Shown here: positions 1-64,000 of the stretch, piece by piece
Position numbering within the stretch: the stretch's first letter is position 1
Layout of the letters: the number at the start of each line of letters is the position of its first letter
Source: Bacteroidia bacterium
GTDB taxonomy: Bacteria; Bacteroidota; Bacteroidia; UBA4408
Direction of reading: 5' to 3'
DNA: 64,000 bases
Assembly: GCA_020845635.1 (NCBI GenBank)
Contig: JADLFI010000042.1
Span: 62,001 to 126,000 of the forward strand
Made by a program: the position numbers and the translations under genes
Notes under the pieces: model-generated
Databases searched by the model: none
What the model saw: the letters and a program-made list of their open reading frames with translations, nothing else
Told to the model about the DNA's origin: nothing

Positions 1-1
1 G

Positions 2-946
2 GATGAAAAAACTATTTATGCCATATTACGTTCAGCCGTAAAACGCTCCTTAGGGGTTTATAATATTACCCCAACTATTGATTTTGATGTTGAGCAAACT
101 GTAAATATTAGTCCTCCAAAACCCGGAGAGCCAATAAAAGTGCCAACTATTAGAATTAAAGAAGGGTATAATCCTTTTAATAATCCCGAGGCACATAATG
201 CTATAAAAAATGCACGCTCTTATGATGACTGGCAGAGTCCTCTGGCAGCCTCTTTTATTGAAACCGAAAAAATAAGCACCGGTGATGGGTCAGTTAATAC
301 TCAAGCAAATACCGAAGCAGAACAAGAGGTTGTACAAGCCAGCATGATGAGCAGTGATACTGATGAGGTAGGTAGTGAACTGCCAATAACATCAAACTTT
401 CAGATACATAAATCATATATTTTAAGTCATTTAAAAACAGGGGTAGTGATTATTGATCAGCAAGGAGCTCATGAACGCATACTTTTTGAGAAGTATATGA
501 AAGAATTGACACAACAAAAAAGTTATTCCCAGCAACTTCTTTTTCCGGTAATGCTCGAGTTTCCGCTAAATGAATCAACACGATTAAACGATATGTTACC
601 TGATTTACATCAATTAGGTTTTGATATTAGTGTGATGGGAAAAAATACCTTCAACATTAATGGTATTCCTCCCGAAATGAAAGAAACAGAGATAAAAGAA
701 ACCATTGAAAAAATATTGGAAGAAACTAAACAATATAGTAATTTAAGCACCGGGAAAAAGGAAATACTGGCTAAAATATTGGCAAAAAATTCAGCTATTA
801 AAAGAGGCCAAGTGCTGAGTAATGAAGAAATGCAACATATTATTGATCAACTTTTTTCGTGCGAGCAATCGTATTACAGCCCGGGCGGTAAGCTTACTTT
901 AATTACTATTACTTTAGAAGAGCTGGAAAAGAGATTTAAAAGTTAA
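2..946 (+). CDS. mutL: DNA mismatch repair protein MutL, C-terminal part (5' truncated by window edge)
   Basis: The frame is open from base 2, so the gene starts before the window. The first visible residues (DEKTIYAILRSAVKRSLG) match the end of the MutL N-terminal ATPase half, including the following TPTIDFDV stretch. A variable linker (about residues 45-130 of the visible part) leads to the C-terminal dimerisation domain, which ends in SPGGKLTLITITLEELEKRFK. MutL couples MutS mismatch recognition to strand removal. The endonuclease motif is partly kept (DQQGAHERILFE, glutamates correctly spaced), but the first His is Gln, the ACK-type cysteine is lysine and the CPHGR motif is SPGGK. Zinc binding therefore looks lost. 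An internal GTG at 140 is not the start. Confidence 0.93.
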   Translation, partial: DEKTIYAILRSAVKRSLGVYNITPTIDFDVEQTVNISPPKPGEPIKVPTIRIKEGYNPFNNPEAHNAIKNARSYDDWQSPLAASFIETEKISTGDGSVNTQANTEAEQEVVQASMMSSDTDEVGSELPITSNFQIHKSYILSHLKTGVVIIDQQGAHERILFEKYMKELTQQKSYSQQLLFPVMLEFPLNESTRLNDMLPDLHQLGFDISVMGKNTFNINGIPPEMKETEIKETIEKILEETKQYSNLSTGKKEILAKILAKNSAIKRGQVLSNEEMQHIIDQLFSCEQSYYSPGGKLTLITITLEELEKRFKS

Positions 947-1014
947 CTTCCGGCTTGTTTATTAAAAAACTCCCAAACCTATTTAGCTATTTGTAATATA
1001 CACCAAATAACTAA

Positions 1015-1683
1015 TTAGAATGGCTCCTTAACGATATATTCCTTATTAATTCCTAAATTATCTAAAGCTTTCTCTACGGCATCCATCATAGGCGGAGGGC
1101 CACATAAGTAGTAATACTTTAAATTTGAATTTTGGTGTTTACGGATTATATCTGCGGTTAGGTATCCATATTCATAACCTTCGGCTTTTTCGCCTGATAG
1201 AACATTGATAAACTTATTGCCTAAAATACTCCTAAACCACACTTCATCAATAATGTCGGCCTTTAACTTATTGGCAAATATAAGTTTGTTTTGTCCCAAT
1301 TTATTCTCTTTTTGTAATTGTTTAAAAATAGCAATAAATGGTGTAATGCCCGCGCCACCTGCCAAAAAAATACCTTCGCCTTTATAGTGGATGTCGCCAA
1401 ATACTCCTCCTACTATTAATTCATCTCCTTCTTTTAGTGAAAGCAATTGATTGGTAACTCCCTGATGCGAAGGATATGTTTTGATGGTAAACTCCAAATA
1501 ATTCTCATGTGGGAGTGAGGTAAAGGTAAAAGCACGTAACTCATTTTCCCAACCTGCTTTGTTAATAGATATATCGGCTGCCTGTCCGGGAACAAATTGT
1601 ATTTTATCAGTTTTTTCTATTTTTATACGTAAAACATCATGAGTAGGATGTTCTATTGAAATAATCTTTGATATATTTTCCAT
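1015..1683 (-). CDS. FAD/NAD(P)H-binding oxidoreductase (ferredoxin-NADP reductase fold)
   Basis: This 222-residue protein is a stand-alone reductase module. An FAD-binding beta-barrel carries RAFTFTS (residues 50-56, the RxYS-type flavin motif). The nucleotide half carries GGAGITPF (109-116) and CGPPPM (194-199), the C-terminal NAD(P)H signature. No ferredoxin, globin or molybdenum domain is attached, so its electron acceptor is unknown. It lies 2 bp after folE in the same operon, and the shared transcript suggests a redox or pterin-related job, which is inference only. The ATG start at 1683 fits the family length. Confidence 0.85.
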   Translation of the reverse strand: MENISKIISIEHPTHDVLRIKIEKTDKIQFVPGQAADISINKAGWENELRAFTFTSLPHENYLEFTIKTYPSHQGVTNQLLSLKEGDELIVGGVFGDIHYKGEGIFLAGGAGITPFIAIFKQLQKENKLGQNKLIFANKLKADIIDEVWFRSILGNKFINVLSGEKAEGYEYGYLTADIIRKHQNSNLKYYYLCGPPPMMDAVEKALDNLGINKEYIVKEPF

Positions 1684-1685
1684 TA

Positions 1686-2342
1686 TTATATTTTATTTAT
1701 TTGGTGTAAAAATTCTTGTTTAATACTGTCGTCTTCAAACTGTCCGGAAAATACGGAGGTTACTGTCTTACTGCTTGTATCTTTAATTCCACGCGAGGCC
1801 ACACATAAGTGATCGGCTTCAATATAAACTGCAACATCATCATGATTCAAAATTTCTTTTAGCGCTTCACTTATTTGAATAGTTAATCTTTCTTGCACTT
1901 GCGGGCGTTTAGCATAATACTGTACCAAACGATTTATTTTAGAAAGACCTATAACTTCCTTGTGTGGAATATATGCTACATGTGCTTTCCCAATTATAGG
2001 AACAAAGTGATGTTCACAATTAGAGTATAAAGTTATGTCTTTTTCCAATAGCATTTTATGATATCCGTACTTGTTTTCAAATAAACTAATTTCTGGTTTA
2101 TTTTTGGGGTTAAGCCCGCTGAACGACTCATTTACAAACATCTTGGCTACCCTCTTGGGAGTTCCTCTAAGACTGTCATCTGTTAAATCAAGCCCTAAGA
2201 TATCCATTATTCTGGTAAAATGAAACTCTATTTGTTTCATTTTATCATTATCGGGTAAATCAAATGCATCTAAGCGCAAAGGAGTATCAATATGTTTCAA
2301 TGGTTTTGATTCTAATTTTAATAAGTTGGCTGGTATATTCAT
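1686..2342 (-). CDS. folE: GTP cyclohydrolase I
   Basis: FolE converts GTP to 7,8-dihydroneopterin triphosphate, the first step toward folate, and also feeds pterin and queuosine precursors. The 218-residue protein has the usual type IA length. Zinc ligands are visible as Cys109 and His112 in SNCEHHF and Cys180 in ADHLCVASRG. The catalytic stretch GLSKINRLVQYYAKRPQVQE (residues 132-151) and the end DTSSKTVTSVFSG are intact. Its ATG overlaps the TGA of the upstream sigma-factor gene (ATGA overlap at 2339-2342), so translation is probably coupled. Confidence 0.97.
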   Translation of the reverse strand: MNIPANLLKLESKPLKHIDTPLRLDAFDLPDNDKMKQIEFHFTRIMDILGLDLTDDSLRGTPKRVAKMFVNESFSGLNPKNKPEISLFENKYGYHKMLLEKDITLYSNCEHHFVPIIGKAHVAYIPHKEVIGLSKINRLVQYYAKRPQVQERLTIQISEALKEILNHDDVAVYIEADHLCVASRGIKDTSSKTVTSVFSGQFEDDSIKQEFLHQINKI

Positions 2343-2992
2343 AGTTTGTTTATTATGTTCATTACTCTTTTAGACATGGCATTGCAGTAAACCAAATTGT
2401 AGGCATAAACCTCACCAGAGGAAAATGATTTTTCTATGGCACTTTTCATCATTGATTTGGCACGGTTTAATCTTACTTTTACATTTGACTCACTAATGCC
2501 AAGAACTTTTGCAGTTTCGCTTACACTCAATTCATTCAGTTCACGCAGTGTAAATACTATACTGTAATCATTCGGAATTGCGTTTATGGCGTACTCCACC
2601 ACTCGGGCTACATCTTTATTGTTGATTCTTTGATCAGTTTCCATTTGGCTGCTTCCATTAAATATTGGAACAGAGTTTTCATTTATTTTATCTTTCATGG
2701 TTTCATTCTTAAAACTTGATTTATTTCTTTTTCTATAACAATTATTGAGCATTATTTTAATTATCCAAGTCTTGAAATTTGCTCTACCTTCAAATTTTGA
2801 GAGATTTATAAAAGCATCTACATAAGTATCTTGCATCAAATCCTCGGTGTCTTCATGATTAAAACGATATGAACGGCCAACCCTATAAAGATAAGCATTG
2901 TAGCGTTGTATAATTAGTTCAAACATTGCTTTCTCGCCCTGAAGTACTTTTTCAATAATTCCTGTATCGGTATATTGTTGTGATTCTTCCAT
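2339..2992 (-). CDS. ECF-type RNA polymerase sigma factor
   Basis: The 217-residue protein has sigma region 2 at about residues 22-90 (core-binding EDTEDLMQDTYVDAF, then FKTWIIKIMLNNCYRKR for -10 recognition and melting) and region 4 at about 132-190 with the helix-turn-helix LSVSETAKVLGISESNVKVR. A 25-residue tail containing YNLVYCNAMSKRVM follows region 4; such Cys-containing tails occur in Bacteroidota ECF factors. No anti-sigma gene is next to it. It is first gene of an operon with folE and the FAD reductase. A TAnnTTTG box lies 51 bp upstream. Confidence 0.93.
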   Translation of the reverse strand: MEESQQYTDTGIIEKVLQGEKAMFELIIQRYNAYLYRVGRSYRFNHEDTEDLMQDTYVDAFINLSKFEGRANFKTWIIKIMLNNCYRKRNKSSFKNETMKDKINENSVPIFNGSSQMETDQRINNKDVARVVEYAINAIPNDYSIVFTLRELNELSVSETAKVLGISESNVKVRLNRAKSMMKSAIEKSFSSGEVYAYNLVYCNAMSKRVMNIINKL

Positions 2993-3389
2993 ATTTATTA
3001 AAAATTATAGTTCTTTACTGATTGTTATCAGGTTTAATAGTTCAAAAATATTCTTTTAAATAATTCTGATTTTTTGTTATCAAATATTTAAAGTAGAATA
3101 TTCAATGTTATAGATTAATGATAATAGTTTATTGTTTGACAATTTATAAAGTACATTTTTCTTTTACGGTACTTACACTGATATAGAGTTGATGAGAAGC
3201 ATATTGGTTACAATAATAGAGATATTTTTTTAAAATAATTTGCAAAAGTGTTCATTCTGAGTCATTTATATTTAGAGTAATACATTTGTCTCATCAAACC
3301 CGAATTAAGCAGTAACAAAAAAATACGCATAAATTAGTGTCTAATAATATAACTGTGTAGCAGTAGAAAAAATGCAGGTATGAAATTCG
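2993..3389. other. Intergenic AT-rich stretch with promoter-like boxes
   Basis: No open frame with protein-like composition is seen. Two exact TAnnTTTG boxes occur: TATTTTTG on the minus strand at 3043-3050, placed to drive the sigma-factor operon, and TACATTTG on the plus strand at 3281-3288, pointing toward the decayed gene that follows. Neither has a well-placed -33 TTG. Confidence 0.5.
3043..3050 (-). promoter_or_regulatory. Putative -7 box for the sigma factor-folE operon
   Basis: On the minus strand this reads TATTTTTG, an exact match to the Bacteroidota -7 consensus TAnnTTTG, 51 bp upstream of the sigma-factor ATG. No TTG is found at the usual -33 distance, so chance in AT-rich DNA is possible. 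Confidence 0.4.
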
Positions 3390-3701
3390 AGCTATCCTTT
3401 ACCGATGTTTCCCGGCTACTACTTTGACAATATTGATACTGCCTAAAGCAATCTTAATCAAACCGAAAATCAGATTAATATTTATTCCAATTCGGCTAAT
3501 ATATATATCACTGTCAATCATAAATATACTGACAACTATACTTTTATGCTTTATGATTTTCAAGGGCAATAGGTGATGAATTTTACAGGAAACCGGCTCA
3601 GTCAAACAATAAATACAAACCAGTTTCCTAATGGTATTTATTTTCTTTAATTATGGTCAGGCGGGAGGTCAATTTCCAAAAATGTTTTATCAATCACTAA
3701 A
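3390..3701 (+). pseudogene. Decayed gene: T9SS type A C-terminal sorting domain remnant
   Basis: Read in one plus frame from 3390, the stretch gives a recognisable type A sorting domain broken by three stops (TAA 3444, TAG 3570, TAA 3648). Before the first stop it reads MFPGYYFDNIDTA. The next block holds QINIYSNSANIYITVN and YTFMLYDFQGQ, matching the family pattern IYPNP...V.IYD..G. Then come NFTGNRLSQTINTNQFPNGIYFL and, after the last stop, SGGRSISKNVLSITK, like the usual lysine-rich end. All blocks stay in the same frame, so the damage is point mutation to stops, not shifts. The upstream cargo part is not recognisable. It is probably the fossil of a secreted T9SS substrate. Confidence 0.7.
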
Positions 3702-4007
3702 ACCTTGCTGCATGAACATGAAAACCAGATTCAAGTTTCGTTATTTGCTTTTGTTTGTAGGCAGATAAGCCTTTTCCCCAACCAATTAGGAAGCAACCGG
3801 TAATTCAGTATCTGAGAGCGACTCGCTGTAAACTACCAATTACATGCCATCATTCCTAAAAAGGAGAGAGCCGTTTTTATATTTTTTAATTATTGCCAAA
3901 CCTAAGTCGGGTAGGCCTTAGTTTATTAACAATGGGATTGATACTCTATTATGATGAGTTTTAAATTTACTATATAAGAAAAGAAGTTGGCGTTTTTTGT
4001 TTAACCA
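3702..4007. other. Intergenic stretch without recognisable gene
   Basis: A short frame at 3719-3773 starts MKTRFKFRYLLLF, like the beginning of a signal peptide, but stops at once. Nothing else is recognised. It may belong to the same decayed locus as the sorting-domain remnant just upstream. Confidence 0.4.
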
Positions 4008-5063
4008 CTAATCCTCGGGAAGCATTTGTTGCTTTAATACTTCGCGGTCGGTCATTCGAGCCCTAATCATAGCCGTATATGCTTTAGCTTTTTTATTCCC
4101 AAATTCGGTATAGGCCTTTCTGCCCCATTCCAAGGCCATATCAAAGTTGCCCAATCTTTCGCTAAAAACAGCCATGTTATAACAAGCTCTTCCGGCTACT
4201 TTATGATCTGTATTCAGTGCTTCTCTTTTCCAAATATCTGCTGCTTGATCCCATTGTCCTACTTTTACCATGCGCGCAGCTTTTTGCAGCGCTTCGTTTC
4301 CTTTTACATAGTATTCTCTGCTTTCTGAAACCCATAAAGGAGTTACGCGCCTACCATAACGATTACCAACATGTATGCCTGTTTTAATTAATGCGTCAAT
4401 TTTAGAAGGCAGGGCAGCTAATGCAGCAGCCTGATTTGCACCTTGCCCTGAGAAGCCAAGATAATCTGAATAACGGTACTCGTCAGCAATTGTTTGGTTT
4501 TTATAGTTGTATATTCGCCAGCCGGCAGTAATATTCATACGCGAGTCTGCTCTAAAGCCGGGAAGGTCTTTATAGGTATCTTTGGCTACTTTTGTTCGAA
4601 TGGTGATTGGAGTATATTTTACGTAAGAGTCGGAATCAAAAGCCTCTAAAGTTATTAAGGCATCTAAATTATTTCGTTGGCATATATCAGCAATAACATC
4701 TTTTCCTAAAGGTTCCGGAAATTGACCTGTTCCATTGCCTTTCAGTTTATCTATATCTAATCGTATTAACTTAAAGCGTGGCGATTGCCTCATCACCTCC
4801 ATCATGCCATCTACAGTGGCCTCTGAACCTCTGCGGTCGGTAGCTATGCCTTCACCGGTTAATATACCTTCTACAATATTCCAGGCTGTATTCTGTTTGG
4901 TGGGATAAGTTCTGTTAATTACTCCAACATTGACAATATTGTCTCCTAAAGTAATTTCGGCAGGCTTAAGTACTTGCAGGTAGGAGGAATGCATTTTACA
5001 GCCTGACCCCAAAAATACTGTTATGGCAATTAATAGTAGTTTATATATATTTTGTGTTCTCAT
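4008..5063 (-). CDS. DUF6340-like lipoprotein with C-terminal TPR-like helices
   Basis: The 351-residue protein begins with a lipoprotein signal ending FLGSGC (residues 17-22), so it should be lipid-anchored in the envelope. The middle (about 30-240) has CsgG/DUF6340-like features: VNVGVINRTYP, then a predicted alternation of strands and helices with an ALITLEAFDSDS stretch. The last 110 residues form TPR-like helix pairs (AGRACYNMAVFSERLGNFDMALEWGRKAY). Function is unknown; proteins of this kind are common, uncharacterised Bacteroidota envelope lipoproteins. It follows uvrB on the same strand by 66 bp but has no obvious link to it. Confidence 0.75.
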   Translation of the reverse strand: MRTQNIYKLLLIAITVFLGSGCKMHSSYLQVLKPAEITLGDNIVNVGVINRTYPTKQNTAWNIVEGILTGEGIATDRRGSEATVDGMMEVMRQSPRFKLIRLDIDKLKGNGTGQFPEPLGKDVIADICQRNNLDALITLEAFDSDSYVKYTPITIRTKVAKDTYKDLPGFRADSRMNITAGWRIYNYKNQTIADEYRYSDYLGFSGQGANQAAALAALPSKIDALIKTGIHVGNRYGRRVTPLWVSESREYYVKGNEALQKAARMVKVGQWDQAADIWKREALNTDHKVAGRACYNMAVFSERLGNFDMALEWGRKAYTEFGNKKAKAYTAMIRARMTDREVLKQQMLPED

Positions 5064-5129
5064 GATGCGCTTTTTAATTTATCCTATAAAAATTATGCCA
5101 TTTTTTAATCATGATTTAAAACATGACTA

Positions 5130-7148
5130 TTATTTATCTGCGAGTATTTTCTCTAAGGTAAACATCTCATCTCTTAAACGAGCAGCCTCATTAAAATCTA
5201 ATTCTTTAGCTGCTGCCTGCATTTGCTTTTTTATGGTTTGATACATCTTTTTAAGTTCGTCCTTACTCATATAGTTCAAAATTGGATCAGCAGCAATGCT
5301 TGTAGATTCAGATTCTGCATAGGTTATTACGGTATTTTGTTTTTCGCCAGTTCTCGTACCCGTAAGTACTGATTCTGTTGATTTTTTTATAGGGGTAGGG
5401 GTAATTTTATGTTTTTCGTTATAGGCAATTTGTTTTTGTCTTCTTCGCTCTGTTTCATCCATGGTAAGTTGCATGGAATTGGTAATGGTATCGGCATACA
5501 TAATTACCTTACCGTTTACATTACGAGCAGCCCTGCCCGCAGTTTGTGTAAGTGAGCGGTGGGAGCGTAAAAAACCTTCCTTATCGGCATCTAAAATGGC
5601 AACCAATGAAACTTCAGGCAAATCCAACCCTTCGCGCAATAGGTTTACACCTATAAGTACATCAAATTTTCCTATTCGCAGGTCATGAAGTATTTCTACT
5701 CTTTCCAAAGTGTCCACATCAGAATGTATGTAGCGACATTTAATGTTCAGATTAGCCATATATTTAGCCAACTCTTCGGCCATACGTTTGGTTAGAGTAG
5801 TTACTAAAACACGCTCTTGGGCTTCCATTCTTAATTGACACTCGTCCAGCAAATCATCTATTTGATTAATGCTCGGTCTAACCTCAATAACCGGGTCTAA
5901 CAATCCTGTGGGTCTAATCACTTGTTCTACGATTACACCATCACATTTTTCTAATTCAAAATCAGCAGGGGTGGCACTAACATATATTACCTGATTCATT
6001 AACGATTCAAATTCGTCAAACTGTAAAGGTCGGTTATCCATAGCGGCCGGTAACCTAAAACCATATTCAACCAGATTTACTTTTCGTGAGCGGTCACCAC
6101 CGTACATTCCTCTAATTTGTGGTATGGTAACATGGCTTTCATCAATCACTGTCAAAAAATCATCAGGAAAATAATCAATTAAACAAAAGGGTCTGGTGCC
6201 CGGCTTGCGTTTATCAAAATACCTGGAATAATTTTCTATGCCACTGCAATAGCCTAACTCACGCATCATTTCCAAGTCGTAGGTAACACGATCCTCCAGC
6301 CGCTTAGCTTCTAAATGTTTTCCTATTTCATTAAAATACTCAACTTGTTTAACCATGTCTTCCTGAATTTGGAATATGGCTTGCAACATACTGTCCTTAG
6401 TGGTAACAAATAAATTGGCAGGACTTATAATAGCATGTTCTAATTGATCAATAGGCATACCGGTTAAAGGATCAAACGATTCAATTGATTCTATTTCATC
6501 TCCAAAAAATACTATTCTAAACCCGTAATCATAGTAGGCTAAGTAAATATCTACCGTATCTCCTTTAACTCTAAATTTTCCTCTTACAAAATCTGTTTCT
6601 GTACGTGAATACAAACAGCTTACCAAAAGGTGCAACAATTTATTACGACTTATTAATTGCCCTACATGCAATCGTATAACATTCTCATAAAAATCATTAG
6701 GGTTGCCCATACCGTATATGCACGAAACAGAAGAAACTACTATAACATCTTGCCTTCCGCTAAGTAGGGTAGAGGCAGTGCTTAAACGCAGTTTCTCAAT
6801 CTCATCATTGATGGCTAAATCTTTCTCAATATAGGTATTGGTAACCGGTAAGAACGCTTCAGGCTGGTAGTAGTCATAATAAGAAACAAAATACTCTACT
6901 TTATTATTCGGAAAAAATTGCTTGAACTCGCCATATAATTGAGCTGCCAATGTTTTATTGTGACTCAATATCAAGGCAGGTTTTTGTACTTTCTCAATTA
7001 CATTGGCAATAGTAAAAGTTTTTCCCGAGCCGGTTACACCTAATAATGTTTGATAAGGCATCCCGGCTTTAATTCCGTTACTTAACTGTTTAATGGCCTC
7101 CGGCTGGTCGCCTGTTGGTTTGTATGCTGATTCAATTTTAAATTTCAC
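5130..7148 (-). CDS. uvrB: Excinuclease ABC subunit B
   Basis: UvrB is the damage-verifying helicase-like subunit of nucleotide excision repair. The 672-residue protein is full length: Walker A GVTGSGKT (37-44), the beta-hairpin region with YYDYYQPEA, helicase motifs DESHVT, SATPADFE and QTAGRAARN, and a C-terminal UVR motif (ELKKMYQTIKKQMQAAAKEL with LDFNEAARLRDEM) that contacts UvrC/UvrA. The start is a GTG at 7146-7148; the N-terminus KFKIESAYKPTGDQPEAI aligns with the family, so it is very likely right. Confidence 0.98.
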   Translation of the reverse strand: MKFKIESAYKPTGDQPEAIKQLSNGIKAGMPYQTLLGVTGSGKTFTIANVIEKVQKPALILSHNKTLAAQLYGEFKQFFPNNKVEYFVSYYDYYQPEAFLPVTNTYIEKDLAINDEIEKLRLSTASTLLSGRQDVIVVSSVSCIYGMGNPNDFYENVIRLHVGQLISRNKLLHLLVSCLYSRTETDFVRGKFRVKGDTVDIYLAYYDYGFRIVFFGDEIESIESFDPLTGMPIDQLEHAIISPANLFVTTKDSMLQAIFQIQEDMVKQVEYFNEIGKHLEAKRLEDRVTYDLEMMRELGYCSGIENYSRYFDKRKPGTRPFCLIDYFPDDFLTVIDESHVTIPQIRGMYGGDRSRKVNLVEYGFRLPAAMDNRPLQFDEFESLMNQVIYVSATPADFELEKCDGVIVEQVIRPTGLLDPVIEVRPSINQIDDLLDECQLRMEAQERVLVTTLTKRMAEELAKYMANLNIKCRYIHSDVDTLERVEILHDLRIGKFDVLIGVNLLREGLDLPEVSLVAILDADKEGFLRSHRSLTQTAGRAARNVNGKVIMYADTITNSMQLTMDETERRRQKQIAYNEKHKITPTPIKKSTESVLTGTRTGEKQNTVITYAESESTSIAADPILNYMSKDELKKMYQTIKKQMQAAAKELDFNEAARLRDEMFTLEKILADK

Positions 7149-7609
7149 AAGGTAAAGTTAGTGACAAATAAGTCAAAAGACAATTTCTTTTCATTTCATA
7201 TAGTGCTGTAATTGTTTCAACCTTTTAGAATTTTTATAAGGGTATGGTAACAAGCACTATACAATTATGATATAAATTAATTAAGCTTTATTATTTGTTT
7301 TACGAAAATATAGCTAAAGTTGATTGTAATAATTCAAATTCTTTATTAATTGGCGGAATTATGATATGTAACTATGAATATTTTTACAAGAATTAGATAA
7401 GATAATATGAACCTTACAAATTGATTAAAGCGAAATTTCTATTATATCCATAAACTATTTTTATATGATTTACCATTGAAACTATTAAAAGTATTGACGG
7501 GTATAACATTTCAAAAATCTATGGTTAATAATTACTTCTTTTAATTTTAGTCAAGTATTGTTTTTCTATTTAATGATACTTATTTTGGAGCTATAAAAAT
7601 TAATAGAGT
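7149..7609. other. AT-rich intergenic region, nothing recognised
   Basis: This 461-bp gap separates divergent uvrB and the patatin-like gene and should hold both promoters. I see no exact, well-placed TAnnTTTG/-33 pair, no RNA gene and no protein-like frame. Confidence 0.4.
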
Positions 7610-9907
7610 TTGCAATTTATAAAACAAAAAATTGATCGTTACCAAAGATTGCGGAAAATAGTATATTTTTTTCCTATACAATTGCTATTGGTTCATATTA
7701 AGAAGAACCATACTATGCTGGTGTATTGGTTGGTTTTGTTTGGTTTTATATTGCAAAAAATTGCTCCTAAATACGGAATTCCATATCTTTTTCTAAACCC
7801 TGAGTATCTTGATGAAGTTAGTGTTTGGTCGTACTTAATTGTGGGTTTTGGGGTAGGTGGTTTTATTATGGCATTCAATATTTCGAGCTATATCATGAAT
7901 GCTTTTCGTTTCCCGTTTTTAGCAACAACTTCAAATCCTTTTCTAAAATATTGCCTCAATAATTTTATTATACCCATTACTTTTGTTGCGGTATATTGTG
8001 TTCAAATTTATTTTTTCCAAATCAGACACCAGTTTCTGAGCCCTAAGGATACCATTTATGAGATACTTGCTTTTTTGCTTGGTATATTTGTTTTCCTTTT
8101 TGTCTCCATCAGTTATTTTTTTAGAACCAACAAGGATCTTTTCAAGATGTTCGGTATAAAAACAGAGGATGATAATGAGCATAAGAAATACCACACCAGA
8201 AGAGTAATTCTTAAAAAAAATATGGATTGGCATACCATTAATAAAAGTCAGCGCGATTGGTATGTTGAGACCTACTTAAGTTCATTTTTCAAAATACGTA
8301 AAGCTCGTGATTTTCATCATTACGATAAAGAAATGCTTATTAATGTCTTTAAGCAAAATCAAACCAATGCGGCTATTTTTGAAATTGTTGTTGTGGTTAG
8401 CTTACTTATATTAGGATTGTTCAGAGACAACGTTTATTTTGCTATTCCGGCAGGTGGAAGCATTCTTTTGCTTTTTACCATGTACCTTATGCTTAACAGT
8501 GCGGTGTACAATTGGCTTAGAGGTTGGAGTACCACGGTGCTTGTAATTGCTTTTCTAATTATCAACTCTATTTTTGCCTGGAACTTATTGTATGTTACTA
8601 ACGAGGCCTATGGCTTAAACTACCATAATCAGAAACCACGCTATACAAGGCAAAATTTAAGTAAGTATGAAAGCAATAAAGAATACTTGGAGGAAGATAT
8701 TAAGAACACCTTAGAAATACTAAATAATTGGCGTTTAAAGAATGCCGAATGTTCTATTCATAAACATAAAAAACCTAAATTGGTAATGATTAATGCCAGT
8801 GGAGGTGGGTTAAGAAGTGCTTTATGGACTTTTTACTCTATACAATATGCCGATAGTGTTTTGCAAGGTGAACTGCTGCGTCATACCGCATTAATTTCAG
8901 GTGCATCGGGCGGAATGTTAGGTGCAGCTTATCTGAGAGAGTTAATGTTAAGAAAAGAAACTAATAAAATAAGAACTTTATATAGAAAAGATTATGTGGA
9001 AAATATCTCTAAAGATATACTTAATCCTATAGTTTTTGCCATGACTGTTAATGATTTGTTTTTACGTTTTGAGAATATTAAGATTGGAAATAAGCAATAC
9101 AAGAAAGATAGAGCTTATGCCTTAGAATCTAAAATAAACCAAAATACACGCTATATTTTAGATAAGAAGTTAATTGATTATGAGCAAGATGAAAAGAGTG
9201 CTAAAATTCCTATGATGATATTTACACCTTCTATTCTTAATGATGGGCGAAAGTTGTTTATAAGCAGTCAACATGTTTCTTATTTGATACAAAATAACTC
9301 CACTAAAAATATTCATAAATATGCCATGTCAGAAGGCATTGAGTTTAGACGCTTTTTTCAAGAGCAAGATGCAGATAGTTTGCTTTTTACAAGCGCTATC
9401 AGAATGAGCGCAACTTTTCCATTTGTATCGCCAGTTGTTAGTTTGCCCAGCAACCCGGTAGTTAATGTGGTGGATGCCGGAGGCCGCGATAATTTTGGTT
9501 TAGAAACGAGCATTAAATTTTTATATACTTTCCGAAACTGGATAAGCACCAATACCAGTGGTGTAGTTATTTTGCAAATACGTGACCGCAGAAAACAAAA
9601 AGCCGATGAACCAACATCTAACCCAACATTAATTCAAAGTGTGGCTGCTCCTGCACAAAGCCTGTACGATAATTTATTTTCAGTTCAGGATTTGAATCAA
9701 AATGCCTTGCTTAACTATGCCGGCTTGTGGTTTGATGGGCGAATTGATGTAGTTGACTTTGAATTACGAAACGAAAAACCGGATAAAATATCATTAAGCT
9801 GGCATTTGACCAAGAAGGAAAAAAAGAAAATAGTTGAAAGTATAGACTTACCTGAAAACCAACTGGCATTTAGGCGTTTGTTAATGCTGCTTGCTGAAGA
9901 CGAGTAA
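7610..9907 (+). CDS. Membrane-anchored patatin-like phospholipase
   Basis: The 765-residue protein has about seven hydrophobic segments in its first 330 residues (for example near 36-52, 74-92, 115-132, 145-167, 254-270, 275-296 and 305-328), followed by a patatin-type acyl-hydrolase domain. That domain shows the glycine-rich oxyanion loop ASGGGLRSA, the nucleophile elbow SGASGG with Ser433, and the catalytic Asp622 in VVDAGGRDNFG. It probably acts on membrane lipids; the substrate is unknown. The start is taken as TTG 7610 because YFFPIQLLLVHIKKNH, lying before the first ATG (7715), looks conserved in this family and an in-frame stop lies at 7604. Its stop is 2 bp from that of convergent rnhA. 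Confidence 0.82.
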   Translation: MQFIKQKIDRYQRLRKIVYFFPIQLLLVHIKKNHTMLVYWLVLFGFILQKIAPKYGIPYLFLNPEYLDEVSVWSYLIVGFGVGGFIMAFNISSYIMNAFRFPFLATTSNPFLKYCLNNFIIPITFVAVYCVQIYFFQIRHQFLSPKDTIYEILAFLLGIFVFLFVSISYFFRTNKDLFKMFGIKTEDDNEHKKYHTRRVILKKNMDWHTINKSQRDWYVETYLSSFFKIRKARDFHHYDKEMLINVFKQNQTNAAIFEIVVVVSLLILGLFRDNVYFAIPAGGSILLLFTMYLMLNSAVYNWLRGWSTTVLVIAFLIINSIFAWNLLYVTNEAYGLNYHNQKPRYTRQNLSKYESNKEYLEEDIKNTLEILNNWRLKNAECSIHKHKKPKLVMINASGGGLRSALWTFYSIQYADSVLQGELLRHTALISGASGGMLGAAYLRELMLRKETNKIRTLYRKDYVENISKDILNPIVFAMTVNDLFLRFENIKIGNKQYKKDRAYALESKINQNTRYILDKKLIDYEQDEKSAKIPMMIFTPSILNDGRKLFISSQHVSYLIQNNSTKNIHKYAMSEGIEFRRFFQEQDADSLLFTSAIRMSATFPFVSPVVSLPSNPVVNVVDAGGRDNFGLETSIKFLYTFRNWISTNTSGVVILQIRDRRKQKADEPTSNPTLIQSVAAPAQSLYDNLFSVQDLNQNALLNYAGLWFDGRIDVVDFELRNEKPDKISLSWHLTKKEKKKIVESIDLPENQLAFRRLLMLLAEDE

Positions 9908-9909
9908 TC

Positions 9910-10392
9910 TTAATCAAATAATCCTTGTTCCTTCTCCATATTTTCGTAATACGTATCAGGTGGTAAGTTTTTTTGTGCGGCTGCTGCTACCGCCAGCCTG
10001 TCACAATACTCGTTTTCAGGTATTTCTGCATGGCCTTTTATCCATACAAACTTAACCTTATGCTTACGGTAAACTAATAAGAATCTTTTCCAAAGGTCAG
10101 GATTTTTCTTCTTGGCAAACACTTTTTTCTCCCAACCAAACACCCATCCTTTTTCTACCGAATCTACTACATACTTTGAGTCGGAATATACGGTAACTAA
10201 AGTACCTTCTTTCTTTAATGCTTCAAGACCTGTAATAACGGCTAACAACTCCATGCGATTATTGGTTGTATGCCTGTAACCACCGCTAATTTCTTTACGC
10301 AATTGATTACTTTTCATTACAACACCAAAGCCACCAGGCCCCGGATTTCCGGTTGCTGCACCATCGGTATATATGATTACTGATACTGTCAC
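9910..10392 (-). CDS. rnhA: Ribonuclease HI
   Basis: RNase HI cleaves the RNA strand of RNA:DNA hybrids, removing R-loops and primers. The 160-residue protein has the full catalytic set: Asp10 in [14 protein letters not shown], Glu48 in RMELLAV, Asp71 in [12 protein letters not shown] and the last Asp in YCDRLAV, plus the basic handle region ([20 protein letters not shown]). It lies 11 bp downstream of marC on the same strand and converges with the patatin gene with a 2-bp gap. Confidence 0.97.
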
Positions 10393-10403
10393 TGATGGCT
10401 AAA

Positions 10404-10982
10404 TTACATATTAAAATCAATCCCAATACTGGAGCGAAAAAGTTTAACCGCTATGGCCAACAATATAACCCCAAATACCTTACGTACAATATCAATTCCA
10501 CCGGGTCCTAAAAAATTCTCTATATTCATTGTGTTTTTTAGAACAATATATACCAAAGCTACGTTTATACATATTGCAATAACAATACTCTCCATTGAAT
10601 AGGCAGCTTTTAGAGATAGCAAGGTAGTCATAGTTCCGGCACCTGCAATTAACGGAAAAGCAATAGGAACCACTGAAGCTGTTTTGGCCTGACTGTCTTT
10701 ATATATTTTAATTCCGGTTACCATTTCTAAGGCAATAAAGAAAAGAATAAATGACCCGGCAATGGCAAAAGAGCCTATATCAATTCCAATAATCTCTAAT
10801 ATAGAATTACCTACAAACAAAAATATCATCATAATTAAGAATGAAACTATGGTAGCTTTCTCGGAATGAATATGACCTACTCTTCTGCGCACTTCAATAA
10901 CCACCGGTATAGACCCGATTATATCTATAACAGCAAATAAAATCATAGTAACGGTTAGAATTTCTTTTATATTTAGTTTCAT
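10404..10982 (-). CDS. MarC family (UPF0056) integral membrane protein
   Basis: The 192-residue protein has six hydrophobic segments and the family hallmarks: an N-terminal DIIGSIPVVIEV, the conserved FVGNSILEIIGIDIGSFAIAG and the PIAFPLIAGAGTMTTLL stretch. MarC proteins are inner-membrane proteins of unknown function (the original multiple-antibiotic-resistance link was withdrawn). It is upstream of rnhA in a likely two-gene operon. On the minus strand GACCTTTGCG near 11007-11016 resembles, imperfectly, a -7 box. Confidence 0.9.
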   Translation of the reverse strand: MKLNIKEILTVTMILFAVIDIIGSIPVVIEVRRRVGHIHSEKATIVSFLIMMIFLFVGNSILEIIGIDIGSFAIAGSFILFFIALEMVTGIKIYKDSQAKTASVVPIAFPLIAGAGTMTTLLSLKAAYSMESIVIAICINVALVYIVLKNTMNIENFLGPGGIDIVRKVFGVILLAIAVKLFRSSIGIDFNM

Positions 10983-11136
10983 TTTTTAGGGGAAATATTC
11001 AATTTTTCGCAAAGGTCGTATAAGCAAATGATAATATAATTAGCTGTATTTTTCATTAACTTAAATTAACGCACTTGTTATAACCATTTACTGCCTTTAT
11101 TACGTTAACATTGTATATAACTAATAACTTGATTTT

Positions 11137-12690
11137 ATGGAAAACTTTAGGATATTATGGGCTGATGACGAAATTGATTTGCTAAAGCCTCACGTGCTCT
11201 TTTTAGAAGAAAAAGGGTATCAAATGAGCACCGTAAACAGTGGAAATGATGCTTTGGATTTAATCAAAAAAGAAGACTTTGATTTGATATTTTTAGATGA
11301 AAATATGCCCGGCTTAAGTGGTATTGAAACTTTGTCAAAAATTAAGAATATTAATGCCGACATTCCGGTTGTGATGGTTACTAAAAGCGAAGAGGAAAGT
11401 ATTATGGAAGATGCCATAGGTGCTAAAATAGCCGATTACCTGATTAAACCTGTTAATCCTAAACAATTGCTGCTTGCGGTAAAGAAAAACCTTGACAATA
11501 AACGCTTAATCAGCGAAAAAACAAACTCGGCTTACCAACAAGATTTCAGAAATATTAGTCTGCAACTTAGCGATAATTTAGATATGAACGAATGGATGGA
11601 TGTTTTTCGGAAACTTACCTTTTGGGAATTAGAGCTTGAAAAGTTGAGCGATAGCGGTATGGTTGAGGTGCTGTCTATGCAAAAGAGAGAAGCTAATACA
11701 CAATTTTGTAAATTTATTGAAAAAAATTACGTTTCGTGGGTCAATGCTACGGCTAAAGAAATACCTATTCAATCGCATACCTTATTTGCTAAAAAAATTG
11801 CCCCATTAATCAATAATGACAGCCCTTTGTTTATGGTAGTTATTGATAACTTACGTTATGATCAGTGGAAAGTTATTCAACCCTTGCTGAATGATTATTT
11901 TAAAACAGAAACCGAGGAGTTATATTACAGTATATTGCCTACTGCTACCCAGTTTGCTCGCAATGCATTATTTGCCGGATTAATGCCCTCGCAAATTGAA
12001 AAATTATATCCCAAATTATGGGTAAATGACGATGAAGAAGGAGGGAAAAATATGCACGAGGAAGAATTGTTGAATGAACAATTAAAACGTTTGGGAAAAG
12101 CGGTTAAATTCTCATACACCAAAGTTACTAATATCAATACCGGAAAAAAATTGCCCGAAAGCATTAACAATATGATGAACAATAAACTGAATGTTATAGT
12201 TTATAATTTTGTGGATATGCTCAGTCATGCTCGTACTGAAATGGATGTAATTCGCGAACTTGCTGATGAAGTGCCGGCATATCGTTCATTAACTTTATCG
12301 TGGTTTGAACACAGCCCATTGTTTGAGGCTATGAAAATTATTGCTGCCAAAAAAGGTCGTATGATAATTACAACTGACCATGGCACCGTGCATGTAAAAG
12401 AGCCTTCAAAGATTATTGGCGACCGTAACGTTAATACTAATTTAAGGTATAAGCAGGGCAAGAGTTTAGACTATAACAAAAAAGATGTTTTTGAAATTAA
12501 AAACCCCGGAGATATATTTCTGCCAAAAGGCAATGTCAGCACCAGTTATGTTTTTGCCAAGGAAGACAAATATTTTGTTTATCCAAACAACTATGCACAG
12601 TTTGTGAATTATTACAAAAACACATTTCAGCATGGCGGAATAAGTATAGAAGAGATATTAATTCCTTTTATAACTTTAAGTGCCAAATAA
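11137..12690 (+). CDS. porX: PorX-type response regulator with PglZ domain (T9SS regulator)
   Basis: An N-terminal receiver domain (about 1-120) has the acidic pair Asp10/Asp11, phospho-acceptor Asp54 in IFLDENMPG, the Thr/Lys switch residues in VMVTKSEEES and the lysine in YLIKPVNP. A long linker leads to a PglZ domain of the alkaline phosphatase fold (about 220-517) with PLFMVVIDNLRYDQW, NFVDMLSHAR, TTDHGTVHV and TFQHGGISIEEILIPF, all metal-site motifs. In Porphyromonas and Flavobacterium PorX, with kinase PorY, controls type IX secretion, and its PglZ domain is a zinc phosphodiesterase acting on oligonucleotides. No porY gene is next to it. Confidence 0.95.
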   Translation: MENFRILWADDEIDLLKPHVLFLEEKGYQMSTVNSGNDALDLIKKEDFDLIFLDENMPGLSGIETLSKIKNINADIPVVMVTKSEEESIMEDAIGAKIADYLIKPVNPKQLLLAVKKNLDNKRLISEKTNSAYQQDFRNISLQLSDNLDMNEWMDVFRKLTFWELELEKLSDSGMVEVLSMQKREANTQFCKFIEKNYVSWVNATAKEIPIQSHTLFAKKIAPLINNDSPLFMVVIDNLRYDQWKVIQPLLNDYFKTETEELYYSILPTATQFARNALFAGLMPSQIEKLYPKLWVNDDEEGGKNMHEEELLNEQLKRLGKAVKFSYTKVTNINTGKKLPESINNMMNNKLNVIVYNFVDMLSHARTEMDVIRELADEVPAYRSLTLSWFEHSPLFEAMKIIAAKKGRMIITTDHGTVHVKEPSKIIGDRNVNTNLRYKQGKSLDYNKKDVFEIKNPGDIFLPKGNVSTSYVFAKEDKYFVYPNNYAQFVNYYKNTFQHGGISIEEILIPFITLSAK

Positions 12691-12736
12691 TACAAAAAAG
12701 TACTGCTTTAATAAATATATCAAGAGCTTTAGTTAA

Positions 12737-12750
12737 AAAATAGCTATTTT
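12737..12750. repeat. 14-bp perfect palindrome between porX and the BatA-like gene
   Basis: AAAATAGCTATTTT is its own reverse complement. It sits 47 bp after the porX stop and 33 bp before the next ATG, where an operator or a weak terminator could lie. In AT-rich DNA it may also be chance. Confidence 0.35.
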
Positions 12751-12783
12751 AGCTGATTGAATTAATGTAATATATTCTATTCT

Positions 12784-14838
12784 ATGCAGTTTTTATATCC
12801 CGGTTTCCTTGCAGCTCTAGGTTTCCTGGCTATCCCCATTATTATTCACCTGTTTAATTTTGTTCGCTACAAAAAGATCTATTTTTCTAATGTTAGATTT
12901 CTAAAAGAAATTAAAGAAGAAACCAAAAGCCGTTCAAAATTAAAACATCTTCTTATATTACTTGCTCGAATGCTTGCATTATCTTTTTTGGTATTGGCTT
13001 TTTCTCAGCCTTTTATTCCCTTAAAAGATACCCTTGTTAATCCGGGCGAAAAGGCGGTAAGTATTTACCTTGATAATTCGTTTAGTATGGCCGCCACCGG
13101 CCGAAACGGTACTTTACTTGATGAAGCCAAGAGTGATGCCGAGGCAATCGTAAATGCTTTTGGAAATACTGATAAATTCCAGTTGCTTACCAATGATTTT
13201 ATGGGAAAGCACCAACATTGGGTTAACAAAAAAACATTTATGGAGATGTTGCAGGAAGTTAAGGTAAGCCCAAATACACGCCTATTACCCGAGATTATTT
13301 CGCGCCAAAATGATATGTTTGCCACACTAAATAATCAGGCAAAAATGTCATATATTATTTCTGATTTCCAATTGCCTTCTTTTAGTTTGGAACACATTAA
13401 ACCCGACTCGTTGGTCAATTATCAAATGATTCATTTGAGTGGTAACAAAATGTCTAATGTGTATATTGATTCATGTTGGTTTGATACCCCTACACGCCAG
13501 TATAATCAGGCTGAGCAACTGCATGTGCGTATAGTTAATGCAGGAGATGAAGAGGTAGATAATATTCCTATTAAGTTACTGATAAATGGAACTCAAAGAA
13601 CAGTGGCTACGGCATCGGTTAAAGCCGAAAGTTCAACAGAAATTGATTTGGTATATTCCAACAAGGAAAGCGGTATTATTCAAGGTCATATTCAAATTAG
13701 CGATTACCCGGTAACTTATGATAACGATTATTATTTCTCCTATTTCGTGAATAAAAAGGTGAGGCTTCTTATAATGAATCAGAATGATGAGAATGTATAT
13801 TTGAATAAACTCTTTGGAAGTGATTCATTGTTTGAAGTAACACAAAGCAATGCAAAAAATATTGATTACGGCAGTCTCGGAAATTATGATTTGGTGATAT
13901 TATGTAATATTGATGAAATTAGCTCCGGTTTGTCTGACGAGTTAAAGAAAAATATCCGCAAAGGATTGAGTGTATTGATTTTCCCCGGCACAAAAGCATA
14001 CTTGAATGAGTATAATAATTTTCTTTCTGATTTTTCAGGAAGCTTTATGCCTATAGATACTATTAGTGTAAAGGTTAATAGAATTAATTTTAAGCATCCG
14101 TTGTTTGAAGGAGTTTTTGACGAAGCAAAAATGAAGCGCGAGAATTTGAATTTACCGCTTGTTTCTAAACATTATCCATTTAAAATTAGCAATAAAAGCA
14201 ATCAGGAGTGGTTAATTGACTTGACTAATTCAGATATTTTTATGATGCAATTTGGACTTGATAATGGCAAACTCTATTTATGTACCAGTCCGCTTAACGA
14301 GCAGTATAACAGTTTTCCGCGTCATGCCTTATTTGTGCCAACACTATATAAAATGGCTATTTCCGGAGGTTCTTCAGATCCTTTGTTTTACACTATTGGA
14401 AGAACCCAGAATATTGAATTAAAAAACAATAATGTTCAAACCGATCCTGTTTATCATATCAACTCCAGCAATCAAAAAATAGAGTTTATTGCAGAAGTAA
14501 AATCAAACGGCTTTAGCACTTATCTGAATACTGAAAAACAAATCAATGAAGCAGGGAATTATTATTTGAAAAATAATGCCAACGATACCCTCAAAGGTTT
14601 AAGCTTTAACTTTAACCGACTAGAGTCACAAAATAAATATTACTCGGGAAACGATATTGCGAATCAAATTGAAAGTTATAAATTTAAAAATATTAAAATC
14701 ATTGAAAAAGGGGTAAAGAATATGACTGCTGCCATTTCTGACCTAAGTAAAGAAATACAATTGTGGAAGTGGTGTGTTTTACTTGCTTTAATTTTTTTGG
14801 GTGCTGAAATAGCTATTATTAGATGGATGAAAGGATAA
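12784..14838 (+). CDS. BatA-domain membrane protein with VWA-like domain
   Basis: The 684-residue protein opens with the aerotolerance BatA N-terminal domain: two membrane segments around residues 1-25 and 56-78 with the typical IPIIIHLFNFVRYKKIYFSNVRFL. A von Willebrand A-like domain follows, with the MIDAS-type DNSFSM near residue 97. The central part is beta-rich and periplasmic, and a last membrane helix (CVLLALIFLGAEIAIIRWM) ends the protein. Such proteins are widespread in Bacteroidota and lie near Bat/MoxR-type clusters, but here no other Bat gene is close. The function is unknown. It is followed by the dihydroorotase homologue after 25 bp. Confidence 0.85.
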   Translation: MQFLYPGFLAALGFLAIPIIIHLFNFVRYKKIYFSNVRFLKEIKEETKSRSKLKHLLILLARMLALSFLVLAFSQPFIPLKDTLVNPGEKAVSIYLDNSFSMAATGRNGTLLDEAKSDAEAIVNAFGNTDKFQLLTNDFMGKHQHWVNKKTFMEMLQEVKVSPNTRLLPEIISRQNDMFATLNNQAKMSYIISDFQLPSFSLEHIKPDSLVNYQMIHLSGNKMSNVYIDSCWFDTPTRQYNQAEQLHVRIVNAGDEEVDNIPIKLLINGTQRTVATASVKAESSTEIDLVYSNKESGIIQGHIQISDYPVTYDNDYYFSYFVNKKVRLLIMNQNDENVYLNKLFGSDSLFEVTQSNAKNIDYGSLGNYDLVILCNIDEISSGLSDELKKNIRKGLSVLIFPGTKAYLNEYNNFLSDFSGSFMPIDTISVKVNRINFKHPLFEGVFDEAKMKRENLNLPLVSKHYPFKISNKSNQEWLIDLTNSDIFMMQFGLDNGKLYLCTSPLNEQYNSFPRHALFVPTLYKMAISGGSSDPLFYTIGRTQNIELKNNNVQTDPVYHINSSNQKIEFIAEVKSNGFSTYLNTEKQINEAGNYYLKNNANDTLKGLSFNFNRLESQNKYYSGNDIANQIESYKFKNIKIIEKGVKNMTAAISDLSKEIQLWKWCVLLALIFLGAEIAIIRWMKG

Positions 14839-14863
14839 AATTGCTAATTTTAAATTAAAAAAA

Positions 14864-16123
14864 ATGAAAGATATTTTAATTAAGAATGCCACTATAATTG
14901 ATAAGCAAAGTAATTATCATCTTCAAAAATCTGATATTCTGATCAGTTCAGGCATCATAAGCAAGATTTCTCAAAATGTTGAAATTTTAAATCATCCAAC
15001 CGAAATTATTGAAGGCGAAAATTTATTTGTATCACCCGGCTGGATGGATTTGCGTGTAAACTTTAACGATCCCGGATTTGAATATAAAGAAGACTTGCAA
15101 AGTGGGAGCGAGGCAGCCCTTAAAGGCGGATTTACTGCTGTTGCCTGTATGGGAACTACTCAACCTGCATTACACAATAAAGCACAAATAGAATATATTA
15201 TCAATAAAAGCAAATCATTACCTATAGAGGTTTATCCTATAGGAACCGTTACGCTTAATGCTCAGGGTATTGATATGTCAGAGATGTATGATATGGCATG
15301 TTGTGGTGCTATAGCCTTTTCTGATAACAAGAATCCGATTGACAATGCCGACCTCTTACAACGTGCTTTATTATATACCTCTGGTTTTAATAAAAAAATT
15401 ATTCAAATTCCATCAGATAAAACCATTGCCGCCAAAGGTCAGATAAACGAAGGCAAAATGAGTACTATGCTTGGGTTAAAAGGTATTCCTGCTATTGCAG
15501 AGGAGTTAATGTTACAACGTGATTTAACTTTAGTTGAACACCATCAAACATCTATACACTTTGGGGGTATAAGCACAGCCAAAAGTGTTGCTTTAATTCG
15601 CGAAGCCAAGAAAAAAGGATTACCCGTAAGTTGTGATGTTCATGCAGTTAATTTATTGTTTGACGACAGTGCTTTAGGCGAGTTTGACACCAATTATAAA
15701 GTAAAACCTCCTTTACGCTCTCAGAAAGATATTGAGGCGCTCAAACAAGGTTTGTTAGACGGTACCATTGATGTAATATGCAGCGACCATACTCCGGAAG
15801 ATACTGAAAATAAAGTGAAGGAGTTTAATATTGCCTCCTTTGGGATGACCGGACTAGAAACATTTTACGGGGTTGTAAAATCTGCCTTGGGTACTTTGAT
15901 GTCTGAAGAGCAGTTGATAGAGAAAATAATGATTAATCCTCGACAAATATTTGGATTAAATGTGCCACAAATTAGTGAAGGCCAAAAGGCCAACATAACC
16001 GTCTTTGATCCCGAAGCTACTTGGAGTTTTCAGGTAGAGCAATCTTTATCCAAATCACAAAATACCCCGTTTAATCAATACTGCTTTAAGGGTAAAGTAA
16101 TAAAAACAATTTTAACTAAATAA
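14864..16123 (+). CDS. Dihydroorotase-like protein lacking metal ligands
   Basis: The 419-residue amidohydrolase-fold protein aligns with type I dihydroorotase along its whole length (PGWMDLRVNFNDPGFEYKED, FTAVACMGTTQP, SDHTPED, GMTGLETFYG). The metal site is gone. The HxHxR motif is Arg64-Val-Asn66-Phe-Asn68, the next histidine ligand in the xHxxHxST strand is Gly235, and the PHH motif is AVN. The catalytic Asp308 remains. It is thus unlikely to hydrolyse dihydroorotate. By analogy with the inactive PyrC' of Pseudomonas it may be a structural partner of aspartate transcarbamoylase, but pyrB is not in the window. It converges with the next gene with no gap. Confidence 0.88.
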   Translation: MKDILIKNATIIDKQSNYHLQKSDILISSGIISKISQNVEILNHPTEIIEGENLFVSPGWMDLRVNFNDPGFEYKEDLQSGSEAALKGGFTAVACMGTTQPALHNKAQIEYIINKSKSLPIEVYPIGTVTLNAQGIDMSEMYDMACCGAIAFSDNKNPIDNADLLQRALLYTSGFNKKIIQIPSDKTIAAKGQINEGKMSTMLGLKGIPAIAEELMLQRDLTLVEHHQTSIHFGGISTAKSVALIREAKKKGLPVSCDVHAVNLLFDDSALGEFDTNYKVKPPLRSQKDIEALKQGLLDGTIDVICSDHTPEDTENKVKEFNIASFGMTGLETFYGVVKSALGTLMSEEQLIEKIMINPRQIFGLNVPQISEGQKANITVFDPEATWSFQVEQSLSKSQNTPFNQYCFKGKVIKTILTK

Positions 16124-17026
16124 TCAGGATAATAAGTCCTTTAAAGCTTCTTCCAGTTTATTGTACTTAAAGGTAAAGCCTGTGCTTAATATCTTTTCAT
16201 TTGATACCTGGCTTCCTTCCAAAATCATTTTGCTCATATCTCCAAGAAATGATTTAATCATAAACGAAGGAATTGCCGGTAAGAAAACAGGTTTCTTTAA
16301 CACCTTAGCTATTTTTTTTACAAACTCTTTATTGGTAACCTGCTCGCTACTAACAGCATTATATACCCCTTGAACATTTTCATGTTGTAGGCTGTATAAA
16401 ATAAAATTACACAAATCATCAATATGTATCCAAGGCATATATTGTTCACCATTTCCTACCGCTGCACCAGCCCAATAATGTACAGGAGCGGCCATTTTTT
16501 TTAATGCACCGCCTTTGCTGTCGAGTACGATACCTATGCGTAATTGTATAAGTCTGTCGCAATGCTTTTCAAATTGTTTTGTTGCTTTTTCCCACAATAC
16601 ACAGGTATGTGCTAAAAAGTCTGATCCGGGGTTGTCACTTTCATGGAAGATATGTGTACTTGTAGTGCTCCCATAGTAGCCAACTGCCGAAGCTGCTACA
16701 ACAGCTTTTAATTCTTTATTTTGTTGACGTAAAGTTTGCACTAACAGTTCAGTAGTGTTAACTCTACTATCAATAATTTCTTTTTTGCTTTGTTCTGTCC
16801 ATATACTTCCGGCTACTGAAGCTCCTGCCAAATGTACAATATATTGACACTTTTTAATGGCTTTATTGTCAATAAAATTATTTTTATAATCCCATAAATA
16901 GCTATTCTCTGTTTTTAAGGAACGGCTCAATAAAATTACCTCAAAGCCACGTTCAACAAGTAGCTTGCTTAGTGATGTTGCTACCATACCACTTCCTCCG
17001 GTAATTAATACAGTTTCTTTACTCAT
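16124..17026 (-). CDS. TIGR01777 family SDR protein (YfcH/SDR39U1-like epimerase)
   Basis: The 300-residue protein has the extended-SDR nucleotide motif ITGGSGMVATSL at the N-terminus, KKCQYIVHLAGASVAG, then AASAVGYYG with the Tyr of the SDR active site and LRIGIVLDSKGGALKKM. A C-terminal DUF1731-like tail (PAIPSFMIKSFLGDMSKMILEGSQVSNEKI) is typical of TIGR01777. The substrate is unknown. Its gene starts 3 bp after the meaB stop, so both are probably one transcript, and its own stop abuts that of the convergent dihydroorotase-like gene. Confidence 0.92.
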   Translation of the reverse strand: MSKETVLITGGSGMVATSLSKLLVERGFEVILLSRSLKTENSYLWDYKNNFIDNKAIKKCQYIVHLAGASVAGSIWTEQSKKEIIDSRVNTTELLVQTLRQQNKELKAVVAASAVGYYGSTTSTHIFHESDNPGSDFLAHTCVLWEKATKQFEKHCDRLIQLRIGIVLDSKGGALKKMAAPVHYWAGAAVGNGEQYMPWIHIDDLCNFILYSLQHENVQGVYNAVSSEQVTNKEFVKKIAKVLKKPVFLPAIPSFMIKSFLGDMSKMILEGSQVSNEKILSTGFTFKYNKLEEALKDLLS

Positions 17027-17029
17027 GTA

Positions 17030-17938
17030 TTAACTAATATAGGTTTGAACAAAAGCATATAGATTAAAATTTTCTTTATGTATTTCATTCCCTAAAACTT
17101 GCTGTAGATCTTGCTTATTGATATTTTTCATTTTTTCGTTTTGTATCAGTTTATAAGCTTTTTCTGCCAGCAAAAATATTTTAAGCTGATTGTTTTTCTT
17201 ACTTAATACTTTGTAAAGAGACTCTACCAGTTCTTCTACTCCTTCTTTTTGGGTAGCCGTGGTTTTTACCACTTCGGGTTTTTGTTTGTAGGAAGCTCCA
17301 ACACGTAAAAGATTACTTAAATTATTAAAGTATATTTCAGCACCCGGCCTGTCGGCTTTATTTACTACAAAAACATCAGCAATTTCCATTACCCCTGATT
17401 TTAGTTGTTGAATCTCATCACCCGCCTCCGGAACCAATACCAAAACGGTAACATCGGCCAAACCTACTATCTCAATTTCTGATTGACCAACACCAACGGT
17501 CTCAACCAAAATTAAATCAAAATTTGAAGCTCTTAAAGTATCGCTAATCTCAATAATTTTTGCCGACAACCCACCTAATGAGCCACGTGTGGCAACACTT
17601 CTTATATATACATTGGAATTATTAAAATGTTCACTCATCCTTACTCTATCGCCAAGTATAGACCCTAAATTAAAGGGCGAGGTGGGGTCAACCGCTATAA
17701 TTCCAACACGCTTGTTTTGTTTTGTCAATACTTCTATAATGGCATTAACCAAACTACTCTTACCTGCTCCGGGCGGGCCTGTAATACCTATAATTGGAGT
17801 ATGGCTATTGATAGTCATTGAACTCAACAACTCTTTGCTGCCCGGCAAATCATTTTCAACCAAGGTTAAACAACGACCTATTGTTCTAAAATCTCCTTCT
17901 TGTAAGCCTTTCAGCAACTCTGTGGTAGTCATTTTCAT
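17030..17938 (-). CDS. meaB: Methylmalonyl-CoA mutase-associated GTPase MeaB
   Basis: This is a G3E-family GTPase that guards the B12 cofactor of methylmalonyl-CoA mutase. The 302-residue protein shows Walker A GPPGAGKSSL (about 54-63), the switch region VAVDPTSPF, SVATRGSLGGLS, VETVGVGQSE with the Walker B-type glutamate, and NKAD for guanine. The length is normal. The mutase genes are not in the window. The gene sits between the cysteine desulfurase (55 bp upstream) and the TIGR01777 SDR (3 bp downstream). Confidence 0.95.
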   Translation of the reverse strand: MKMTTTELLKGLQEGDFRTIGRCLTLVENDLPGSKELLSSMTINSHTPIIGITGPPGAGKSSLVNAIIEVLTKQNKRVGIIAVDPTSPFNLGSILGDRVRMSEHFNNSNVYIRSVATRGSLGGLSAKIIEISDTLRASNFDLILVETVGVGQSEIEIVGLADVTVLVLVPEAGDEIQQLKSGVMEIADVFVVNKADRPGAEIYFNNLSNLLRVGASYKQKPEVVKTTATQKEGVEELVESLYKVLSKKNNQLKIFLLAEKAYKLIQNEKMKNINKQDLQQVLGNEIHKENFNLYAFVQTYIS

Positions 17939-17993
17939 AACTCAAATAATAACCATAAATATTTATTAGATGATAAGGAAAATAGATAGCCCC

Positions 17994-19121
17994 TTACTCA
18001 TAAAGCTTTTTAATTTTTGTAACTGTATTTTCAATATCATCAAGGGTATTAAATTTACCTAAACTAAATCGTATGCTTGATTGTGCATCGGCATTATTTA
18101 AGCCCATAGATAGGAGCACGTGCGATGCTTCTGTTTTAGCAGAAGTACAAGCTGAACCACTTGAAACAGCAATATTCTTTAGGCTTTTAAAAATTTCGCC
18201 TGCTGTTTTTCCTTTAAAACAAATATTGCTGGTATTGGGTAAGCGACTATTGGTGTCGCCATTTATTTTTATTCCGGGTAAAGTGCTAATTTCGTTTTCC
18301 AGCCTGTTGCGAAGGTTAATCATTTTTTCGGTATAGTGGCTCATTTCGGCTGCGGCAAGCTCGCAGGCTTTTCCCATTCCTACTATTCCTGCCACATTTA
18401 AGGTGCCTGATCTTAGGCCGTTTTGCTGTCCACCACCGTCAATCAATGGGGTTAAACTAATTTTTGGACGCTTGTTACGTAAATATAAAGCACCTACACC
18501 TTTAGGGCCGTACATTTTATGAGCCGATAAACACAACATATCAATATTACTTAACTTAACATCAATGGGTATTTTACCGGCTGCTTGTGTTGCATCACAA
18601 AAAAACAGACATTTGTTTTCATGAGCTATCTCGGCTATTTCATTTACAGGATTAATATACCCTGTTTCGTTGTTGGCATACATTAGGCAAATCAACATGG
18701 TTGATGGTTTTATAGACTTACGCAATTCATCTACATTTATTTGACCTTTTGCATTAACCGGAAGTAGAGTTATTTCAAATCCTTTTTTCTCTAATACGGA
18801 TAAAGTGTCTAACACCGCCATGTGTTCTGTAACAGATGAGATGATATGATTTTTTTCTGAGCCTGTTTTTTCTGCAAATCCTTTTAAAGCTAAATTAATG
18901 CTTTCTGTGGCTCCTGAAGTTAATATAATTTCATCAGACTGTGCATTAATCAATCGTGCTATTTGCATTTTTGCAGTTTCTACTGCCTGTTCGGCTATCC
19001 AACCAAAAGAATGATTTTTACTGGAGGCATTGCCAAAAAAACGGTTAAAATAGGGTAACATTGCACTCAGCACAACATCATCTACCGGGGTAGTGGCATT
19101 ATAGTCTAAATATATATTCAC
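17994..19121 (-). CDS. Cysteine desulfurase (NifS/IscS type)
   Basis: This PLP enzyme takes sulfur from cysteine for Fe-S clusters and thiolation. The 375-residue protein carries YLDYNATTP at the N-terminus, His100 stacking on PLP, DATQAAGK, the Schiff-base Lys202 in SAHKMYGPKG and the catalytic Cys325 in SSGSACTSAKTEASHVL. That long loop marks group I (NifS/IscS). No iscU-type scaffold gene is next to it, so whether it serves Fe-S assembly or tRNA thiolation cannot be told. A 12-bp gap to the cytochrome-like gene upstream suggests one transcript. Confidence 0.95.
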   Translation of the reverse strand: MNIYLDYNATTPVDDVVLSAMLPYFNRFFGNASSKNHSFGWIAEQAVETAKMQIARLINAQSDEIILTSGATESINLALKGFAEKTGSEKNHIISSVTEHMAVLDTLSVLEKKGFEITLLPVNAKGQINVDELRKSIKPSTMLICLMYANNETGYINPVNEIAEIAHENKCLFFCDATQAAGKIPIDVKLSNIDMLCLSAHKMYGPKGVGALYLRNKRPKISLTPLIDGGGQQNGLRSGTLNVAGIVGMGKACELAAAEMSHYTEKMINLRNRLENEISTLPGIKINGDTNSRLPNTSNICFKGKTAGEIFKSLKNIAVSSGSACTSAKTEASHVLLSMGLNNADAQSSIRFSLGKFNTLDDIENTVTKIKKLYE

Positions 19122-19133
19122 AGATTTTTTTAA

Positions 19134-19481
19134 TTACTTTTTCCTTGCTGATTTAGCATCATGCATAGTTACTACATATTGTAATATCAGCTCCTGTGCA
19201 CGATTGTCAAGCACCTCACCTTTGCGATTAACCTTTTTTACCATAGGTGGAACAATTTCGTTCCATTTTTGCTCATTCCTTGAGTTAGGGCGATATAATT
19301 TGTGGCACGATTGGCAATGTTTCTCATACAAGGCCTTTCCTTCATTTAAATCTGCCAAAGTCAAATTTGGATATTTAGTTTTGAGTCTATCGGCATCGGC
19401 CTGTGTTGGGGTTAATACCTTAGTAGAAACACATGCAGCCATTAAAAGAATGGAACTAAAAAAAATAAAATGTTTTTTCAT
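19134..19481 (-). CDS. Small c-type-cytochrome-like lipoprotein
   Basis: The start is set at ATG 19479-19481, because from there the protein begins with a proper lipoprotein signal (MKKHFIFFSSILLMAAC); a longer frame to 19571 only adds a non-signal stretch overlapping the next gene's end. The mature part (about 95 residues) has one haem motif CQSCH, preceded by LNEGKALYEKHC as in mono-haem cytochromes c, and a possible distal methionine in PPMVKK. A lysine-rich end follows. It is probably an outer- or inner-membrane anchored electron carrier or sensor in the periplasm. Confidence 0.8.
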   Translation of the reverse strand: MKKHFIFFSSILLMAACVSTKVLTPTQADADRLKTKYPNLTLADLNEGKALYEKHCQSCHKLYRPNSRNEQKWNEIVPPMVKKVNRKGEVLDNRAQELILQYVVTMHDAKSARKK

Positions 19482-19571
19482 ATACGATTTAATAAAGAAT
19501 GGATAAATGTTATTATAAATTAAATAAAAAATGATTAATTTACTATTTAGCAATATGGAATAATCGGGCAA

Positions 19572-20252
19572 TTAAAACTTCTCTAAGGCCAGCGTATCTG
19601 TTGTAGGAAACGGGTTGGATGTTTGTTTCAACAATATAAAGTTTTGGCTATCCAGGAGATGGATACTCCAATTTTTAGTACTATTTAAACTTATTTTTAC
19701 CGAGTCGAATTCGGCAAAAAAACTCCAGGAACCATTAGTAACCAAAGGAGAGCCGCCAATAGTTAATGATTGTTCTAAATTACCATTAGTTTTAAAATCC
19801 ATATAATCATCTATTCCAAGGCTGGTGTTCACATTATTTTCTTTTAGTTGTTTTATACGCCATTTTTGAGCAATATAAAATTCATTATTAGACAAAGTTC
19901 TGAAAGTTTTTAAATCGCTGTAATTTGAATTTGAAGAAGGACAATTGGTTTGCACCTTATATTCATAGGTAGTATTTGCAGCAAGATTTATAATTTGTCC
20001 CGAAGTTCCTGAAGTAACACGCAAAACACTAAAACCAGCACCTGAGCCTGCCTTACGGTAATTAACTAAATATTGTGATGCATCTGCAGCAGCAGACCAT
20101 GAAACATCGGCTGAGTTAGTGGTAATATTCTTAATTTCAATATTAGCAGGAGTTAAACATTCTACATCTTCAGTCAGTTTTTTACATTGACTAAATACTA
20201 TTGATAAAAACAATAGTGATACTATAACTATAAAATTCGATTTTTTCATCAT
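19572..20252 (-). CDS. Lipoprotein with fibronectin type III domain and lipocalin-like C-terminus
   Basis: The 226-residue protein has a lipoprotein signal ending IVFSQC (Cys23). A fibronectin type III domain spans about residues 33-120 (LTPANIEIKNITTNSADVSW, the Trp core and NLAANTTYEYKVQT). The rest (about 130-226) resembles the lipocalin-like lipoprotein domains of Bacteroidota, with WRIKQLKENN, MDFKTNGNL and GSWSFF. It is a surface or periplasmic protein of unknown role. Confidence 0.78.
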   Translation of the reverse strand: MMKKSNFIVIVSLLFLSIVFSQCKKLTEDVECLTPANIEIKNITTNSADVSWSAAADASQYLVNYRKAGSGAGFSVLRVTSGTSGQIINLAANTTYEYKVQTNCPSSNSNYSDLKTFRTLSNNEFYIAQKWRIKQLKENNVNTSLGIDDYMDFKTNGNLEQSLTIGGSPLVTNGSWSFFAEFDSVKISLNSTKNWSIHLLDSQNFILLKQTSNPFPTTDTLALEKF

Positions 20253-20271
20253 TTTGGATTATAAATTGAGA

Positions 20272-20760
20272 CTATAATAAAGTAATTAAATGTTGCAAAC
20301 TGTCGTTTATTAAAATTCTATGGGTAGGAGTGTAGCTTTCTTGATTTGTATTATTAATATGTTCAATAGATTTCTCTAAATCTTTTGGTCTTCCGCCCAT
20401 TTCATTTATAACTGTATAGGCTTCAATCGCTATGCTTTCATCGCTTCCTGAAAGATATTGAACAAAATTGAATAAATAATCGCTATAATCTATTCCTGAT
20501 TCCCAACAAACCGAAATAAGGGCTTTTTTTATTTTATGACTGGTCTTTGGATTGTTAATAGTATTTACTATATTTTCTTTTACAAAATCTTTAGTACAAT
20601 AACCGAGAACCTTTATAATGGATTCAACCGTTTGAATATCTTCATTATCTTTTAAGCCAACTAAATAATCTAATAAGCTCGAAATGTGTTTTTCTGTATA
20701 AGTATTATTTTCGAAATTACTAATCAACAAATCTATGGCTAAAGATGCGTTATCTTTCAT
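20272..20760 (-). CDS. Small helical (HEAT-like) hypothetical protein
   Basis: The 162-residue protein looks all-helical with repeated leucine-rich helix pairs (ISSLLDYLVGLKDNEDIQTVESIIKVLG-type units). It has no signal peptide, no membrane segment and no catalytic motif. HEAT-repeat-like architecture is my reading from the pattern; no family is recognised. It is the first gene of the minus-strand run toward the cysteine desulfurase, 19 bp before the lipoprotein gene. Confidence 0.6.
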   Translation of the reverse strand: MKDNASLAIDLLISNFENNTYTEKHISSLLDYLVGLKDNEDIQTVESIIKVLGYCTKDFVKENIVNTINNPKTSHKIKKALISVCWESGIDYSDYLFNFVQYLSGSDESIAIEAYTVINEMGGRPKDLEKSIEHINNTNQESYTPTHRILINDSLQHLITLL

Positions 20761-21149
20761 TTATTCATCTTTTAATATTAATATATACAAAAATAGGCAT
20801 TTTTTTTAATTGCTCTAATATATTCTGCCGAATTAAAAAGAAATATCCAATCATTCAAATTTTTTTATATCATATTATTAACAAGACAATTAGGGTTTTA
20901 TTGGTTCTAGTCATATTTTGATTTGTACTTAGTTTAATTGTTGCCACAGGTGGTATTTAACCATAGCAAATAGTATGTTATGTATTATGAATGTATAATA
21001 ATTACTAACTATGATGAAACTCTATCATTTTCATTTACATAATTGCAAGAAAATAAGAATTGTTTTATTATATTTGCCACAAACAATTAAAGAATTAAAC
21101 ACGTAATAAAGTAAGGTAAAACAATAAAAACTTAGGTTAATAATTTTGA
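20761..21149. other. Divergent intergenic region with a good plus-strand promoter
   Basis: This gap separates the HEAT-like gene (minus) from the giant surface-protein gene (plus). It is AT-rich, with no protein-like frame. The clear element is the promoter at 21043-21076. Confidence 0.5.
21043..21076 (+). promoter_or_regulatory. Bacteroidota-type promoter of the large T9SS cargo gene
   Basis: A -33 TTG at 21043-21045 and an exact -7 box TATATTTG at 21069-21076 are separated by 23 bp, within the range known for Bacteroides-type housekeeping promoters. It would start a transcript about 65 nt before the ATG at 21150. Confidence 0.55.
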
Positions 21150-24100
21150 ATGAGGCATAAATTAAATTTCTATTTATTACTTGTATTTTTCTCAGTATTT
21201 GTAGTTGAGTCAATTAAAGCTCAAGCCCCTTATTGCACACCAACATTTACATACGGTTGTCAAACCAATTTTACCAACGACTTTATTAATAATTTTTCAA
21301 CAACTAACGGGATAACAAATATTGTAAATAATAACAGCGGGTGCAATTATATGCCCAATAATTATATTTATTATCCTAATAAAATATTAACCGTAGCTCA
21401 AGGTTGCAGTTTTAATTTCACCATTCAATGTGGAGCTATATATCAACAAGGCTTTGCAATATGGATTGATTATAACCAAAATAATTCTTTTACCGATCCG
21501 GGGGAGTTTGTATGGAATTCGGGTTCAGCAGGTTTTCAGGTGTTTAACGGTGTTGTTACAGTCCCGGCAAGTGCCCTAACCGGAAACACACGCATGCGTG
21601 TACGTTCAAACTTTGCGGCTACACCTTCAAGTCCTTGTGCCCATCAAACTTATGGCGAAGTTGAAGATTATATGGTAATTATTGAACCTGCTGCTACTAT
21701 ACCTCCTGTTGGGGTGAATGATACTATTTGTGCAGGTCAAAACGGGCAGGTTACAGCAACCGGAAATGGCACTTTACAATGGTTTACCGTTCCTGCAGGA
21801 GGAACAGTAATTCAAACAGGTGGTACACTTAATACTCCGGTACTTAACAATACTACCACCTATTATGTTCAGTCGGTACTTGGCGGATGCACCAGCCCCA
21901 GAACTCCTGTAACCGTGGTAGTTTCTCCGGCATTTACTTTAAACATCACAGCCTCGGCCGATACAGTTTGTGCAGGAGGTCAAGTTACGCTTACCGGTTC
22001 AGGAACTAACCTTACCTATTTATGGGCGCCCGCGTTAATGGTTAATAACAGTACCGGGAATCCTGTAACAGCAACTGTTAATACACCCACTACTTTTACC
22101 TTGGTGGCTACTAACCCAACAGGATGTTCAGTAACCGCCTCAAAAACAATTGAAATATATCCTACCCCTGTCCTCAATACTATTGTTAATCCGAATGCCA
22201 TTTGTCTTGGCGATACAGCAATTGTTACCGTAAGCGGGGCATCAAACTGTACTTGGACAGGAAATTATTTGTTTGCTAACAACACCAACGATTCTATTTG
22301 GGTAGCACCCTCCGCAACAAGCACATATTCTGTATCAGCTACAGCCTCAAATGGATGTGTAGGCACTCAAACAGCAACCGTTAATGTAAACCTTTTGCCA
22401 CCGGCCAATGCCGGATCTGATATTAACTTATGTAGTGGTGCAAGTGCCACACTCAACGGAAGCGGTGGTGTAAGTTACAGTTGGAGTCCTTCAAACGGAT
22501 TATCGGCAACCAATATTAATAATCCTTCTGTTACCCTAACATCTAACCAAGCATACATACTGAATGTTACAGATGCCAATGGATGTATTAATTCAGATAC
22601 TATGAATGTGAATGTTATTCCTTTGCCCATTGCCAATCCCGGAACCAATACTGCGGTATGCATAGGAGATAGTGTTACGTTGAATGGAAGTGGCGGTACC
22701 CAATACACTTGGTCGCCAGCCACAGGACTAAGCAATGCCTCAATTGCTAATCCGGTTTGTACCCCGGCCTCTACCACATCTTATACACTAACTGTTTCAG
22801 ACGGAACATGTACATCACTACCCTCATCGGCTATTACTGTTACTGTGCACAACCAACCTGCAGCACCGCTTATTACTGCCGGTGGAGTTTTAAGTTTTTG
22901 TCAGGGAGGAAGCGTAACATTAACTTCATCGGCATCCGGTAATAATGTTTGGAGTAATGGAGCTACAACTAATAGCATTACTGTAAATACCTCAGGTACT
23001 TATACGGTTTATTATGTTGATGCCAATGGTTGCAGTTCGGCTGTGTCAAGTGCTGTTACAGTAGTGGTACATCCTTTACCTCCTGCTCCTGTAATCACTG
23101 CATCAGGGCCTTTAACCGTATGTAATGGAGGTTCAGTTGTATTAAGTTCATCAGTAGCCAATACATACAGTTGGTCAAACGGAGCAAATACACAAAGTAT
23201 TAACCTTAACTCATCCGGAAGTTATACCGTAACCATTACTGATGGAAATGGTTGTACATCTACTTCGGCAGCTACAGTTTTTACAGTTTTACCTCCACCC
23301 ACCGCACCGGTCATTACTGCTTCAGGACCTCTGTCGTTTTGCACGGGCGATAGTGTAATATTAACTTCTACACCATCGGCAAGTTATTTGTGGAGTAATG
23401 GTGCTACAACCCAAAGTATTACAGTATTTGGGAGTGGTAGTTACACGGTAACAACTACCAATGCCGGAGGTTGTGTATCGCCCGTATCGGCTGTAACCAA
23501 CACAACTATGTTTCCGGTACCGGCTGCACCTGTTATTACAGCTAATGGGCCTTTAACCTTCTGTAATGGTGGTAACGTAGTGCTTACAAGTACACCCGCT
23601 GCTGCATACAGTTGGTCAAATACTTTTAACACGCAAAGTATTACGGTTATTTCTTCCGGAACCTATAATTTAAGTGTTATTGATAATAATGGTTGTCCAT
23701 CGCCATTATCTAACAATATTGTGGTTGTGGTTAATCCTATACCACCCGCACCTGTTATTACTGCATTAGGGCCAACAACCTTCTGTGAAGGTGGCAGTGT
23801 AACACTTCAGTCAAATCAGCCTAATGGGAATTTGTGGAATAATGGTTCTACACAAAGTAGCATTAGTGTAAGCATTTCAGGAAATTATTCGGTAACTTAC
23901 ACCGATGCCAATAACTGTGTATCGGTTGCTTCTAACCCTGTTATGGTTACTGCAATGCCATTGGCACCTACTCCTACAATCACAGCCAGCGGACCAACTA
24001 CTTTTTGTGTGAACGATAGCGTAACATTAACATGCTCGCAGGCTCAAACCTATTTGTGGAGCAATGGCTCAACAACACCATCTATAACGGTTTATACAGC

Positions 24101-24932
24101 AGGTACTTATACTGTTACAGTTACTGATGTATGTAATCCTGCAAACCCTCAGGCAAATATCTCCATATTGGTTAACCCCAATCCGGTAGTTTCTTTTCAG
24201 TCATCAAAACAAACTGATTGTCTTCCTGCCACTATTGAGTTCACCAATACCAGCAATAATGTAGTGTCAAGCCAATGGAGTTTTGGCGATGGCGGAATTA
24301 GCAATCAATTTAACCCTATATATATTTATAATTTTGCCGGAATTTATAGTGTAAGCCTTACCGCTTTTGATGCTAACGGATGCAGCAGCACCAAAACAAT
24401 GCATGATTATATTGAGATTTTCCCAATGGCTGAAATAAAATATTCTATCTCTCCTAAGGTTACTGATTTATTAAATAGTAATGTTGAGTTTAAGAATATC
24501 ACACCCAATAGCCTCTGTCAACATTGGGTAATTGAGCAAAATGGCTCAAGCTATAAACCTGAGTTTACTCATACTTTTGAAAACCCGGGAGTGTATGAGG
24601 TTAAGTTAACCGTAACTACTGATAAAGGTTGTGTTGAAACAGTGAAAGACTCCATAGTAATTGAAGAAAACTATCATATATTTTTTCCTAATGCATTTAC
24701 ACCTAATGGCGATGGCTTAAACGATGTATTTGCGCCCTCAGGAAGCGGAGTTAAAGATTTCAGAATTGAAATATATAATCGTTGGGGTTTGCTTGTTTAT
24801 GTATCAAACAGTTTTAATCAACCTTGGGATGGTGGTGATAATATACAAGATAACTATATTTGGCGTGTATATTTAACCGATAATAAAGGAACAACCAGAG
24901 AGATGACAGGTAGTGTTACTCTAATACGGTAA
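21150..24932 (+). CDS. Large T9SS-secreted surface protein: GEVED, Ig-like repeats, PKD, gliding-motility C-terminal domain
   Basis: The 1260-residue protein starts with a signal peptide (cleavage probably after SIKAQA). Domains in order: a GEVED domain (about 25-185; AIWIDYNQNNSFTDPGE and YGEVEDYMV), a chain of Ig-like units (about 185-1010) including six close copies of a 74-residue unit built as PVITASGP..FC.GG..LTS...W.NG...SI.V..SG.Y.V...D.NGC, a PKD domain (about 1010-1090; WSFGDGG), a second PKD-like domain, and a type B CTD (about 1178-1260; FFPNAFTPNGDGLNDVF and YNRWGLLVY). It is probably exported and attached to the surface as an adhesin. Threonine, serine and asparagine are abundant and cysteines come in pairs per unit. 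Confidence 0.93.
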   Translation: MRHKLNFYLLLVFFSVFVVESIKAQAPYCTPTFTYGCQTNFTNDFINNFSTTNGITNIVNNNSGCNYMPNNYIYYPNKILTVAQGCSFNFTIQCGAIYQQGFAIWIDYNQNNSFTDPGEFVWNSGSAGFQVFNGVVTVPASALTGNTRMRVRSNFAATPSSPCAHQTYGEVEDYMVIIEPAATIPPVGVNDTICAGQNGQVTATGNGTLQWFTVPAGGTVIQTGGTLNTPVLNNTTTYYVQSVLGGCTSPRTPVTVVVSPAFTLNITASADTVCAGGQVTLTGSGTNLTYLWAPALMVNNSTGNPVTATVNTPTTFTLVATNPTGCSVTASKTIEIYPTPVLNTIVNPNAICLGDTAIVTVSGASNCTWTGNYLFANNTNDSIWVAPSATSTYSVSATASNGCVGTQTATVNVNLLPPANAGSDINLCSGASATLNGSGGVSYSWSPSNGLSATNINNPSVTLTSNQAYILNVTDANGCINSDTMNVNVIPLPIANPGTNTAVCIGDSVTLNGSGGTQYTWSPATGLSNASIANPVCTPASTTSYTLTVSDGTCTSLPSSAITVTVHNQPAAPLITAGGVLSFCQGGSVTLTSSASGNNVWSNGATTNSITVNTSGTYTVYYVDANGCSSAVSSAVTVVVHPLPPAPVITASGPLTVCNGGSVVLSSSVANTYSWSNGANTQSINLNSSGSYTVTITDGNGCTSTSAATVFTVLPPPTAPVITASGPLSFCTGDSVILTSTPSASYLWSNGATTQSITVFGSGSYTVTTTNAGGCVSPVSAVTNTTMFPVPAAPVITANGPLTFCNGGNVVLTSTPAAAYSWSNTFNTQSITVISSGTYNLSVIDNNGCPSPLSNNIVVVVNPIPPAPVITALGPTTFCEGGSVTLQSNQPNGNLWNNGSTQSSISVSISGNYSVTYTDANNCVSVASNPVMVTAMPLAPTPTITASGPTTFCVNDSVTLTCSQAQTYLWSNGSTTPSITVYTAGTYTVTVTDVCNPANPQANISILVNPNPVVSFQSSKQTDCLPATIEFTNTSNNVVSSQWSFGDGGISNQFNPIYIYNFAGIYSVSLTAFDANGCSSTKTMHDYIEIFPMAEIKYSISPKVTDLLNSNVEFKNITPNSLCQHWVIEQNGSSYKPEFTHTFENPGVYEVKLTVTTDKGCVETVKDSIVIEENYHIFFPNAFTPNGDGLNDVFAPSGSGVKDFRIEIYNRWGLLVYVSNSFNQPWDGGDNIQDNYIWRVYLTDNKGTTREMTGSVTLIR
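22862..24185 (+). repeat. Six tandem ~222-bp coding repeats
   Basis: The equivalent codon (start of APVITA or its variant) falls at 22862, 23085, 23304, 23526, 23748 and 23970, so the period is 219-223 bp. Copies are diverged at the DNA level but share blocks such as CCTGTTATTAC and TGGAGTAATGG. They encode Ig-like modules within the surface protein. Confidence 0.85.
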
Positions 24933-24971
24933 TTAAGATGATAAAAAAGAGATAAACAGTTGTTTTATTAA

Positions 24972-24997
24972 AGGCTTAGTTTCCTTAAATTAAGCCT
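24972..24997. terminator. Possible bidirectional terminator hairpin
   Basis: AGGCTTA (24972-24978) pairs with TAAGCCT (24991-24997) around a 12-nt loop, between the converging surface-protein and gmhA genes. The T-run is poor on the plus strand and better on the minus strand (TTTAATAAAACA). It overlaps the gmhA stop region. Confidence 0.35.
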
Positions 24998-25572
24998 AGT
25001 TTACTTAGTTCCTGTTCTACTAATTTAATCAGTATATGAATAATTTTAATATGAATTTCCTGAGCTCTATCGGCATAGGTAGAGAAAGGAGCTCGTATTT
25101 CAACATCGGCCAGTTGAGCTAATTTTCCGCCATCTTTTCCTGTCAGGGCAATAATGCTAATATTTTTTTTCTTTGCAGCTATACAGGCTTCAATAATATT
25201 CTCAGAATTTCCACTGGTACTAATCGCAACAAGCACATCACCGCTTTTCCCAATACCTTCGATATAGCGCGAAAACACATATTGATATCCATAATCATTT
25301 GCCGCGCAGCTAATATACGAGGAATCAGATATGGCTATAGCTCCCAGAGCTTTTCTATCGTTTCTAAACTTACCACTAAGCTCTTCGGCAAGGTGCATGG
25401 CATCGCACATTGACCCACCGTTGCCACAACTTATTATGATGTTTCCGTTTTTATAGGCTTGTATCATAAGGTGCGCTGCTTTTTCAATAGCTTCTATAGC
25501 AGCACTATTTTGAATAAAGGAATGTAGGCAGCTTATACTTTCGTTTAAGTCGTTCAAAATATCATTTCTCAT
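24985..25572 (-). CDS. gmhA: Sedoheptulose-7-phosphate isomerase (SIS domain)
   Basis: GmhA makes D-glycero-D-manno-heptose 7-phosphate, the first step to heptose for LPS and surface glycans. The 195-residue protein has the SIS fold with the phosphate-binding loops ISCGNGGSMCDAMHLAEEL (about 49-67) and VAISTSGNSENIIEA (about 115-129), the FRNDRKALGAIAISDSSYISC strand, and a C-terminal HIKIIHILIKLVEQEL helix. The length matches GmhA. Other heptose genes are not in the window. It lies 15 bp after the HU/SPOR gene on the same strand. Confidence 0.93.
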   Translation of the reverse strand: MRNDILNDLNESISCLHSFIQNSAAIEAIEKAAHLMIQAYKNGNIIISCGNGGSMCDAMHLAEELSGKFRNDRKALGAIAISDSSYISCAANDYGYQYVFSRYIEGIGKSGDVLVAISTSGNSENIIEACIAAKKKNISIIALTGKDGGKLAQLADVEIRAPFSTYADRAQEIHIKIIHILIKLVEQELSKLGLI

Positions 25573-25587
25573 TTCAGCCGCTCGAAT

Positions 25588-26646
25588 TTAATTTTTAAGA
25601 ATCCAAATATCGGTGCCTCCTGCAATCAATTTACTCATTTCGGCTATAGCTTGTTCCTGATTATCAAAACCACCACAACTTACACGATATAAACCGGATT
25701 TGGATTGACCGCTAATGTATGCGTGTATATTTTTTTGTTGAAGTAAATCTATTTGTTTATACGCATTTTCCTGCATGCTGAAACAACCTGATATTAATTG
25801 GTATTTTCCGCTATTGACAGGTTCAACGCTGTTATATTGTACAGGTTCAGGGACTTTAATATCGGCTACAGGTTCAATATTTTCGTTAGTAGTTGCGTTT
25901 ATTTCAGCATTATCGCTAACCGTAGGTTCTATAGCTACTGTTTCGGTATTTTCGGACTCCACAGGTTCTGCTATTTCTTTCAGCGGCTGATGCTGTGGTG
26001 GGGTATAACTTGTTTTAGAGTCGTTGCCCCAAAAGCCGGACGTTTGAACAGAAAACGATTGAATAACCGAATGGTAAACAGGCGAAAAATAGAGTATCAA
26101 AGCCAAAGGCAATACCAACATTGGTAAGGCAAACTTTTTGTATTGTTTAAAAGTAAAGCGTTTTTTCTTGGTCGTTTTATCTGTAAAAACAGGTTCAGGC
26201 AGCCCTTTGGTATAACCACCGCGGATAATAGCAGGTGACTGAAAAGTATTTAAGCCGAATGAGGAGGTTTCAAAATTGGTTTGATTAGAAGGATTAAATC
26301 TGATATTCTTTTCAATATCGAGTTTAAGAAACCCAATAGACTTAAAAATTACCTGCTGCCCCTCAGTCAAAAGTTTTTTAATTTTAAAAACATCTTTGTC
26401 AATCAAAATTAAAGCCTCTTCAAAACTTATCTTCTCAACCGATGCAATATAACCGGCTAATAAACCATCGTTATTGATAAGGTTTTTATTAAATGCTAAT
26501 TGCTTTGATGGAGCAGTAAATGAATATTGGGTAGGGTGAATTTGAGCGCCTTTATAATTGGCTACAAAGCCTCCAAACGAAGGAATAATTACACAATTGT
26601 GGTGGTACAATAACTGTTCTATGTAATTATCTATCTTTAATTCCAT
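25588..26646 (-). CDS. HU/CCDC81-type and SPOR domain membrane protein
   Basis: The 352-residue protein has an N-terminal HU-like domain of the CCDC81 type (about 1-110; YIEQLLYHHNCVIIPSFGGFVAN and IGFLKLD), a basic stretch with KKKRFTFKQYKKF, one membrane helix (about 174-188, ALPMLVLPLALILYF), a low-complexity acidic linker rich in EPV (about 220-275), and a C-terminal SPOR domain (about 280-352; YQLISGCFSMQENAYKQ and YRVSCGGFDNQEQA). SPOR domains bind denuded peptidoglycan at the septum. The order implies cytoplasmic HU part and periplasmic SPOR part, a link between nucleoid and cell wall. A TATATTTG box sits almost on the ATG. Confidence 0.9.
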   Translation of the reverse strand: MELKIDNYIEQLLYHHNCVIIPSFGGFVANYKGAQIHPTQYSFTAPSKQLAFNKNLINNDGLLAGYIASVEKISFEEALILIDKDVFKIKKLLTEGQQVIFKSIGFLKLDIEKNIRFNPSNQTNFETSSFGLNTFQSPAIIRGGYTKGLPEPVFTDKTTKKKRFTFKQYKKFALPMLVLPLALILYFSPVYHSVIQSFSVQTSGFWGNDSKTSYTPPQHQPLKEIAEPVESENTETVAIEPTVSDNAEINATTNENIEPVADIKVPEPVQYNSVEPVNSGKYQLISGCFSMQENAYKQIDLLQQKNIHAYISGQSKSGLYRVSCGGFDNQEQAIAEMSKLIAGGTDIWILKN

Positions 26647-26650
26647 GCCT

Positions 26651-26658
26651 CAAATATA
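26651..26658 (-). promoter_or_regulatory. -7 box almost touching the HU/SPOR start codon
   Basis: On the minus strand this reads TATATTTG (exact TAnnTTTG) and ends 4 bp before the ATG at 26644-26646. If used, transcription would begin at or next to the start codon, giving a leaderless mRNA. There is no clear -33 TTG. Confidence 0.3.
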
Positions 26659-26830
26659 GTCTATATTAAGTAAATGTAATTGTAAAGATACTATATATTT
26701 TTTTATTTTATTGATTTACAAGTAATAATACATTAAACTTTAGACACGATATGGTAAAAAGCGTTAATAGTTAATAACTATTGAGGGGTTGATTTGGTTT
26801 ATAAAAATAATTTTCGTTATTTTTATGGTA

Positions 26831-26868
26831 CAATCATCAATAAATAGAAATCTATTTTCGTTGATTTA
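26831..26868. repeat. Imperfect inverted repeat upstream of the small conserved protein
   Basis: An arm beginning AATCATCAATAAATAGA faces TCTATTTTCGTTGATT with a very short loop and a few mismatches. It ends about 32 bp before the ATG at 26901, so it could fold in the 5' leader or act as an operator. Confidence 0.35.
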
Positions 26869-26900
26869 GAAATTAATTATTAACCTAATACTTTTAAACT

Positions 26901-27104
26901 ATGTCAAATATGCTGGATTTAAGTAAAAAAATATTGACCAAAGTTAGTTTTGACAAAAGCCTTTTTAAAAAAGAATTAATAAAGGCTAATAAGATGTTGA
27001 AGTTTGAAGATCAGCTCTTATTGAAAGTATGGTGCTTAGCTACTTTTGGTTATTTATATAGAGATATTATTCTGGAAGTTTTCAGAAACGTTACGAAGAG
27101 CTAA
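26901..27104 (+). CDS. Small conserved-looking hypothetical protein (67 aa)
   Basis: The 67-residue protein ([20 protein letters not shown] at the start) has amphipathic helices, four lysine pairs and one Cys-Leu-Ala-Thr hydrophobic patch near residue 46-53. The pattern KVSFD..LFKKEL.KA...L...D.LLL..WCL resembles short uncharacterised proteins I associate with Bacteroidota, but no function is known. It has its own long leader and a stop that lies 14 bp inside the convergent queG coding end. Confidence 0.65.
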
Positions 27105-28029
27105 TAAAATTTAGGTTACGTTTTAAGCCTCTGTATTTAGTTCGTTTTACTGCCGATTTTTTAAATATTGTTTTGAACACATCTTCCGTTAATTCATACC
27201 ATTCGGTTTTGGTTAGATTTAACATTTGCTCATTTGCATTTATTTCCGGATGTTGGTGTTGTTCCGAGAATTTATTCCAAGGGCAAACATCTTGACAAAT
27301 ATCGCATCCAAAAGCCCAGTTTTCCATTTTGTCTTTAAATGTATTGGGTATAAGTTCATCTTTAAGCTCAATGGTTAAATAGCTTATACATTTACTGGCA
27401 TCTATTTGATACGGATTTATTAAAGCATCAGTAGGGCATGCATCAATACATCGTGTACAGGTGCCGCAGTAATCTTTAATGGGGCCATCCGGTGTTAGTT
27501 CTAAATCAATAATAAGTTCGGCTATAAAAAAGAATGAGCCTTTACCTTTGGTAATTACTGTTGTGTTTTTGCCAACCCAACCCAAGCCTGATTTTTTTGC
27601 CCAGGCTTTATCTAAAACAGGTGCAGAGTCAACAAATACCCTTCCGTCAATATCGCCAATCTTTTCACGTAGGCATGCCAGCAGTTCAAATAACTTATCT
27701 TTAATTATTTCATGATAGTCAACTCCATAAGCATATTTGCTTATTTTAGGAGCGTCTGATTGTGTTTGTCTTTTATCGGTATAATAATTAAACAAAAGCG
27801 AAACTACACTTTTGGCACCCGGCACTAATAAGGTAGGATCTAATCTTTTATCAAAGTAGTTGGCCATATAATCCATCTTACCATGATAATTGTTTTTCAA
27901 ATAATGTTCAAGCCTCGGAGCTTCATCTTCCAAAAAACAAGCTTTTGAAATACCACAAAAATCAAAACCTATGCGAGCTGCTTCTTGCTTAACAATAAAA
28001 GTATTCTTTTCAATAGAATTAATAAACAT
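27091..28029 (-). CDS. queG: Epoxyqueuosine reductase
   Basis: QueG reduces epoxyqueuosine to queuosine in tRNA, using cobalamin and two 4Fe-4S clusters. The 312-residue protein has the DUF1730 N-terminal domain ([20 protein letters not shown]), the conserved [30 protein letters not shown](VGKNT) and both cluster motifs: [16 protein letters not shown] (about 188-203) and [10 protein letters not shown] (about 243-252). It lacks the C-terminal HEAT extension of the E. coli protein, as in many short homologues. It follows maeB by 23 bp and converges with the small ORF, overlapping it by 14 bp. Confidence 0.95.
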
Positions 28030-28052
28030 GATTAAAAAAGTTTATTGGCCGT

Positions 28053-30332
28053 TTAGCCAAACACTTTATTTTTAACCTGTGCATCTGCAGCGGCCAAAGT
28101 AACCATATTTACTATTTCCCTAACTGAGCTGCCAAGCTGTAATATATGTACAGATTTGTTTAGCCCAAGTAAAATAGGGCCAATAGCCTCGGCATTCCCT
28201 ATTTCCTGAAGTAATTTATATGCAATATTTCCTGACGAAAGATTAGGGAATATTAATGTATTTACAGCACCGTCTTTTAAAGGAGTAAACGGAAATTGTT
28301 CGGCAAGCATTTCTTTATTAAAAGCAAAGTTTGCCTGCACCTCACCATCTACAATCAATTCAGGATAGTCGCGGTGCAACATGGCTATGGCCTCTCTCAA
28401 TACTTTGGTTTCAGGATTTTCAGTGGAACCAAAATTTGAATATGAAAGTAAAGCTATACGCGGAACCATATTCATTAGCTTAACAGCATTGGCAGTGAGT
28501 AAAGTTATTTTTACCAATTGCTCGGCTGTAGGATTAGTGTTTATGGTAGTATCTGCAAAAAATATAGGTCCTCTTTTTGTAATCATAATATACATTCCGG
28601 CTACCATTCCAATATCTTTTTGAACCCCTATAATTTGTAGTGAAGGTCTAATCGTATCAGGATATTTTCTGGTTAATCCACTAATCATGGCATCGGCTTC
28701 GCCTGTTTCAACCATCATTGCTCCATAATAGTTGCGTTCAAGCATAACTTTACGTGCCTCAAAAAGTGTATAGCCACGTCTATTTCGCTTTTCAAAAAAC
28801 ATATCGCCAAACTTATTTCTTTTTTCTTCGTAATCTTTCTTTCTAATGTCAATTATTTCAATCCCTTTAAGGTCAAGATTATTTTGCTCTATTAATCTAT
28901 TAATTCTATCAATATCCCCTAATAAAATTGGAATGGCAATACCCTCTTCTTTTACTTGTTGTGCGGCTTTTAAAATCTTATAATGGTCGGCCTCGGCAAA
29001 TACTACTCTCTGAGGCTTTTGCTTAGCACGTATAGTTATATTTTTTAAGAGTTTATTATCAAGTCCTAAGCGTTGTATTAGTTCATTCTCATAAGCATCC
29101 CAGTCGGTTATAACATGCCGTGCCACACCCGATTCAATAGCAGCTTTGGCCACAGCCGGAGCCACTTTGTAAATGAGCCGGTTATCAACGGGTTTAGGAA
29201 TAATGTATTCTTTTCCGAAGCTTAAATTTTTAAGATTATAGGCCAAATTTACAATGTCGGGAACTGCTTCTTTAGCCAATTCAGCCAATGCATACACAGC
29301 CGCTAATTTCATGGCTTCATTAATCTTTGTAGCTTTAACATCAAGTGCTCCTCTGAAAATGTACGGGAATCCTAACACATTATTTACCTGATTGGGATTA
29401 TCGCTGCGACCGGTGGCTACAATAGCATCGGGGCGGGCTTCTAAAGCATCTTCGTATGATATTTCAGGTACAGGATTAGCCAAAGCAAAAACAATGGGCT
29501 GTGGTGCCATGGTTTGCAGCATTTCCTTGCTTACTAAATTACCTTTTGATAAACCTAACAAAACATCTGCACCTACTAGTGCTTCCTCAATAGTGTGAAT
29601 GTTGCGCTCAGTTGCAAAGATAGATTTAGTATCATCTAAATTTTCTCTGCTTTTATGTATAACCCCTGAACTATCAAGCATTACTATGTTTTCTTTACGT
29701 GCCCCCAATGCCATATACAACTTTGTACACGATATGGCCGAAGCCCCTGCGCCACTTACAACTATTTTTACATCTTCAATTTTTTTATTGGTTAACAATA
29801 ACGCATTAAGTAAAGCAGCACTCGATATTATGGCTGTACCATGTTGGTCATCGTGCATAATAGGAATATTCAGTTCTTCCTTTAATCTTCTTTCTATTTC
29901 AAAGCATTCAGGAGCTTTAATATCTTCTAGGTTTATCCCTCCAAACGTAGGGCTAATAGCCTTTACGGTACGTACAAATGCATCAATATCGGTATCAGAA
30001 ACCTCAATATCAAAAACATCAATATCAGCATAAATTTTAAATAATAAGCCTTTTCCTTCCATAACCGGTTTTGAGGCTTCGGCACCAATATTACCAAGAC
30101 CCAAAACAGCAGTACCATTGCTTATTACCGCCACCAAATTACCTTTGGCAGTGTATTTATACACATCATCAGGGTTTTTCTCAATTTCTAAGCATGGCTC
30201 TGCAACTCCGGGAGAATAAGCTAAACTTAAATCGCGTTGTGTGTTATATGGTTTTGTTGGAACTACTTCAATTTTTCCCGGACGGTGATTATGGTGATAA
30301 TCTAAAGCATCTTGCTTTTTAATTTTTTCCAT
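28053..30332 (-). CDS. maeB: NADP-dependent malic enzyme with phosphotransacetylase-like domain
   Basis: The enzyme decarboxylates malate to pyruvate with NADP. The 759-residue protein fuses a malic enzyme (about 1-425; [44 protein letters not shown] and [12 protein letters not shown] for NADP) to a phosphate acetyl/butaryl transferase-like domain (about 430-755; [45 protein letters not shown]). The second half is regulatory in E. coli MaeB, where it senses acetyl-CoA. The length is normal. A TAAATTTG box lies 22 bp upstream. Confidence 0.96.
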
Positions 30333-30353
30333 TGTTAGCTATTTAATAAACTA

Positions 30354-30361
30354 CAAATTTA
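30354..30361 (-). promoter_or_regulatory. Putative -7 box for maeB
   Basis: On the minus strand this reads TAAATTTG, an exact TAnnTTTG, 22 bp before the maeB ATG. No convincing -33 TTG is present. Confidence 0.35.
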
Positions 30362-30513
30362 TATTTTTTAAAATATGAATGTATGCGTATTGGTAAAGTT
30401 TATTTATAAACCATACCTTCAATGCTAATTTGTGAACTGTTTGTAAAAGGTGTTAGTAATATACATTTATGAAATATATATTAACCAAGTTGTTCCTGAA
30501 GAAATACTATTTA

Positions 30514-30906
30514 CTACAAATTAAGGCTTAATAGCCACTCTATGGCGGCTAAACGACTAGTAAATAATTTGGAGGGTCTTTTTGGTTTATTAATTTTGAG
30601 ATAAAAATTACCTATAATACGGGTAGCTAATCCGGTTATTACAAGTGCCTCGGCCTTTACAATTTTATTATTTTCGGCAGATGAAATATATTTGGTGGCT
30701 TCGGGAGAAAAAGTGTTATCTTCGGCATAAACAGCTAAAAGTAAAATGGGGGTGTTATTTACACGAAACTGACTTAATCTTTCTACAACAAGTTTTACAT
30801 CTTCAAGATCTCCAAAAAATTGCGGATGAAATATGATTTCAACAATTCCATATTCTATTTTTCTGATGGTGTAACCTTCTTTATATGTTATTTCATCTTT
30901 TTCCAT
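30514..30906 (-). CDS. STAS/SpoIIAA-like hypothetical protein
   Basis: The 130-residue protein alternates strands and helices as in SpoIIAA/STAS folds: an N-terminal strand pair (EGYTIRKIEYGIVEIIFHP), a helix, the strand NTPILLLAVYAEDNTFS, helix EATKYISSAE, strand VKAEALVITG and a last helix LFTSRLAAIEWLL. The phospho-acceptor serine of anti-anti-sigma factors is not obvious. Similar small proteins of unknown role are common in Bacteroidota. Two TATATTTG-like boxes at 30996-31003 and 31012-31019 on the minus strand could drive it. Confidence 0.65.
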   Translation of the reverse strand: MEKDEITYKEGYTIRKIEYGIVEIIFHPQFFGDLEDVKLVVERLSQFRVNNTPILLLAVYAEDNTFSPEATKYISSAENNKIVKAEALVITGLATRIIGNFYLKINKPKRPSKLFTSRLAAIEWLLSLNL

Positions 30907-33266
<2,360 letters not shown>

Positions 33267-33295
33267 TCATTATTATCATTAAATACTTAATTACT

Positions 33296-33667
33296 ATGTT
33301 TAAATTTTTAAAATCTCTTGCTTTCATACTTTTGTTTAGCGTATCCTTTGCTAGTGCACAAAGCACAACTGATGAAGTTCAGAAAATTAAAGTAGGCAAT
33401 TATGAAGTAACCTATAGTATGAAAGGTCGCCTGATAAAAAATCAACCACATGTTGAAATAATGACCGAAGAACATGGTACGGTAGTGGTTGATGTTACCA
33501 TTGATAAATACGGGCACGTTATTTCAGCCACGCCCGGTGCTAAAGGTACTACTACTGATAGTAAATATTTACATACTAAAGCTAAGCAATGCGCGCAATC
33601 AGCTTTGTTTGATTCAAAGCCTACATCGCCAATAAAAACTCAAGGCACTTTTACTATTACCTTTTAG
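33296..33667 (+). CDS. Small secreted TonB-C-terminal-like protein
   Basis: The 123-residue protein has a signal peptide (MFKFLKSLAFILLFSVSFASAQ). The rest resembles the TonB C-terminal fold of Bacteroidota energy transducers: GTVVVDVTIDKYGHVISATPGAKGTT, an alanine/glutamine helix and the final QGTFTITF. It has neither the membrane anchor nor the proline-rich spacer of a TonB, so it should be a free periplasmic domain with an unknown partner. It follows gyrB by 29 bp and ends in a strong terminator. Confidence 0.65.
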   Translation: MFKFLKSLAFILLFSVSFASAQSTTDEVQKIKVGNYEVTYSMKGRLIKNQPHVEIMTEEHGTVVVDVTIDKYGHVISATPGAKGTTTDSKYLHTKAKQCAQSALFDSKPTSPIKTQGTFTITF

Positions 33668-33699
33668 CTTTACCTATAATAAGTGTATTCTTTACCTTT

Positions 33700-33729
33700 A
33701 AACCTATCACTAACATGATAGGTTTTTTT
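33700..33729 (+). terminator. Rho-independent terminator after the gyrB transcript
   Basis: AAACCTATCA (33700-33709) pairs perfectly with TGATAGGTTT (33716-33725) around a 6-nt loop, followed by a run of T. Confidence 0.85.
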
Positions 33730-33926
33730 ATAATGATTAATGAAACATATCACCATATAAAATTGCTCGTTGATAATTGAATAAATAATGTAGAACAATG
33801 ATATTTATTGTAAACATTTATCTTTAATATCTTTCATTTGCCCTTTTACAATGGTTTTTACCTACCTAGAAATACTATTGTTTAAAATCTTTCAAATAAA
33901 ATTTCACTTTAGTAATTGAAAAAAAA

Positions 33927-33934
33927 TATATTTG
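33927..33934 (+). promoter_or_regulatory. Putative -7 box of the outer-membrane barrel gene
   Basis: TATATTTG, exact consensus, 55 bp before the ATG at 33990; no TTG at -33 spacing. Confidence 0.4.
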
Positions 33935-33989
33935 CAGAATACTTTTTGTATTTTTATAAAAGAATTAACATAACACAATATAAAATTAT

Positions 33990-34682
33990 ATGAAAATTTC
34001 AAAATTATTGGGTAGTGTAATGGCTGTATTGGCGCTTACTACCGTATCATTTGCACAATCAGTATCTGTCGGGATTACCGGGGGAGGAAATTATAGTAAA
34101 TTATTAGGTATTGATTCAGCCAAGTTTAAAACCGGTGCTAGTGCAGGATTATCTGTGTTATTTCAATCGCCCGGCAAAATTAGCACAAGTGTTGATGTAA
34201 TTTACACCCAGAGAGGTACAACTTACGAAAGAAATTTTAAAGACACAGCAAAGCAACAAACCGAGAAGTATCAATACGATATGTCTTTTAATTATATTGA
34301 AATTCCTGTTCTTGTTCGTTATAACTTTTTACCTGACAGCAGCAGCTTTAAAGCTATGGTTTTTGCAGGCCCTTCACTTAATGTTAGATATAATGCCAAA
34401 AATAGTTTAAAATACACCAAAGTAATTTCTTATGGTGATAGCTCAGTAACTGTAAATCATGAAGGTAAACAAGATTTGGCTTATATTTACACTCCTCTTG
34501 ATTATGGAATTGTGGGAGGGTTTGGTTTAAGCTATGAGATTAATGATAAATTATCTGCGGGTTTTGATTTTAGAGCTAGCTACGGATTATTAGATATTAG
34601 AGAGTATTTGTCAAAATCAAGCAAAGCTGTGCGAAACAACAACTATTCTGTTATGGTAGCCGTTAGATATAAGTTACAATAA
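33990..34682 (+). CDS. PorT-like outer-membrane beta-barrel protein
   Basis: The 230-residue protein has a signal peptide ending TVSFAQ, then the pattern of an 8-stranded barrel: VSVGITGGGNYSKLLG, SAGLSVLFQ, FNYIEIPVLVRYNF, FKAMVFAGPSLNVRYNAK, YGIVGGFGLSYEI and a final NNYSVMVAVRYKLQ ending in a polar-aromatic strand as outer-membrane proteins do. This is the broad outer-membrane beta-barrel family (PF13568) of Bacteroidota, named after PorT of the T9SS; being in the family does not make it a secretion component. It is a single-gene transcript closed by a terminator. Confidence 0.85.
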   Translation: MKISKLLGSVMAVLALTTVSFAQSVSVGITGGGNYSKLLGIDSAKFKTGASAGLSVLFQSPGKISTSVDVIYTQRGTTYERNFKDTAKQQTEKYQYDMSFNYIEIPVLVRYNFLPDSSSFKAMVFAGPSLNVRYNAKNSLKYTKVISYGDSSVTVNHEGKQDLAYIYTPLDYGIVGGFGLSYEINDKLSAGFDFRASYGLLDIREYLSKSSKAVRNNNYSVMVAVRYKLQ

Positions 34683-34703
34683 GGATTATTTTTACTTAAA
34701 TAT

Positions 34704-34736
34704 AAAAAAGGGAGTTGTTTTCAAACTCCCTTTTTT
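34704..34736. terminator. Bidirectional terminator between convergent genes
   Basis: GGGAGTT (34710-34716) pairs with AACTCCC (34724-34730). The stem is flanked by six A on the left and six T on the right, so it can stop transcripts on both strands. Its T-run overlaps the stop of the minus-strand glycosyltransferase. Confidence 0.85.
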
Positions 34737-35775
34737 ATTGACTAAATTTTGACTTGTTTAAAACATTAAACTGTTTTTTCCCTTTTAAATAAAACTCAAA
34801 AACTATTGACCTGTGGTAAACTCCTTTTAGTTGATGTAGAGCTTGATTGTTGATATTGTTTCTTCTGCTTTTGCGTAAATTTGAAAGGTTTTTGTAGAAC
34901 GCCATATGGGCATTAAAAACAGATAATCCGTGAGAAAAATTACCTATGGCTATAAACCGGATAAACGCTAGTCCGTCAAGAACCATTCTAATAAAAATAG
35001 TGCTAAGCAATGTGTTAGCCGGAAGATTTTTATAAAGTAAAAACAAATTATTTCTAAAGTTGAGATAAGTTTTTCGAGGACTTATGGTAGAGAGGGTTCC
35101 GCCCCCTAAATGAAAAACGGTTGATTGATGAACATAACATAAACTATAGCCTTTATTTTGCATACGCCAACATAAATCAATTTCTTCCATGTGAGCAAAA
35201 AAGCTTTCATCAAAACCACCGCAATTAAAAAATAAATCAGATCTAATCATCATGCAAGCACCGGTTGTCCAAAAAATAGATACATCATCATTGTATTGCT
35301 GCTTATCGTGTTCCAGGCTATTAAAAATTCGGCCTCGGCAAAAAGGAAATCCATAAATATCTATAAAACCACCGGCAGCACCTGCATGCTCAAAAAGCAA
35401 TTTGTTTTTGTAGTCTAATACTTTGGGTTGGCAAGCCCCTAATGAATTGTCGTTTTCCAATTTTTGGTATAGAGGTTCGAGCCAATTTGGGCATACTTCT
35501 ACATCTGAGTTAAGCAGCACGTAGTATTTTGATTTAATATGTTGTAAGCCTTCGTTATATCCTCTTGCAAATCCACCATTTTGTTTATTTTTTATGATGA
35601 TAACTGATGGGAAATTCTCAGATAGATATTGCACACTGTTATCTGTTGAGGCATTATCAATAACATAAATATCGGCAATGTCTTTATTTGAATTTTGTAT
35701 AACTGAGGGTAAAAATTCTTTTAAATGACCAATGCCGTTCCAGTTTAAGATAACCACAGCTATATCTTTGCCCAT
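34735..35775 (-). CDS. Family 2 glycosyltransferase
   Basis: The 346-residue protein is an inverting GT-A enzyme of the rhamnosyltransferase-like branch: AVVILNWNG at the N-terminus, YVIDNASTDNS, NKQNGGFARGYNEGL, the metal-binding LLNSDVEV, WTTGACMMIRSDLF and the acceptor-side HMEEIDLCWRMQ. A C-terminal amphipathic helix region (about 230-300) may attach it to the membrane. It probably adds a sugar to a surface glycan. It is 33 bp downstream of the GWxTD gene on the same strand; no other glycan gene is near. Confidence 0.92.
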   Translation of the reverse strand: MGKDIAVVILNWNGIGHLKEFLPSVIQNSNKDIADIYVIDNASTDNSVQYLSENFPSVIIIKNKQNGGFARGYNEGLQHIKSKYYVLLNSDVEVCPNWLEPLYQKLENDNSLGACQPKVLDYKNKLLFEHAGAAGGFIDIYGFPFCRGRIFNSLEHDKQQYNDDVSIFWTTGACMMIRSDLFFNCGGFDESFFAHMEEIDLCWRMQNKGYSLCYVHQSTVFHLGGGTLSTISPRKTYLNFRNNLFLLYKNLPANTLLSTIFIRMVLDGLAFIRFIAIGNFSHGLSVFNAHMAFYKNLSNLRKSRRNNINNQALHQLKGVYHRSIVFEFYLKGKKQFNVLNKSKFSQ

Positions 35776-35808
35776 ATTGATAGGTTTGACTCTAAATTAA
35801 TAATAAAA

Positions 35809-37281
35809 TTATCGGCTAATATCATAAGCATCTCTCAGGAATGACCCAAATTGGTCATTTGCCTTTTCTTCGTCAAAACTTTTATACCAGTTATTTCTTT
35901 TATTGAGTCGGGTTTGCCAACGATCATCACGAACTTCACCTATCGCATCAGAATGGATTAAGAAATAGTTGTTTGAAACCAAATCGGTATTAACAAATAC
36001 AAACCTTTTATTAGAAAAATTATCTATTTTGTAGTACTGCCAAAGTTCATAAGGATAAAGACTTGGTTCACGGTCATAAATCAGTCTTGAGTCAGGTTTT
36101 CCATATTGAAGGTAAACTCTACCCCGATCAGTGGCGTATCCCTTACGGGTTTGCGTTTTAAATAGTTTGTTGGCCTCAAGTACATTCAAATAATACTCTT
36201 CCCAAGCAGTATTTGGTTGAAGATTATTTCTCTTTTGCCAAAAAGAAAGGAAATACTGCTGCTTGGCTAAAATGTTGGTATTTGCCACCACATTGTTAGC
36301 ATATTCAACTTCTAAACGGCTCGAAATAGGGTAGAGGTATTTGATAAATTGATTGAGAGAATCGGTATGAATTTTTTCAACAAAAGTATTAGCAATATTT
36401 AGTGCTGTTAACGTCTCCGGAGTGCTTATAAAGGAGGGGTTATTTCTTTGAATAAAAGTTTTTTGTTCTACAATCAGCTTGTTTTCTTTATCTCTTACTT
36501 CAATGACCAAATTGTAATTCCCTGAAGGTAAGGATTTAATATTTAAAGAGCTAAGAAAAGGAATAATATTGGCTGATTTTACTTTTTGAAATCTAAAAAA
36601 ATCGGTCATATGGGTACCACTCTCAAAGCCCTCAAGGTAAGCATTAACAATAACCGATTCGTCCTGAGCTATATCTCTTGTTAAGCCGTATATTTCAGTA
36701 TAAAAAGTAATTTCGTTTAAAGCTTCGGGATAGTATGAGCTTATGTAAGGTATAATTTCAAATCTATTTTTTGTTCTATTGTTAGTAGCATCAGATTTTG
36801 TATAACTATCTACCAATTCAATGGTACTCATACATGGTTTGGATATATTTAATTGACTGCTAACTATTTGAGAGTAGGTAAAAGGTTGTCCCGGATTATT
36901 GTTATCAATAATGTTTAATTCAAAAGTGTATTCTCCCGGTTTCAAAAAAAAACGTTGAACATCCGTAAAGTCTAACTTAATATCATTTACATCATCATAT
37001 TCAGGACTTAATAAATTATATTTACCATAGGCATAAATAGAATCGTTTTTGGAGAAAAGAATATTAACTCCAATGCTTGATTGATATTTTCCATTTTGAT
37101 TGGGTTTGTAAATAACACTTTTGGCACTTATGCTTAGGTAACTTTCTATATAATTTCCTAAACTAGGATCGGTAAATTCTGCTAACATCAAATAGGCTTT
37201 AATCTTCTTTGTATCTGAGGCCATCAAAGGCATACAGAACAATTGAAGAAGCATAAAGGCAGCGAAAAAAGGTGATTTCAT
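35809..37281 (-). CDS. GWxTD domain-containing secreted protein
   Basis: The 490-residue protein has a signal peptide (cleavage near MPLMAS). The C-terminal quarter (about 360-490) is the GWxTD domain: NTAWEEYYLNVLEANKLF, then the name motif here as GYATDRG (Tyr instead of Trp), LQYGKPDSRL and YPYELWQYYKI. The middle looks like beta-sandwich domains. The family is common in Bacteroidota and other environmental phyla and has no settled function. It is the first gene of a pair with the glycosyltransferase. Confidence 0.88.
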   Translation of the reverse strand: MKSPFFAAFMLLQLFCMPLMASDTKKIKAYLMLAEFTDPSLGNYIESYLSISAKSVIYKPNQNGKYQSSIGVNILFSKNDSIYAYGKYNLLSPEYDDVNDIKLDFTDVQRFFLKPGEYTFELNIIDNNNPGQPFTYSQIVSSQLNISKPCMSTIELVDSYTKSDATNNRTKNRFEIIPYISSYYPEALNEITFYTEIYGLTRDIAQDESVIVNAYLEGFESGTHMTDFFRFQKVKSANIIPFLSSLNIKSLPSGNYNLVIEVRDKENKLIVEQKTFIQRNNPSFISTPETLTALNIANTFVEKIHTDSLNQFIKYLYPISSRLEVEYANNVVANTNILAKQQYFLSFWQKRNNLQPNTAWEEYYLNVLEANKLFKTQTRKGYATDRGRVYLQYGKPDSRLIYDREPSLYPYELWQYYKIDNFSNKRFVFVNTDLVSNNYFLIHSDAIGEVRDDRWQTRLNKRNNWYKSFDEEKANDQFGSFLRDAYDISR

Positions 37282-37345
37282 AAATCAGGAAATTAAAAAA
37301 ATATCCTAAAATTAAAAAAAAACTTCTTTGTAATGAAAAAAAAAC

Positions 37346-37353
37346 TACTTTTG
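37346..37353 (+). promoter_or_regulatory. -7 box directly upstream of tRNA-Ser
   Basis: TACTTTTG is an exact TAnnTTTG ending 5 bp before the mature tRNA 5' end. TTTG at 37327-37330 could be the -33 element, with a 15-bp gap that is shorter than usual. Confidence 0.5.
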
Positions 37354-37358
37354 CGCTC

Positions 37359-37443
37359 GGAGAGTTGGCAGAGTGGTCGATTGCGGCAGTCTTGAAAACT
37401 GTTGACTGTAACAGGTCCTGGGGTTCGAATCCCTAACTCTCCG
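37359..37443 (+). tRNA. tRNA-Ser (anticodon UGA)
   Basis: The 7-bp acceptor stem GGAGAGT/ACTCTCC, anticodon arm GCAGT-CTTGAAA-ACTGT with anticodon TGA at 37393-37395, a long variable arm (typical of class II tRNA), the T-loop GGTTCGAATCC and discriminator G at 37443 define a serine tRNA of 85 nt. CCA is not encoded. A strong terminator follows. Confidence 0.97.
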
Positions 37444-37454
37444 CTAAATTGCCC

Positions 37455-37488
37455 AAAACCCTTTAGAAATAAAGGGTTTTGTTTTTTT
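37455..37488 (+). terminator. Rho-independent terminator of tRNA-Ser
   Basis: AAAACCCTTTA (37455-37465) pairs over 11 bp with TAAAGGGTTTT (37470-37480) closed by a GAAA-type loop, followed by GTTTTTTT. Confidence 0.9.
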
Positions 37489-37490
37489 AT

Positions 37491-37718
37491 ATGGTATTAT
37501 ATTTTGTTCTTCTTGTTACTTTTGGGTTAACATACTGTGTTTTATCCTTAGGTTTCAAACATTTTTTGAGTAAAGTACCACATTGGTTTAGGTTGTTGGA
37601 TGGGGAAGAAAAAGCCATTCAAATACCAAGCATTAAGAAAGAACAAAAATTGCCCGTAGTTTTATCAAAAGAAGATTTTAAAGAAAAATTTATAACGCCA
37701 CGCCTACTAAAGCACTGA
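37491..37718 (+). CDS. Small putative membrane protein (75 aa)
   Basis: Starting at ATG 37491, which lies just past the tRNA terminator (a TTG at 37479 falls inside the terminator and is rejected), the frame encodes a hydrophobic N-terminus (MVLYFVLLVTFGLTYCVLSL) followed by a charged tail with KKEQKLPVVLSKEDFKEKF. It looks like a single-pass membrane protein with cytoplasmic tail. No family is recognised. No promoter of its own is evident, so it may depend on read-through. Confidence 0.45.
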   Translation: MVLYFVLLVTFGLTYCVLSLGFKHFLSKVPHWFRLLDGEEKAIQIPSIKKEQKLPVVLSKEDFKEKFITPRLLKH

Positions 37719-38098
37719 CACCTACTTGCCTTTATTTATGGTTGTAGTATGCAAATGAACGAACTGCCTATGCTTAAAATATCTTGAAGGAAGTGAAAAG
37801 AATAATGCAAAGGAAACTTGCCATGCAACATCAAAAAAGGATGAAAAAATAATTTAGGAACATTATTTTATTTGCTTGCAACAAGCAAACAGGCATTGTT
37901 TTGAGCAATAAACCAAAAAATATAACTAAGAACAACTCATACAAGATAAATAACAACCACACAAACTCAATAAAATCCCACAATATAATTTATTTGTAAC
38001 TGAACTCCAGAAGCTTCATTCAACCTGCCAAAGGCAGACAGGCACAGGGTAAAATCAAAGCAGAGCTTGGTTTAAACCCTATATGTTAGTGGTAGTTT
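37719..38098. other. Non-coding stretch ending in repeat copy A
   Basis: The first 230 bp hold nothing recognised. From about 37952 it becomes similar to the stretch at 39432-39553, and from 38011 to 38056 the two are identical. See the repeat entries. Confidence 0.6.
38004..38089. repeat. Dispersed 3' repeat, copy A
   Basis: The 46-bp core 38011-38056 is identical to 39496-39541. With the ACTCC box before it the match covers 53 bp with two mismatches. After a 22-bp insert comes the shared CTATATGTTAG (38079-38089). The core contains the hairpin CTGCC-AAA-GGCAG (38025-38037). Weaker similarity extends left to about 37952 (ACAACCACACA and AAACTCAATAA blocks). The copy lies just downstream of the ATPase gene stop. 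Confidence 0.9.
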
Positions 38099-39304
38099 TT
38101 ATTCGTTCAGCAGCCAATCAATTACGTTCATTTTTTGAATACCGTCTATGTTCGTAATGTCGAAATCGAGTGTTAAAAGGTATTTCGGGTAGTTGTCTTT
38201 GATATTGCTAAATGCCGAAATTTCTCTTTTGTATGTTTTTTCGTCATTAACGGTAAAAGCAACCTGATAATATTCTCTTTCGTTATTGGACTTGTGTACT
38301 ACAAAATCAATTTCTTTGTCCTTATTTTTTCCTGCATACACTTTTCCGCCACGTCTTAAAAGCTCGAAATACACTACATTTTCAAGTTTATGTCCTAAAT
38401 CCGCATCGTGTTTATTAGTTGCTGTTATGTTTCTTAATCCCAAGTCCACCAAATAATATTTTTCGTTGGTCGTCAGCAATTCTTTTCCCTTAATGTCAAA
38501 ACGCGAAGCAGTATAAAGAATATAGGATTTGGTCAAAAAATCCAAATACTTGATAATGGTGTTGTGCGATATTTTTTTCTGTGAGTTTTTGTTGAGCTCC
38601 GTTGCAATGTTTGTAGGCGAAATGAACGAACCGACACTGTCAAATACAAAACTGATAACACGATGTAGGTTATGGATATTACGCAATTTGTAACGTTGTG
38701 CAATATCTTTGATAATAACTGTATCGTAAATGGATTGCAAGTAATCGTTTGACAAGTTTTCGCTGCTTTGAGCCAATGTAACAGCTTCGGGAAAACTGCT
38801 TGCATTGATATATTTACGGAAAAGACGGTCAATGTTTTTTTCTTCATTGTATGCCAATGCATATTCTTTGAAAGAATAGGGTTGTATGTTTATAGCGATA
38901 TATCTTCCAGTAAGAAGCGTTGCCAATTCGCTACTCAACAAATAAGCGTTTGAACCTGTAACATACAGGTCTATGTGTTTTTTTGTAAACAGGCTATTGA
39001 TGAGCTTCTCAAAATCGTTGACCAACTGCACTTCGTCCAAAAAAACGTAATGTTTTTTATCGGTTTTTATCTTTTTGATAATTTCGTCATAAAGTACTGT
39101 CCAATCCGTTAAATGCAGGTTTTCTCTTTCTTCAAAATTCAGAAAAATGATATTGCGGGGAGAAACTCCGTTTGCGGTCAACTCGTTTTTAAAGGCTTCT
39201 AAAAGCGTGGATTTCCCGCTACGCCTTATGCCGGTAACAACCTTGATGATGTTTTGATCTTTGAGCTGACGGAGCTTTTTCAGGTATGTTTCTCGTATTA
39301 TCAT
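38099..39304 (-). CDS. AAA ATPase with DUF4143 domain
   Basis: The 401-residue protein has a P-loop near its start (VVTGIRRSGKSTLL, about 21-34), Walker B HYVFLDEVQLV (about 90-100), sensor-like YVTGSNAYLL and the SSELATLLTGRYI region of AAA_14 ATPases. A winged-helix stretch (NTIIKYLDFLTKSYIL) leads to the C-terminal DUF4143 part with NVVYFELLRRGG, KEIDFVV and EYYQVAFTV, a pattern like the PD-(D/E)xK nuclease fold. The role of this very common family is unknown; genes of this kind move often. A perfect inverted repeat covers its promoter and related repeats lie on both sides. The DNA looks richer in CG than its neighbours by eye. Confidence 0.9.
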   Translation of the reverse strand: MIIRETYLKKLRQLKDQNIIKVVTGIRRSGKSTLLEAFKNELTANGVSPRNIIFLNFEERENLHLTDWTVLYDEIIKKIKTDKKHYVFLDEVQLVNDFEKLINSLFTKKHIDLYVTGSNAYLLSSELATLLTGRYIAINIQPYSFKEYALAYNEEKNIDRLFRKYINASSFPEAVTLAQSSENLSNDYLQSIYDTVIIKDIAQRYKLRNIHNLHRVISFVFDSVGSFISPTNIATELNKNSQKKISHNTIIKYLDFLTKSYILYTASRFDIKGKELLTTNEKYYLVDLGLRNITATNKHDADLGHKLENVVYFELLRRGGKVYAGKNKDKEIDFVVHKSNNEREYYQVAFTVNDEKTYKREISAFSNIKDNYPKYLLTLDFDITNIDGIQKMNVIDWLLNE

Positions 39305-39320
39305 TGCCTTTTACTTTATG

Positions 39321-39328
39321 CAAAGATA
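39321..39328 (-). promoter_or_regulatory. -7 box of the ATPase gene
   Basis: On the minus strand this is TATCTTTG, exact TAnnTTTG, 16 bp before the ATG. The inverted repeat begins 3 bp further upstream. Confidence 0.6.
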
Positions 39329-39331
39329 ATC

Positions 39332-39375
39332 GTTATTGACGAAAAATTATGTATGTTTCATTTTTCGTCAATAAC
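39332..39375. repeat. 16-bp perfect inverted repeat over the ATPase promoter (candidate operator)
   Basis: GTTATTGACGAAAAAT at 39332-39347 and its exact reverse complement at 39360-39375 flank 12 bp. The element covers the region where -33 recognition would occur, so a protein bound here would block or control the ATPase promoter. As RNA it could form a hairpin, but there is no T-run and the transcript should start below it. Confidence 0.8.
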
Positions 39376-39431
39376 AAAAATGTAATTTCTGATATTTTCT
39401 TTTTAAAACAATCGTTCTGAACTTTTTTAGA

Positions 39432-39553
39432 AAATCTGCTACAACACACAGAAAAAGTACTAAAACTCAATAAGAAATTTTACTCAAGACTCCGTAAGCT
39501 TCATTCAACCTGCCAAAGGCAGACAGGCACAGGGTAAAATCTCTATATGTTAG
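39432..39553. repeat. Dispersed 3' repeat, copy B
   Basis: This is the second copy of the repeat, with the 46-bp identical core at 39496-39541 and CTATATGTTAG at 39543-39553. It lies just downstream of the stop of the T9SS cargo gene (39565), the same position that copy A has relative to the ATPase gene. The cores are 1485 bp apart. Confidence 0.9.
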
Positions 39554-39564
39554 CAGTTTGGACA

Positions 39565-40710
39565 TTATTTTTTAACGATTTTAGTCTTCCAAATCTTATC
39601 ATTTTGAATTACTGTCAAATAGTATATTCCGCTTGCAAAATTCGAAATGTCAATTGAAGTATGGTTGGATGTTTCATATATTTCTTGGCCAATAGAAGAG
39701 TACACTCTGATTGTAAAATGCTCTGATGGATTGGGTAAACAAATTTGAAAAATATTTTCTGTAGGATTGGGATAAACATTAATATTACCTTTATTTATTT
39801 GTCCGTTGATACCGGTGGTAGCACCTGTTCGGTAACGTAAATAAATAGTATAAGTAAATGTAATGTCTTTTTGGTGATAATATATTTTTTGTTTGTCAGT
39901 TGTTAGGGTAGCAGCCTCCGGGAAATAACCATAGTTTGAATAAATGACTATTGGTAAACTAAACGTATCTGAAATGGTATTCCTCACAGAGACACATATT
40001 TCGGTATTATACCCTCCCTTTAAAAGTCTTGTGTAATAAAATTCTAATCCGTCATTTGTGATTTGCGGAGCATAAACAAGGTAGCTTGTGTCATTTATGT
40101 TTGTAAAGAGAGCATCGGAATTTACTGTTTTATTAAATGTGGAGTCATTTATTTTTTGAGCAACACCAAACTTAGTTTCGCAAGGCACACCAACACATTC
40201 AGCATAAGTGGGACCAAAATATGCATTGCTATAATACAGAAGGTTGCCTTGAAAATTAATTGCTGCATCCATAATTAACCAACCGGGGGTTTGAATATTG
40301 CAGGTGCCGTAAACCTGAGAAATATTACTGACGTTACCTGCAGTGTAAACTCCTCTATGCAAATTAGGAACATTTCGTAACGATGTCCAAAAGAAATTAT
40401 TTAATGAATCTAAAGAGGCTACCGCGTCTAGATGGTCAGGCGTGGGGTCATAACAACCTCCAACTAGTCCAATATAAGTAAAAGTTGAGTCATTCACCTT
40501 TATGGCATAATGTAAATTTGTGTTACCTCCAGAATTCAGTGAATTAAAAAACAGAGTATTGCCGTCAGGTGAAATAAACGGTTCCATTGCATCAAAATTC
40601 AACCCGGTTATGGTTACTTTTATTTCAGGCCCAAATGTCGGATATGTCTGTGAAAAAGCAGATAGACTCATTGCCGTCATCAAGGTTAGGATTAAAGTTT
40701 TTGCCTTCAT
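39565..40710 (-). CDS. Secreted protein with PD40-like repeats and T9SS type A sorting domain
   Basis: The start is set at ATG 40708-40710, where a clean signal peptide begins (MKAKTLILTLMTAMSLSAFSQ); the frame runs to 40791 but the extra part is not signal-like. The 381-residue protein has a WD40-like beta-propeller PD40 blade (AMEPFISPDGNTLFFNSL) and similar later ones (APQITNDGLEFYYTRL, AATLTTDKQKIYYHQK). The last 75 residues are a type A CTD (NVYPNPTENIFQI, RVYSSIGQEIYE, IDISNFASGIYYLTV, final KIVKK). It should be exported by the T9SS. Copy B of the 3' repeat follows its stop. Confidence 0.88.
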   Translation of the reverse strand: MKAKTLILTLMTAMSLSAFSQTYPTFGPEIKVTITGLNFDAMEPFISPDGNTLFFNSLNSGGNTNLHYAIKVNDSTFTYIGLVGGCYDPTPDHLDAVASLDSLNNFFWTSLRNVPNLHRGVYTAGNVSNISQVYGTCNIQTPGWLIMDAAINFQGNLLYYSNAYFGPTYAECVGVPCETKFGVAQKINDSTFNKTVNSDALFTNINDTSYLVYAPQITNDGLEFYYTRLLKGGYNTEICVSVRNTISDTFSLPIVIYSNYGYFPEAATLTTDKQKIYYHQKDITFTYTIYLRYRTGATTGINGQINKGNINVYPNPTENIFQICLPNPSEHFTIRVYSSIGQEIYETSNHTSIDISNFASGIYYLTVIQNDKIWKTKIVKK

Positions 40711-41132
40711 TATTTTTATTGTTAAAATTAACTGTTGTGTTGTGGAATCATCTTTATGCCTTACCACTAATGGCAGCATGTGAAAGAACACAAAGTAATT
40801 AACACAAACTGTTTATTATTTACGAAATAAAAATACAAAAAAAATGAAATATACATATCCTTGTGTATGCCAAAAATAATTCTTAAAAACCGCACACATA
40901 TTGAGTTTAAGAGCCTCGAAGGGTTTATTGAAAAGAGATAATACAGTAAGACTTATTGATGATTTTGTTGAAAAAAATTGAACTTGATAAATTATTCTTT
41001 ATCAATAAAACAGTAAAAGTTGATATAATGACGTTTAATCATAAAATGTTACGATAATATAGAAATATATGATTTTGGTAGAATTGTAATATATGTGTTG
41101 TTTTGGTTTTCTATTGACGCTTTAGCTTGTAT
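40711..41132. other. Intergenic region with a probable transposase fossil
   Basis: The leader of the T9SS cargo gene occupies the left part. The right part (40867-41057) holds protein-like pieces in different plus frames, described as a separate entry. The rest is AT-rich with nothing recognised. Confidence 0.5.
40867..41057 (+). pseudogene. Possible decayed transposase N-terminus (IS1182/IS4-like)
   Basis: Three overlapping plus-frame pieces join into one protein-like sequence. ATG 40867 gives MPKIILKNRTHIEFKSLEGF and then IEKR before a TAA. A shift gives RDNTVRLIDDFVEK. A second shift gives IELDKLFFINKTVKVDIMTF then NHKMLR and a stop at 41055-41057. The order xxNxVRLIDxFVExLxLxxL...MF.HKML resembles the beginning of transposases of the IS1182 group. 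No inverted ends or later transposase motifs are visible, so it is at best a small fragment. Confidence 0.35.
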
Positions 41133-41933
41133 TTATCCTAAAACATCAATCAGGTATTGAGGTGTCAAGGCTAATCTTGAGCCATACCATGAAAACATTT
41201 CACCATCAACTATAAGTATTTTAGCATTTGGGCAGAGTTTTTTAAAGTATGGAATATGTTTTTCGGAAAAAGGATATGGTTCTGTTGATAATAAAATTAA
41301 TTCGGGGTTTTGTTTTATTAATTCCTCTTCGCTAATTTGCGGGTAGCGACAACTTTTTGGTTGAAGAGTGTCAAATTGTTCAAATATATTCTTTAGGCCT
41401 AACTCTTTAATGATGCTATTAATAATATTGTTTTGCCCAACCACCATTAGCGGATTAATCCAAATAAAATAGGCCACATTTTTATATGGGCTTTTGAAGT
41501 TTTTTAGCCTTTGAAACTCTTTTTCTATTTGTTGAACTATTTCTTGGCCTTTATCATTTGTTTGAGTTATTTCTGCAACTTGTTTAATCATGGCTGTGGC
41601 TTGCTGTAGTGTATTTACATCACTCATCCAAACAGTATAATGCTGCATTAATTGTTCAATTTCTTCTTTCAGGTTCTCTTCTTTGTTTCCTATAATTAAA
41701 TCGGGTTTTAAGGAGGCAATAACATTAAAATTTATTTTTTTTGTTCCTCCAACTTTGGTTTTATTTATATACCACTCATGAGGATGCACACAAAATTTAG
41801 TAATGCCACATATTTCATTTTGCAATCCTAAGTGATATAGGAGTTCGGTTTGCGAAGGTACAAGTGAAATAATTCTTTGTGGTTTTGATTTTATCTCAAC
41901 CTCACGCAACATTTGATCAATAAAAATTGACAT
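41133..41933 (-). CDS. BtuF-like helical-backbone substrate-binding protein without signal peptide
   Basis: The 266-residue protein has the two-lobe periplasmic-binding fold linked by a long helix: RIISLVPSQTELLYHLGL, GITKFCVHP, KVGGTKKINFNVIASLKPDLIIGNKEEN, AYFIWINPLMVVGQNNIINSII, and a C-terminal strand ILIVDGEMFSWYGSRLALTP. These are features of cobalamin/iron-binding BtuF/FepB-type proteins. There is no signal peptide and no lipobox, so it should be cytoplasmic unless the start is wrong; the ATG sits where the family begins. No transporter genes are near. It follows parC by 8 bp. Confidence 0.85.
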   Translation of the reverse strand: MSIFIDQMLREVEIKSKPQRIISLVPSQTELLYHLGLQNEICGITKFCVHPHEWYINKTKVGGTKKINFNVIASLKPDLIIGNKEENLKEEIEQLMQHYTVWMSDVNTLQQATAMIKQVAEITQTNDKGQEIVQQIEKEFQRLKNFKSPYKNVAYFIWINPLMVVGQNNIINSIIKELGLKNIFEQFDTLQPKSCRYPQISEEELIKQNPELILLSTEPYPFSEKHIPYFKKLCPNAKILIVDGEMFSWYGSRLALTPQYLIDVLG

Positions 41934-41941
41934 AATGATAA

Positions 41942-44599
41942 TTAAAAATCAATAGTCATTTGTGTATCCATGTTATCTAAATTGTTACGAATACTCTTAA
42001 GTCTTTCTAATCGGTCGTAATCAATTTGAACGTTTGTTTCTGTTTCCTTAACTTCAGGCGCTCCATTGGCCGAGTCAGAAGTTTCAGTTGGGTCATCGGG
42101 GCTTATATTATTTATTTCTTTAATATTTCCGGATTCTAACTTGTTCCCTTTGGCTTTTATTCCTTTTACGGCAATAAAATCAGCTAAATTAATCTGCTTA
42201 CTAGGTATTTCTGTACCTTTATTTTTAGCAAATTTTACTTCAACTATGGGCGTCTTTTGGCTTATTACTAACTCCAGTTTTGACCCTTCTTCTTCACTAA
42301 TAAACAATACTTTTTTATCTGTAGGTTCAATGAGAAAACGTTTTACATAATATTCTTTTTTCTTCCCGTCAAAATATATGGCTGCAATTGGTTTTTCAGG
42401 GTTAAACTTTTCAATCAAAATCATATCTTCATCAAAATGATTGCTTAAATCAAAATTAATTAAACGATAATAACCTGATTGGGTAAAGTAAAGTATTTTA
42501 TCTTGTGGAGCAAATTCACCAAGCAGAGTACCGCGCCCGTCAGAGTTAAGCCTTTGTATGGTATCATCAAACCAAATCATGCGTGCACCTAAGGTGCTTA
42601 AACCTTTTTCTTTTAAAGAAATCTTTTTAATAGGGTAATTGGTTACAATATTACCTTGACTGTTTCGCCCTTTAATGGCTAAACTACCAAAATCAAAATC
42701 AAACTGAATTTTTCTGATTCCCGGCAATGGTTTATGCAATATGGTTACCACTTCGGCTTCACCATTCGGATTGGCAGTGAAATAGAGTACTTCAGAGCCT
42801 TTACTGCCTTTAGTTAAATCATAAATCTTATCGCGTGTTACACCATTTACGGCAAATCTCTTTACGTAGTTTCTACCCTTTGTTCCATCACGGTAAATCA
42901 TATTGTAAATAGTACGATCATCATTTTTCCGAAAAACATTAATGTAAATAATTCCTTTACCCACAAAGGATTTATCACTTACTTTCAAAACAGTCATGGT
43001 ACCATCATTTCTAAAAACAATAATATCATCAATGTCTGAACATTCACAAACATATTCGTCTTTTTTCATACCATAACCGGCAAACCCTTCTTCGCGATTT
43101 ACATATAACTTTTCGTTAGCCACAGCAACAGTAGTAGCATTAATAATTTCAAAAGTTTTTATTTCAGTTCTTCTTTCTCGGCCTTTGGCGTATTTCTTTT
43201 TTAAATTTCTGAAGTACTCAATGGTATAATCAATCAAAAAATCAAGATGATGTTGAACTAAAGCCAATTCTTCTTCAAGGTGTTTAATGTATTCATCAGC
43301 TTTAAAACTATCAAACTTTGAAATACGCTTAATTTTTATTTCGGTTAACTTGGTTATATCTTCAGTAGTAATGTTTCTTTTAAATAATTTCTTGTACGGT
43401 TTTAAGCCTTTATCAATGGCAGCTATCACTTCTTCCCATGTTTCACACTCTTCAATTTGTCGGTAAATTCTTTTTTCAATAAAAATTTTCTCGAGCGATG
43501 AAAAATGCCAGGCTTCTTCAATCTCTTCTTTTCTGATTTGCAATTCTTTTCCTAAAAGATCAACCGTTTTGAAGGTAGATATTTTAAGCATTTCATTAAC
43601 TCCCAAAAAGCGGGGCTTATCATTTTCAATGATACAAGCGTTGGGCGAAATAGAAACTTCACAATTGGTAAAGGCATATAGAGCATCAATTGTTTTATCG
43701 GGTGATATGCCGGGATGTAGATGCAGAATTATTTCAACATTTTCGGCTGTGTTGTCCTCTATCTTTCTAATTTTAATTTTTTCTTTTTCATTAGCCGAAA
43801 CTATACTCTCCATTAAGCTACCGGTAGTTGTGCCAAATGGAATTTCAGTAATTACCAAGGTTTTTTTATCGAGTTGATTTATTTTGGCTCTAATTCTTAT
43901 TTTGCCGCCACGAAGTCCTTCATTATAATTACTAAAGTCGGCTAAACCTCCGGTTGGAAAATCGGGTAGTAAATTAACCTTTTTCCCCTTTAAAATATCT
44001 ATTGAACCATCAATTAATTCTATAAAATTATGGGGCATAATTTTACAGGCTAAACCAACCGCAATTCCTTCAACGCCTTGGGCAAGTAATAGAGGAAATT
44101 TAACAGGTAAAGTTATAGGTTCTTTGTTTCGTCCGTCATAAGATGATTGCCATACAGTTGTTTTAGAGTTAAACAAAACTTCCTGACCGAACTTGCTTAA
44201 TCGTGCTTCAATATAACGGGCTGCCGCAGCGCTGTCACCGGTTAATATATTACCCCAGTTTCCTTGGCAATCAATTAGCAAATCTTTTTGACCAATTTGT
44301 ACAATGGCATCACCAATAGAAGCATCGCCATGTGGGTGGTATTTCATACAATTACCAATAATATTGGCAACTTTGTTATATCTCCCGTCTTCTAACTCAT
44401 ACATAGAATGTAATATTCTACGTTGCACGGGTTTCAATCCGTCTTCAATAGCAGGTACAGCACGCTCAAGAATAACATAACTGGCATATTCTAAAAACCA
44501 GTTTTTATACATACCGCTTACAGGCAGTATATTTTGTATGTTTTTTTCGCCATTTAAATCTTCTTCTTGATGGTTTAATTCTGATTCTTCTTCAGACAT
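41942..44599 (-). CDS. parC: DNA topoisomerase IV subunit A
   Basis: ParC is the DNA-cutting subunit of topoisomerase IV, which separates daughter chromosomes. The 885-residue protein has the breakage-reunion core (ASYVILERAVPAIEDGLKPVQRR, KYHPHGDASIGDAIVQIGQ, the active Tyr in SAAAARYIEARL) and a degenerate C-terminal beta-propeller without a gyrase box, which separates it from GyrA. The quinolone position equal to Ser80 of E. coli is Ala, and Glu84 is Asp. The acidic N-terminal 20 residues precede a GMYKNWFLEY start typical for Bacteroidota. parE is not in the window. The BtuF-like gene follows after 8 bp. Confidence 0.95.
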   Translation of the reverse strand: MSEEESELNHQEEDLNGEKNIQNILPVSGMYKNWFLEYASYVILERAVPAIEDGLKPVQRRILHSMYELEDGRYNKVANIIGNCMKYHPHGDASIGDAIVQIGQKDLLIDCQGNWGNILTGDSAAAARYIEARLSKFGQEVLFNSKTTVWQSSYDGRNKEPITLPVKFPLLLAQGVEGIAVGLACKIMPHNFIELIDGSIDILKGKKVNLLPDFPTGGLADFSNYNEGLRGGKIRIRAKINQLDKKTLVITEIPFGTTTGSLMESIVSANEKEKIKIRKIEDNTAENVEIILHLHPGISPDKTIDALYAFTNCEVSISPNACIIENDKPRFLGVNEMLKISTFKTVDLLGKELQIRKEEIEEAWHFSSLEKIFIEKRIYRQIEECETWEEVIAAIDKGLKPYKKLFKRNITTEDITKLTEIKIKRISKFDSFKADEYIKHLEEELALVQHHLDFLIDYTIEYFRNLKKKYAKGRERRTEIKTFEIINATTVAVANEKLYVNREEGFAGYGMKKDEYVCECSDIDDIIVFRNDGTMTVLKVSDKSFVGKGIIYINVFRKNDDRTIYNMIYRDGTKGRNYVKRFAVNGVTRDKIYDLTKGSKGSEVLYFTANPNGEAEVVTILHKPLPGIRKIQFDFDFGSLAIKGRNSQGNIVTNYPIKKISLKEKGLSTLGARMIWFDDTIQRLNSDGRGTLLGEFAPQDKILYFTQSGYYRLINFDLSNHFDEDMILIEKFNPEKPIAAIYFDGKKKEYYVKRFLIEPTDKKVLFISEEEGSKLELVISQKTPIVEVKFAKNKGTEIPSKQINLADFIAVKGIKAKGNKLESGNIKEINNISPDDPTETSDSANGAPEVKETETNVQIDYDRLERLKSIRNNLDNMDTQMTIDF

Positions 44600-44703
44600 A
44601 ATGTTTAAATGAAAAAATATTATTTATGGGTAAAGATAAGGAAAAAGCCTGATTTAAAGGTATTCTTTTTCTAACCAATAATTGTTAATGTATTAAATTT
44701 ATC

Positions 44704-46311
44704 TTATACATTTTCTTGAATAGAAACACCCCATTTGTTCATATCAGCATGAGCAAAATCCCACTTGTATTTCTCGGGAATGTTATTATTTAACATGGAA
44801 CCCACTTTAATAGAAGGGAAAATCTCTTCATAAGTAAGCATTTCATTAAGTGAAACTCTGCGGTAAATATGCGATCGTGTAATGTTTTTCATATCATCAA
44901 TCCCGGAGGCTCCCATAATTTCAACAAAATTTTTAATCGTTCCTTTATGGAAATTTGCAAGCCTTACTTTTTTATCGGCTACATCTAAACCAATGGTTAA
45001 ATTAGGGTCTTGAGTAGCAATACCGGTAGGACAGCGATTGGTATTACATAAAAGCGCCTGAATACATCCTATGGCCATCATCATGGCTCTGGCCGAATTA
45101 CAAGTATCGGCACCTAATGCTAATGCGCGGGCAATATGAAAAGAGGAAGTTACCTTTCCGGCAGCTATAATTTTAATATGTTTTCTAATGTTTAAACCAT
45201 TCAATATATTATGTACAAAAGCTAAGCCATCAAGCATAGGTGCTCCAATATAGTTTGAGAACTCTTGTGGTGCAGCCCCGGTACCGCCTTCGCCACCATC
45301 AACAGTAATAAAGTCAGGATAAATATCTAAATGTATCATAGCCTTGCAAATAGAAATAAACTCGGCCTTATGTCCTATACATATTTTAAACCCAACAGGT
45401 TTTCCGCCCGATAACTGTCTAAGTTTATCAATAAATTGAATCATTTCTAGTGGCGTGTCAAAGGCAGTATGATATGGGGGAGATGCCACTTGGGTAAACG
45501 GCTTTACATGGCGAATTTTAGCAATTTCTTCAGTATTTTTTGAAGCGGGTAATATACCTCCATGCCCAGGTTTGGCGCCTTGAGATATTTTTAGTTCAAT
45601 CATTTTTACATTTGGCATTTGGGCTTTCTCTGCAAATAAATTACCATCAAAGTTGCCATGTTCATCGCGGCATCCAAAGTAGCCGGTACCTATTTGCCAA
45701 ATGAGGTCTCCGCCTTGTTTAAGATGATAGGGGCTTATACCTCCTTCACCGGTATTTTGTGCAAAGTTGCCAATTTTAGCTCCTCCATTCATTGATTCAA
45801 CAGCCTGTGCACTCAAAGATCCAAAACTCATGGCCGAAATATTTAGAATACTAGCTGAATAGGGCTGTTTACAATCTTTATTTCCAAATAATACTCGAGG
45901 GTCTTGATTTAAACTTTCAAAAGCCTTAGGAGCTACTGAATGGCACATCCATTCGTAACCTTCGGCATAAACATCTAATTGTGTCCCAAAAGGAATGGTT
46001 TCAAGCTCTTTCTTAGAACGCTGATAAATAGTAGAACGATCAACCCTGCTGATAGGTTTACCATCAGTATCAGATTCAATGAAGTATTGGTACATTTTAG
46101 GCCTAAGCTCTTCTAAAACATATCGTAGTCGTCCAAATAGGGGGTAAATTCTTCTTACAGCATGCCTTTTTTGATACATATCTTGATAACCCATAAAGGT
46201 TAAAACAAGAATAATGACAAAGAAAACGCTCCAATTTTTGTTTAAATATATGGCCATTAGAAGCGTTGTAGCCAAAATTAAGGTTGAAAATACTACAAAT
46301 TGTTTTCTCAT
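44704..46311 (-). CDS. FMN-binding glutamate synthase-family protein
   Basis: The 535-residue protein begins with two membrane-type segments (FVVFSTLILATTLLMAIYL and WSVFFVIILVLTFMGY), then the glutamate-synthase alpha-subunit-like TIM barrel: ILNISAMSFGSLSAQAVES, NTGEGGISPYH, ISQGAKPGHGGILPASK, TVDGGEGGTGAAPQEF, and the Fe-S cysteines in CIQALLCNTNRCPTGIATQDP. It lacks the glutaminase domain, so it is not a complete GOGAT. Stand-alone membrane-anchored members are found in many bacteria and their substrate is unknown. A TATCTTTG promoter box lies upstream. Confidence 0.9.
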   Translation of the reverse strand: MRKQFVVFSTLILATTLLMAIYLNKNWSVFFVIILVLTFMGYQDMYQKRHAVRRIYPLFGRLRYVLEELRPKMYQYFIESDTDGKPISRVDRSTIYQRSKKELETIPFGTQLDVYAEGYEWMCHSVAPKAFESLNQDPRVLFGNKDCKQPYSASILNISAMSFGSLSAQAVESMNGGAKIGNFAQNTGEGGISPYHLKQGGDLIWQIGTGYFGCRDEHGNFDGNLFAEKAQMPNVKMIELKISQGAKPGHGGILPASKNTEEIAKIRHVKPFTQVASPPYHTAFDTPLEMIQFIDKLRQLSGGKPVGFKICIGHKAEFISICKAMIHLDIYPDFITVDGGEGGTGAAPQEFSNYIGAPMLDGLAFVHNILNGLNIRKHIKIIAAGKVTSSFHIARALALGADTCNSARAMMMAIGCIQALLCNTNRCPTGIATQDPNLTIGLDVADKKVRLANFHKGTIKNFVEIMGASGIDDMKNITRSHIYRRVSLNEMLTYEEIFPSIKVGSMLNNNIPEKYKWDFAHADMNKWGVSIQENV

Positions 46312-46391
46312 ATTATATTTCCATTAAGATAAAACAAACACCTTCCCAAATAATTTTATGTGGGTAAGGTATTAATCTATAAATTTTCAGA

Positions 46392-46399
46392 CAAAGATA
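46392..46399 (-). promoter_or_regulatory. Putative -7 box of the glutamate synthase-like gene
   Basis: Reads TATCTTTG on the minus strand, 80 bp before the ATG. No -33 TTG at the expected distance. Confidence 0.4.
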
Positions 46400-46589
46400 G
46401 ATTATTGCACTCTAATTTTCCATCTCATATTCTTATAAATTACCTGATAAGAAGAGTAAAACACTGTTAATTAATTTGTTATGATGTTATTGAAAAAAAC
46501 TAATTTAAATAAATCGTCAAAATGAGAGCGATTTTAAACAATAAATTATTATTTAATCAGTTTATCAAGATTATCCTGATTAATTTTTT

Positions 46590-46597
46590 TACTTTTG
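46590..46597 (+). promoter_or_regulatory. Putative -7 box of the wzz-wzz-wzy transcript
   Basis: TACTTTTG, exact consensus, 16 bp before the first wzz ATG at 46614. No clear -33 TTG. Confidence 0.45.
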
Positions 46598-46613
46598 CGG
46601 CTCTAAAATTAAT

Positions 46614-47633
46614 ATGTCAGAATCTAACCAGCAAAATACATTTAACTCGGTAAACCTAATTTCTTTGTTTCTTAATTGGTGGAAACAACTTGTAATAGTA
46701 GGGGTTTTAGCCGTAGTTTTTTCTTCCATTGCTTCTTTTATGATTACTCCTAAATATAAATCGGAGGTAATCATGTTTCCTACGCAAACCAATTCTATTT
46801 CAAAGGCCTTGTTAAACGAAAATAACAGCGGAAAGGAAGATATTTTGAAATTTGGGGAAGAAGAGGAGGCTGAGCAAATGCTACAAATACTTAATTCCGA
46901 TTATATAAGAAACAGAATTTGCAATAAGTATGATTTGATGAAACATTATGATATTAATCCTAAAAATAAATTCAAAAACACATTATTATTTAAGGAATTT
47001 GAAGATAATATCAATTTTGAGAGAACAGAATTTATGTCGGTAAAGGTTACCGTTTTAGATAAAGACCCACAAATGGCAGCCGATATTACTAATGATATAG
47101 CCGCTTTGGTTGATTCAGTAAAAAACGAGATGCAACATGAACGCGCCCGTCAGGGGTTAAAAATAGTTGAATTAGCCCTAAATAGCCAGAAAGAATATAT
47201 CAAATCCATTGAAGACTCATTAAATAACTTACGTAAGTTAGGAATTAATGATTATGAAACTCAGTCGCAAGCTTTTAATGAACAATACGCTTTAGCTATT
47301 TCTAAAAATAACACAGCCGGTATTAAGTCTTTAGAAGAGAAATTATTAATACTATCAACTTACGGAGGGGCATACGTATCATTAAGAGAAAAACTTCAGC
47401 ACGAGCTAAACCAACTGAGTATTATTAAATCTAAATATGAACAGGCCAAGATTGACGCAGAACAATTTATTACTAGTAAGTTTATAGTGAACAAAGCTTT
47501 TAAGGCCGAAAAAAAATCATATCCTATTAGATGGTTGATTGTTGTGGTAAGTACCGTTTCAGCCCTATTGATTTCACTTTTGGCGATATTACTCATAGAA
47601 AACGTAAAAGAATTTAAACTGTCAAAAAAGTAG
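46614..47633 (+). CDS. Wzz-type polysaccharide chain-length protein, paralogue 1
   Basis: The 339-residue protein has the polysaccharide co-polymerase plan: a membrane helix near the N-terminus (about 24-46, LVIVGVLAVVFSSIASFMI), a long periplasmic helical part with coiled-coil pattern (about 150-290), and a second helix (about 309-331) preceded by KKSYPIRWLIVV. No kinase domain is present. It sets polymer length during Wzx/Wzy-type assembly of O-antigen or capsule. The next gene encodes a clear paralogue 5 bp downstream. Confidence 0.9.
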   Translation: MSESNQQNTFNSVNLISLFLNWWKQLVIVGVLAVVFSSIASFMITPKYKSEVIMFPTQTNSISKALLNENNSGKEDILKFGEEEEAEQMLQILNSDYIRNRICNKYDLMKHYDINPKNKFKNTLLFKEFEDNINFERTEFMSVKVTVLDKDPQMAADITNDIAALVDSVKNEMQHERARQGLKIVELALNSQKEYIKSIEDSLNNLRKLGINDYETQSQAFNEQYALAISKNNTAGIKSLEEKLLILSTYGGAYVSLREKLQHELNQLSIIKSKYEQAKIDAEQFITSKFIVNKAFKAEKKSYPIRWLIVVVSTVSALLISLLAILLIENVKEFKLSKK

Positions 47634-47638
47634 GTTGA

Positions 47639-48589
47639 ATGGATAAAGGTAACGACTTTAATACCGACAATTTATTGATTCTTACTTTCAAATGGAAGTG
47701 GCATTTGATTGCTGTGGCTGTTATTGCTGCAGTGGCCGCTACTGTTTTTTCAAGCAGTTATTTTATTGAGCCTAAATTTAAGTCAACAGCCGTAGTGTAT
47801 CCGGTTAATATAGTTCCATATAGTAACGAGTCGGCTACGGAGCAATTATTGCAAATTTTTCAAAGTATTGATGTAAAGAAAAAAATTATTGAAAAGTTTG
47901 ATTTAGCTAATCATTATGGTATTGGTGATAATTCAAAAGACCCTAGTGCTAAGCTTTTTATTGAGTTTAACGATAATGTTTCGATAAGTAAAACCGAGTT
48001 TGAATCTATAAATATTGAGATTTATGACAAAGATCCGGTTGTTGCATTCAATATGGTAAACTCACTTATTGATGAAACTAATTTAAAACAGCGTGAACTG
48101 CAAAGAAGCAAGAGTTTAGAAATGCATAATATGTATGAAAATCAACTTGCTTTGAAAAGACAAGAAATTGACTCTTTACAAAAACAAATAAGTAATTTAC
48201 GAGTTACCAACAATATTATTAATGTTGAATATCAGACCAAAGAAGTAACTCGTAATTTTCTGAACACTAAGGGTGGGGAAGCCAATGAAATTGCATTAAA
48301 GATGAAAGAAAAAGGTGCTGAACTAACAGCACTTGAGTTAAAGCTAGAGGCAGCCCTAAACTATGAAACTAAACTCAAAAATGCTTTTGACGATATTACC
48401 GGTGACTTGAATAAAGAGTTAACTTATACCAATGTTGTTACCCAACCATTTGTTGCTGATTCAAAATCATACCCTATCAGGTGGTTAATTGTATCATCAA
48501 GTATATTGGCGGCACTTTTTATCACTTTCATATATATTTCTTTTGTAGAAGGTAAAAAAAAAAGCCCTTCCCCGAAGCAATTCCACTGA
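47639..48589 (+). CDS. Wzz-type polysaccharide chain-length protein, paralogue 2
   Basis: The 316-residue protein repeats the plan of its upstream neighbour, with shared pieces such as PKFKSTAVVYPV against PKYKSEVIMFPT, TEQLLQIFQSIDVKKKI, and SKSYPIRWLIVSS before the last membrane helix. It is shorter in the middle. Its last codons (GKKKSPSPKQFH, then TGA) run over an A10 tract at 48554-48563, and the reading frame of the O-antigen ligase opens inside this end (from 48556). A one-base slip at the tract would fuse the two proteins. Confidence 0.9.
   Translation: MDKGNDFNTDNLLILTFKWKWHLIAVAVIAAVAATVFSSSYFIEPKFKSTAVVYPVNIVPYSNESATEQLLQIFQSIDVKKKIIEKFDLANHYGIGDNSKDPSAKLFIEFNDNVSISKTEFESINIEIYDKDPVVAFNMVNSLIDETNLKQRELQRSKSLEMHNMYENQLALKRQEIDSLQKQISNLRVTNNIINVEYQTKEVTRNFLNTKGGEANEIALKMKEKGAELTALELKLEAALNYETKLKNAFDDITGDLNKELTYTNVVTQPFVADSKSYPIRWLIVSSSILAALFITFIYISFVEGKKKSPSPKQFH
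48554..48563 (+). promoter_or_regulatory. A10 tract at the wzz/wzy junction (possible slippage site)
   Basis: GGT AAA AAA AAA AGC in the wzz frame allows a -1 slip of ribosomes (A-AAA-AAA) or extra A insertion by polymerase. The -1 frame continues without a stop into the O-antigen ligase, with residues KKKPFPEAIPLIKFSNRLH and a membrane helix before the first normal start codon at 48685. Confidence 0.45.
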
Positions 48590-48684
48590 TTAAATTTTCA
48601 AATAGGTTACACTTATATTTCTATTTATTCAGTTTATCCTTTATTGTCATTTCGGCTATCAGCATTGCCAATGAAAAATTCTGG

Positions 48685-50025
48685 GTGCTTCTTATTCCTC
48701 TTGTCATACTCATAGTTATATTGTTTTTTTATTCGTTAGACAAAGTATTATGGTTTATTATAATTACTACCCCATTATCATTAAATGTAAAAATTAAAGA
48801 GTTTGGCTTGGCCGTAAGTTTGCCGGGCGAACCTTTAATGATAGGAGTATTGATTTTATTTATCTTTAAAATAATTTATGACAGCCGAATTGAAAGAGGG
48901 ATATTAAAGCACCCTATAACTATTGCCATTCTTACTTATTTGGGATGGGTGTTAATTACTACTATAACAAGCACTTTGCCTGTTATTTCTTTTAAGTTTT
49001 TATTGGCACGTTTATGGTTTATAGTTTGCTTCTATTATTTTACCATTATTTTATTTAAGAATATTAAAAACATTCAAAGATTTTTATGGGCATACATACT
49101 TCCTTTAACCATAGTTATTTTCTACACTATTATCGTACACAGTCAGTATGGTTTCACGGTAAGTTCAGCTAATTGGGTAATGAGTCCTTTTTATAACGAT
49201 CATACCATTTATGGAGCAGTATTGGCTATGTATTTCCCAATATTAATTTATTTTGTTTATAACAAGGAATATACTTTCCCAAAAAAGGCTATTTCTTTTG
49301 TTTTTCTGATTATTTTTGTGATTGCTCTTGTACTTTCTTATACCCGCGCTGCTTGGATTAGCCTTTTAGCTGCCGCAATAGTTGGGCTTATTATGTTTTT
49401 TAGGATAAGCGTTCAAACTATTACCTTCTCAGGACTCATTCTACTTGGTTTATTCTTTGTATCAAAAGATAGAATATTAATGAGCTTAGAGAAAAACCGG
49501 CAAGATTCATCTTCAAAGTTGAGTGAACATGTACAAAGTATATCTAACATTTCATCTGATGCATCAAACCTAGAAAGATTAAATAGATGGTCGGCCGCTA
49601 TACGTATGTATGAAAAACATCCTTGGGTTGGCTTTGGTCCGGGTACTTATGCATTTAAGTATGCACCTTACCAGTTTAGCTATGAAAAAACAATTATTAG
49701 TACCAACGCGGGAAATAGAGGAAATGCCCATAGTGAATATATTGGCCCCTTGGCAGAGTCCGGAGGTTTAGGATTAATTACTTTTTCATTTATAGTAATA
49801 GCCATTTTTTATTCGGGAATTACGCTGTATTTAAAGATGGAAAAAGGACAACTCAGAGCATTATTAATGGCTGTAATACTGGGTTTGGTAACTTATTTTG
49901 TTCATGGCTTTTTAAATAACTTTTTAGATACAGATAAAGCAGCAGTACCTGTTTGGGGGTTTGCAGCCATAATTGTAGCTATTCAGTTATACCACCAAAA
50001 TTTAGAGAAACAAAAGCAAGAGTAA
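48685..50025 (+). CDS. O-antigen ligase/polymerase (Wzy_C family); N-terminus probably further upstream
   Basis: The 446 residues from GTG 48685 carry at least ten membrane helices and the family loop after SYTRAAWISLLAAAIVGL: ERLNRWSAAIRMYEKHPWVGFGPGTY and GNAHSEYIGPLAESG, with His in the catalytic periplasmic loop. The protein probably joins or polymerises surface polysaccharide. The frame stays open upstream to 48556 and codes for LHLYFYLFSLSFIVISAISI then ANEKFW, which looks like the true first helix, but no ATG, GTG or TTG lies there. The true start is thus CTG/ATT, or the protein is made by slippage from wzz. Two paralogous wzz genes precede it. Confidence 0.85.
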   Translation: MLLIPLVILIVILFFYSLDKVLWFIIITTPLSLNVKIKEFGLAVSLPGEPLMIGVLILFIFKIIYDSRIERGILKHPITIAILTYLGWVLITTITSTLPVISFKFLLARLWFIVCFYYFTIILFKNIKNIQRFLWAYILPLTIVIFYTIIVHSQYGFTVSSANWVMSPFYNDHTIYGAVLAMYFPILIYFVYNKEYTFPKKAISFVFLIIFVIALVLSYTRAAWISLLAAAIVGLIMFFRISVQTITFSGLILLGLFFVSKDRILMSLEKNRQDSSSKLSEHVQSISNISSDASNLERLNRWSAAIRMYEKHPWVGFGPGTYAFKYAPYQFSYEKTIISTNAGNRGNAHSEYIGPLAESGGLGLITFSFIVIAIFYSGITLYLKMEKGQLRALLMAVILGLVTYFVHGFLNNFLDTDKAAVPVWGFAAIIVAIQLYHQNLEKQKQE

Positions 50026-50052
50026 ACGGCCTAATATCTAAACATTAAATAT

Positions 50053-50934
50053 ATGCCTGTTCCGGTTGATTTGAAAAAAGCCGTATTGCAAAGAATTAAT
50101 CTTAATTTTAGTAACAGCATTGAATTATACCTCCTAAGATTAGATTTAATTGATACTGATATTAGTGGTAATAAGTGGTTTAAACTAAAACATAATATTA
50201 TTGAAATGCAAAGGCAGAAAAAGAACACTCTGCTGACCTATGGAGGGGCTTTTAGTAACCACATTGCTGCTACTGCCAAAGCTTGTAAAATATATGGAGT
50301 TAATGCGGTTGGAATCATTAGAGGGGAGGAGGTTAATAATCACACTTTGAACCAAGCTCGAAAAAATGGGATGAAATTATTCTTTGTGACACGCCACTTG
50401 TATCGTAACAAGGAATTATTGAAACAATATACTTTACAACATTTTAGCGAAAATGAAATATATATTGTTCCCGAAGGGGGGGCTAATACTCTGGGTGCTC
50501 ATGGAAGCAAAGAAATAGCTGATTTAATCAATGTTCCATTTAATTACTTAGTGATGGCTTGTGGCACTGGTACTACTTTAGCAGGTGTAGCATCGGTTCT
50601 GAAAACCCAACAAAAAGCCATAGGTATTCCGGTACTCAAAGGAGCATATTTTTTAGAGAAGGAAATCATTAGTTTGTCTGCTAATGAGGCTCTCGGAAAT
50701 TTTGAGCTTTGTTATGATTACCACTTTGGAGGTTATGCAAAATATACTCCTGAACTAATTTGTTTTATTCACGAATTTAAGAAGCAATATAACATAGAGT
50801 TAGATTTTGTTTACACAGGTAAAATGATGTTCGGAGTTTTTGATTTAATTAAACAAAAATATTTTCCTGATAATTCTGTGGTTATTGTTATACATAGTGG
50901 TGGTATTCAAGGAAACCTTGGAATAGGTTTATGA
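50053..50934 (+). CDS. PLP-dependent ACC deaminase/D-cysteine desulfhydrase-family protein
   Basis: The 293-residue protein is of the tryptophan-synthase-beta fold: DISGNKWFKLKHNI with the Schiff-base Lys, TYGGAFSNHIAATAKACK as substrate loop, VPEGGANTLGAHG, MACGTGTTLAGV as the phosphate-binding loop and VIHSGGIQGNLG at the end. ACC deaminases and D-cysteine desulfhydrases cannot be told apart by these motifs. It lies 27 bp after the O-antigen ligase gene and may share its transcript, though a link to polysaccharide is not evident. Confidence 0.9.
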   Translation: MPVPVDLKKAVLQRINLNFSNSIELYLLRLDLIDTDISGNKWFKLKHNIIEMQRQKKNTLLTYGGAFSNHIAATAKACKIYGVNAVGIIRGEEVNNHTLNQARKNGMKLFFVTRHLYRNKELLKQYTLQHFSENEIYIVPEGGANTLGAHGSKEIADLINVPFNYLVMACGTGTTLAGVASVLKTQQKAIGIPVLKGAYFLEKEIISLSANEALGNFELCYDYHFGGYAKYTPELICFIHEFKKQYNIELDFVYTGKMMFGVFDLIKQKYFPDNSVVIVIHSGGIQGNLGIGL

Positions 50935-51116
50935 CAAACTATAATAATAATTAGATAGAAAAGATGAAATATCTTGATTGAATATTTTAAAAAGAAAAAA
51001 TGATTTGAAACATATTCGTTGCGTATTTAAAGATTCAGAAAAAGTATAAATAATCAAGATGCTTTGTAAGCTGTATTGATATGATTAAGTTTGTTTACAT
51101 TTAATCATAAAATACA

Positions 51117-52445
51117 ATGAAAAGTTTAGTCCTATTTTTTTTTATAATTTTTTTTGTGCCTTTTGTTTTAAAAGCTCAAAATGTTGATTCAACTCAAAGT
51201 CATCTTGATATTAACGCTCAAATAAAAATAAGAAGCGAATACCGCGAAGGAGTTTTTCAGCCCTTGCCCAAAAACACTCAGTTTGCCGCATTAACAAGCC
51301 AACGCTCACGTTTGTCTTTCTCCTATAAATACAACCATCAAATTACCCTCAAGTTGAGCCCTCAGGCTGTAAGCCTATGGGGGCAAGATGCGTTAACACA
51401 AGGAATAACTATAAAAAACGGAATATCTTTTTTTGAGGCATGGGCAGGCATTAAACTAAGTAGTTTGGCCGAGTTGCAAGTAGGTCGCCAAGTAATTTCG
51501 TTAGACGATGAGCGCTTTTTTGGTGCTTTAGATTGGGCACAAGGAGGAAGAGCACATGATGCTATTACTTTAAATGTTTATGATGAAAATATAGAGTTAA
51601 AGACATTTGTAGCATATAATCAAAATTATAATACTTTATATGGCAATAATATTAATAATGTTTCCGGAAACGCTTATTCACCGGTTAATGCTGCACCATA
51701 TAAATGGATGCAAACCGTTTGGGGGAAATATAATTTTAACGAGCATATTCATTTAAGTTTATTGGTCAATAATTTGGGTTTTCAGAACACTATTGCTGCC
51801 AATAAACCCGCTCCTGAATATTTTCTTCAAACATTTGGACTCAACAATTTTTACCACTATAAGGTATATAAAATTTTTGTATCAGGTTACTATCAAACCG
51901 GTGTAAATGCAAGTGGTAAAAAAACTAATGGATATATGGCTGCTATAGGCCTGGATAGAAAATTTGGTGCTAAGACAACACTGGGAATAGGTGGAGATTT
52001 GTTGAGTGGTGATGATGTTGGCTCTAAAACTTCAAATATCACTAAAGTATTTATTCCTTATTTTGGAACTAATCATAAATTTTATGGCAATATGGATTAT
52101 TTTTATGCTGGGAATGCACATAGCAATACCGGATTAATGGATGCATACCTAAAGGCGAGTTTTAACGTTAATACCAATTTAAACTTTACCATTGTGGCAC
52201 ATCAGTTCATTACCCCTAATAAAATTTATAAGGGAGCAGAAAAAATGCCAGCAGATTTAGGGCAAGAATGTGATTTGAGTTTTGCATTTAACATGAATAA
52301 ATACACAAAACTTATGGGTGGTTATTCGTGTTATTTAACTTCACCATCATTAGATTACATTAAAAAAGTTACATCAGCCCATGTTATGCAAAATTGGGTG
52401 TGGATAAGCCTTTTGGTAGATCCATTAATATTCAGCTCTAAATAA
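51117..52445 (+). CDS. Alginate-export-family outer-membrane protein
   Basis: The 442-residue protein has a signal peptide ending VLKAQ. The rest reads as an outer-membrane barrel with the Alginate_exp signature: LTSQRSRLSFSYKYNHQITLKLSPQ, WAGIKLSSLAELQVGRQVISLDDERFFGALDW, NGYMAAIGLDRKFG and many alternating-aromatic strands. In Pseudomonas AlgE exports alginate; in Bacteroidota such barrels are common with no known cargo. No alginate gene is near. Single gene, own upstream gap of 182 bp. Confidence 0.85.
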   Translation: MKSLVLFFFIIFFVPFVLKAQNVDSTQSHLDINAQIKIRSEYREGVFQPLPKNTQFAALTSQRSRLSFSYKYNHQITLKLSPQAVSLWGQDALTQGITIKNGISFFEAWAGIKLSSLAELQVGRQVISLDDERFFGALDWAQGGRAHDAITLNVYDENIELKTFVAYNQNYNTLYGNNINNVSGNAYSPVNAAPYKWMQTVWGKYNFNEHIHLSLLVNNLGFQNTIAANKPAPEYFLQTFGLNNFYHYKVYKIFVSGYYQTGVNASGKKTNGYMAAIGLDRKFGAKTTLGIGGDLLSGDDVGSKTSNITKVFIPYFGTNHKFYGNMDYFYAGNAHSNTGLMDAYLKASFNVNTNLNFTIVAHQFITPNKIYKGAEKMPADLGQECDLSFAFNMNKYTKLMGGYSCYLTSPSLDYIKKVTSAHVMQNWVWISLLVDPLIFSSK

Positions 52446-52459
52446 AAGGTATTTCAAAA

Positions 52460-52747
52460 CTACTCCACTTGATGGGTAGTCCAAGCCTCGGGCTTTGCAT
52501 TGAAGAATATTTTGGTGTTTGACCACACCGTATTGAACAATTCAGAATGTCTGTAGTTTTCAAGATATTTTTCATCCTCCCATTCACTAACGGTAAAAAA
52601 TAAAGAGGAAGAATTTCCGCGTAATAATTTTAATGAACGACAACCTTCAACAGAAGAAATGGCCTGTCTGTGTTTCTCAAATAGATGTATAAAAGATTCT
52701 ACTTTTTCAGGTAAGAAACTCATTTTAACTATTCTCGTAATCATCAT
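52460..52747 (-). CDS. Antibiotic biosynthesis monooxygenase (ABM)-fold protein
   Basis: The 95-residue protein has the ferredoxin-like ABM fold: MITRIVKMSFLPEKVESFIHLF, a helix, EGCRSLKLLRGNSSSLFFTVSEW, then DEKYLENYRHSELFNTVW and a final alpha-beta. Small members act as haem-degrading or cofactor-free monooxygenases, but many have no known job. It follows the SAM hydrolase gene by 16 bp and is probably cotranscribed. Confidence 0.85.
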   Translation of the reverse strand: MMITRIVKMSFLPEKVESFIHLFEKHRQAISSVEGCRSLKLLRGNSSSLFFTVSEWEDEKYLENYRHSELFNTVWSNTKIFFNAKPEAWTTHQVE

Positions 52748-52763
52748 AAATACTTATTAATCA

Positions 52764-53537
52764 TTAAGTAAAATTAAAGGTAATTCGGTCGCCTCTGTTT
52801 ATGCCTATTAGTTTGCTTGCATTACCCTCTTTCATAGCAATCTCCAACAATCCCATCGAATTGAATAATAGTATCATCTTCCCATCAGGCCCATCAGAGT
52901 AATGCTTAACTATCTTATCAGCTACATTGCCTCTTATATTTAATATAAATGTTCTTTTTTGTAAGGCTGATTCAAACTGGTTTTTACGAATGTTACTGAT
53001 AGCATTTCCAAATTTATCAATATGCCATATATTACCCGATAGCTGGTTGGAACTTACAAATGCTTCAGGTCTGAGTTTGGTATATACTTCGCTTTTTACG
53101 ATACTATCCTTCTCAATATTTTTATGCAAAATAATATTCTTTAAATAAGGCAAATAGTAGTCTCTAAACGGAAAAGTTAAACTGTCGTTAACTACTTTTT
53201 CATGAAGCTCTATAATTATTTCCGGTGGCTCATCAAATAACATTGAGAATATTCCATTGTCGGGGCCAATAAAGTAATGCCCTTGATAGCGTACCAAAAT
53301 AATCGGTTCAATATTGATAGAAGAAGTATTTATTAAAATACAATGTATGGTTTCAGGGGGGAAATGATGAAAAGTGTAACGTAATATTTCAGCTGCCTTT
53401 AACGAATCATAATCAGGTACATGATGAGTTATATCAACAATTTGAACATCCGGCAAAGCACTGATTATAGTGCCTTTTATAATGGCTGAATAAAAGTCTT
53501 TTGTTCCTAAATCAGATGTTAAGGTAATAATAGGCAT
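52764..53537 (-). CDS. SAM hydrolase (S-adenosyl-L-methionine hydroxide adenosyltransferase family)
   Basis: The DUF62/SAM hydrolase family splits SAM into adenosine and methionine and is related to fluorinase and chlorinase. The 257-residue protein has TLTSDLGTKDFYSAIIKG at the N-terminus, VDITHHVPDYD, FIGPDNGIFSM, the linker to the small C-terminal barrel and FNSMGLLEIAMKEGNASKLI near the end. The Arg-Asp-His triad region of SAM hydrolases looks kept. No halogenase-type insertion is seen. It heads a two-gene transcript with the ABM protein, divergent from phoH. Confidence 0.92.
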   Translation of the reverse strand: MPIITLTSDLGTKDFYSAIIKGTIISALPDVQIVDITHHVPDYDSLKAAEILRYTFHHFPPETIHCILINTSSINIEPIILVRYQGHYFIGPDNGIFSMLFDEPPEIIIELHEKVVNDSLTFPFRDYYLPYLKNIILHKNIEKDSIVKSEVYTKLRPEAFVSSNQLSGNIWHIDKFGNAISNIRKNQFESALQKRTFILNIRGNVADKIVKHYSDGPDGKMILLFNSMGLLEIAMKEGNASKLIGINRGDRITFNFT

Positions 53538-53621
53538 TGAATTATTTTACGAAATAATTTTTGTAATTTTATGACCGCAAAATTAGTATTTTTATTTTCT
53601 ATATAAAACAAAGCAATAAAC

Positions 53622-54593
53622 TTGACCGAAAGAGTATTCGAATTAGATTCTATTAATCCGGTAGATTTTTATGGGGTTAATGACAGTAAATTAAATATAT
53701 ATCAGAAATTTTTCCCTAAAGTAAAAGTTGTTGGGCGCGGTTCAACCATTAAAATAATAGGCGAAGAACAGTATATTAACGAGTTTTATACCATACTTGA
53801 AAAGTTGGTTGAATATTACCACAAATACGGTAAACTCAGCGAAAGCGATATTGAAAGAATGATAGGAGTAGAGGTTGAAAGCGAAATTGAGATTAATCAT
53901 TCAAAAGACCACCGCAACGATCATGTAATTATTTTTGGCAATAATGGTTTAATTATTAAAGCACGCACTGCCAATCAAATTAAAATGGTTGAGAGTATTG
54001 AAGTTAATGATATGCTCTTTGCCATTGGGCCTGCCGGTACAGGAAAAACCTACACTGCGGTTGCCTTAGCTGTTAAGGCCTTAAAAAATAAGGAAATAAA
54101 ACGAATTATTTTAACTCGACCTGCTGTAGAGGCAGGAGAGAATTTGGGTTTTTTGCCTGGCGATTTAAAAGATAAATTAGATCCTTACCTGCAGCCTTTG
54201 TATGATGCTTTGTATGATATGATTCCTCCCGAAAAGTTAGTACAATATATCGAAAACAGAGTTATTCAGATTGCCCCATTGGCTTTTATGCGAGGGCGTA
54301 CACTCGATAATGCATTTGTAATTTTAGACGAAGCGCAGAATGCCACAATAAGCCAATTAAAAATGTTTTTGACCCGTATGGGAAAAAATGCCAAGTTTAT
54401 TATTACTGGCGATATATCGCAAGTAGATTTACCAAAAAATACCCCATCAGGTCTAAGTCATGCTATACAATTTTTGAATAATATTAAAGGTATAGACATT
54501 ATTTATTTGAATACCGGTGATGTTATAAGACACAGATTGGTAAAGGATATTATCAGTGCTTATCAAAAATCGGAAGAGAAGAAAAATCAATAA
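53622..54593 (+). CDS. PhoH-family ATPase
   Basis: The 323-residue protein has an N-terminal KH-like part (about 1-110; KVKVVGRGSTIKIIGEE), then the PhoH NTPase: Walker A AIGPAGTGKTYTAVALAVKAL (about 141-161), TRPAVEAGENLGFLPGD and Walker B FVILDEAQNAT. PhoH/YbeZ proteins take part in RNA handling, often with YbeY. The start is TTG 53622: the N-terminus TERVFELDSINPVDFYG aligns with the family and no ATG fits. The gene ends in a bidirectional terminator shared with clpC. Confidence 0.93.
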   Translation: MTERVFELDSINPVDFYGVNDSKLNIYQKFFPKVKVVGRGSTIKIIGEEQYINEFYTILEKLVEYYHKYGKLSESDIERMIGVEVESEIEINHSKDHRNDHVIIFGNNGLIIKARTANQIKMVESIEVNDMLFAIGPAGTGKTYTAVALAVKALKNKEIKRIILTRPAVEAGENLGFLPGDLKDKLDPYLQPLYDALYDMIPPEKLVQYIENRVIQIAPLAFMRGRTLDNAFVILDEAQNATISQLKMFLTRMGKNAKFIITGDISQVDLPKNTPSGLSHAIQFLNNIKGIDIIYLNTGDVIRHRLVKDIISAYQKSEEKKNQ

Positions 54594-54636
54594 TTAGTTA
54601 CTAAAATGAAAGTATTGTTTAAGGAAATACTCATAA

Positions 54637-54664
54637 AAAAAGCCCCAAATAGGGGCTTTTTCGT
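54637..54664. terminator. Bidirectional terminator between phoH-like gene and clpC
   Basis: AAAAAGCCCC (54637-54646) pairs over 10 bp with GGGGCTTTTT (54652-54661) around an AAATA loop. A and T runs on both sides let it work on both strands. Confidence 0.9.
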
Positions 54665-57199
54665 TTAGTCATCTTTACTTTTCTTTTTCTTTGATTTTAT
54701 GATTTGAATGGTTATCTCACCTTTATCCTTATCAAAATCAACCTCAATAGTATCTCCTTCTGTTAATCGTGCTTTAATAATTTCTTCAGCTAATGGGTCT
54801 TCAAGATATTTTTGAATGGCTCTTTTTAAAGGGCGGGCACCATAGTTAGGATCAAAACCTTTGTCAGAAATAAAGTCCTTGGCACTTTCAGTCATCTTAA
54901 TTTTATAACCCATAGTTTCAACACGCTTATACAAATTCTTCAGCTCAATATCAATAATCTGATGAATATCTTCTCTGGTTAAATTATTAAACATAATAAC
55001 ATCATCAATTCTATTCAAAAACTCAGGGGCAAAGGCTTTTTTAAGAGCATTTTCAATTACACTTTTAGCCTGATATTCTGCTGAGGCCGACTTGGCTGAA
55101 GTATTAAATCCTACTCCGGTGCCAAATTCCTTTAATTGTCGTGAACCAATGTTGGAAGTCATAATGATAATAGAATTTTTAAAATCAATCTTTCGGCCTA
55201 AACTATCTGTTACCTGTCCATCATCTAATATCTGAAGCAGTAGGTTGAACACATCGGGATGTGCTTTTTCTATTTCATCTAACAACACAACAGAATAAGG
55301 CTTTCTGCGAACCTTTTCTGTTAATTGTCCGCCTTCTTCATAACCAACATATCCCGGAGGGGCACCAATTAGGCGACTTATAGCAAATTTTTCCATGTAT
55401 TCGCTCATGTCAATTCTTATCAGCGCATCGTCCGAATCAAACAAATATCGTGAAAGCACTTTTGCCAATTGTGTTTTACCTACGCCAGTAGGACCTAAGA
55501 AAATAAATGAACCTATTGGTTTATTTGGATCTTTCAAGCCGGCACGATTTCTCTGAATTGCTTTTACTATTTTCTTAATAGCATCATTCTGACCAATTAC
55601 TTTGTCATGAATTTCGTCATACATTTTCATTAATCGAGAACCCTCGTTCTGCGCAATACGCTGTACAGGTACACCTGTCATCATGGCAACTACTTCGGCA
55701 ACATTTTCTTCAGTAACGGTTTGACGATTATTTTTGGTTTCCTCTTCCCAAGCTTTTTTGGCTTTTTCCAAATCTTCCAAAAGCTGTCTTTCTGTATCTC
55801 TTAGTTTGGCGGCCTCTTCGTACTTTTGACTGCGCACCACCCTATTTTTTTCAACTTTTATTTCTTCAATCTTCTTTTCAATGTCTAATACACTCTTAGG
55901 AACATTAATGTTAGTTATATGCACTCGTGCGCCAACTTCATCAAGTGCATCAATAGCCTTGTCAGGTAAGTGACGGTCACTGATATATCTTTGAGTTAAA
56001 GTTACGCATGCTTGTATGGCCTCAGGAGTATAGGTTACATTGTGATGATCTTCATATTTTGCTTTAATATTATTAAGAATAATAAAAGACTCCTCGGCAG
56101 TGGCAGGTTCGATAATTACTTTTTGGAATCTTCTTTCTAAAGCTCCATCTTTCTCAATATATTGACGATATTCATCAAGAGTGGTAGCACCAATACATTG
56201 AATTTCGCCACGAGCTAAAGCAGGTTTAAACATATTGCTGGCATCAAGCGAGCCACTTGCTCCACCTGCACCTATTATGGTATGTATTTCGTCAATAAAT
56301 AAAATCACATCAGGCGATTTTTCCAACTCGTTCATTACCGCTTTCATTCTTTCTTCAAACTGACCGCGATATTTTGTACCGGCAACTAATGAGGCCAAAT
56401 CAAGCGTAACTACTCTTTTATTAAACAACACACGCGATACCTTTTTTTGTACAATACGTAAAGCCAAACCTTCGGCAATGGCCGATTTACCTACACCCGG
56501 TTCGCCAATAAGTATTGGATTATTCTTTTTTCTTCGGCTTAAAATTTGCGATACCCTTTCAATTTCTTTTTCACGCCCTACAATTGGATCTAGGCGGTCT
56601 TCTTCGGCAAGCTTGGTAAGGTCGCGACCAAAATTATCAAGCACCGGAGTTTTTGACTTAGGGTCAACGGCCTTTTTAGCACTTTGACCAAATACTCCTC
56701 CACCCTCATCATCAGGCTCTTCATCGCCTGTGTTACTTGGTAGCTCACTTTTTACATCAGGCAGAATTGACATTTTACCTAATTCGCTCACAATACTTTT
56801 ATAGGTTATATTATAACGTTCTAATACATGAGCTGCTAAATTATCGCCAACATTAATAAAGCTCAACAGTAGATGTTCCGTTTCTATTTGTTCGCTTTTA
56901 AACGAGCGAGCCACTAAAAAAGTATGTTTTAATATTTTCTCGGTTTGTTTTACCAATGGAATATCACCTAGCCTGGTATTAGGTTTTCCTTCTTTTTGTA
57001 TTTGACTTTCAAGGGTTCTTCTTATTTCATCAAGCTGCACTCCATGTGCTTGAATAATACGAATTGCTGTACCTTCGCCATCTCTAATTATTCCAAGTAG
57101 CAAGTGTTCAGGGCCAATATAATCATGCCCCATTCTTAGTGCTTCCTCACGGCTGTAGGTAATAACATCCTTTACCCTTGCTGAAAATTTAGCTTCCAT
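54665..57199 (-). CDS. clpC: ATP-dependent Clp protease ATP-binding subunit ClpC
   Basis: ClpC is an AAA+ unfoldase that feeds ClpP. The 844-residue protein has two N-terminal repeats (about 1-145; YIGPEHLLLGIIRDGEG), the first AAA module with GEPGVGKSAIAEGLA and VILFIDEIHTIIGAG, a middle domain with a UVR motif (RSQKYEEAAKLRDTERQLLE), the second AAA module with GPTGVGKTQLAKVL and VVLLDEIEKAHPDVFN, and a lysine-rich end. The UVR motif marks ClpC as opposed to ClpA or ClpB. No mcsA/mcsB genes are near. The promoter region shared with gyrA has palindromes. Confidence 0.96.
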   Translation of the reverse strand: MEAKFSARVKDVITYSREEALRMGHDYIGPEHLLLGIIRDGEGTAIRIIQAHGVQLDEIRRTLESQIQKEGKPNTRLGDIPLVKQTEKILKHTFLVARSFKSEQIETEHLLLSFINVGDNLAAHVLERYNITYKSIVSELGKMSILPDVKSELPSNTGDEEPDDEGGGVFGQSAKKAVDPKSKTPVLDNFGRDLTKLAEEDRLDPIVGREKEIERVSQILSRRKKNNPILIGEPGVGKSAIAEGLALRIVQKKVSRVLFNKRVVTLDLASLVAGTKYRGQFEERMKAVMNELEKSPDVILFIDEIHTIIGAGGASGSLDASNMFKPALARGEIQCIGATTLDEYRQYIEKDGALERRFQKVIIEPATAEESFIILNNIKAKYEDHHNVTYTPEAIQACVTLTQRYISDRHLPDKAIDALDEVGARVHITNINVPKSVLDIEKKIEEIKVEKNRVVRSQKYEEAAKLRDTERQLLEDLEKAKKAWEEETKNNRQTVTEENVAEVVAMMTGVPVQRIAQNEGSRLMKMYDEIHDKVIGQNDAIKKIVKAIQRNRAGLKDPNKPIGSFIFLGPTGVGKTQLAKVLSRYLFDSDDALIRIDMSEYMEKFAISRLIGAPPGYVGYEEGGQLTEKVRRKPYSVVLLDEIEKAHPDVFNLLLQILDDGQVTDSLGRKIDFKNSIIIMTSNIGSRQLKEFGTGVGFNTSAKSASAEYQAKSVIENALKKAFAPEFLNRIDDVIMFNNLTREDIHQIIDIELKNLYKRVETMGYKIKMTESAKDFISDKGFDPNYGARPLKRAIQKYLEDPLAEEIIKARLTEGDTIEVDFDKDKGEITIQIIKSKKKKSKDD

Positions 57200-57247
57200 A
57201 TATTTTGATATTTTATATTCTTATATCTTTAAAAAGTAAAGATAAGA

Positions 57248-57324
57248 AATTGTTTGAACAATTATAGTAATATGTTAATGGAATGTTGAAAAAAGATATA
57301 CATATATTTCAACAAATATTTGTT
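57248..57324. repeat. Two short inverted repeats in the clpC-gyrA divergent region
   Basis: AATTGTT-TG-AACAATT (57248-57263) and the perfect palindrome AACAAATATTTGTT (57311-57324) lie between the divergent genes. They could bind a regulator; in such AT-rich DNA they may also be chance. Confidence 0.35.
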
Positions 57325-57399
57325 AAGAATAATTACTTGTGTTTTTTAGCTTTTTTTGATGTCTTGTTATACATTTTTTAGCTATTTTCGGCACTTATT

Positions 57400-57407
57400 T
57401 ATATTTG
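57400..57407 (+). promoter_or_regulatory. Putative -7 box of gyrA
   Basis: TATATTTG, exact consensus, 26 bp before the gyrA ATG at 57434. A TTG at 57364 is too far (33 bp) for a standard -33 box. Confidence 0.45.
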
Positions 57408-57433
57408 AACACTAAAATTATTAAAAAAGAAAA

Positions 57434-59995
57434 ATGGCAGACGGAGAAAAAATTATAAAGATTAATATTGAAGAAGAAATGAAAACAGCCTACATAGATT
57501 ATTCTATGTCGGTTATAGTTTCGAGAGCCCTTCCTGATGTAAGAGATGGAATGAAGCCGGTGCATCGTAGAGTTTTATTTGGAATGTACGAGTTAGGAGT
57601 GTTATCCAATCGTCCGTATAAAAAATCTGCCAGAATTGTTGGAGAGGTTTTAGGTAAATATCACCCGCATGGCGACTTATCGGTATATGATACTATGGTA
57701 CGTATGGCACAAGATTGGAGTTTGAGATATCCACTGGTGGACGGACAAGGTAATTTTGGTTCGGTTGATGGAGATAGTCCGGCTGCAATGCGTTATACTG
57801 AAGCACGTCTTAAAAAGATTGCCGAAGAAATGTTGGCCGACATTGATAAGGAAACCGTAGATATGCGCCTGAACTTTGACGATTCTTTGGAAGAGCCTAC
57901 GGTGTTGCCTGCAAAAATACCCAATTTGTTGCTAAATGGAGCCAGTGGTATTGCCGTTGGTATGGCTACTAATATGCCTCCTCACAATATTTCGGAAGTA
58001 ATTGACGGTATTGCCGCTTATATTGATAATAAAGATATTACTATTGATGAATTGATGCAATATATAAAAGCCCCCGACTTTCCTACCGGAGGTATTATAT
58101 TTGGGTATGAAGGTGTAAAAGAGGCTTTTCATACAGGACGCGGACGTGTTGTTATTAGAGCTAAAGCCGATATTGAAGTAGATGCAAATGGAAAAGAAAA
58201 GATTGTAGTTTCAGAAATTCCTTTTATGATTAATAAGGCTGAAATGATTAAAAAAACAGCCGATTTAATTAATGATAAAAAAATTGAAGGCATATCGGAT
58301 ATACGTGATGAGAGCGACAGAGACGGTATGCGTATAGTTTATGAAATTAAAAGAGATGCCATTACTAATGTAGTTCTCAATAAACTTTTCAAATATACCG
58401 AACTGCAAACTTCATTTAGTGTCAATAATATTGCCTTGGTTAAAGGACGTCCTATGCTGCTGAATCTTAAAGAAATGATTCAGAACTATGTTGAACACCG
58501 TCATGATGTAGTAATTAGGCGTGCCACTTTTGAGTTAGCTCAAGCCGAAAAAAGAGCACATATATTAGAAGGCCTTCTTATTGCTCAGGATAATATTGAT
58601 GAGGTTATTTCTATTATCAGAAATGCACCTTCGCCAAATGAGGCGCAAGAACAGTTAATGAGCAAATTTGGCTTAACAGAAATTCAGTCAAAAGCTATCT
58701 TGGATATGCGTTTAAGAGCTTTAACCGGTCTCGAACGCGATAAACTGAAAGCAGAATATGATGAATTGATGAAAACAATCAGCCATTTGAAAAACTTATT
58801 ATCTGACGAAAGCATGCGTATGAACTTAATAAAAACAGAGCTGTTGGAGATGAAGGAAAAGTATGGCGATGACCGTAAAAGTGAAATAGTGTATGCTGCC
58901 GATGACTTTAGAATGGAAGATATGATTGCTGATGAGGATGTAGTGATTACTATCTCCAGATTAGGTTACATTAAACGCACTTTATTAGCAGAATATAAAA
59001 CACAAAACCGTGGTGGAACAGGTGCTAAAGGCAGCACTACACGAGATAGCGATTTTCTGGAACACATGTTTGTGGCTTCTACCCATAACTATATGTTGTT
59101 CTTTACCGAGCAAGGAAAATGTTATTGGCTCAGAGCATTTGAGATTCCTGAAGGAAATAAGGCATCTAAAGGAAGAGCCATCCAAAATATGATAAACATT
59201 GCACCTGACGATAAAGTGAAGGCATATATCAATGTTAAAGATCTTACTGATGTTGACTACATTAATAATAACTTCATTATTATGTGTACCAAAAATGGTA
59301 TTATCAAAAAAACATCCTTAGAGGCTTATTCACGCCCTCGCCAAAATGGAATTAATGCCATTACCGTTCGCGAAGGCGATACCTTGTTAGAAGCACACTT
59401 AACCAGTGGAACTGACGAAATATTAATTGCCTCACGTAAAGGTAAATTGGTAAGGTTTAATGAAGAAAAAGTTAGGCCTATGGGGCGCAATGCATCAGGG
59501 GTACGAGGAATTAGGTTAGCGGCCGAAAATGATGAGGTAATTGGTATGGTTGCTGCCAAAAATAATCAAACCAATATCCTTGTTGTTTCTGAAAACGGCT
59601 ATGGAAAACGTTCAGAGATTGAAGAGTATCGTGTAACCAACCGTGGGGCTAAAGGTGTTAAGACTTTAAACATTACCGAAAAAACAGGCGCACTTATTGC
59701 TATAAAAGATGTTACCGATAACGATGATATTATGATTATTAATAAATCAGGTTTAACGATTAGAATTCGTGTGTCTGATCTTCGCGTTATGGGACGCGCT
59801 ACCCAAGGTGTTAGATTAATTAAATTTAGAGGCTCTGACGCCATAGCGGCAGTGGCAAAGGTTGAAACCGATGAAGAAGAAGAGGTAAGTGCTATTGATG
59901 GAGAAGAATTAATAGATAACACTCCGATAGATGCTGACGATGATATTGATGATGGAGATGACAATGACAGTGATAATATTGAAGATAACGAATAA
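57434..59995 (+). CDS. gyrA: DNA gyrase subunit A
   Basis: GyrA cuts and rejoins DNA in gyrase. The 853-residue protein has the breakage-reunion domain ([23 protein letters not shown], active Tyr121 in [10 protein letters not shown]), a coiled-coil tower and a six-bladed C-terminal propeller with the GyrA box [10 protein letters not shown], so it is GyrA and not ParC. The end (about 810-853) is strongly acidic. In the quinolone region the sequence is [10 protein letters not shown]: Leu82 stands where E. coli has Ser83, the Asp87 equivalent is kept. gyrB lies 24 kb away. A TPR gene follows after 15 bp, probably on the same transcript. Confidence 0.98.
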
Positions 59996-60010
59996 TTTAA
60001 AAACAAAAGC

Positions 60011-61414
60011 ATGAAAAAACAAACAATTATAGCTGCATTAGCTTTAGGGTTAGGACTTAATGTTGCACTTGCCCAGCAAAAAAATGTAGTAAGTGCCATT
60101 AATTATTTAGGCTATTATAATAAAGATAAAGATGCTAATGATCTTATTGAGGCTAAAAAGTATATTGATTTAGCAACAGCAGATGCTGAATCAAGCACCA
60201 AAGCTAAAACATGGGTAAAAAGAGCTGAAATTTATATGAATATTTACAACTCTAAAGACGCAAAATTAGATAGCTACAAAGAGGGAGCCTTTGAAGAAGC
60301 TGTTAAGGCGTACGGAAAAACTAAAGAGTTAGATCCTAAAAATAATTACCCGGAAGCCAAACAAGGGTTAAAAGTAGCTAATATTATTGCCGGTAATAAA
60401 GGCGTTGAATTCTTTAAAAGCGGCAACTATGCGGCTGCATTGAGCAATTTTGAAAGTGCTATTAATATTAATAAGGATTATTTTCAAACTGTTGATACTA
60501 ATGCTATTTATAATGCCGCACTCTCTGCCGAGTTAGCCAAAAATTATGACAAAGCCATTCAGTATTACCAAAATGCAATTGATATTAAATACGGTGGAGT
60601 TGATAAAGGGCCTACCTTATATAATCAGTTGGCCAAAATTTATCAAGCACAGGGTAATAATGCCGAATATACTAAAACTATAAAAAAAGGAAGAGAAGTT
60701 TACCCGAACGATAAAGATTTGATTATTACAGAACTTAATGACTACATTACTGCCGGTAAATACAAAGAAGCAATTACCAACCTTGAATTAGCTATTGCCA
60801 AAGAACCTAACAATGAAATTTTTCCTTATAATATTGGAGTAATATATGATAATTTGGCAAACCCGGCCGACCCCAAAAATGCACCCTCAGAGAAAGAAGC
60901 TGATGAGTATTTTGCCAAAGCCGAAGCTGCCTATAAGCGTGCTTTAGAGGTAAACCCCGATTATTTTGATGCACTTTATAATTTAGGGGCTTTGTACTTT
61001 AATAAAGCTGTGAAACAAAGTGAAATTGTAAACAATATTAAAGATAATAATAAATATAAAATTGAAAGTGCAAAGGTGGATGAAATATTCAAGAAAAGTT
61101 TACCATTTCTTGAAAAAGGGGAGCAAATCAGGACTAATGATGTAGCTACATACAAAACACTATTAAACACCTTAAATAAACTTTATTTGATGACCGATCA
61201 GGTAGATAAAGCTATGCAAATAAAAACCCGTTTAGCAAAAGGGCCCAATGGGATTCAAATGGGCGATGAATTAGCTTCTGTTGAAGAAAAGCTAGGAAAA
61301 CCACTTAAAAACACCCCAACTAAAGGCAAGTATTATGTAAGCGAAACTCTTGATTATCCTGAGTATATTCTTTATATGGATGGTGGACAACTTACCAAGT
61401 GGGTAAAAAAATAA
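60011..61414 (+). CDS. Secreted tetratricopeptide-repeat protein
   Basis: The 467-residue protein has a signal peptide (MKKQTIIAALALGLGLNVALAQ). TPR units run through most of it, for example AAALSNFESAININKDYFQ, AKNYDKAIQYYQNAIDIK, YKEAITNLELAIAKEPNN and AEAAYKRALEVNPDYFDAL. It ends in a small domain (about 415-467) with KLGKPLKNTPTKGKYYVSETLDY-type motif. TPRs bind partner proteins, here in the periplasm. No specific function is known. It is 15 bp downstream of gyrA and closes with a strong terminator. Confidence 0.88.
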   Translation: MKKQTIIAALALGLGLNVALAQQKNVVSAINYLGYYNKDKDANDLIEAKKYIDLATADAESSTKAKTWVKRAEIYMNIYNSKDAKLDSYKEGAFEEAVKAYGKTKELDPKNNYPEAKQGLKVANIIAGNKGVEFFKSGNYAAALSNFESAININKDYFQTVDTNAIYNAALSAELAKNYDKAIQYYQNAIDIKYGGVDKGPTLYNQLAKIYQAQGNNAEYTKTIKKGREVYPNDKDLIITELNDYITAGKYKEAITNLELAIAKEPNNEIFPYNIGVIYDNLANPADPKNAPSEKEADEYFAKAEAAYKRALEVNPDYFDALYNLGALYFNKAVKQSEIVNNIKDNNKYKIESAKVDEIFKKSLPFLEKGEQIRTNDVATYKTLLNTLNKLYLMTDQVDKAMQIKTRLAKGPNGIQMGDELASVEEKLGKPLKNTPTKGKYYVSETLDYPEYILYMDGGQLTKWVKK

Positions 61415-61430
61415 GAACTCATTTTTTAGT

Positions 61431-61482
61431 ATCAGCAACAATATAATAATTTTAATAGTTATATTGTTGCTGATTTCTTTTT
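61431..61482 (+). terminator. Long rho-independent terminator after the gyrA-TPR transcript
   Basis: ATCAGCAACAATATAA (61431-61446) pairs perfectly over 16 bp with TTATATTGTTGCTGAT (61459-61474), loop 12 nt, then TTCTTTTT. Confidence 0.88.
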
Positions 61483-61487
61483 ATAAT

Positions 61488-62135
61488 ATGAATAGAATAA
61501 TATATAACATTAATAATCCTTTTTATTATTGGGCTATAGCAGTTGTTGTACTGCTAAGCTCGTGTAAAAAAGAGAACCCAAGCAATGTTATCAATGGTAG
61601 CAATAATATAGTTTACGAAACCGGCTACATGAACAACTATAAGTTCCGTCCCTTAGCTATTGGAAACACGCATGTTGTTGTGTATGATTTTGATATATAT
61701 TCTGATATTTTGGGACAAGTGGCAAAAACTGCCTTAGGCGGAAAAACTAACGGGAAAGCCGACTGGATTAAAAGTATTGAAATTAAAAACTTGCAACTTA
61801 AGGATGAATTGCAAGTGTCAATAAGTGGTTCGGATCTTAATTTTGCAAGCGATTTATTAAATACACAACTTGTTTACACATATTATCCACCCGATAATAG
61901 TGGGAAAAGAATCAAAGTGCTGGCTTCTTTTATGGGCTATGATTCTTTTTATGGTAAAATTAAATTAAGCCCTGTTAGCGAAAATTTAGAAACCTTTTTC
62001 TCACTTTTTCCGTACGGAGTACTATCGTTAGAGTTTTCATTTTCTAAGAACTCTTCCGACAATCAATATGCTAACTTAAATTATAGCTTTCCTTTTCATT
62101 ACGATTATTCGTACACAAACATGGAATCTAAATAA
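61488..62135 (+). CDS. Hypothetical lipoprotein
   Basis: The start is taken as ATG 61488-61490, because the TTG at 61464 lies inside the 3' arm of the terminator hairpin. From there the protein (215 residues) has a lipoprotein signal with Cys in AIAVVVLLSSCKKEN. The mature part contains beta-strand patterns (YKFRPLAIGNTHVVVYDFDI, IKSIEIKNLQLKDELQVSI, KIKLSPVSENLETFFSLF) and no known motif. It is probably an outer-membrane-anchored lipoprotein. It sits between the terminator and ftsK. Confidence 0.65.
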   Translation: MNRIIYNINNPFYYWAIAVVVLLSSCKKENPSNVINGSNNIVYETGYMNNYKFRPLAIGNTHVVVYDFDIYSDILGQVAKTALGGKTNGKADWIKSIEIKNLQLKDELQVSISGSDLNFASDLLNTQLVYTYYPPDNSGKRIKVLASFMGYDSFYGKIKLSPVSENLETFFSLFPYGVLSLEFSFSKNSSDNQYANLNYSFPFHYDYSYTNMESK

Positions 62136-62316
62136 TTTGGGTGTTATATAAATTTATTTTTTCCCTTTTTGAGAGCTTTTTTACCTTATTTTTTGTAGTA
62201 GTTAAGTACAATACTTGCTTTTTGTTAAAATTGGTATTAGCAGTAATATATTGATTTGAACAATAGAGTGTTAATTACAATATGCTAATATGTTTAATAA
62301 ACTTAAGAGAGTATCT

Positions 62317-62324
62317 TATTTTTG
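62317..62324 (+). promoter_or_regulatory. Putative -7 box of ftsK
   Basis: TATTTTTG, exact TAnnTTTG, 20 bp before the ftsK ATG at 62345; no clear -33 TTG. Confidence 0.4.
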
Positions 62325-62344
62325 ATTTTAAAATATTTGGTACC

Positions 62345-64000
62345 ATGGAAACATTAGATAAGGCTGAAGAAGTAAAAGAGAAGAAAGAAAGGAAGAAAAA
62401 GAACATTTCTGAACCTAAGGCAGATAAGGCAAACAAACCGGAACAAGCAGGAGTAGAAAATCAACCTAATAATTCTGCTTCTTTAAAAAAGAAAAGAATA
62501 AGATTAATAGGTGGTACATTGTTTATATTGTCTTCTCTTTATTTAACGGTTGCGTTAATTTCTTATTTCTTTACTTGGACAACCGATCAGGACAAAGTAA
62601 CAGATGGGTATTGGGCATTGTTATTCGACAAAAACATTCAGGTTGAAAACTGGCTGGGGAAATTTGGTGCTATTGTTTCGCATTTTTTCATGCACCGAGG
62701 ATTTGGTATTTCATCACTTTTACTAGCGCCTTTATTACTCGGTATTGGAACTAAGCTGGCTTTTAAGATAAAAATATTGCCATTAGGCCGAACAATAAAA
62801 CATACTTTTATACTTACCATTTTGTTGTCCTCTGTTTTATCGTTTACGTTTAATCACGTGTTAAGTACAGAGTGGTTTTTCTTAGGAGGGAATTTTGGCT
62901 ATCAGGTTAACGTATGGCTCATTTCATTTTTTGGGGTTATTGGAACCGCTTTATTGTTGGTGGCATTAACGTCAGGATATATTTATTTGGGCTTTAACTG
63001 GACTAATATTTTGCATAAAGACAACACAAATCTGTCAAATATAAATGCTGTAGTTTCAACAGAAACATTGGCTGTTCAAGCAGTAGAGAACACTGAGAAT
63101 AGCTTAAAACAAAAGAAAAGCGGAAAACCTGACTGGAACAAATTGATTGATGAAGAAGAAGAAAACTTATCGGAAACTATCATTAAAGGTGCCGTAAATA
63201 CGGTTGAGGTAGCAGATGAAAACACTTACACTGAAAGTAGCCTCAATAATAAAACTATCGAAAATAACAGCATTACCCAAGAGTTTGAAATAAATAATAG
63301 CCATAAGGTTATTGATAAAATTCCAGCTAAGGACGAAAATGATGTGGAGTTAATTGTAGAACATCAGAAAAATGATGAACCTGAGTTTGTAGCTCCAAGC
63401 TTTTCCGGTGAACCTGATGAAAACGGAATGGTACATGCACAAGGCGATTATGATCCGGGAGCAGATTTATCTTCATACGTATTTCCTGATATAGAATTAT
63501 TGGAAAAACATGGCAATGACTCAATAACCATTAACAACGAAGAGTTACAAGCCAACAAAGAACGTATTCTTGAAACTTTAAAAAACTACAGTATAGAGAT
63601 TGAAAAAATTAAAGCCACAATTGGCCCAACAGTTACCCTATACGAGATAGTGCCGGCTCCCGGAATAAGAATATCAAAAATTAAAAACCTTGAGGATGAT
63701 ATTGCTTTAAGTTTATCGGCCTTAGGAATTAGAATTATAGCCCCAATGCCGGGCAAAGGAACTATTGGAATTGAAGTTCCTAATCAAAAACCTGAGGTAG
63801 TAAGTATGCGTAGCATCATAGCTTCCGAAAAATTTCAAAATACAAGTTTTGATTTGCCTGTTGCCTTAGGAAAAACAATAACCAACGAAACGTTTATTGC
63901 CGATTTGGCCAAAATGCCTCACTTGCTTATGGCAGGTGCCACCGGACAAGGAAAATCAGTAGGACTTAATGCTATTTTGGTTTCTTTATTGTATAAAAAA
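62345..64000 (+). CDS. ftsK: DNA translocase FtsK (3' truncated by window edge)
   Basis: The frame opens at ATG 62345 and stays open to the window end (552 codons). A lysine/glutamate-rich cytoplasmic start (about 1-50) leads to four membrane helices (LIGGTLFILSSLYLTVALIS, GISSLLLAPLLLGIG, TFILTILLSSVLSFTF and WLISFFGVIGTALLLVALTS). A long acidic linker follows (about 220-390). The alpha-beta motor starts with LKNYSIEIEKIKATIGPTV and YEIVPAPGIRISKI. The Walker A motif AGATGQGKSVGLNAI comes just before the cut. FtsK pumps chromosome ends through the septum during division. Confidence 0.95.
   Translation, partial: METLDKAEEVKEKKERKKKNISEPKADKANKPEQAGVENQPNNSASLKKKRIRLIGGTLFILSSLYLTVALISYFFTWTTDQDKVTDGYWALLFDKNIQVENWLGKFGAIVSHFFMHRGFGISSLLLAPLLLGIGTKLAFKIKILPLGRTIKHTFILTILLSSVLSFTFNHVLSTEWFFLGGNFGYQVNVWLISFFGVIGTALLLVALTSGYIYLGFNWTNILHKDNTNLSNINAVVSTETLAVQAVENTENSLKQKKSGKPDWNKLIDEEEENLSETIIKGAVNTVEVADENTYTESSLNNKTIENNSITQEFEINNSHKVIDKIPAKDENDVELIVEHQKNDEPEFVAPSFSGEPDENGMVHAQGDYDPGADLSSYVFPDIELLEKHGNDSITINNEELQANKERILETLKNYSIEIEKIKATIGPTVTLYEIVPAPGIRISKIKNLEDDIALSLSALGIRIIAPMPGKGTIGIEVPNQKPEVVSMRSIIASEKFQNTSFDLPVALGKTITNETFIADLAKMPHLLMAGATGQGKSVGLNAILVSLLYKK

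Follow-up and report, generated by a model that had tools for sequence, protein, structure and literature searches.

A perfect inverted repeat over the promoter of a DUF4143 ATPase gene as the probable operator of a self-regulated, mobile single-gene unit

In the window analysed here, which is a 64,000-nucleotide stretch of a contig from a Bacteroidia bacterium, the minus strand carries a gene for a DUF4143 ATPase preceded by a long palindrome, described in an earlier note as a perfect 16-bp inverted repeat that lies 3 bp upstream of a -7 box and works as an operator (Table 1). The geometry was borne out exactly, given that both arms of 16 nt are complementary at 16 of 16 positions (100%, 0 mismatches) around a loop of 12 nt, and that, in the minus-strand reading, GAT comes directly after the inner arm, then the box TATCTTTG (39328-39321), and then, 17 bp on, the ATPase ATG at 39304. 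The consensus of the Bacteroidota -7 box is TANNTTTG. By our own estimate from the local A+T content, about 0.002 perfect 16-bp dyads with a loop of up to 30 are expected by chance per 64 kb. With up to 3 mismatches allowed, the complete dyad occurs a single time in the 3.05-Mb genome, which rules out a regulon of such sites, and it recurred convincingly only once in 99 related genomes, likewise adjoining a DUF4143 gene. Two lesser matches were discarded: an arm-like one at 38236-38251 (2 mismatches) falls within the ATPase coding sequence and is no more than chance expects, and a pattern match at locus L002, intragenic and with three mismatches, is attributed to chance. Elsewhere in the window, on the plus strand at 61431-61474, there is another perfect inverted repeat, ATCAGCAACAATATAATAATTTTAATAGTTATATTGTTGCTGAT, with arms of 16 bp and a loop of 12 nt, about 13 bp 5' of the position (about 61488) where a lipoprotein-like gene starts.

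Table 1. Features at and around the inverted repeat, in window coordinates.
Feature	Position	Strand	Basis or remark
attC-like repeat downstream of the ATPase gene, cassette boundary	37929..38085	-	genome-wide repeat family
ATPase gene, 401 aa, AAA_14 + DUF4143	38099..39304	-	Pfam, PADLOC, AlphaFold2 model
Codons of H247 and N248, recognition-helix residues co-varying with the operator in relatives	38561..38566	-	computed from ATG 39304
Bacteroidota-type -7 promoter box TATCTTTG	39321..39328	-	read from sequence
Promoter-proximal half-site ATTTTTCGTCAATAAC (minus-strand reading)	39332..39347	-	sequence, relatives
12-bp centre between the half-sites	39348..39359	-	relatives: length kept, sequence free
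Promoter-distal half-site GTTATTGACGAAAAAT (minus-strand reading)	39360..39375	-	core TGACGAAAA kept in relatives
attC-like repeat upstream, after the stop of the T9SS-type gene 39565-40791	39429..39560	-	same repeat family

The two attC-like repeats belong to a family of 24 copies in the genome, recurring in one orientation relative to genes and ending in GTTRGC-like and GYYAAC-like boxes. In contigs C10 and C13 (L237, L238), this family forms arrays with one repeat after each gene, and the array genes are rich in toxin-antitoxin functions, including Fic, HipA-like, MazF-like, and ParE/RelE-like genes. Since the ATPase gene lies between two of these recurring repeats, it appears to be a cassette of an integron-type array, with the same bracketing as integron cassettes having their own promoter, such as toxin-antitoxin cassettes. 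Unlike in integrons, a search of this assembly for an integron integrase gave nothing above the family cut-off, the best TIGR02249 matches over the 60 contigs remaining below the 265-bit threshold. By eye, an attC-like sequence is also present downstream in the relatives L117 and L118.

The naming of the gene as a DUF4143 ATPase was upheld by Pfam, which gives AAA_14 (PF13173, E 4e-33) and DUF4143 (PF13635, E 1e-18), and PADLOC classifies the protein as PDC-S01 (PDLC04787 over residues 1-400, E 3e-147). The AlphaFold2 model (mean pLDDT 83) has an AAA_14 ATPase core (about 1-185), a winged helix (about 210-290), and a PD-(D/E)XK-like end (about 303-380). The winged-helix-like part that had been proposed is therefore present in the model, where it consists of helices 210-222, 230-238, and 247-259, the latter being the recognition helix, plus a beta wing; residues 247 and 248 make up the first turn of the recognition helix. 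The nearest solved folds are those of the archaeal MNS-clade or STAND-like ATPases 2fna (SSO1545, Z 15.6) and 2qen (PABY2304, Z 15.4), aligned over about 260 residues of the ATPase and winged helix at 16-18% identity. Residues 303-401 gave no match in structure searches and may still have a known fold, while searches with the window protein returned no relative among PDB sequences and no NCBIfam family. The fold can also be likened to that of ORC/Cdc6, and in Orc1/Cdc6 it is the winged helix that binds DNA. PDC-S01 has been described as an ATPase fused to PD-(D/E)XK and as fourth in frequency among the defences of prokaryotes, with the status of a candidate, the validation of most PDCs being pending (PMC12988326). 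The window gene is the same AAA_14 plus DUF4143 single gene, whereas its clade has lost the ExK of the nuclease motif. In the classical DUF4143 group, E-x-D ... E-x-K is invariant (E315, D317, E331, and K333 of L049), and in the window clade, E331 and D333 are kept while ExK is replaced by Q347-V-A349, so that the intact PD-(D/E)XK motif is absent and nuclease activity is doubtful, the protein's place in the family being unaffected, since it is defined by the domains.

We found 53 relatives of the window ATPase, and half-sites of the TTATTGACGAAAAAT type lie upstream of all those at 60-91% identity, which include single genes from several orders in unrelated contexts. Every close orthologue tested thus has an element similar to the one in the window, as the earlier note had proposed to check. 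In this group, clade A, the span of the TGAC..GTCA core is constant at 34 bp, except for one case that is 1 bp shorter, and the loop sequence is free. In 20 of the 23 clade A genes, the half-site core and a -7-type box are a nearly fixed 4-8 bp apart, with the core directly upstream of the box and across the -33 to -7 spacer. That the orthologues have the dyad at a nearly fixed position over the promoter of the gene itself supports the reading of the repeat as an operator. Pairwise DNA similarity between relatives sets in at -62 to -80, where the dyad has its outer edge, and runs to roughly the stop codon, the genes that precede the dyad being unrelated from one relative to another, and therefore the transferred unit consists of the dyad, the promoter, and the ATPase gene only. 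Separately, at the locus L053 / L001 (G018:C16), a TTATTGACGAAAAAT-type dyad precedes a DUF4143 gene from another clade, and direct repeats of about 70 bp bracket the whole, which is perhaps a replaced cassette.

In a family survey of 79 DUF4143 loci from 23 Bacteroidota genomes, a start-site dyad score of at least 13 was reached by 24 of 78 DUF4143 genes against 3 of 139 other genes at the same loci (Mann-Whitney p=3e-18), and many of the surveyed DUF4143 genes start with long, often perfect dyads having arms of 13-30 bp and sequences that are nearly all different. Sister clades at 45-50% identity (28 further loci) carry dyads at the same position with other sequences. The expectation that the same symmetry would be found upstream of DUF4143 genes in Bacteroidota thus stood in part: the symmetry recurs, but its sequence is specific to each clade, which rules out one universal operator sequence, and two subfamilies are without it. 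These are the long subfamily of 430-450 aa, with no start-site dyad in the survey, and a gut Bacteroidales group (L129-L164, 43-47% identity), with no such dyad near the gene start; both rule out that every DUF4143 gene has a dyad and imply that self-control is not universal in DUF4143. Plasmid-borne relatives from Pseudomonadota and Acidobacteriota (L207-L214) have weaker dyads, which reach as far as the ATG and in many cases contain CCTTGCAAAT-like half-sites. That classical DUF4143 genes of different phyla share these half-sites suggests a common operator of older date. The scan of viral contigs gave few dyad-bearing relatives. Three viral contigs (L168, L169, and L171) have classical DUF4143 genes with CCTTGCAAAT-like half-sites too, in a dyad reaching up to the ATG. 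In a further clade (L264, L266, and L268; helix ID[IL]NTVYNYL), AACC[AC]TAAAAA sites precede the gene in direct, not inverted, order, and at L267 they form an inverted pair. On a Sphingobium herbicidovorans plasmid (L212), a lone DUF4143 gene sits reversed between traH and traF of a conjugative transfer cluster.

The operators change together with the recognition helix. Clade A combines the helix SHNTIIKYL with the operator TTGACGAAAA (SHNT going with TTGACG), clade B the helix H[H/N/R]xTVEKYL with ATCAAAAC (HH), ATTAAAAC (HN), or AGC[A/G]AAAC (HR), and clade C the helix DNKTVSKYI with TTCCTAAAAG, IDNKTV being paired with TTCCTAAAA. The resulting clade B rule, by which H, N, or R goes with ATC, ATT, or AGC, respectively, is concordant in 23 of 24 genes and held in 10 of the 11 genes read after it was formed: AGC is found at the HR loci L273 and L274 (another class), ATC at the HH loci L313, L315, and L317, and ATT at the HN loci L314, L316, L318, L319, and L330, all as the rule says. 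The exception, L329, has an HH helix yet the operator AGC, with the adjoining residue also changed, to N (N248), and given this gene the two-residue rule is incomplete. In clade A, L323 has SHHT (N248H) together with TTGCCG in both arms, and its near-identical sister L322 has SHNT together with TTGACA/TTGTCA. The tree, from which the winged-helix columns were left out, requires 4 changes of the helix residue and 5 of the operator in clade B, and when independent operator evolution with three states was simulated on that tree, the concordance of 23/24 was reached in 2 of 79,855 runs; an independent-pairs test offered 2 + 2 contrasts, too few for significance, and nearly all of its pairings went the predicted way. 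Genome G972 contains ATPases of types A, B, and C, every one beside an operator of the matching type, which is what insulated self-regulation would lead one to expect, and genomes G165 and G1075 contain two ATPase types each, with separate matching operators. This co-change of operator and helix indicates that the ATPase probably regulates its own gene, and it agrees with the earlier suggestion of the ATPase itself as a possible binder, because operator bases that co-vary with the start of the recognition helix are what direct binding predicts. The same covariation would also arise if the ATPase bound the dyad for a purpose other than transcription.

The symmetry of the repeat could also come from a role as RNA, either by terminating the upstream gene or by forming a hairpin in the 5' UTR, as its perfect 16-bp stem and its location between two same-strand genes might suggest. 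We consider this hardly credible. The stem is A+T-rich and has no T-run 3' of it in the gene direction, as an intrinsic terminator should, the dyad is upstream of the -7 box and hence outside the ATPase transcript, an attC-like repeat already follows the stop of the upstream gene, and the dyads of the relatives follow unrelated genes. Moreover, pair counts on the 23 clade B operators gave 91% pairing against 33-41% in slid controls, and five pairs are altered on both sides (for instance, T-A 14 to C-G 8, and C-G 13 to T-A 10), the specificity pairs switching only among Watson-Crick pairs and without G-T intermediates. Such symmetric changes speak for a pair of protein half-sites and against an RNA hairpin, which led us to reject the terminator or hairpin, and the dyad symmetry is thus kept up by selection; in clade A, the signal goes in the same direction and is weaker.

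The palindrome could instead be a recombination or transposition end, or a homing target, of the ATPase/PD-(D/E)XK protein, with its promoter position being incidental. This reading, which we regard as unlikely, fits the transfer of the unit between distant lineages, the coincidence of the 5' homology edge with the dyad, the near-identical second palindrome present no more than about 60 bp past the stop codon of six DUF4143 genes (L125, L040, L048, L063, L072, and L017), and also the helix covariation, which is compatible with a protein recognizing its own ends. It is opposed by the fixed register between dyad and -7 box, by the degenerate active site of the window clade, by the attC-like repeats, which already account for mobility in the window, and by the scarcity of downstream copies, found in 1 of 23 genes in clade A, 0 of 24 in clade B, and 0 of 8 in clade C. 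With matching end copies in 1/55 genes, a transposon with palindromic ends was rejected for clades A-C. Foreign genes are also often silenced or controlled by host factors, and the binding sites of regulators are usually palindromic, so that the dyad might be the operator of another, host regulator that controls the ATPase genes as invaders. We find this very unlikely, given that the operator sequence tracks the ATPase clade and not the host, that G972, G165, and G1075 hold two or three operator types beside the matching ATPase types, that the bases co-vary with the recognition helix of the ATPase itself, and that a dyad unique in the genome leaves no regulon to control.

Very probably, then, judging from the sequence comparisons, the dyad is the operator of an autoregulated, horizontally transferred single-gene unit and is bound by the winged helix of the ATPase that the unit encodes. 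The DUF4143 ATPase, as a dimer or in a higher oligomeric form, would occupy the two half-sites through its mid-protein winged helix, with H247 and N248 at the N-terminus of the recognition helix reading the specific 4-5 bp (GACG here) and the wing probably contacting the A-tract. Bound just upstream of the -7 box, over -33 to -7, the ATPase would most likely repress its own promoter, in line with the strict control that the earlier note read from the operator, since the simplest reading of an operator in this position is that it blocks RNA polymerase. Physical binding, the oligomeric state, and repression over activation are what we infer from these positions and covariations, and a modulation by ATP or by an infection signal could be added on the same terms. 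The palindrome and the gene travel jointly between hosts, here as an integron-type cassette, and the operator would survive the transfer because the sole factor that it needs is encoded in the unit.

Toxin-antitoxin operons, C proteins, and phage repressors are autoregulated mobile units. The window unit resembles toxin-antitoxin operons, restriction-modification C proteins, and phage repressors in having a palindromic operator over the promoter with the regulator inside the unit, and in diversifying its specificity, so that relatives in one cell avoid cross-talk; it differs from them in that regulator, ATPase, and nuclease-like domain form one polypeptide, with no separate antitoxin or C protein. 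The principle of autoregulation through a promoter palindrome is old. In the literature searched, which covered neither subscription journals nor most preprints, no operator or autoregulation of DUF4143/PDC-S01 was found, and as far as that literature goes, the assignment of autoregulation to these ATPases and the two-residue specificity rule are new.

Few uncharacterised proteins of Bacteria and Archaea are as common as the DUF4143 ATPases, which are listed as the defence candidate PDC-S01, and having a defined candidate site together with the two-residue rule makes their function testable in gel shift, specificity swap, and promoter reporter assays. With the promoter, one could also search for the signal that activates the ATPase, and the orthogonal set of self-operators may provide regulatory parts for Bacteroidota. 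Much more tentatively, we propose that DUF4143/PDC-S01 proteins might be one-protein regulator-effectors with a two-residue operator code and coexisting orthogonal specificities, in which the ATPase and PD-(D/E)XK-like part would be the sensor that lifts self-repression, for example at infection. If this were true, the operator would be a built-in reporter of the trigger for one of the commonest candidate defence families.
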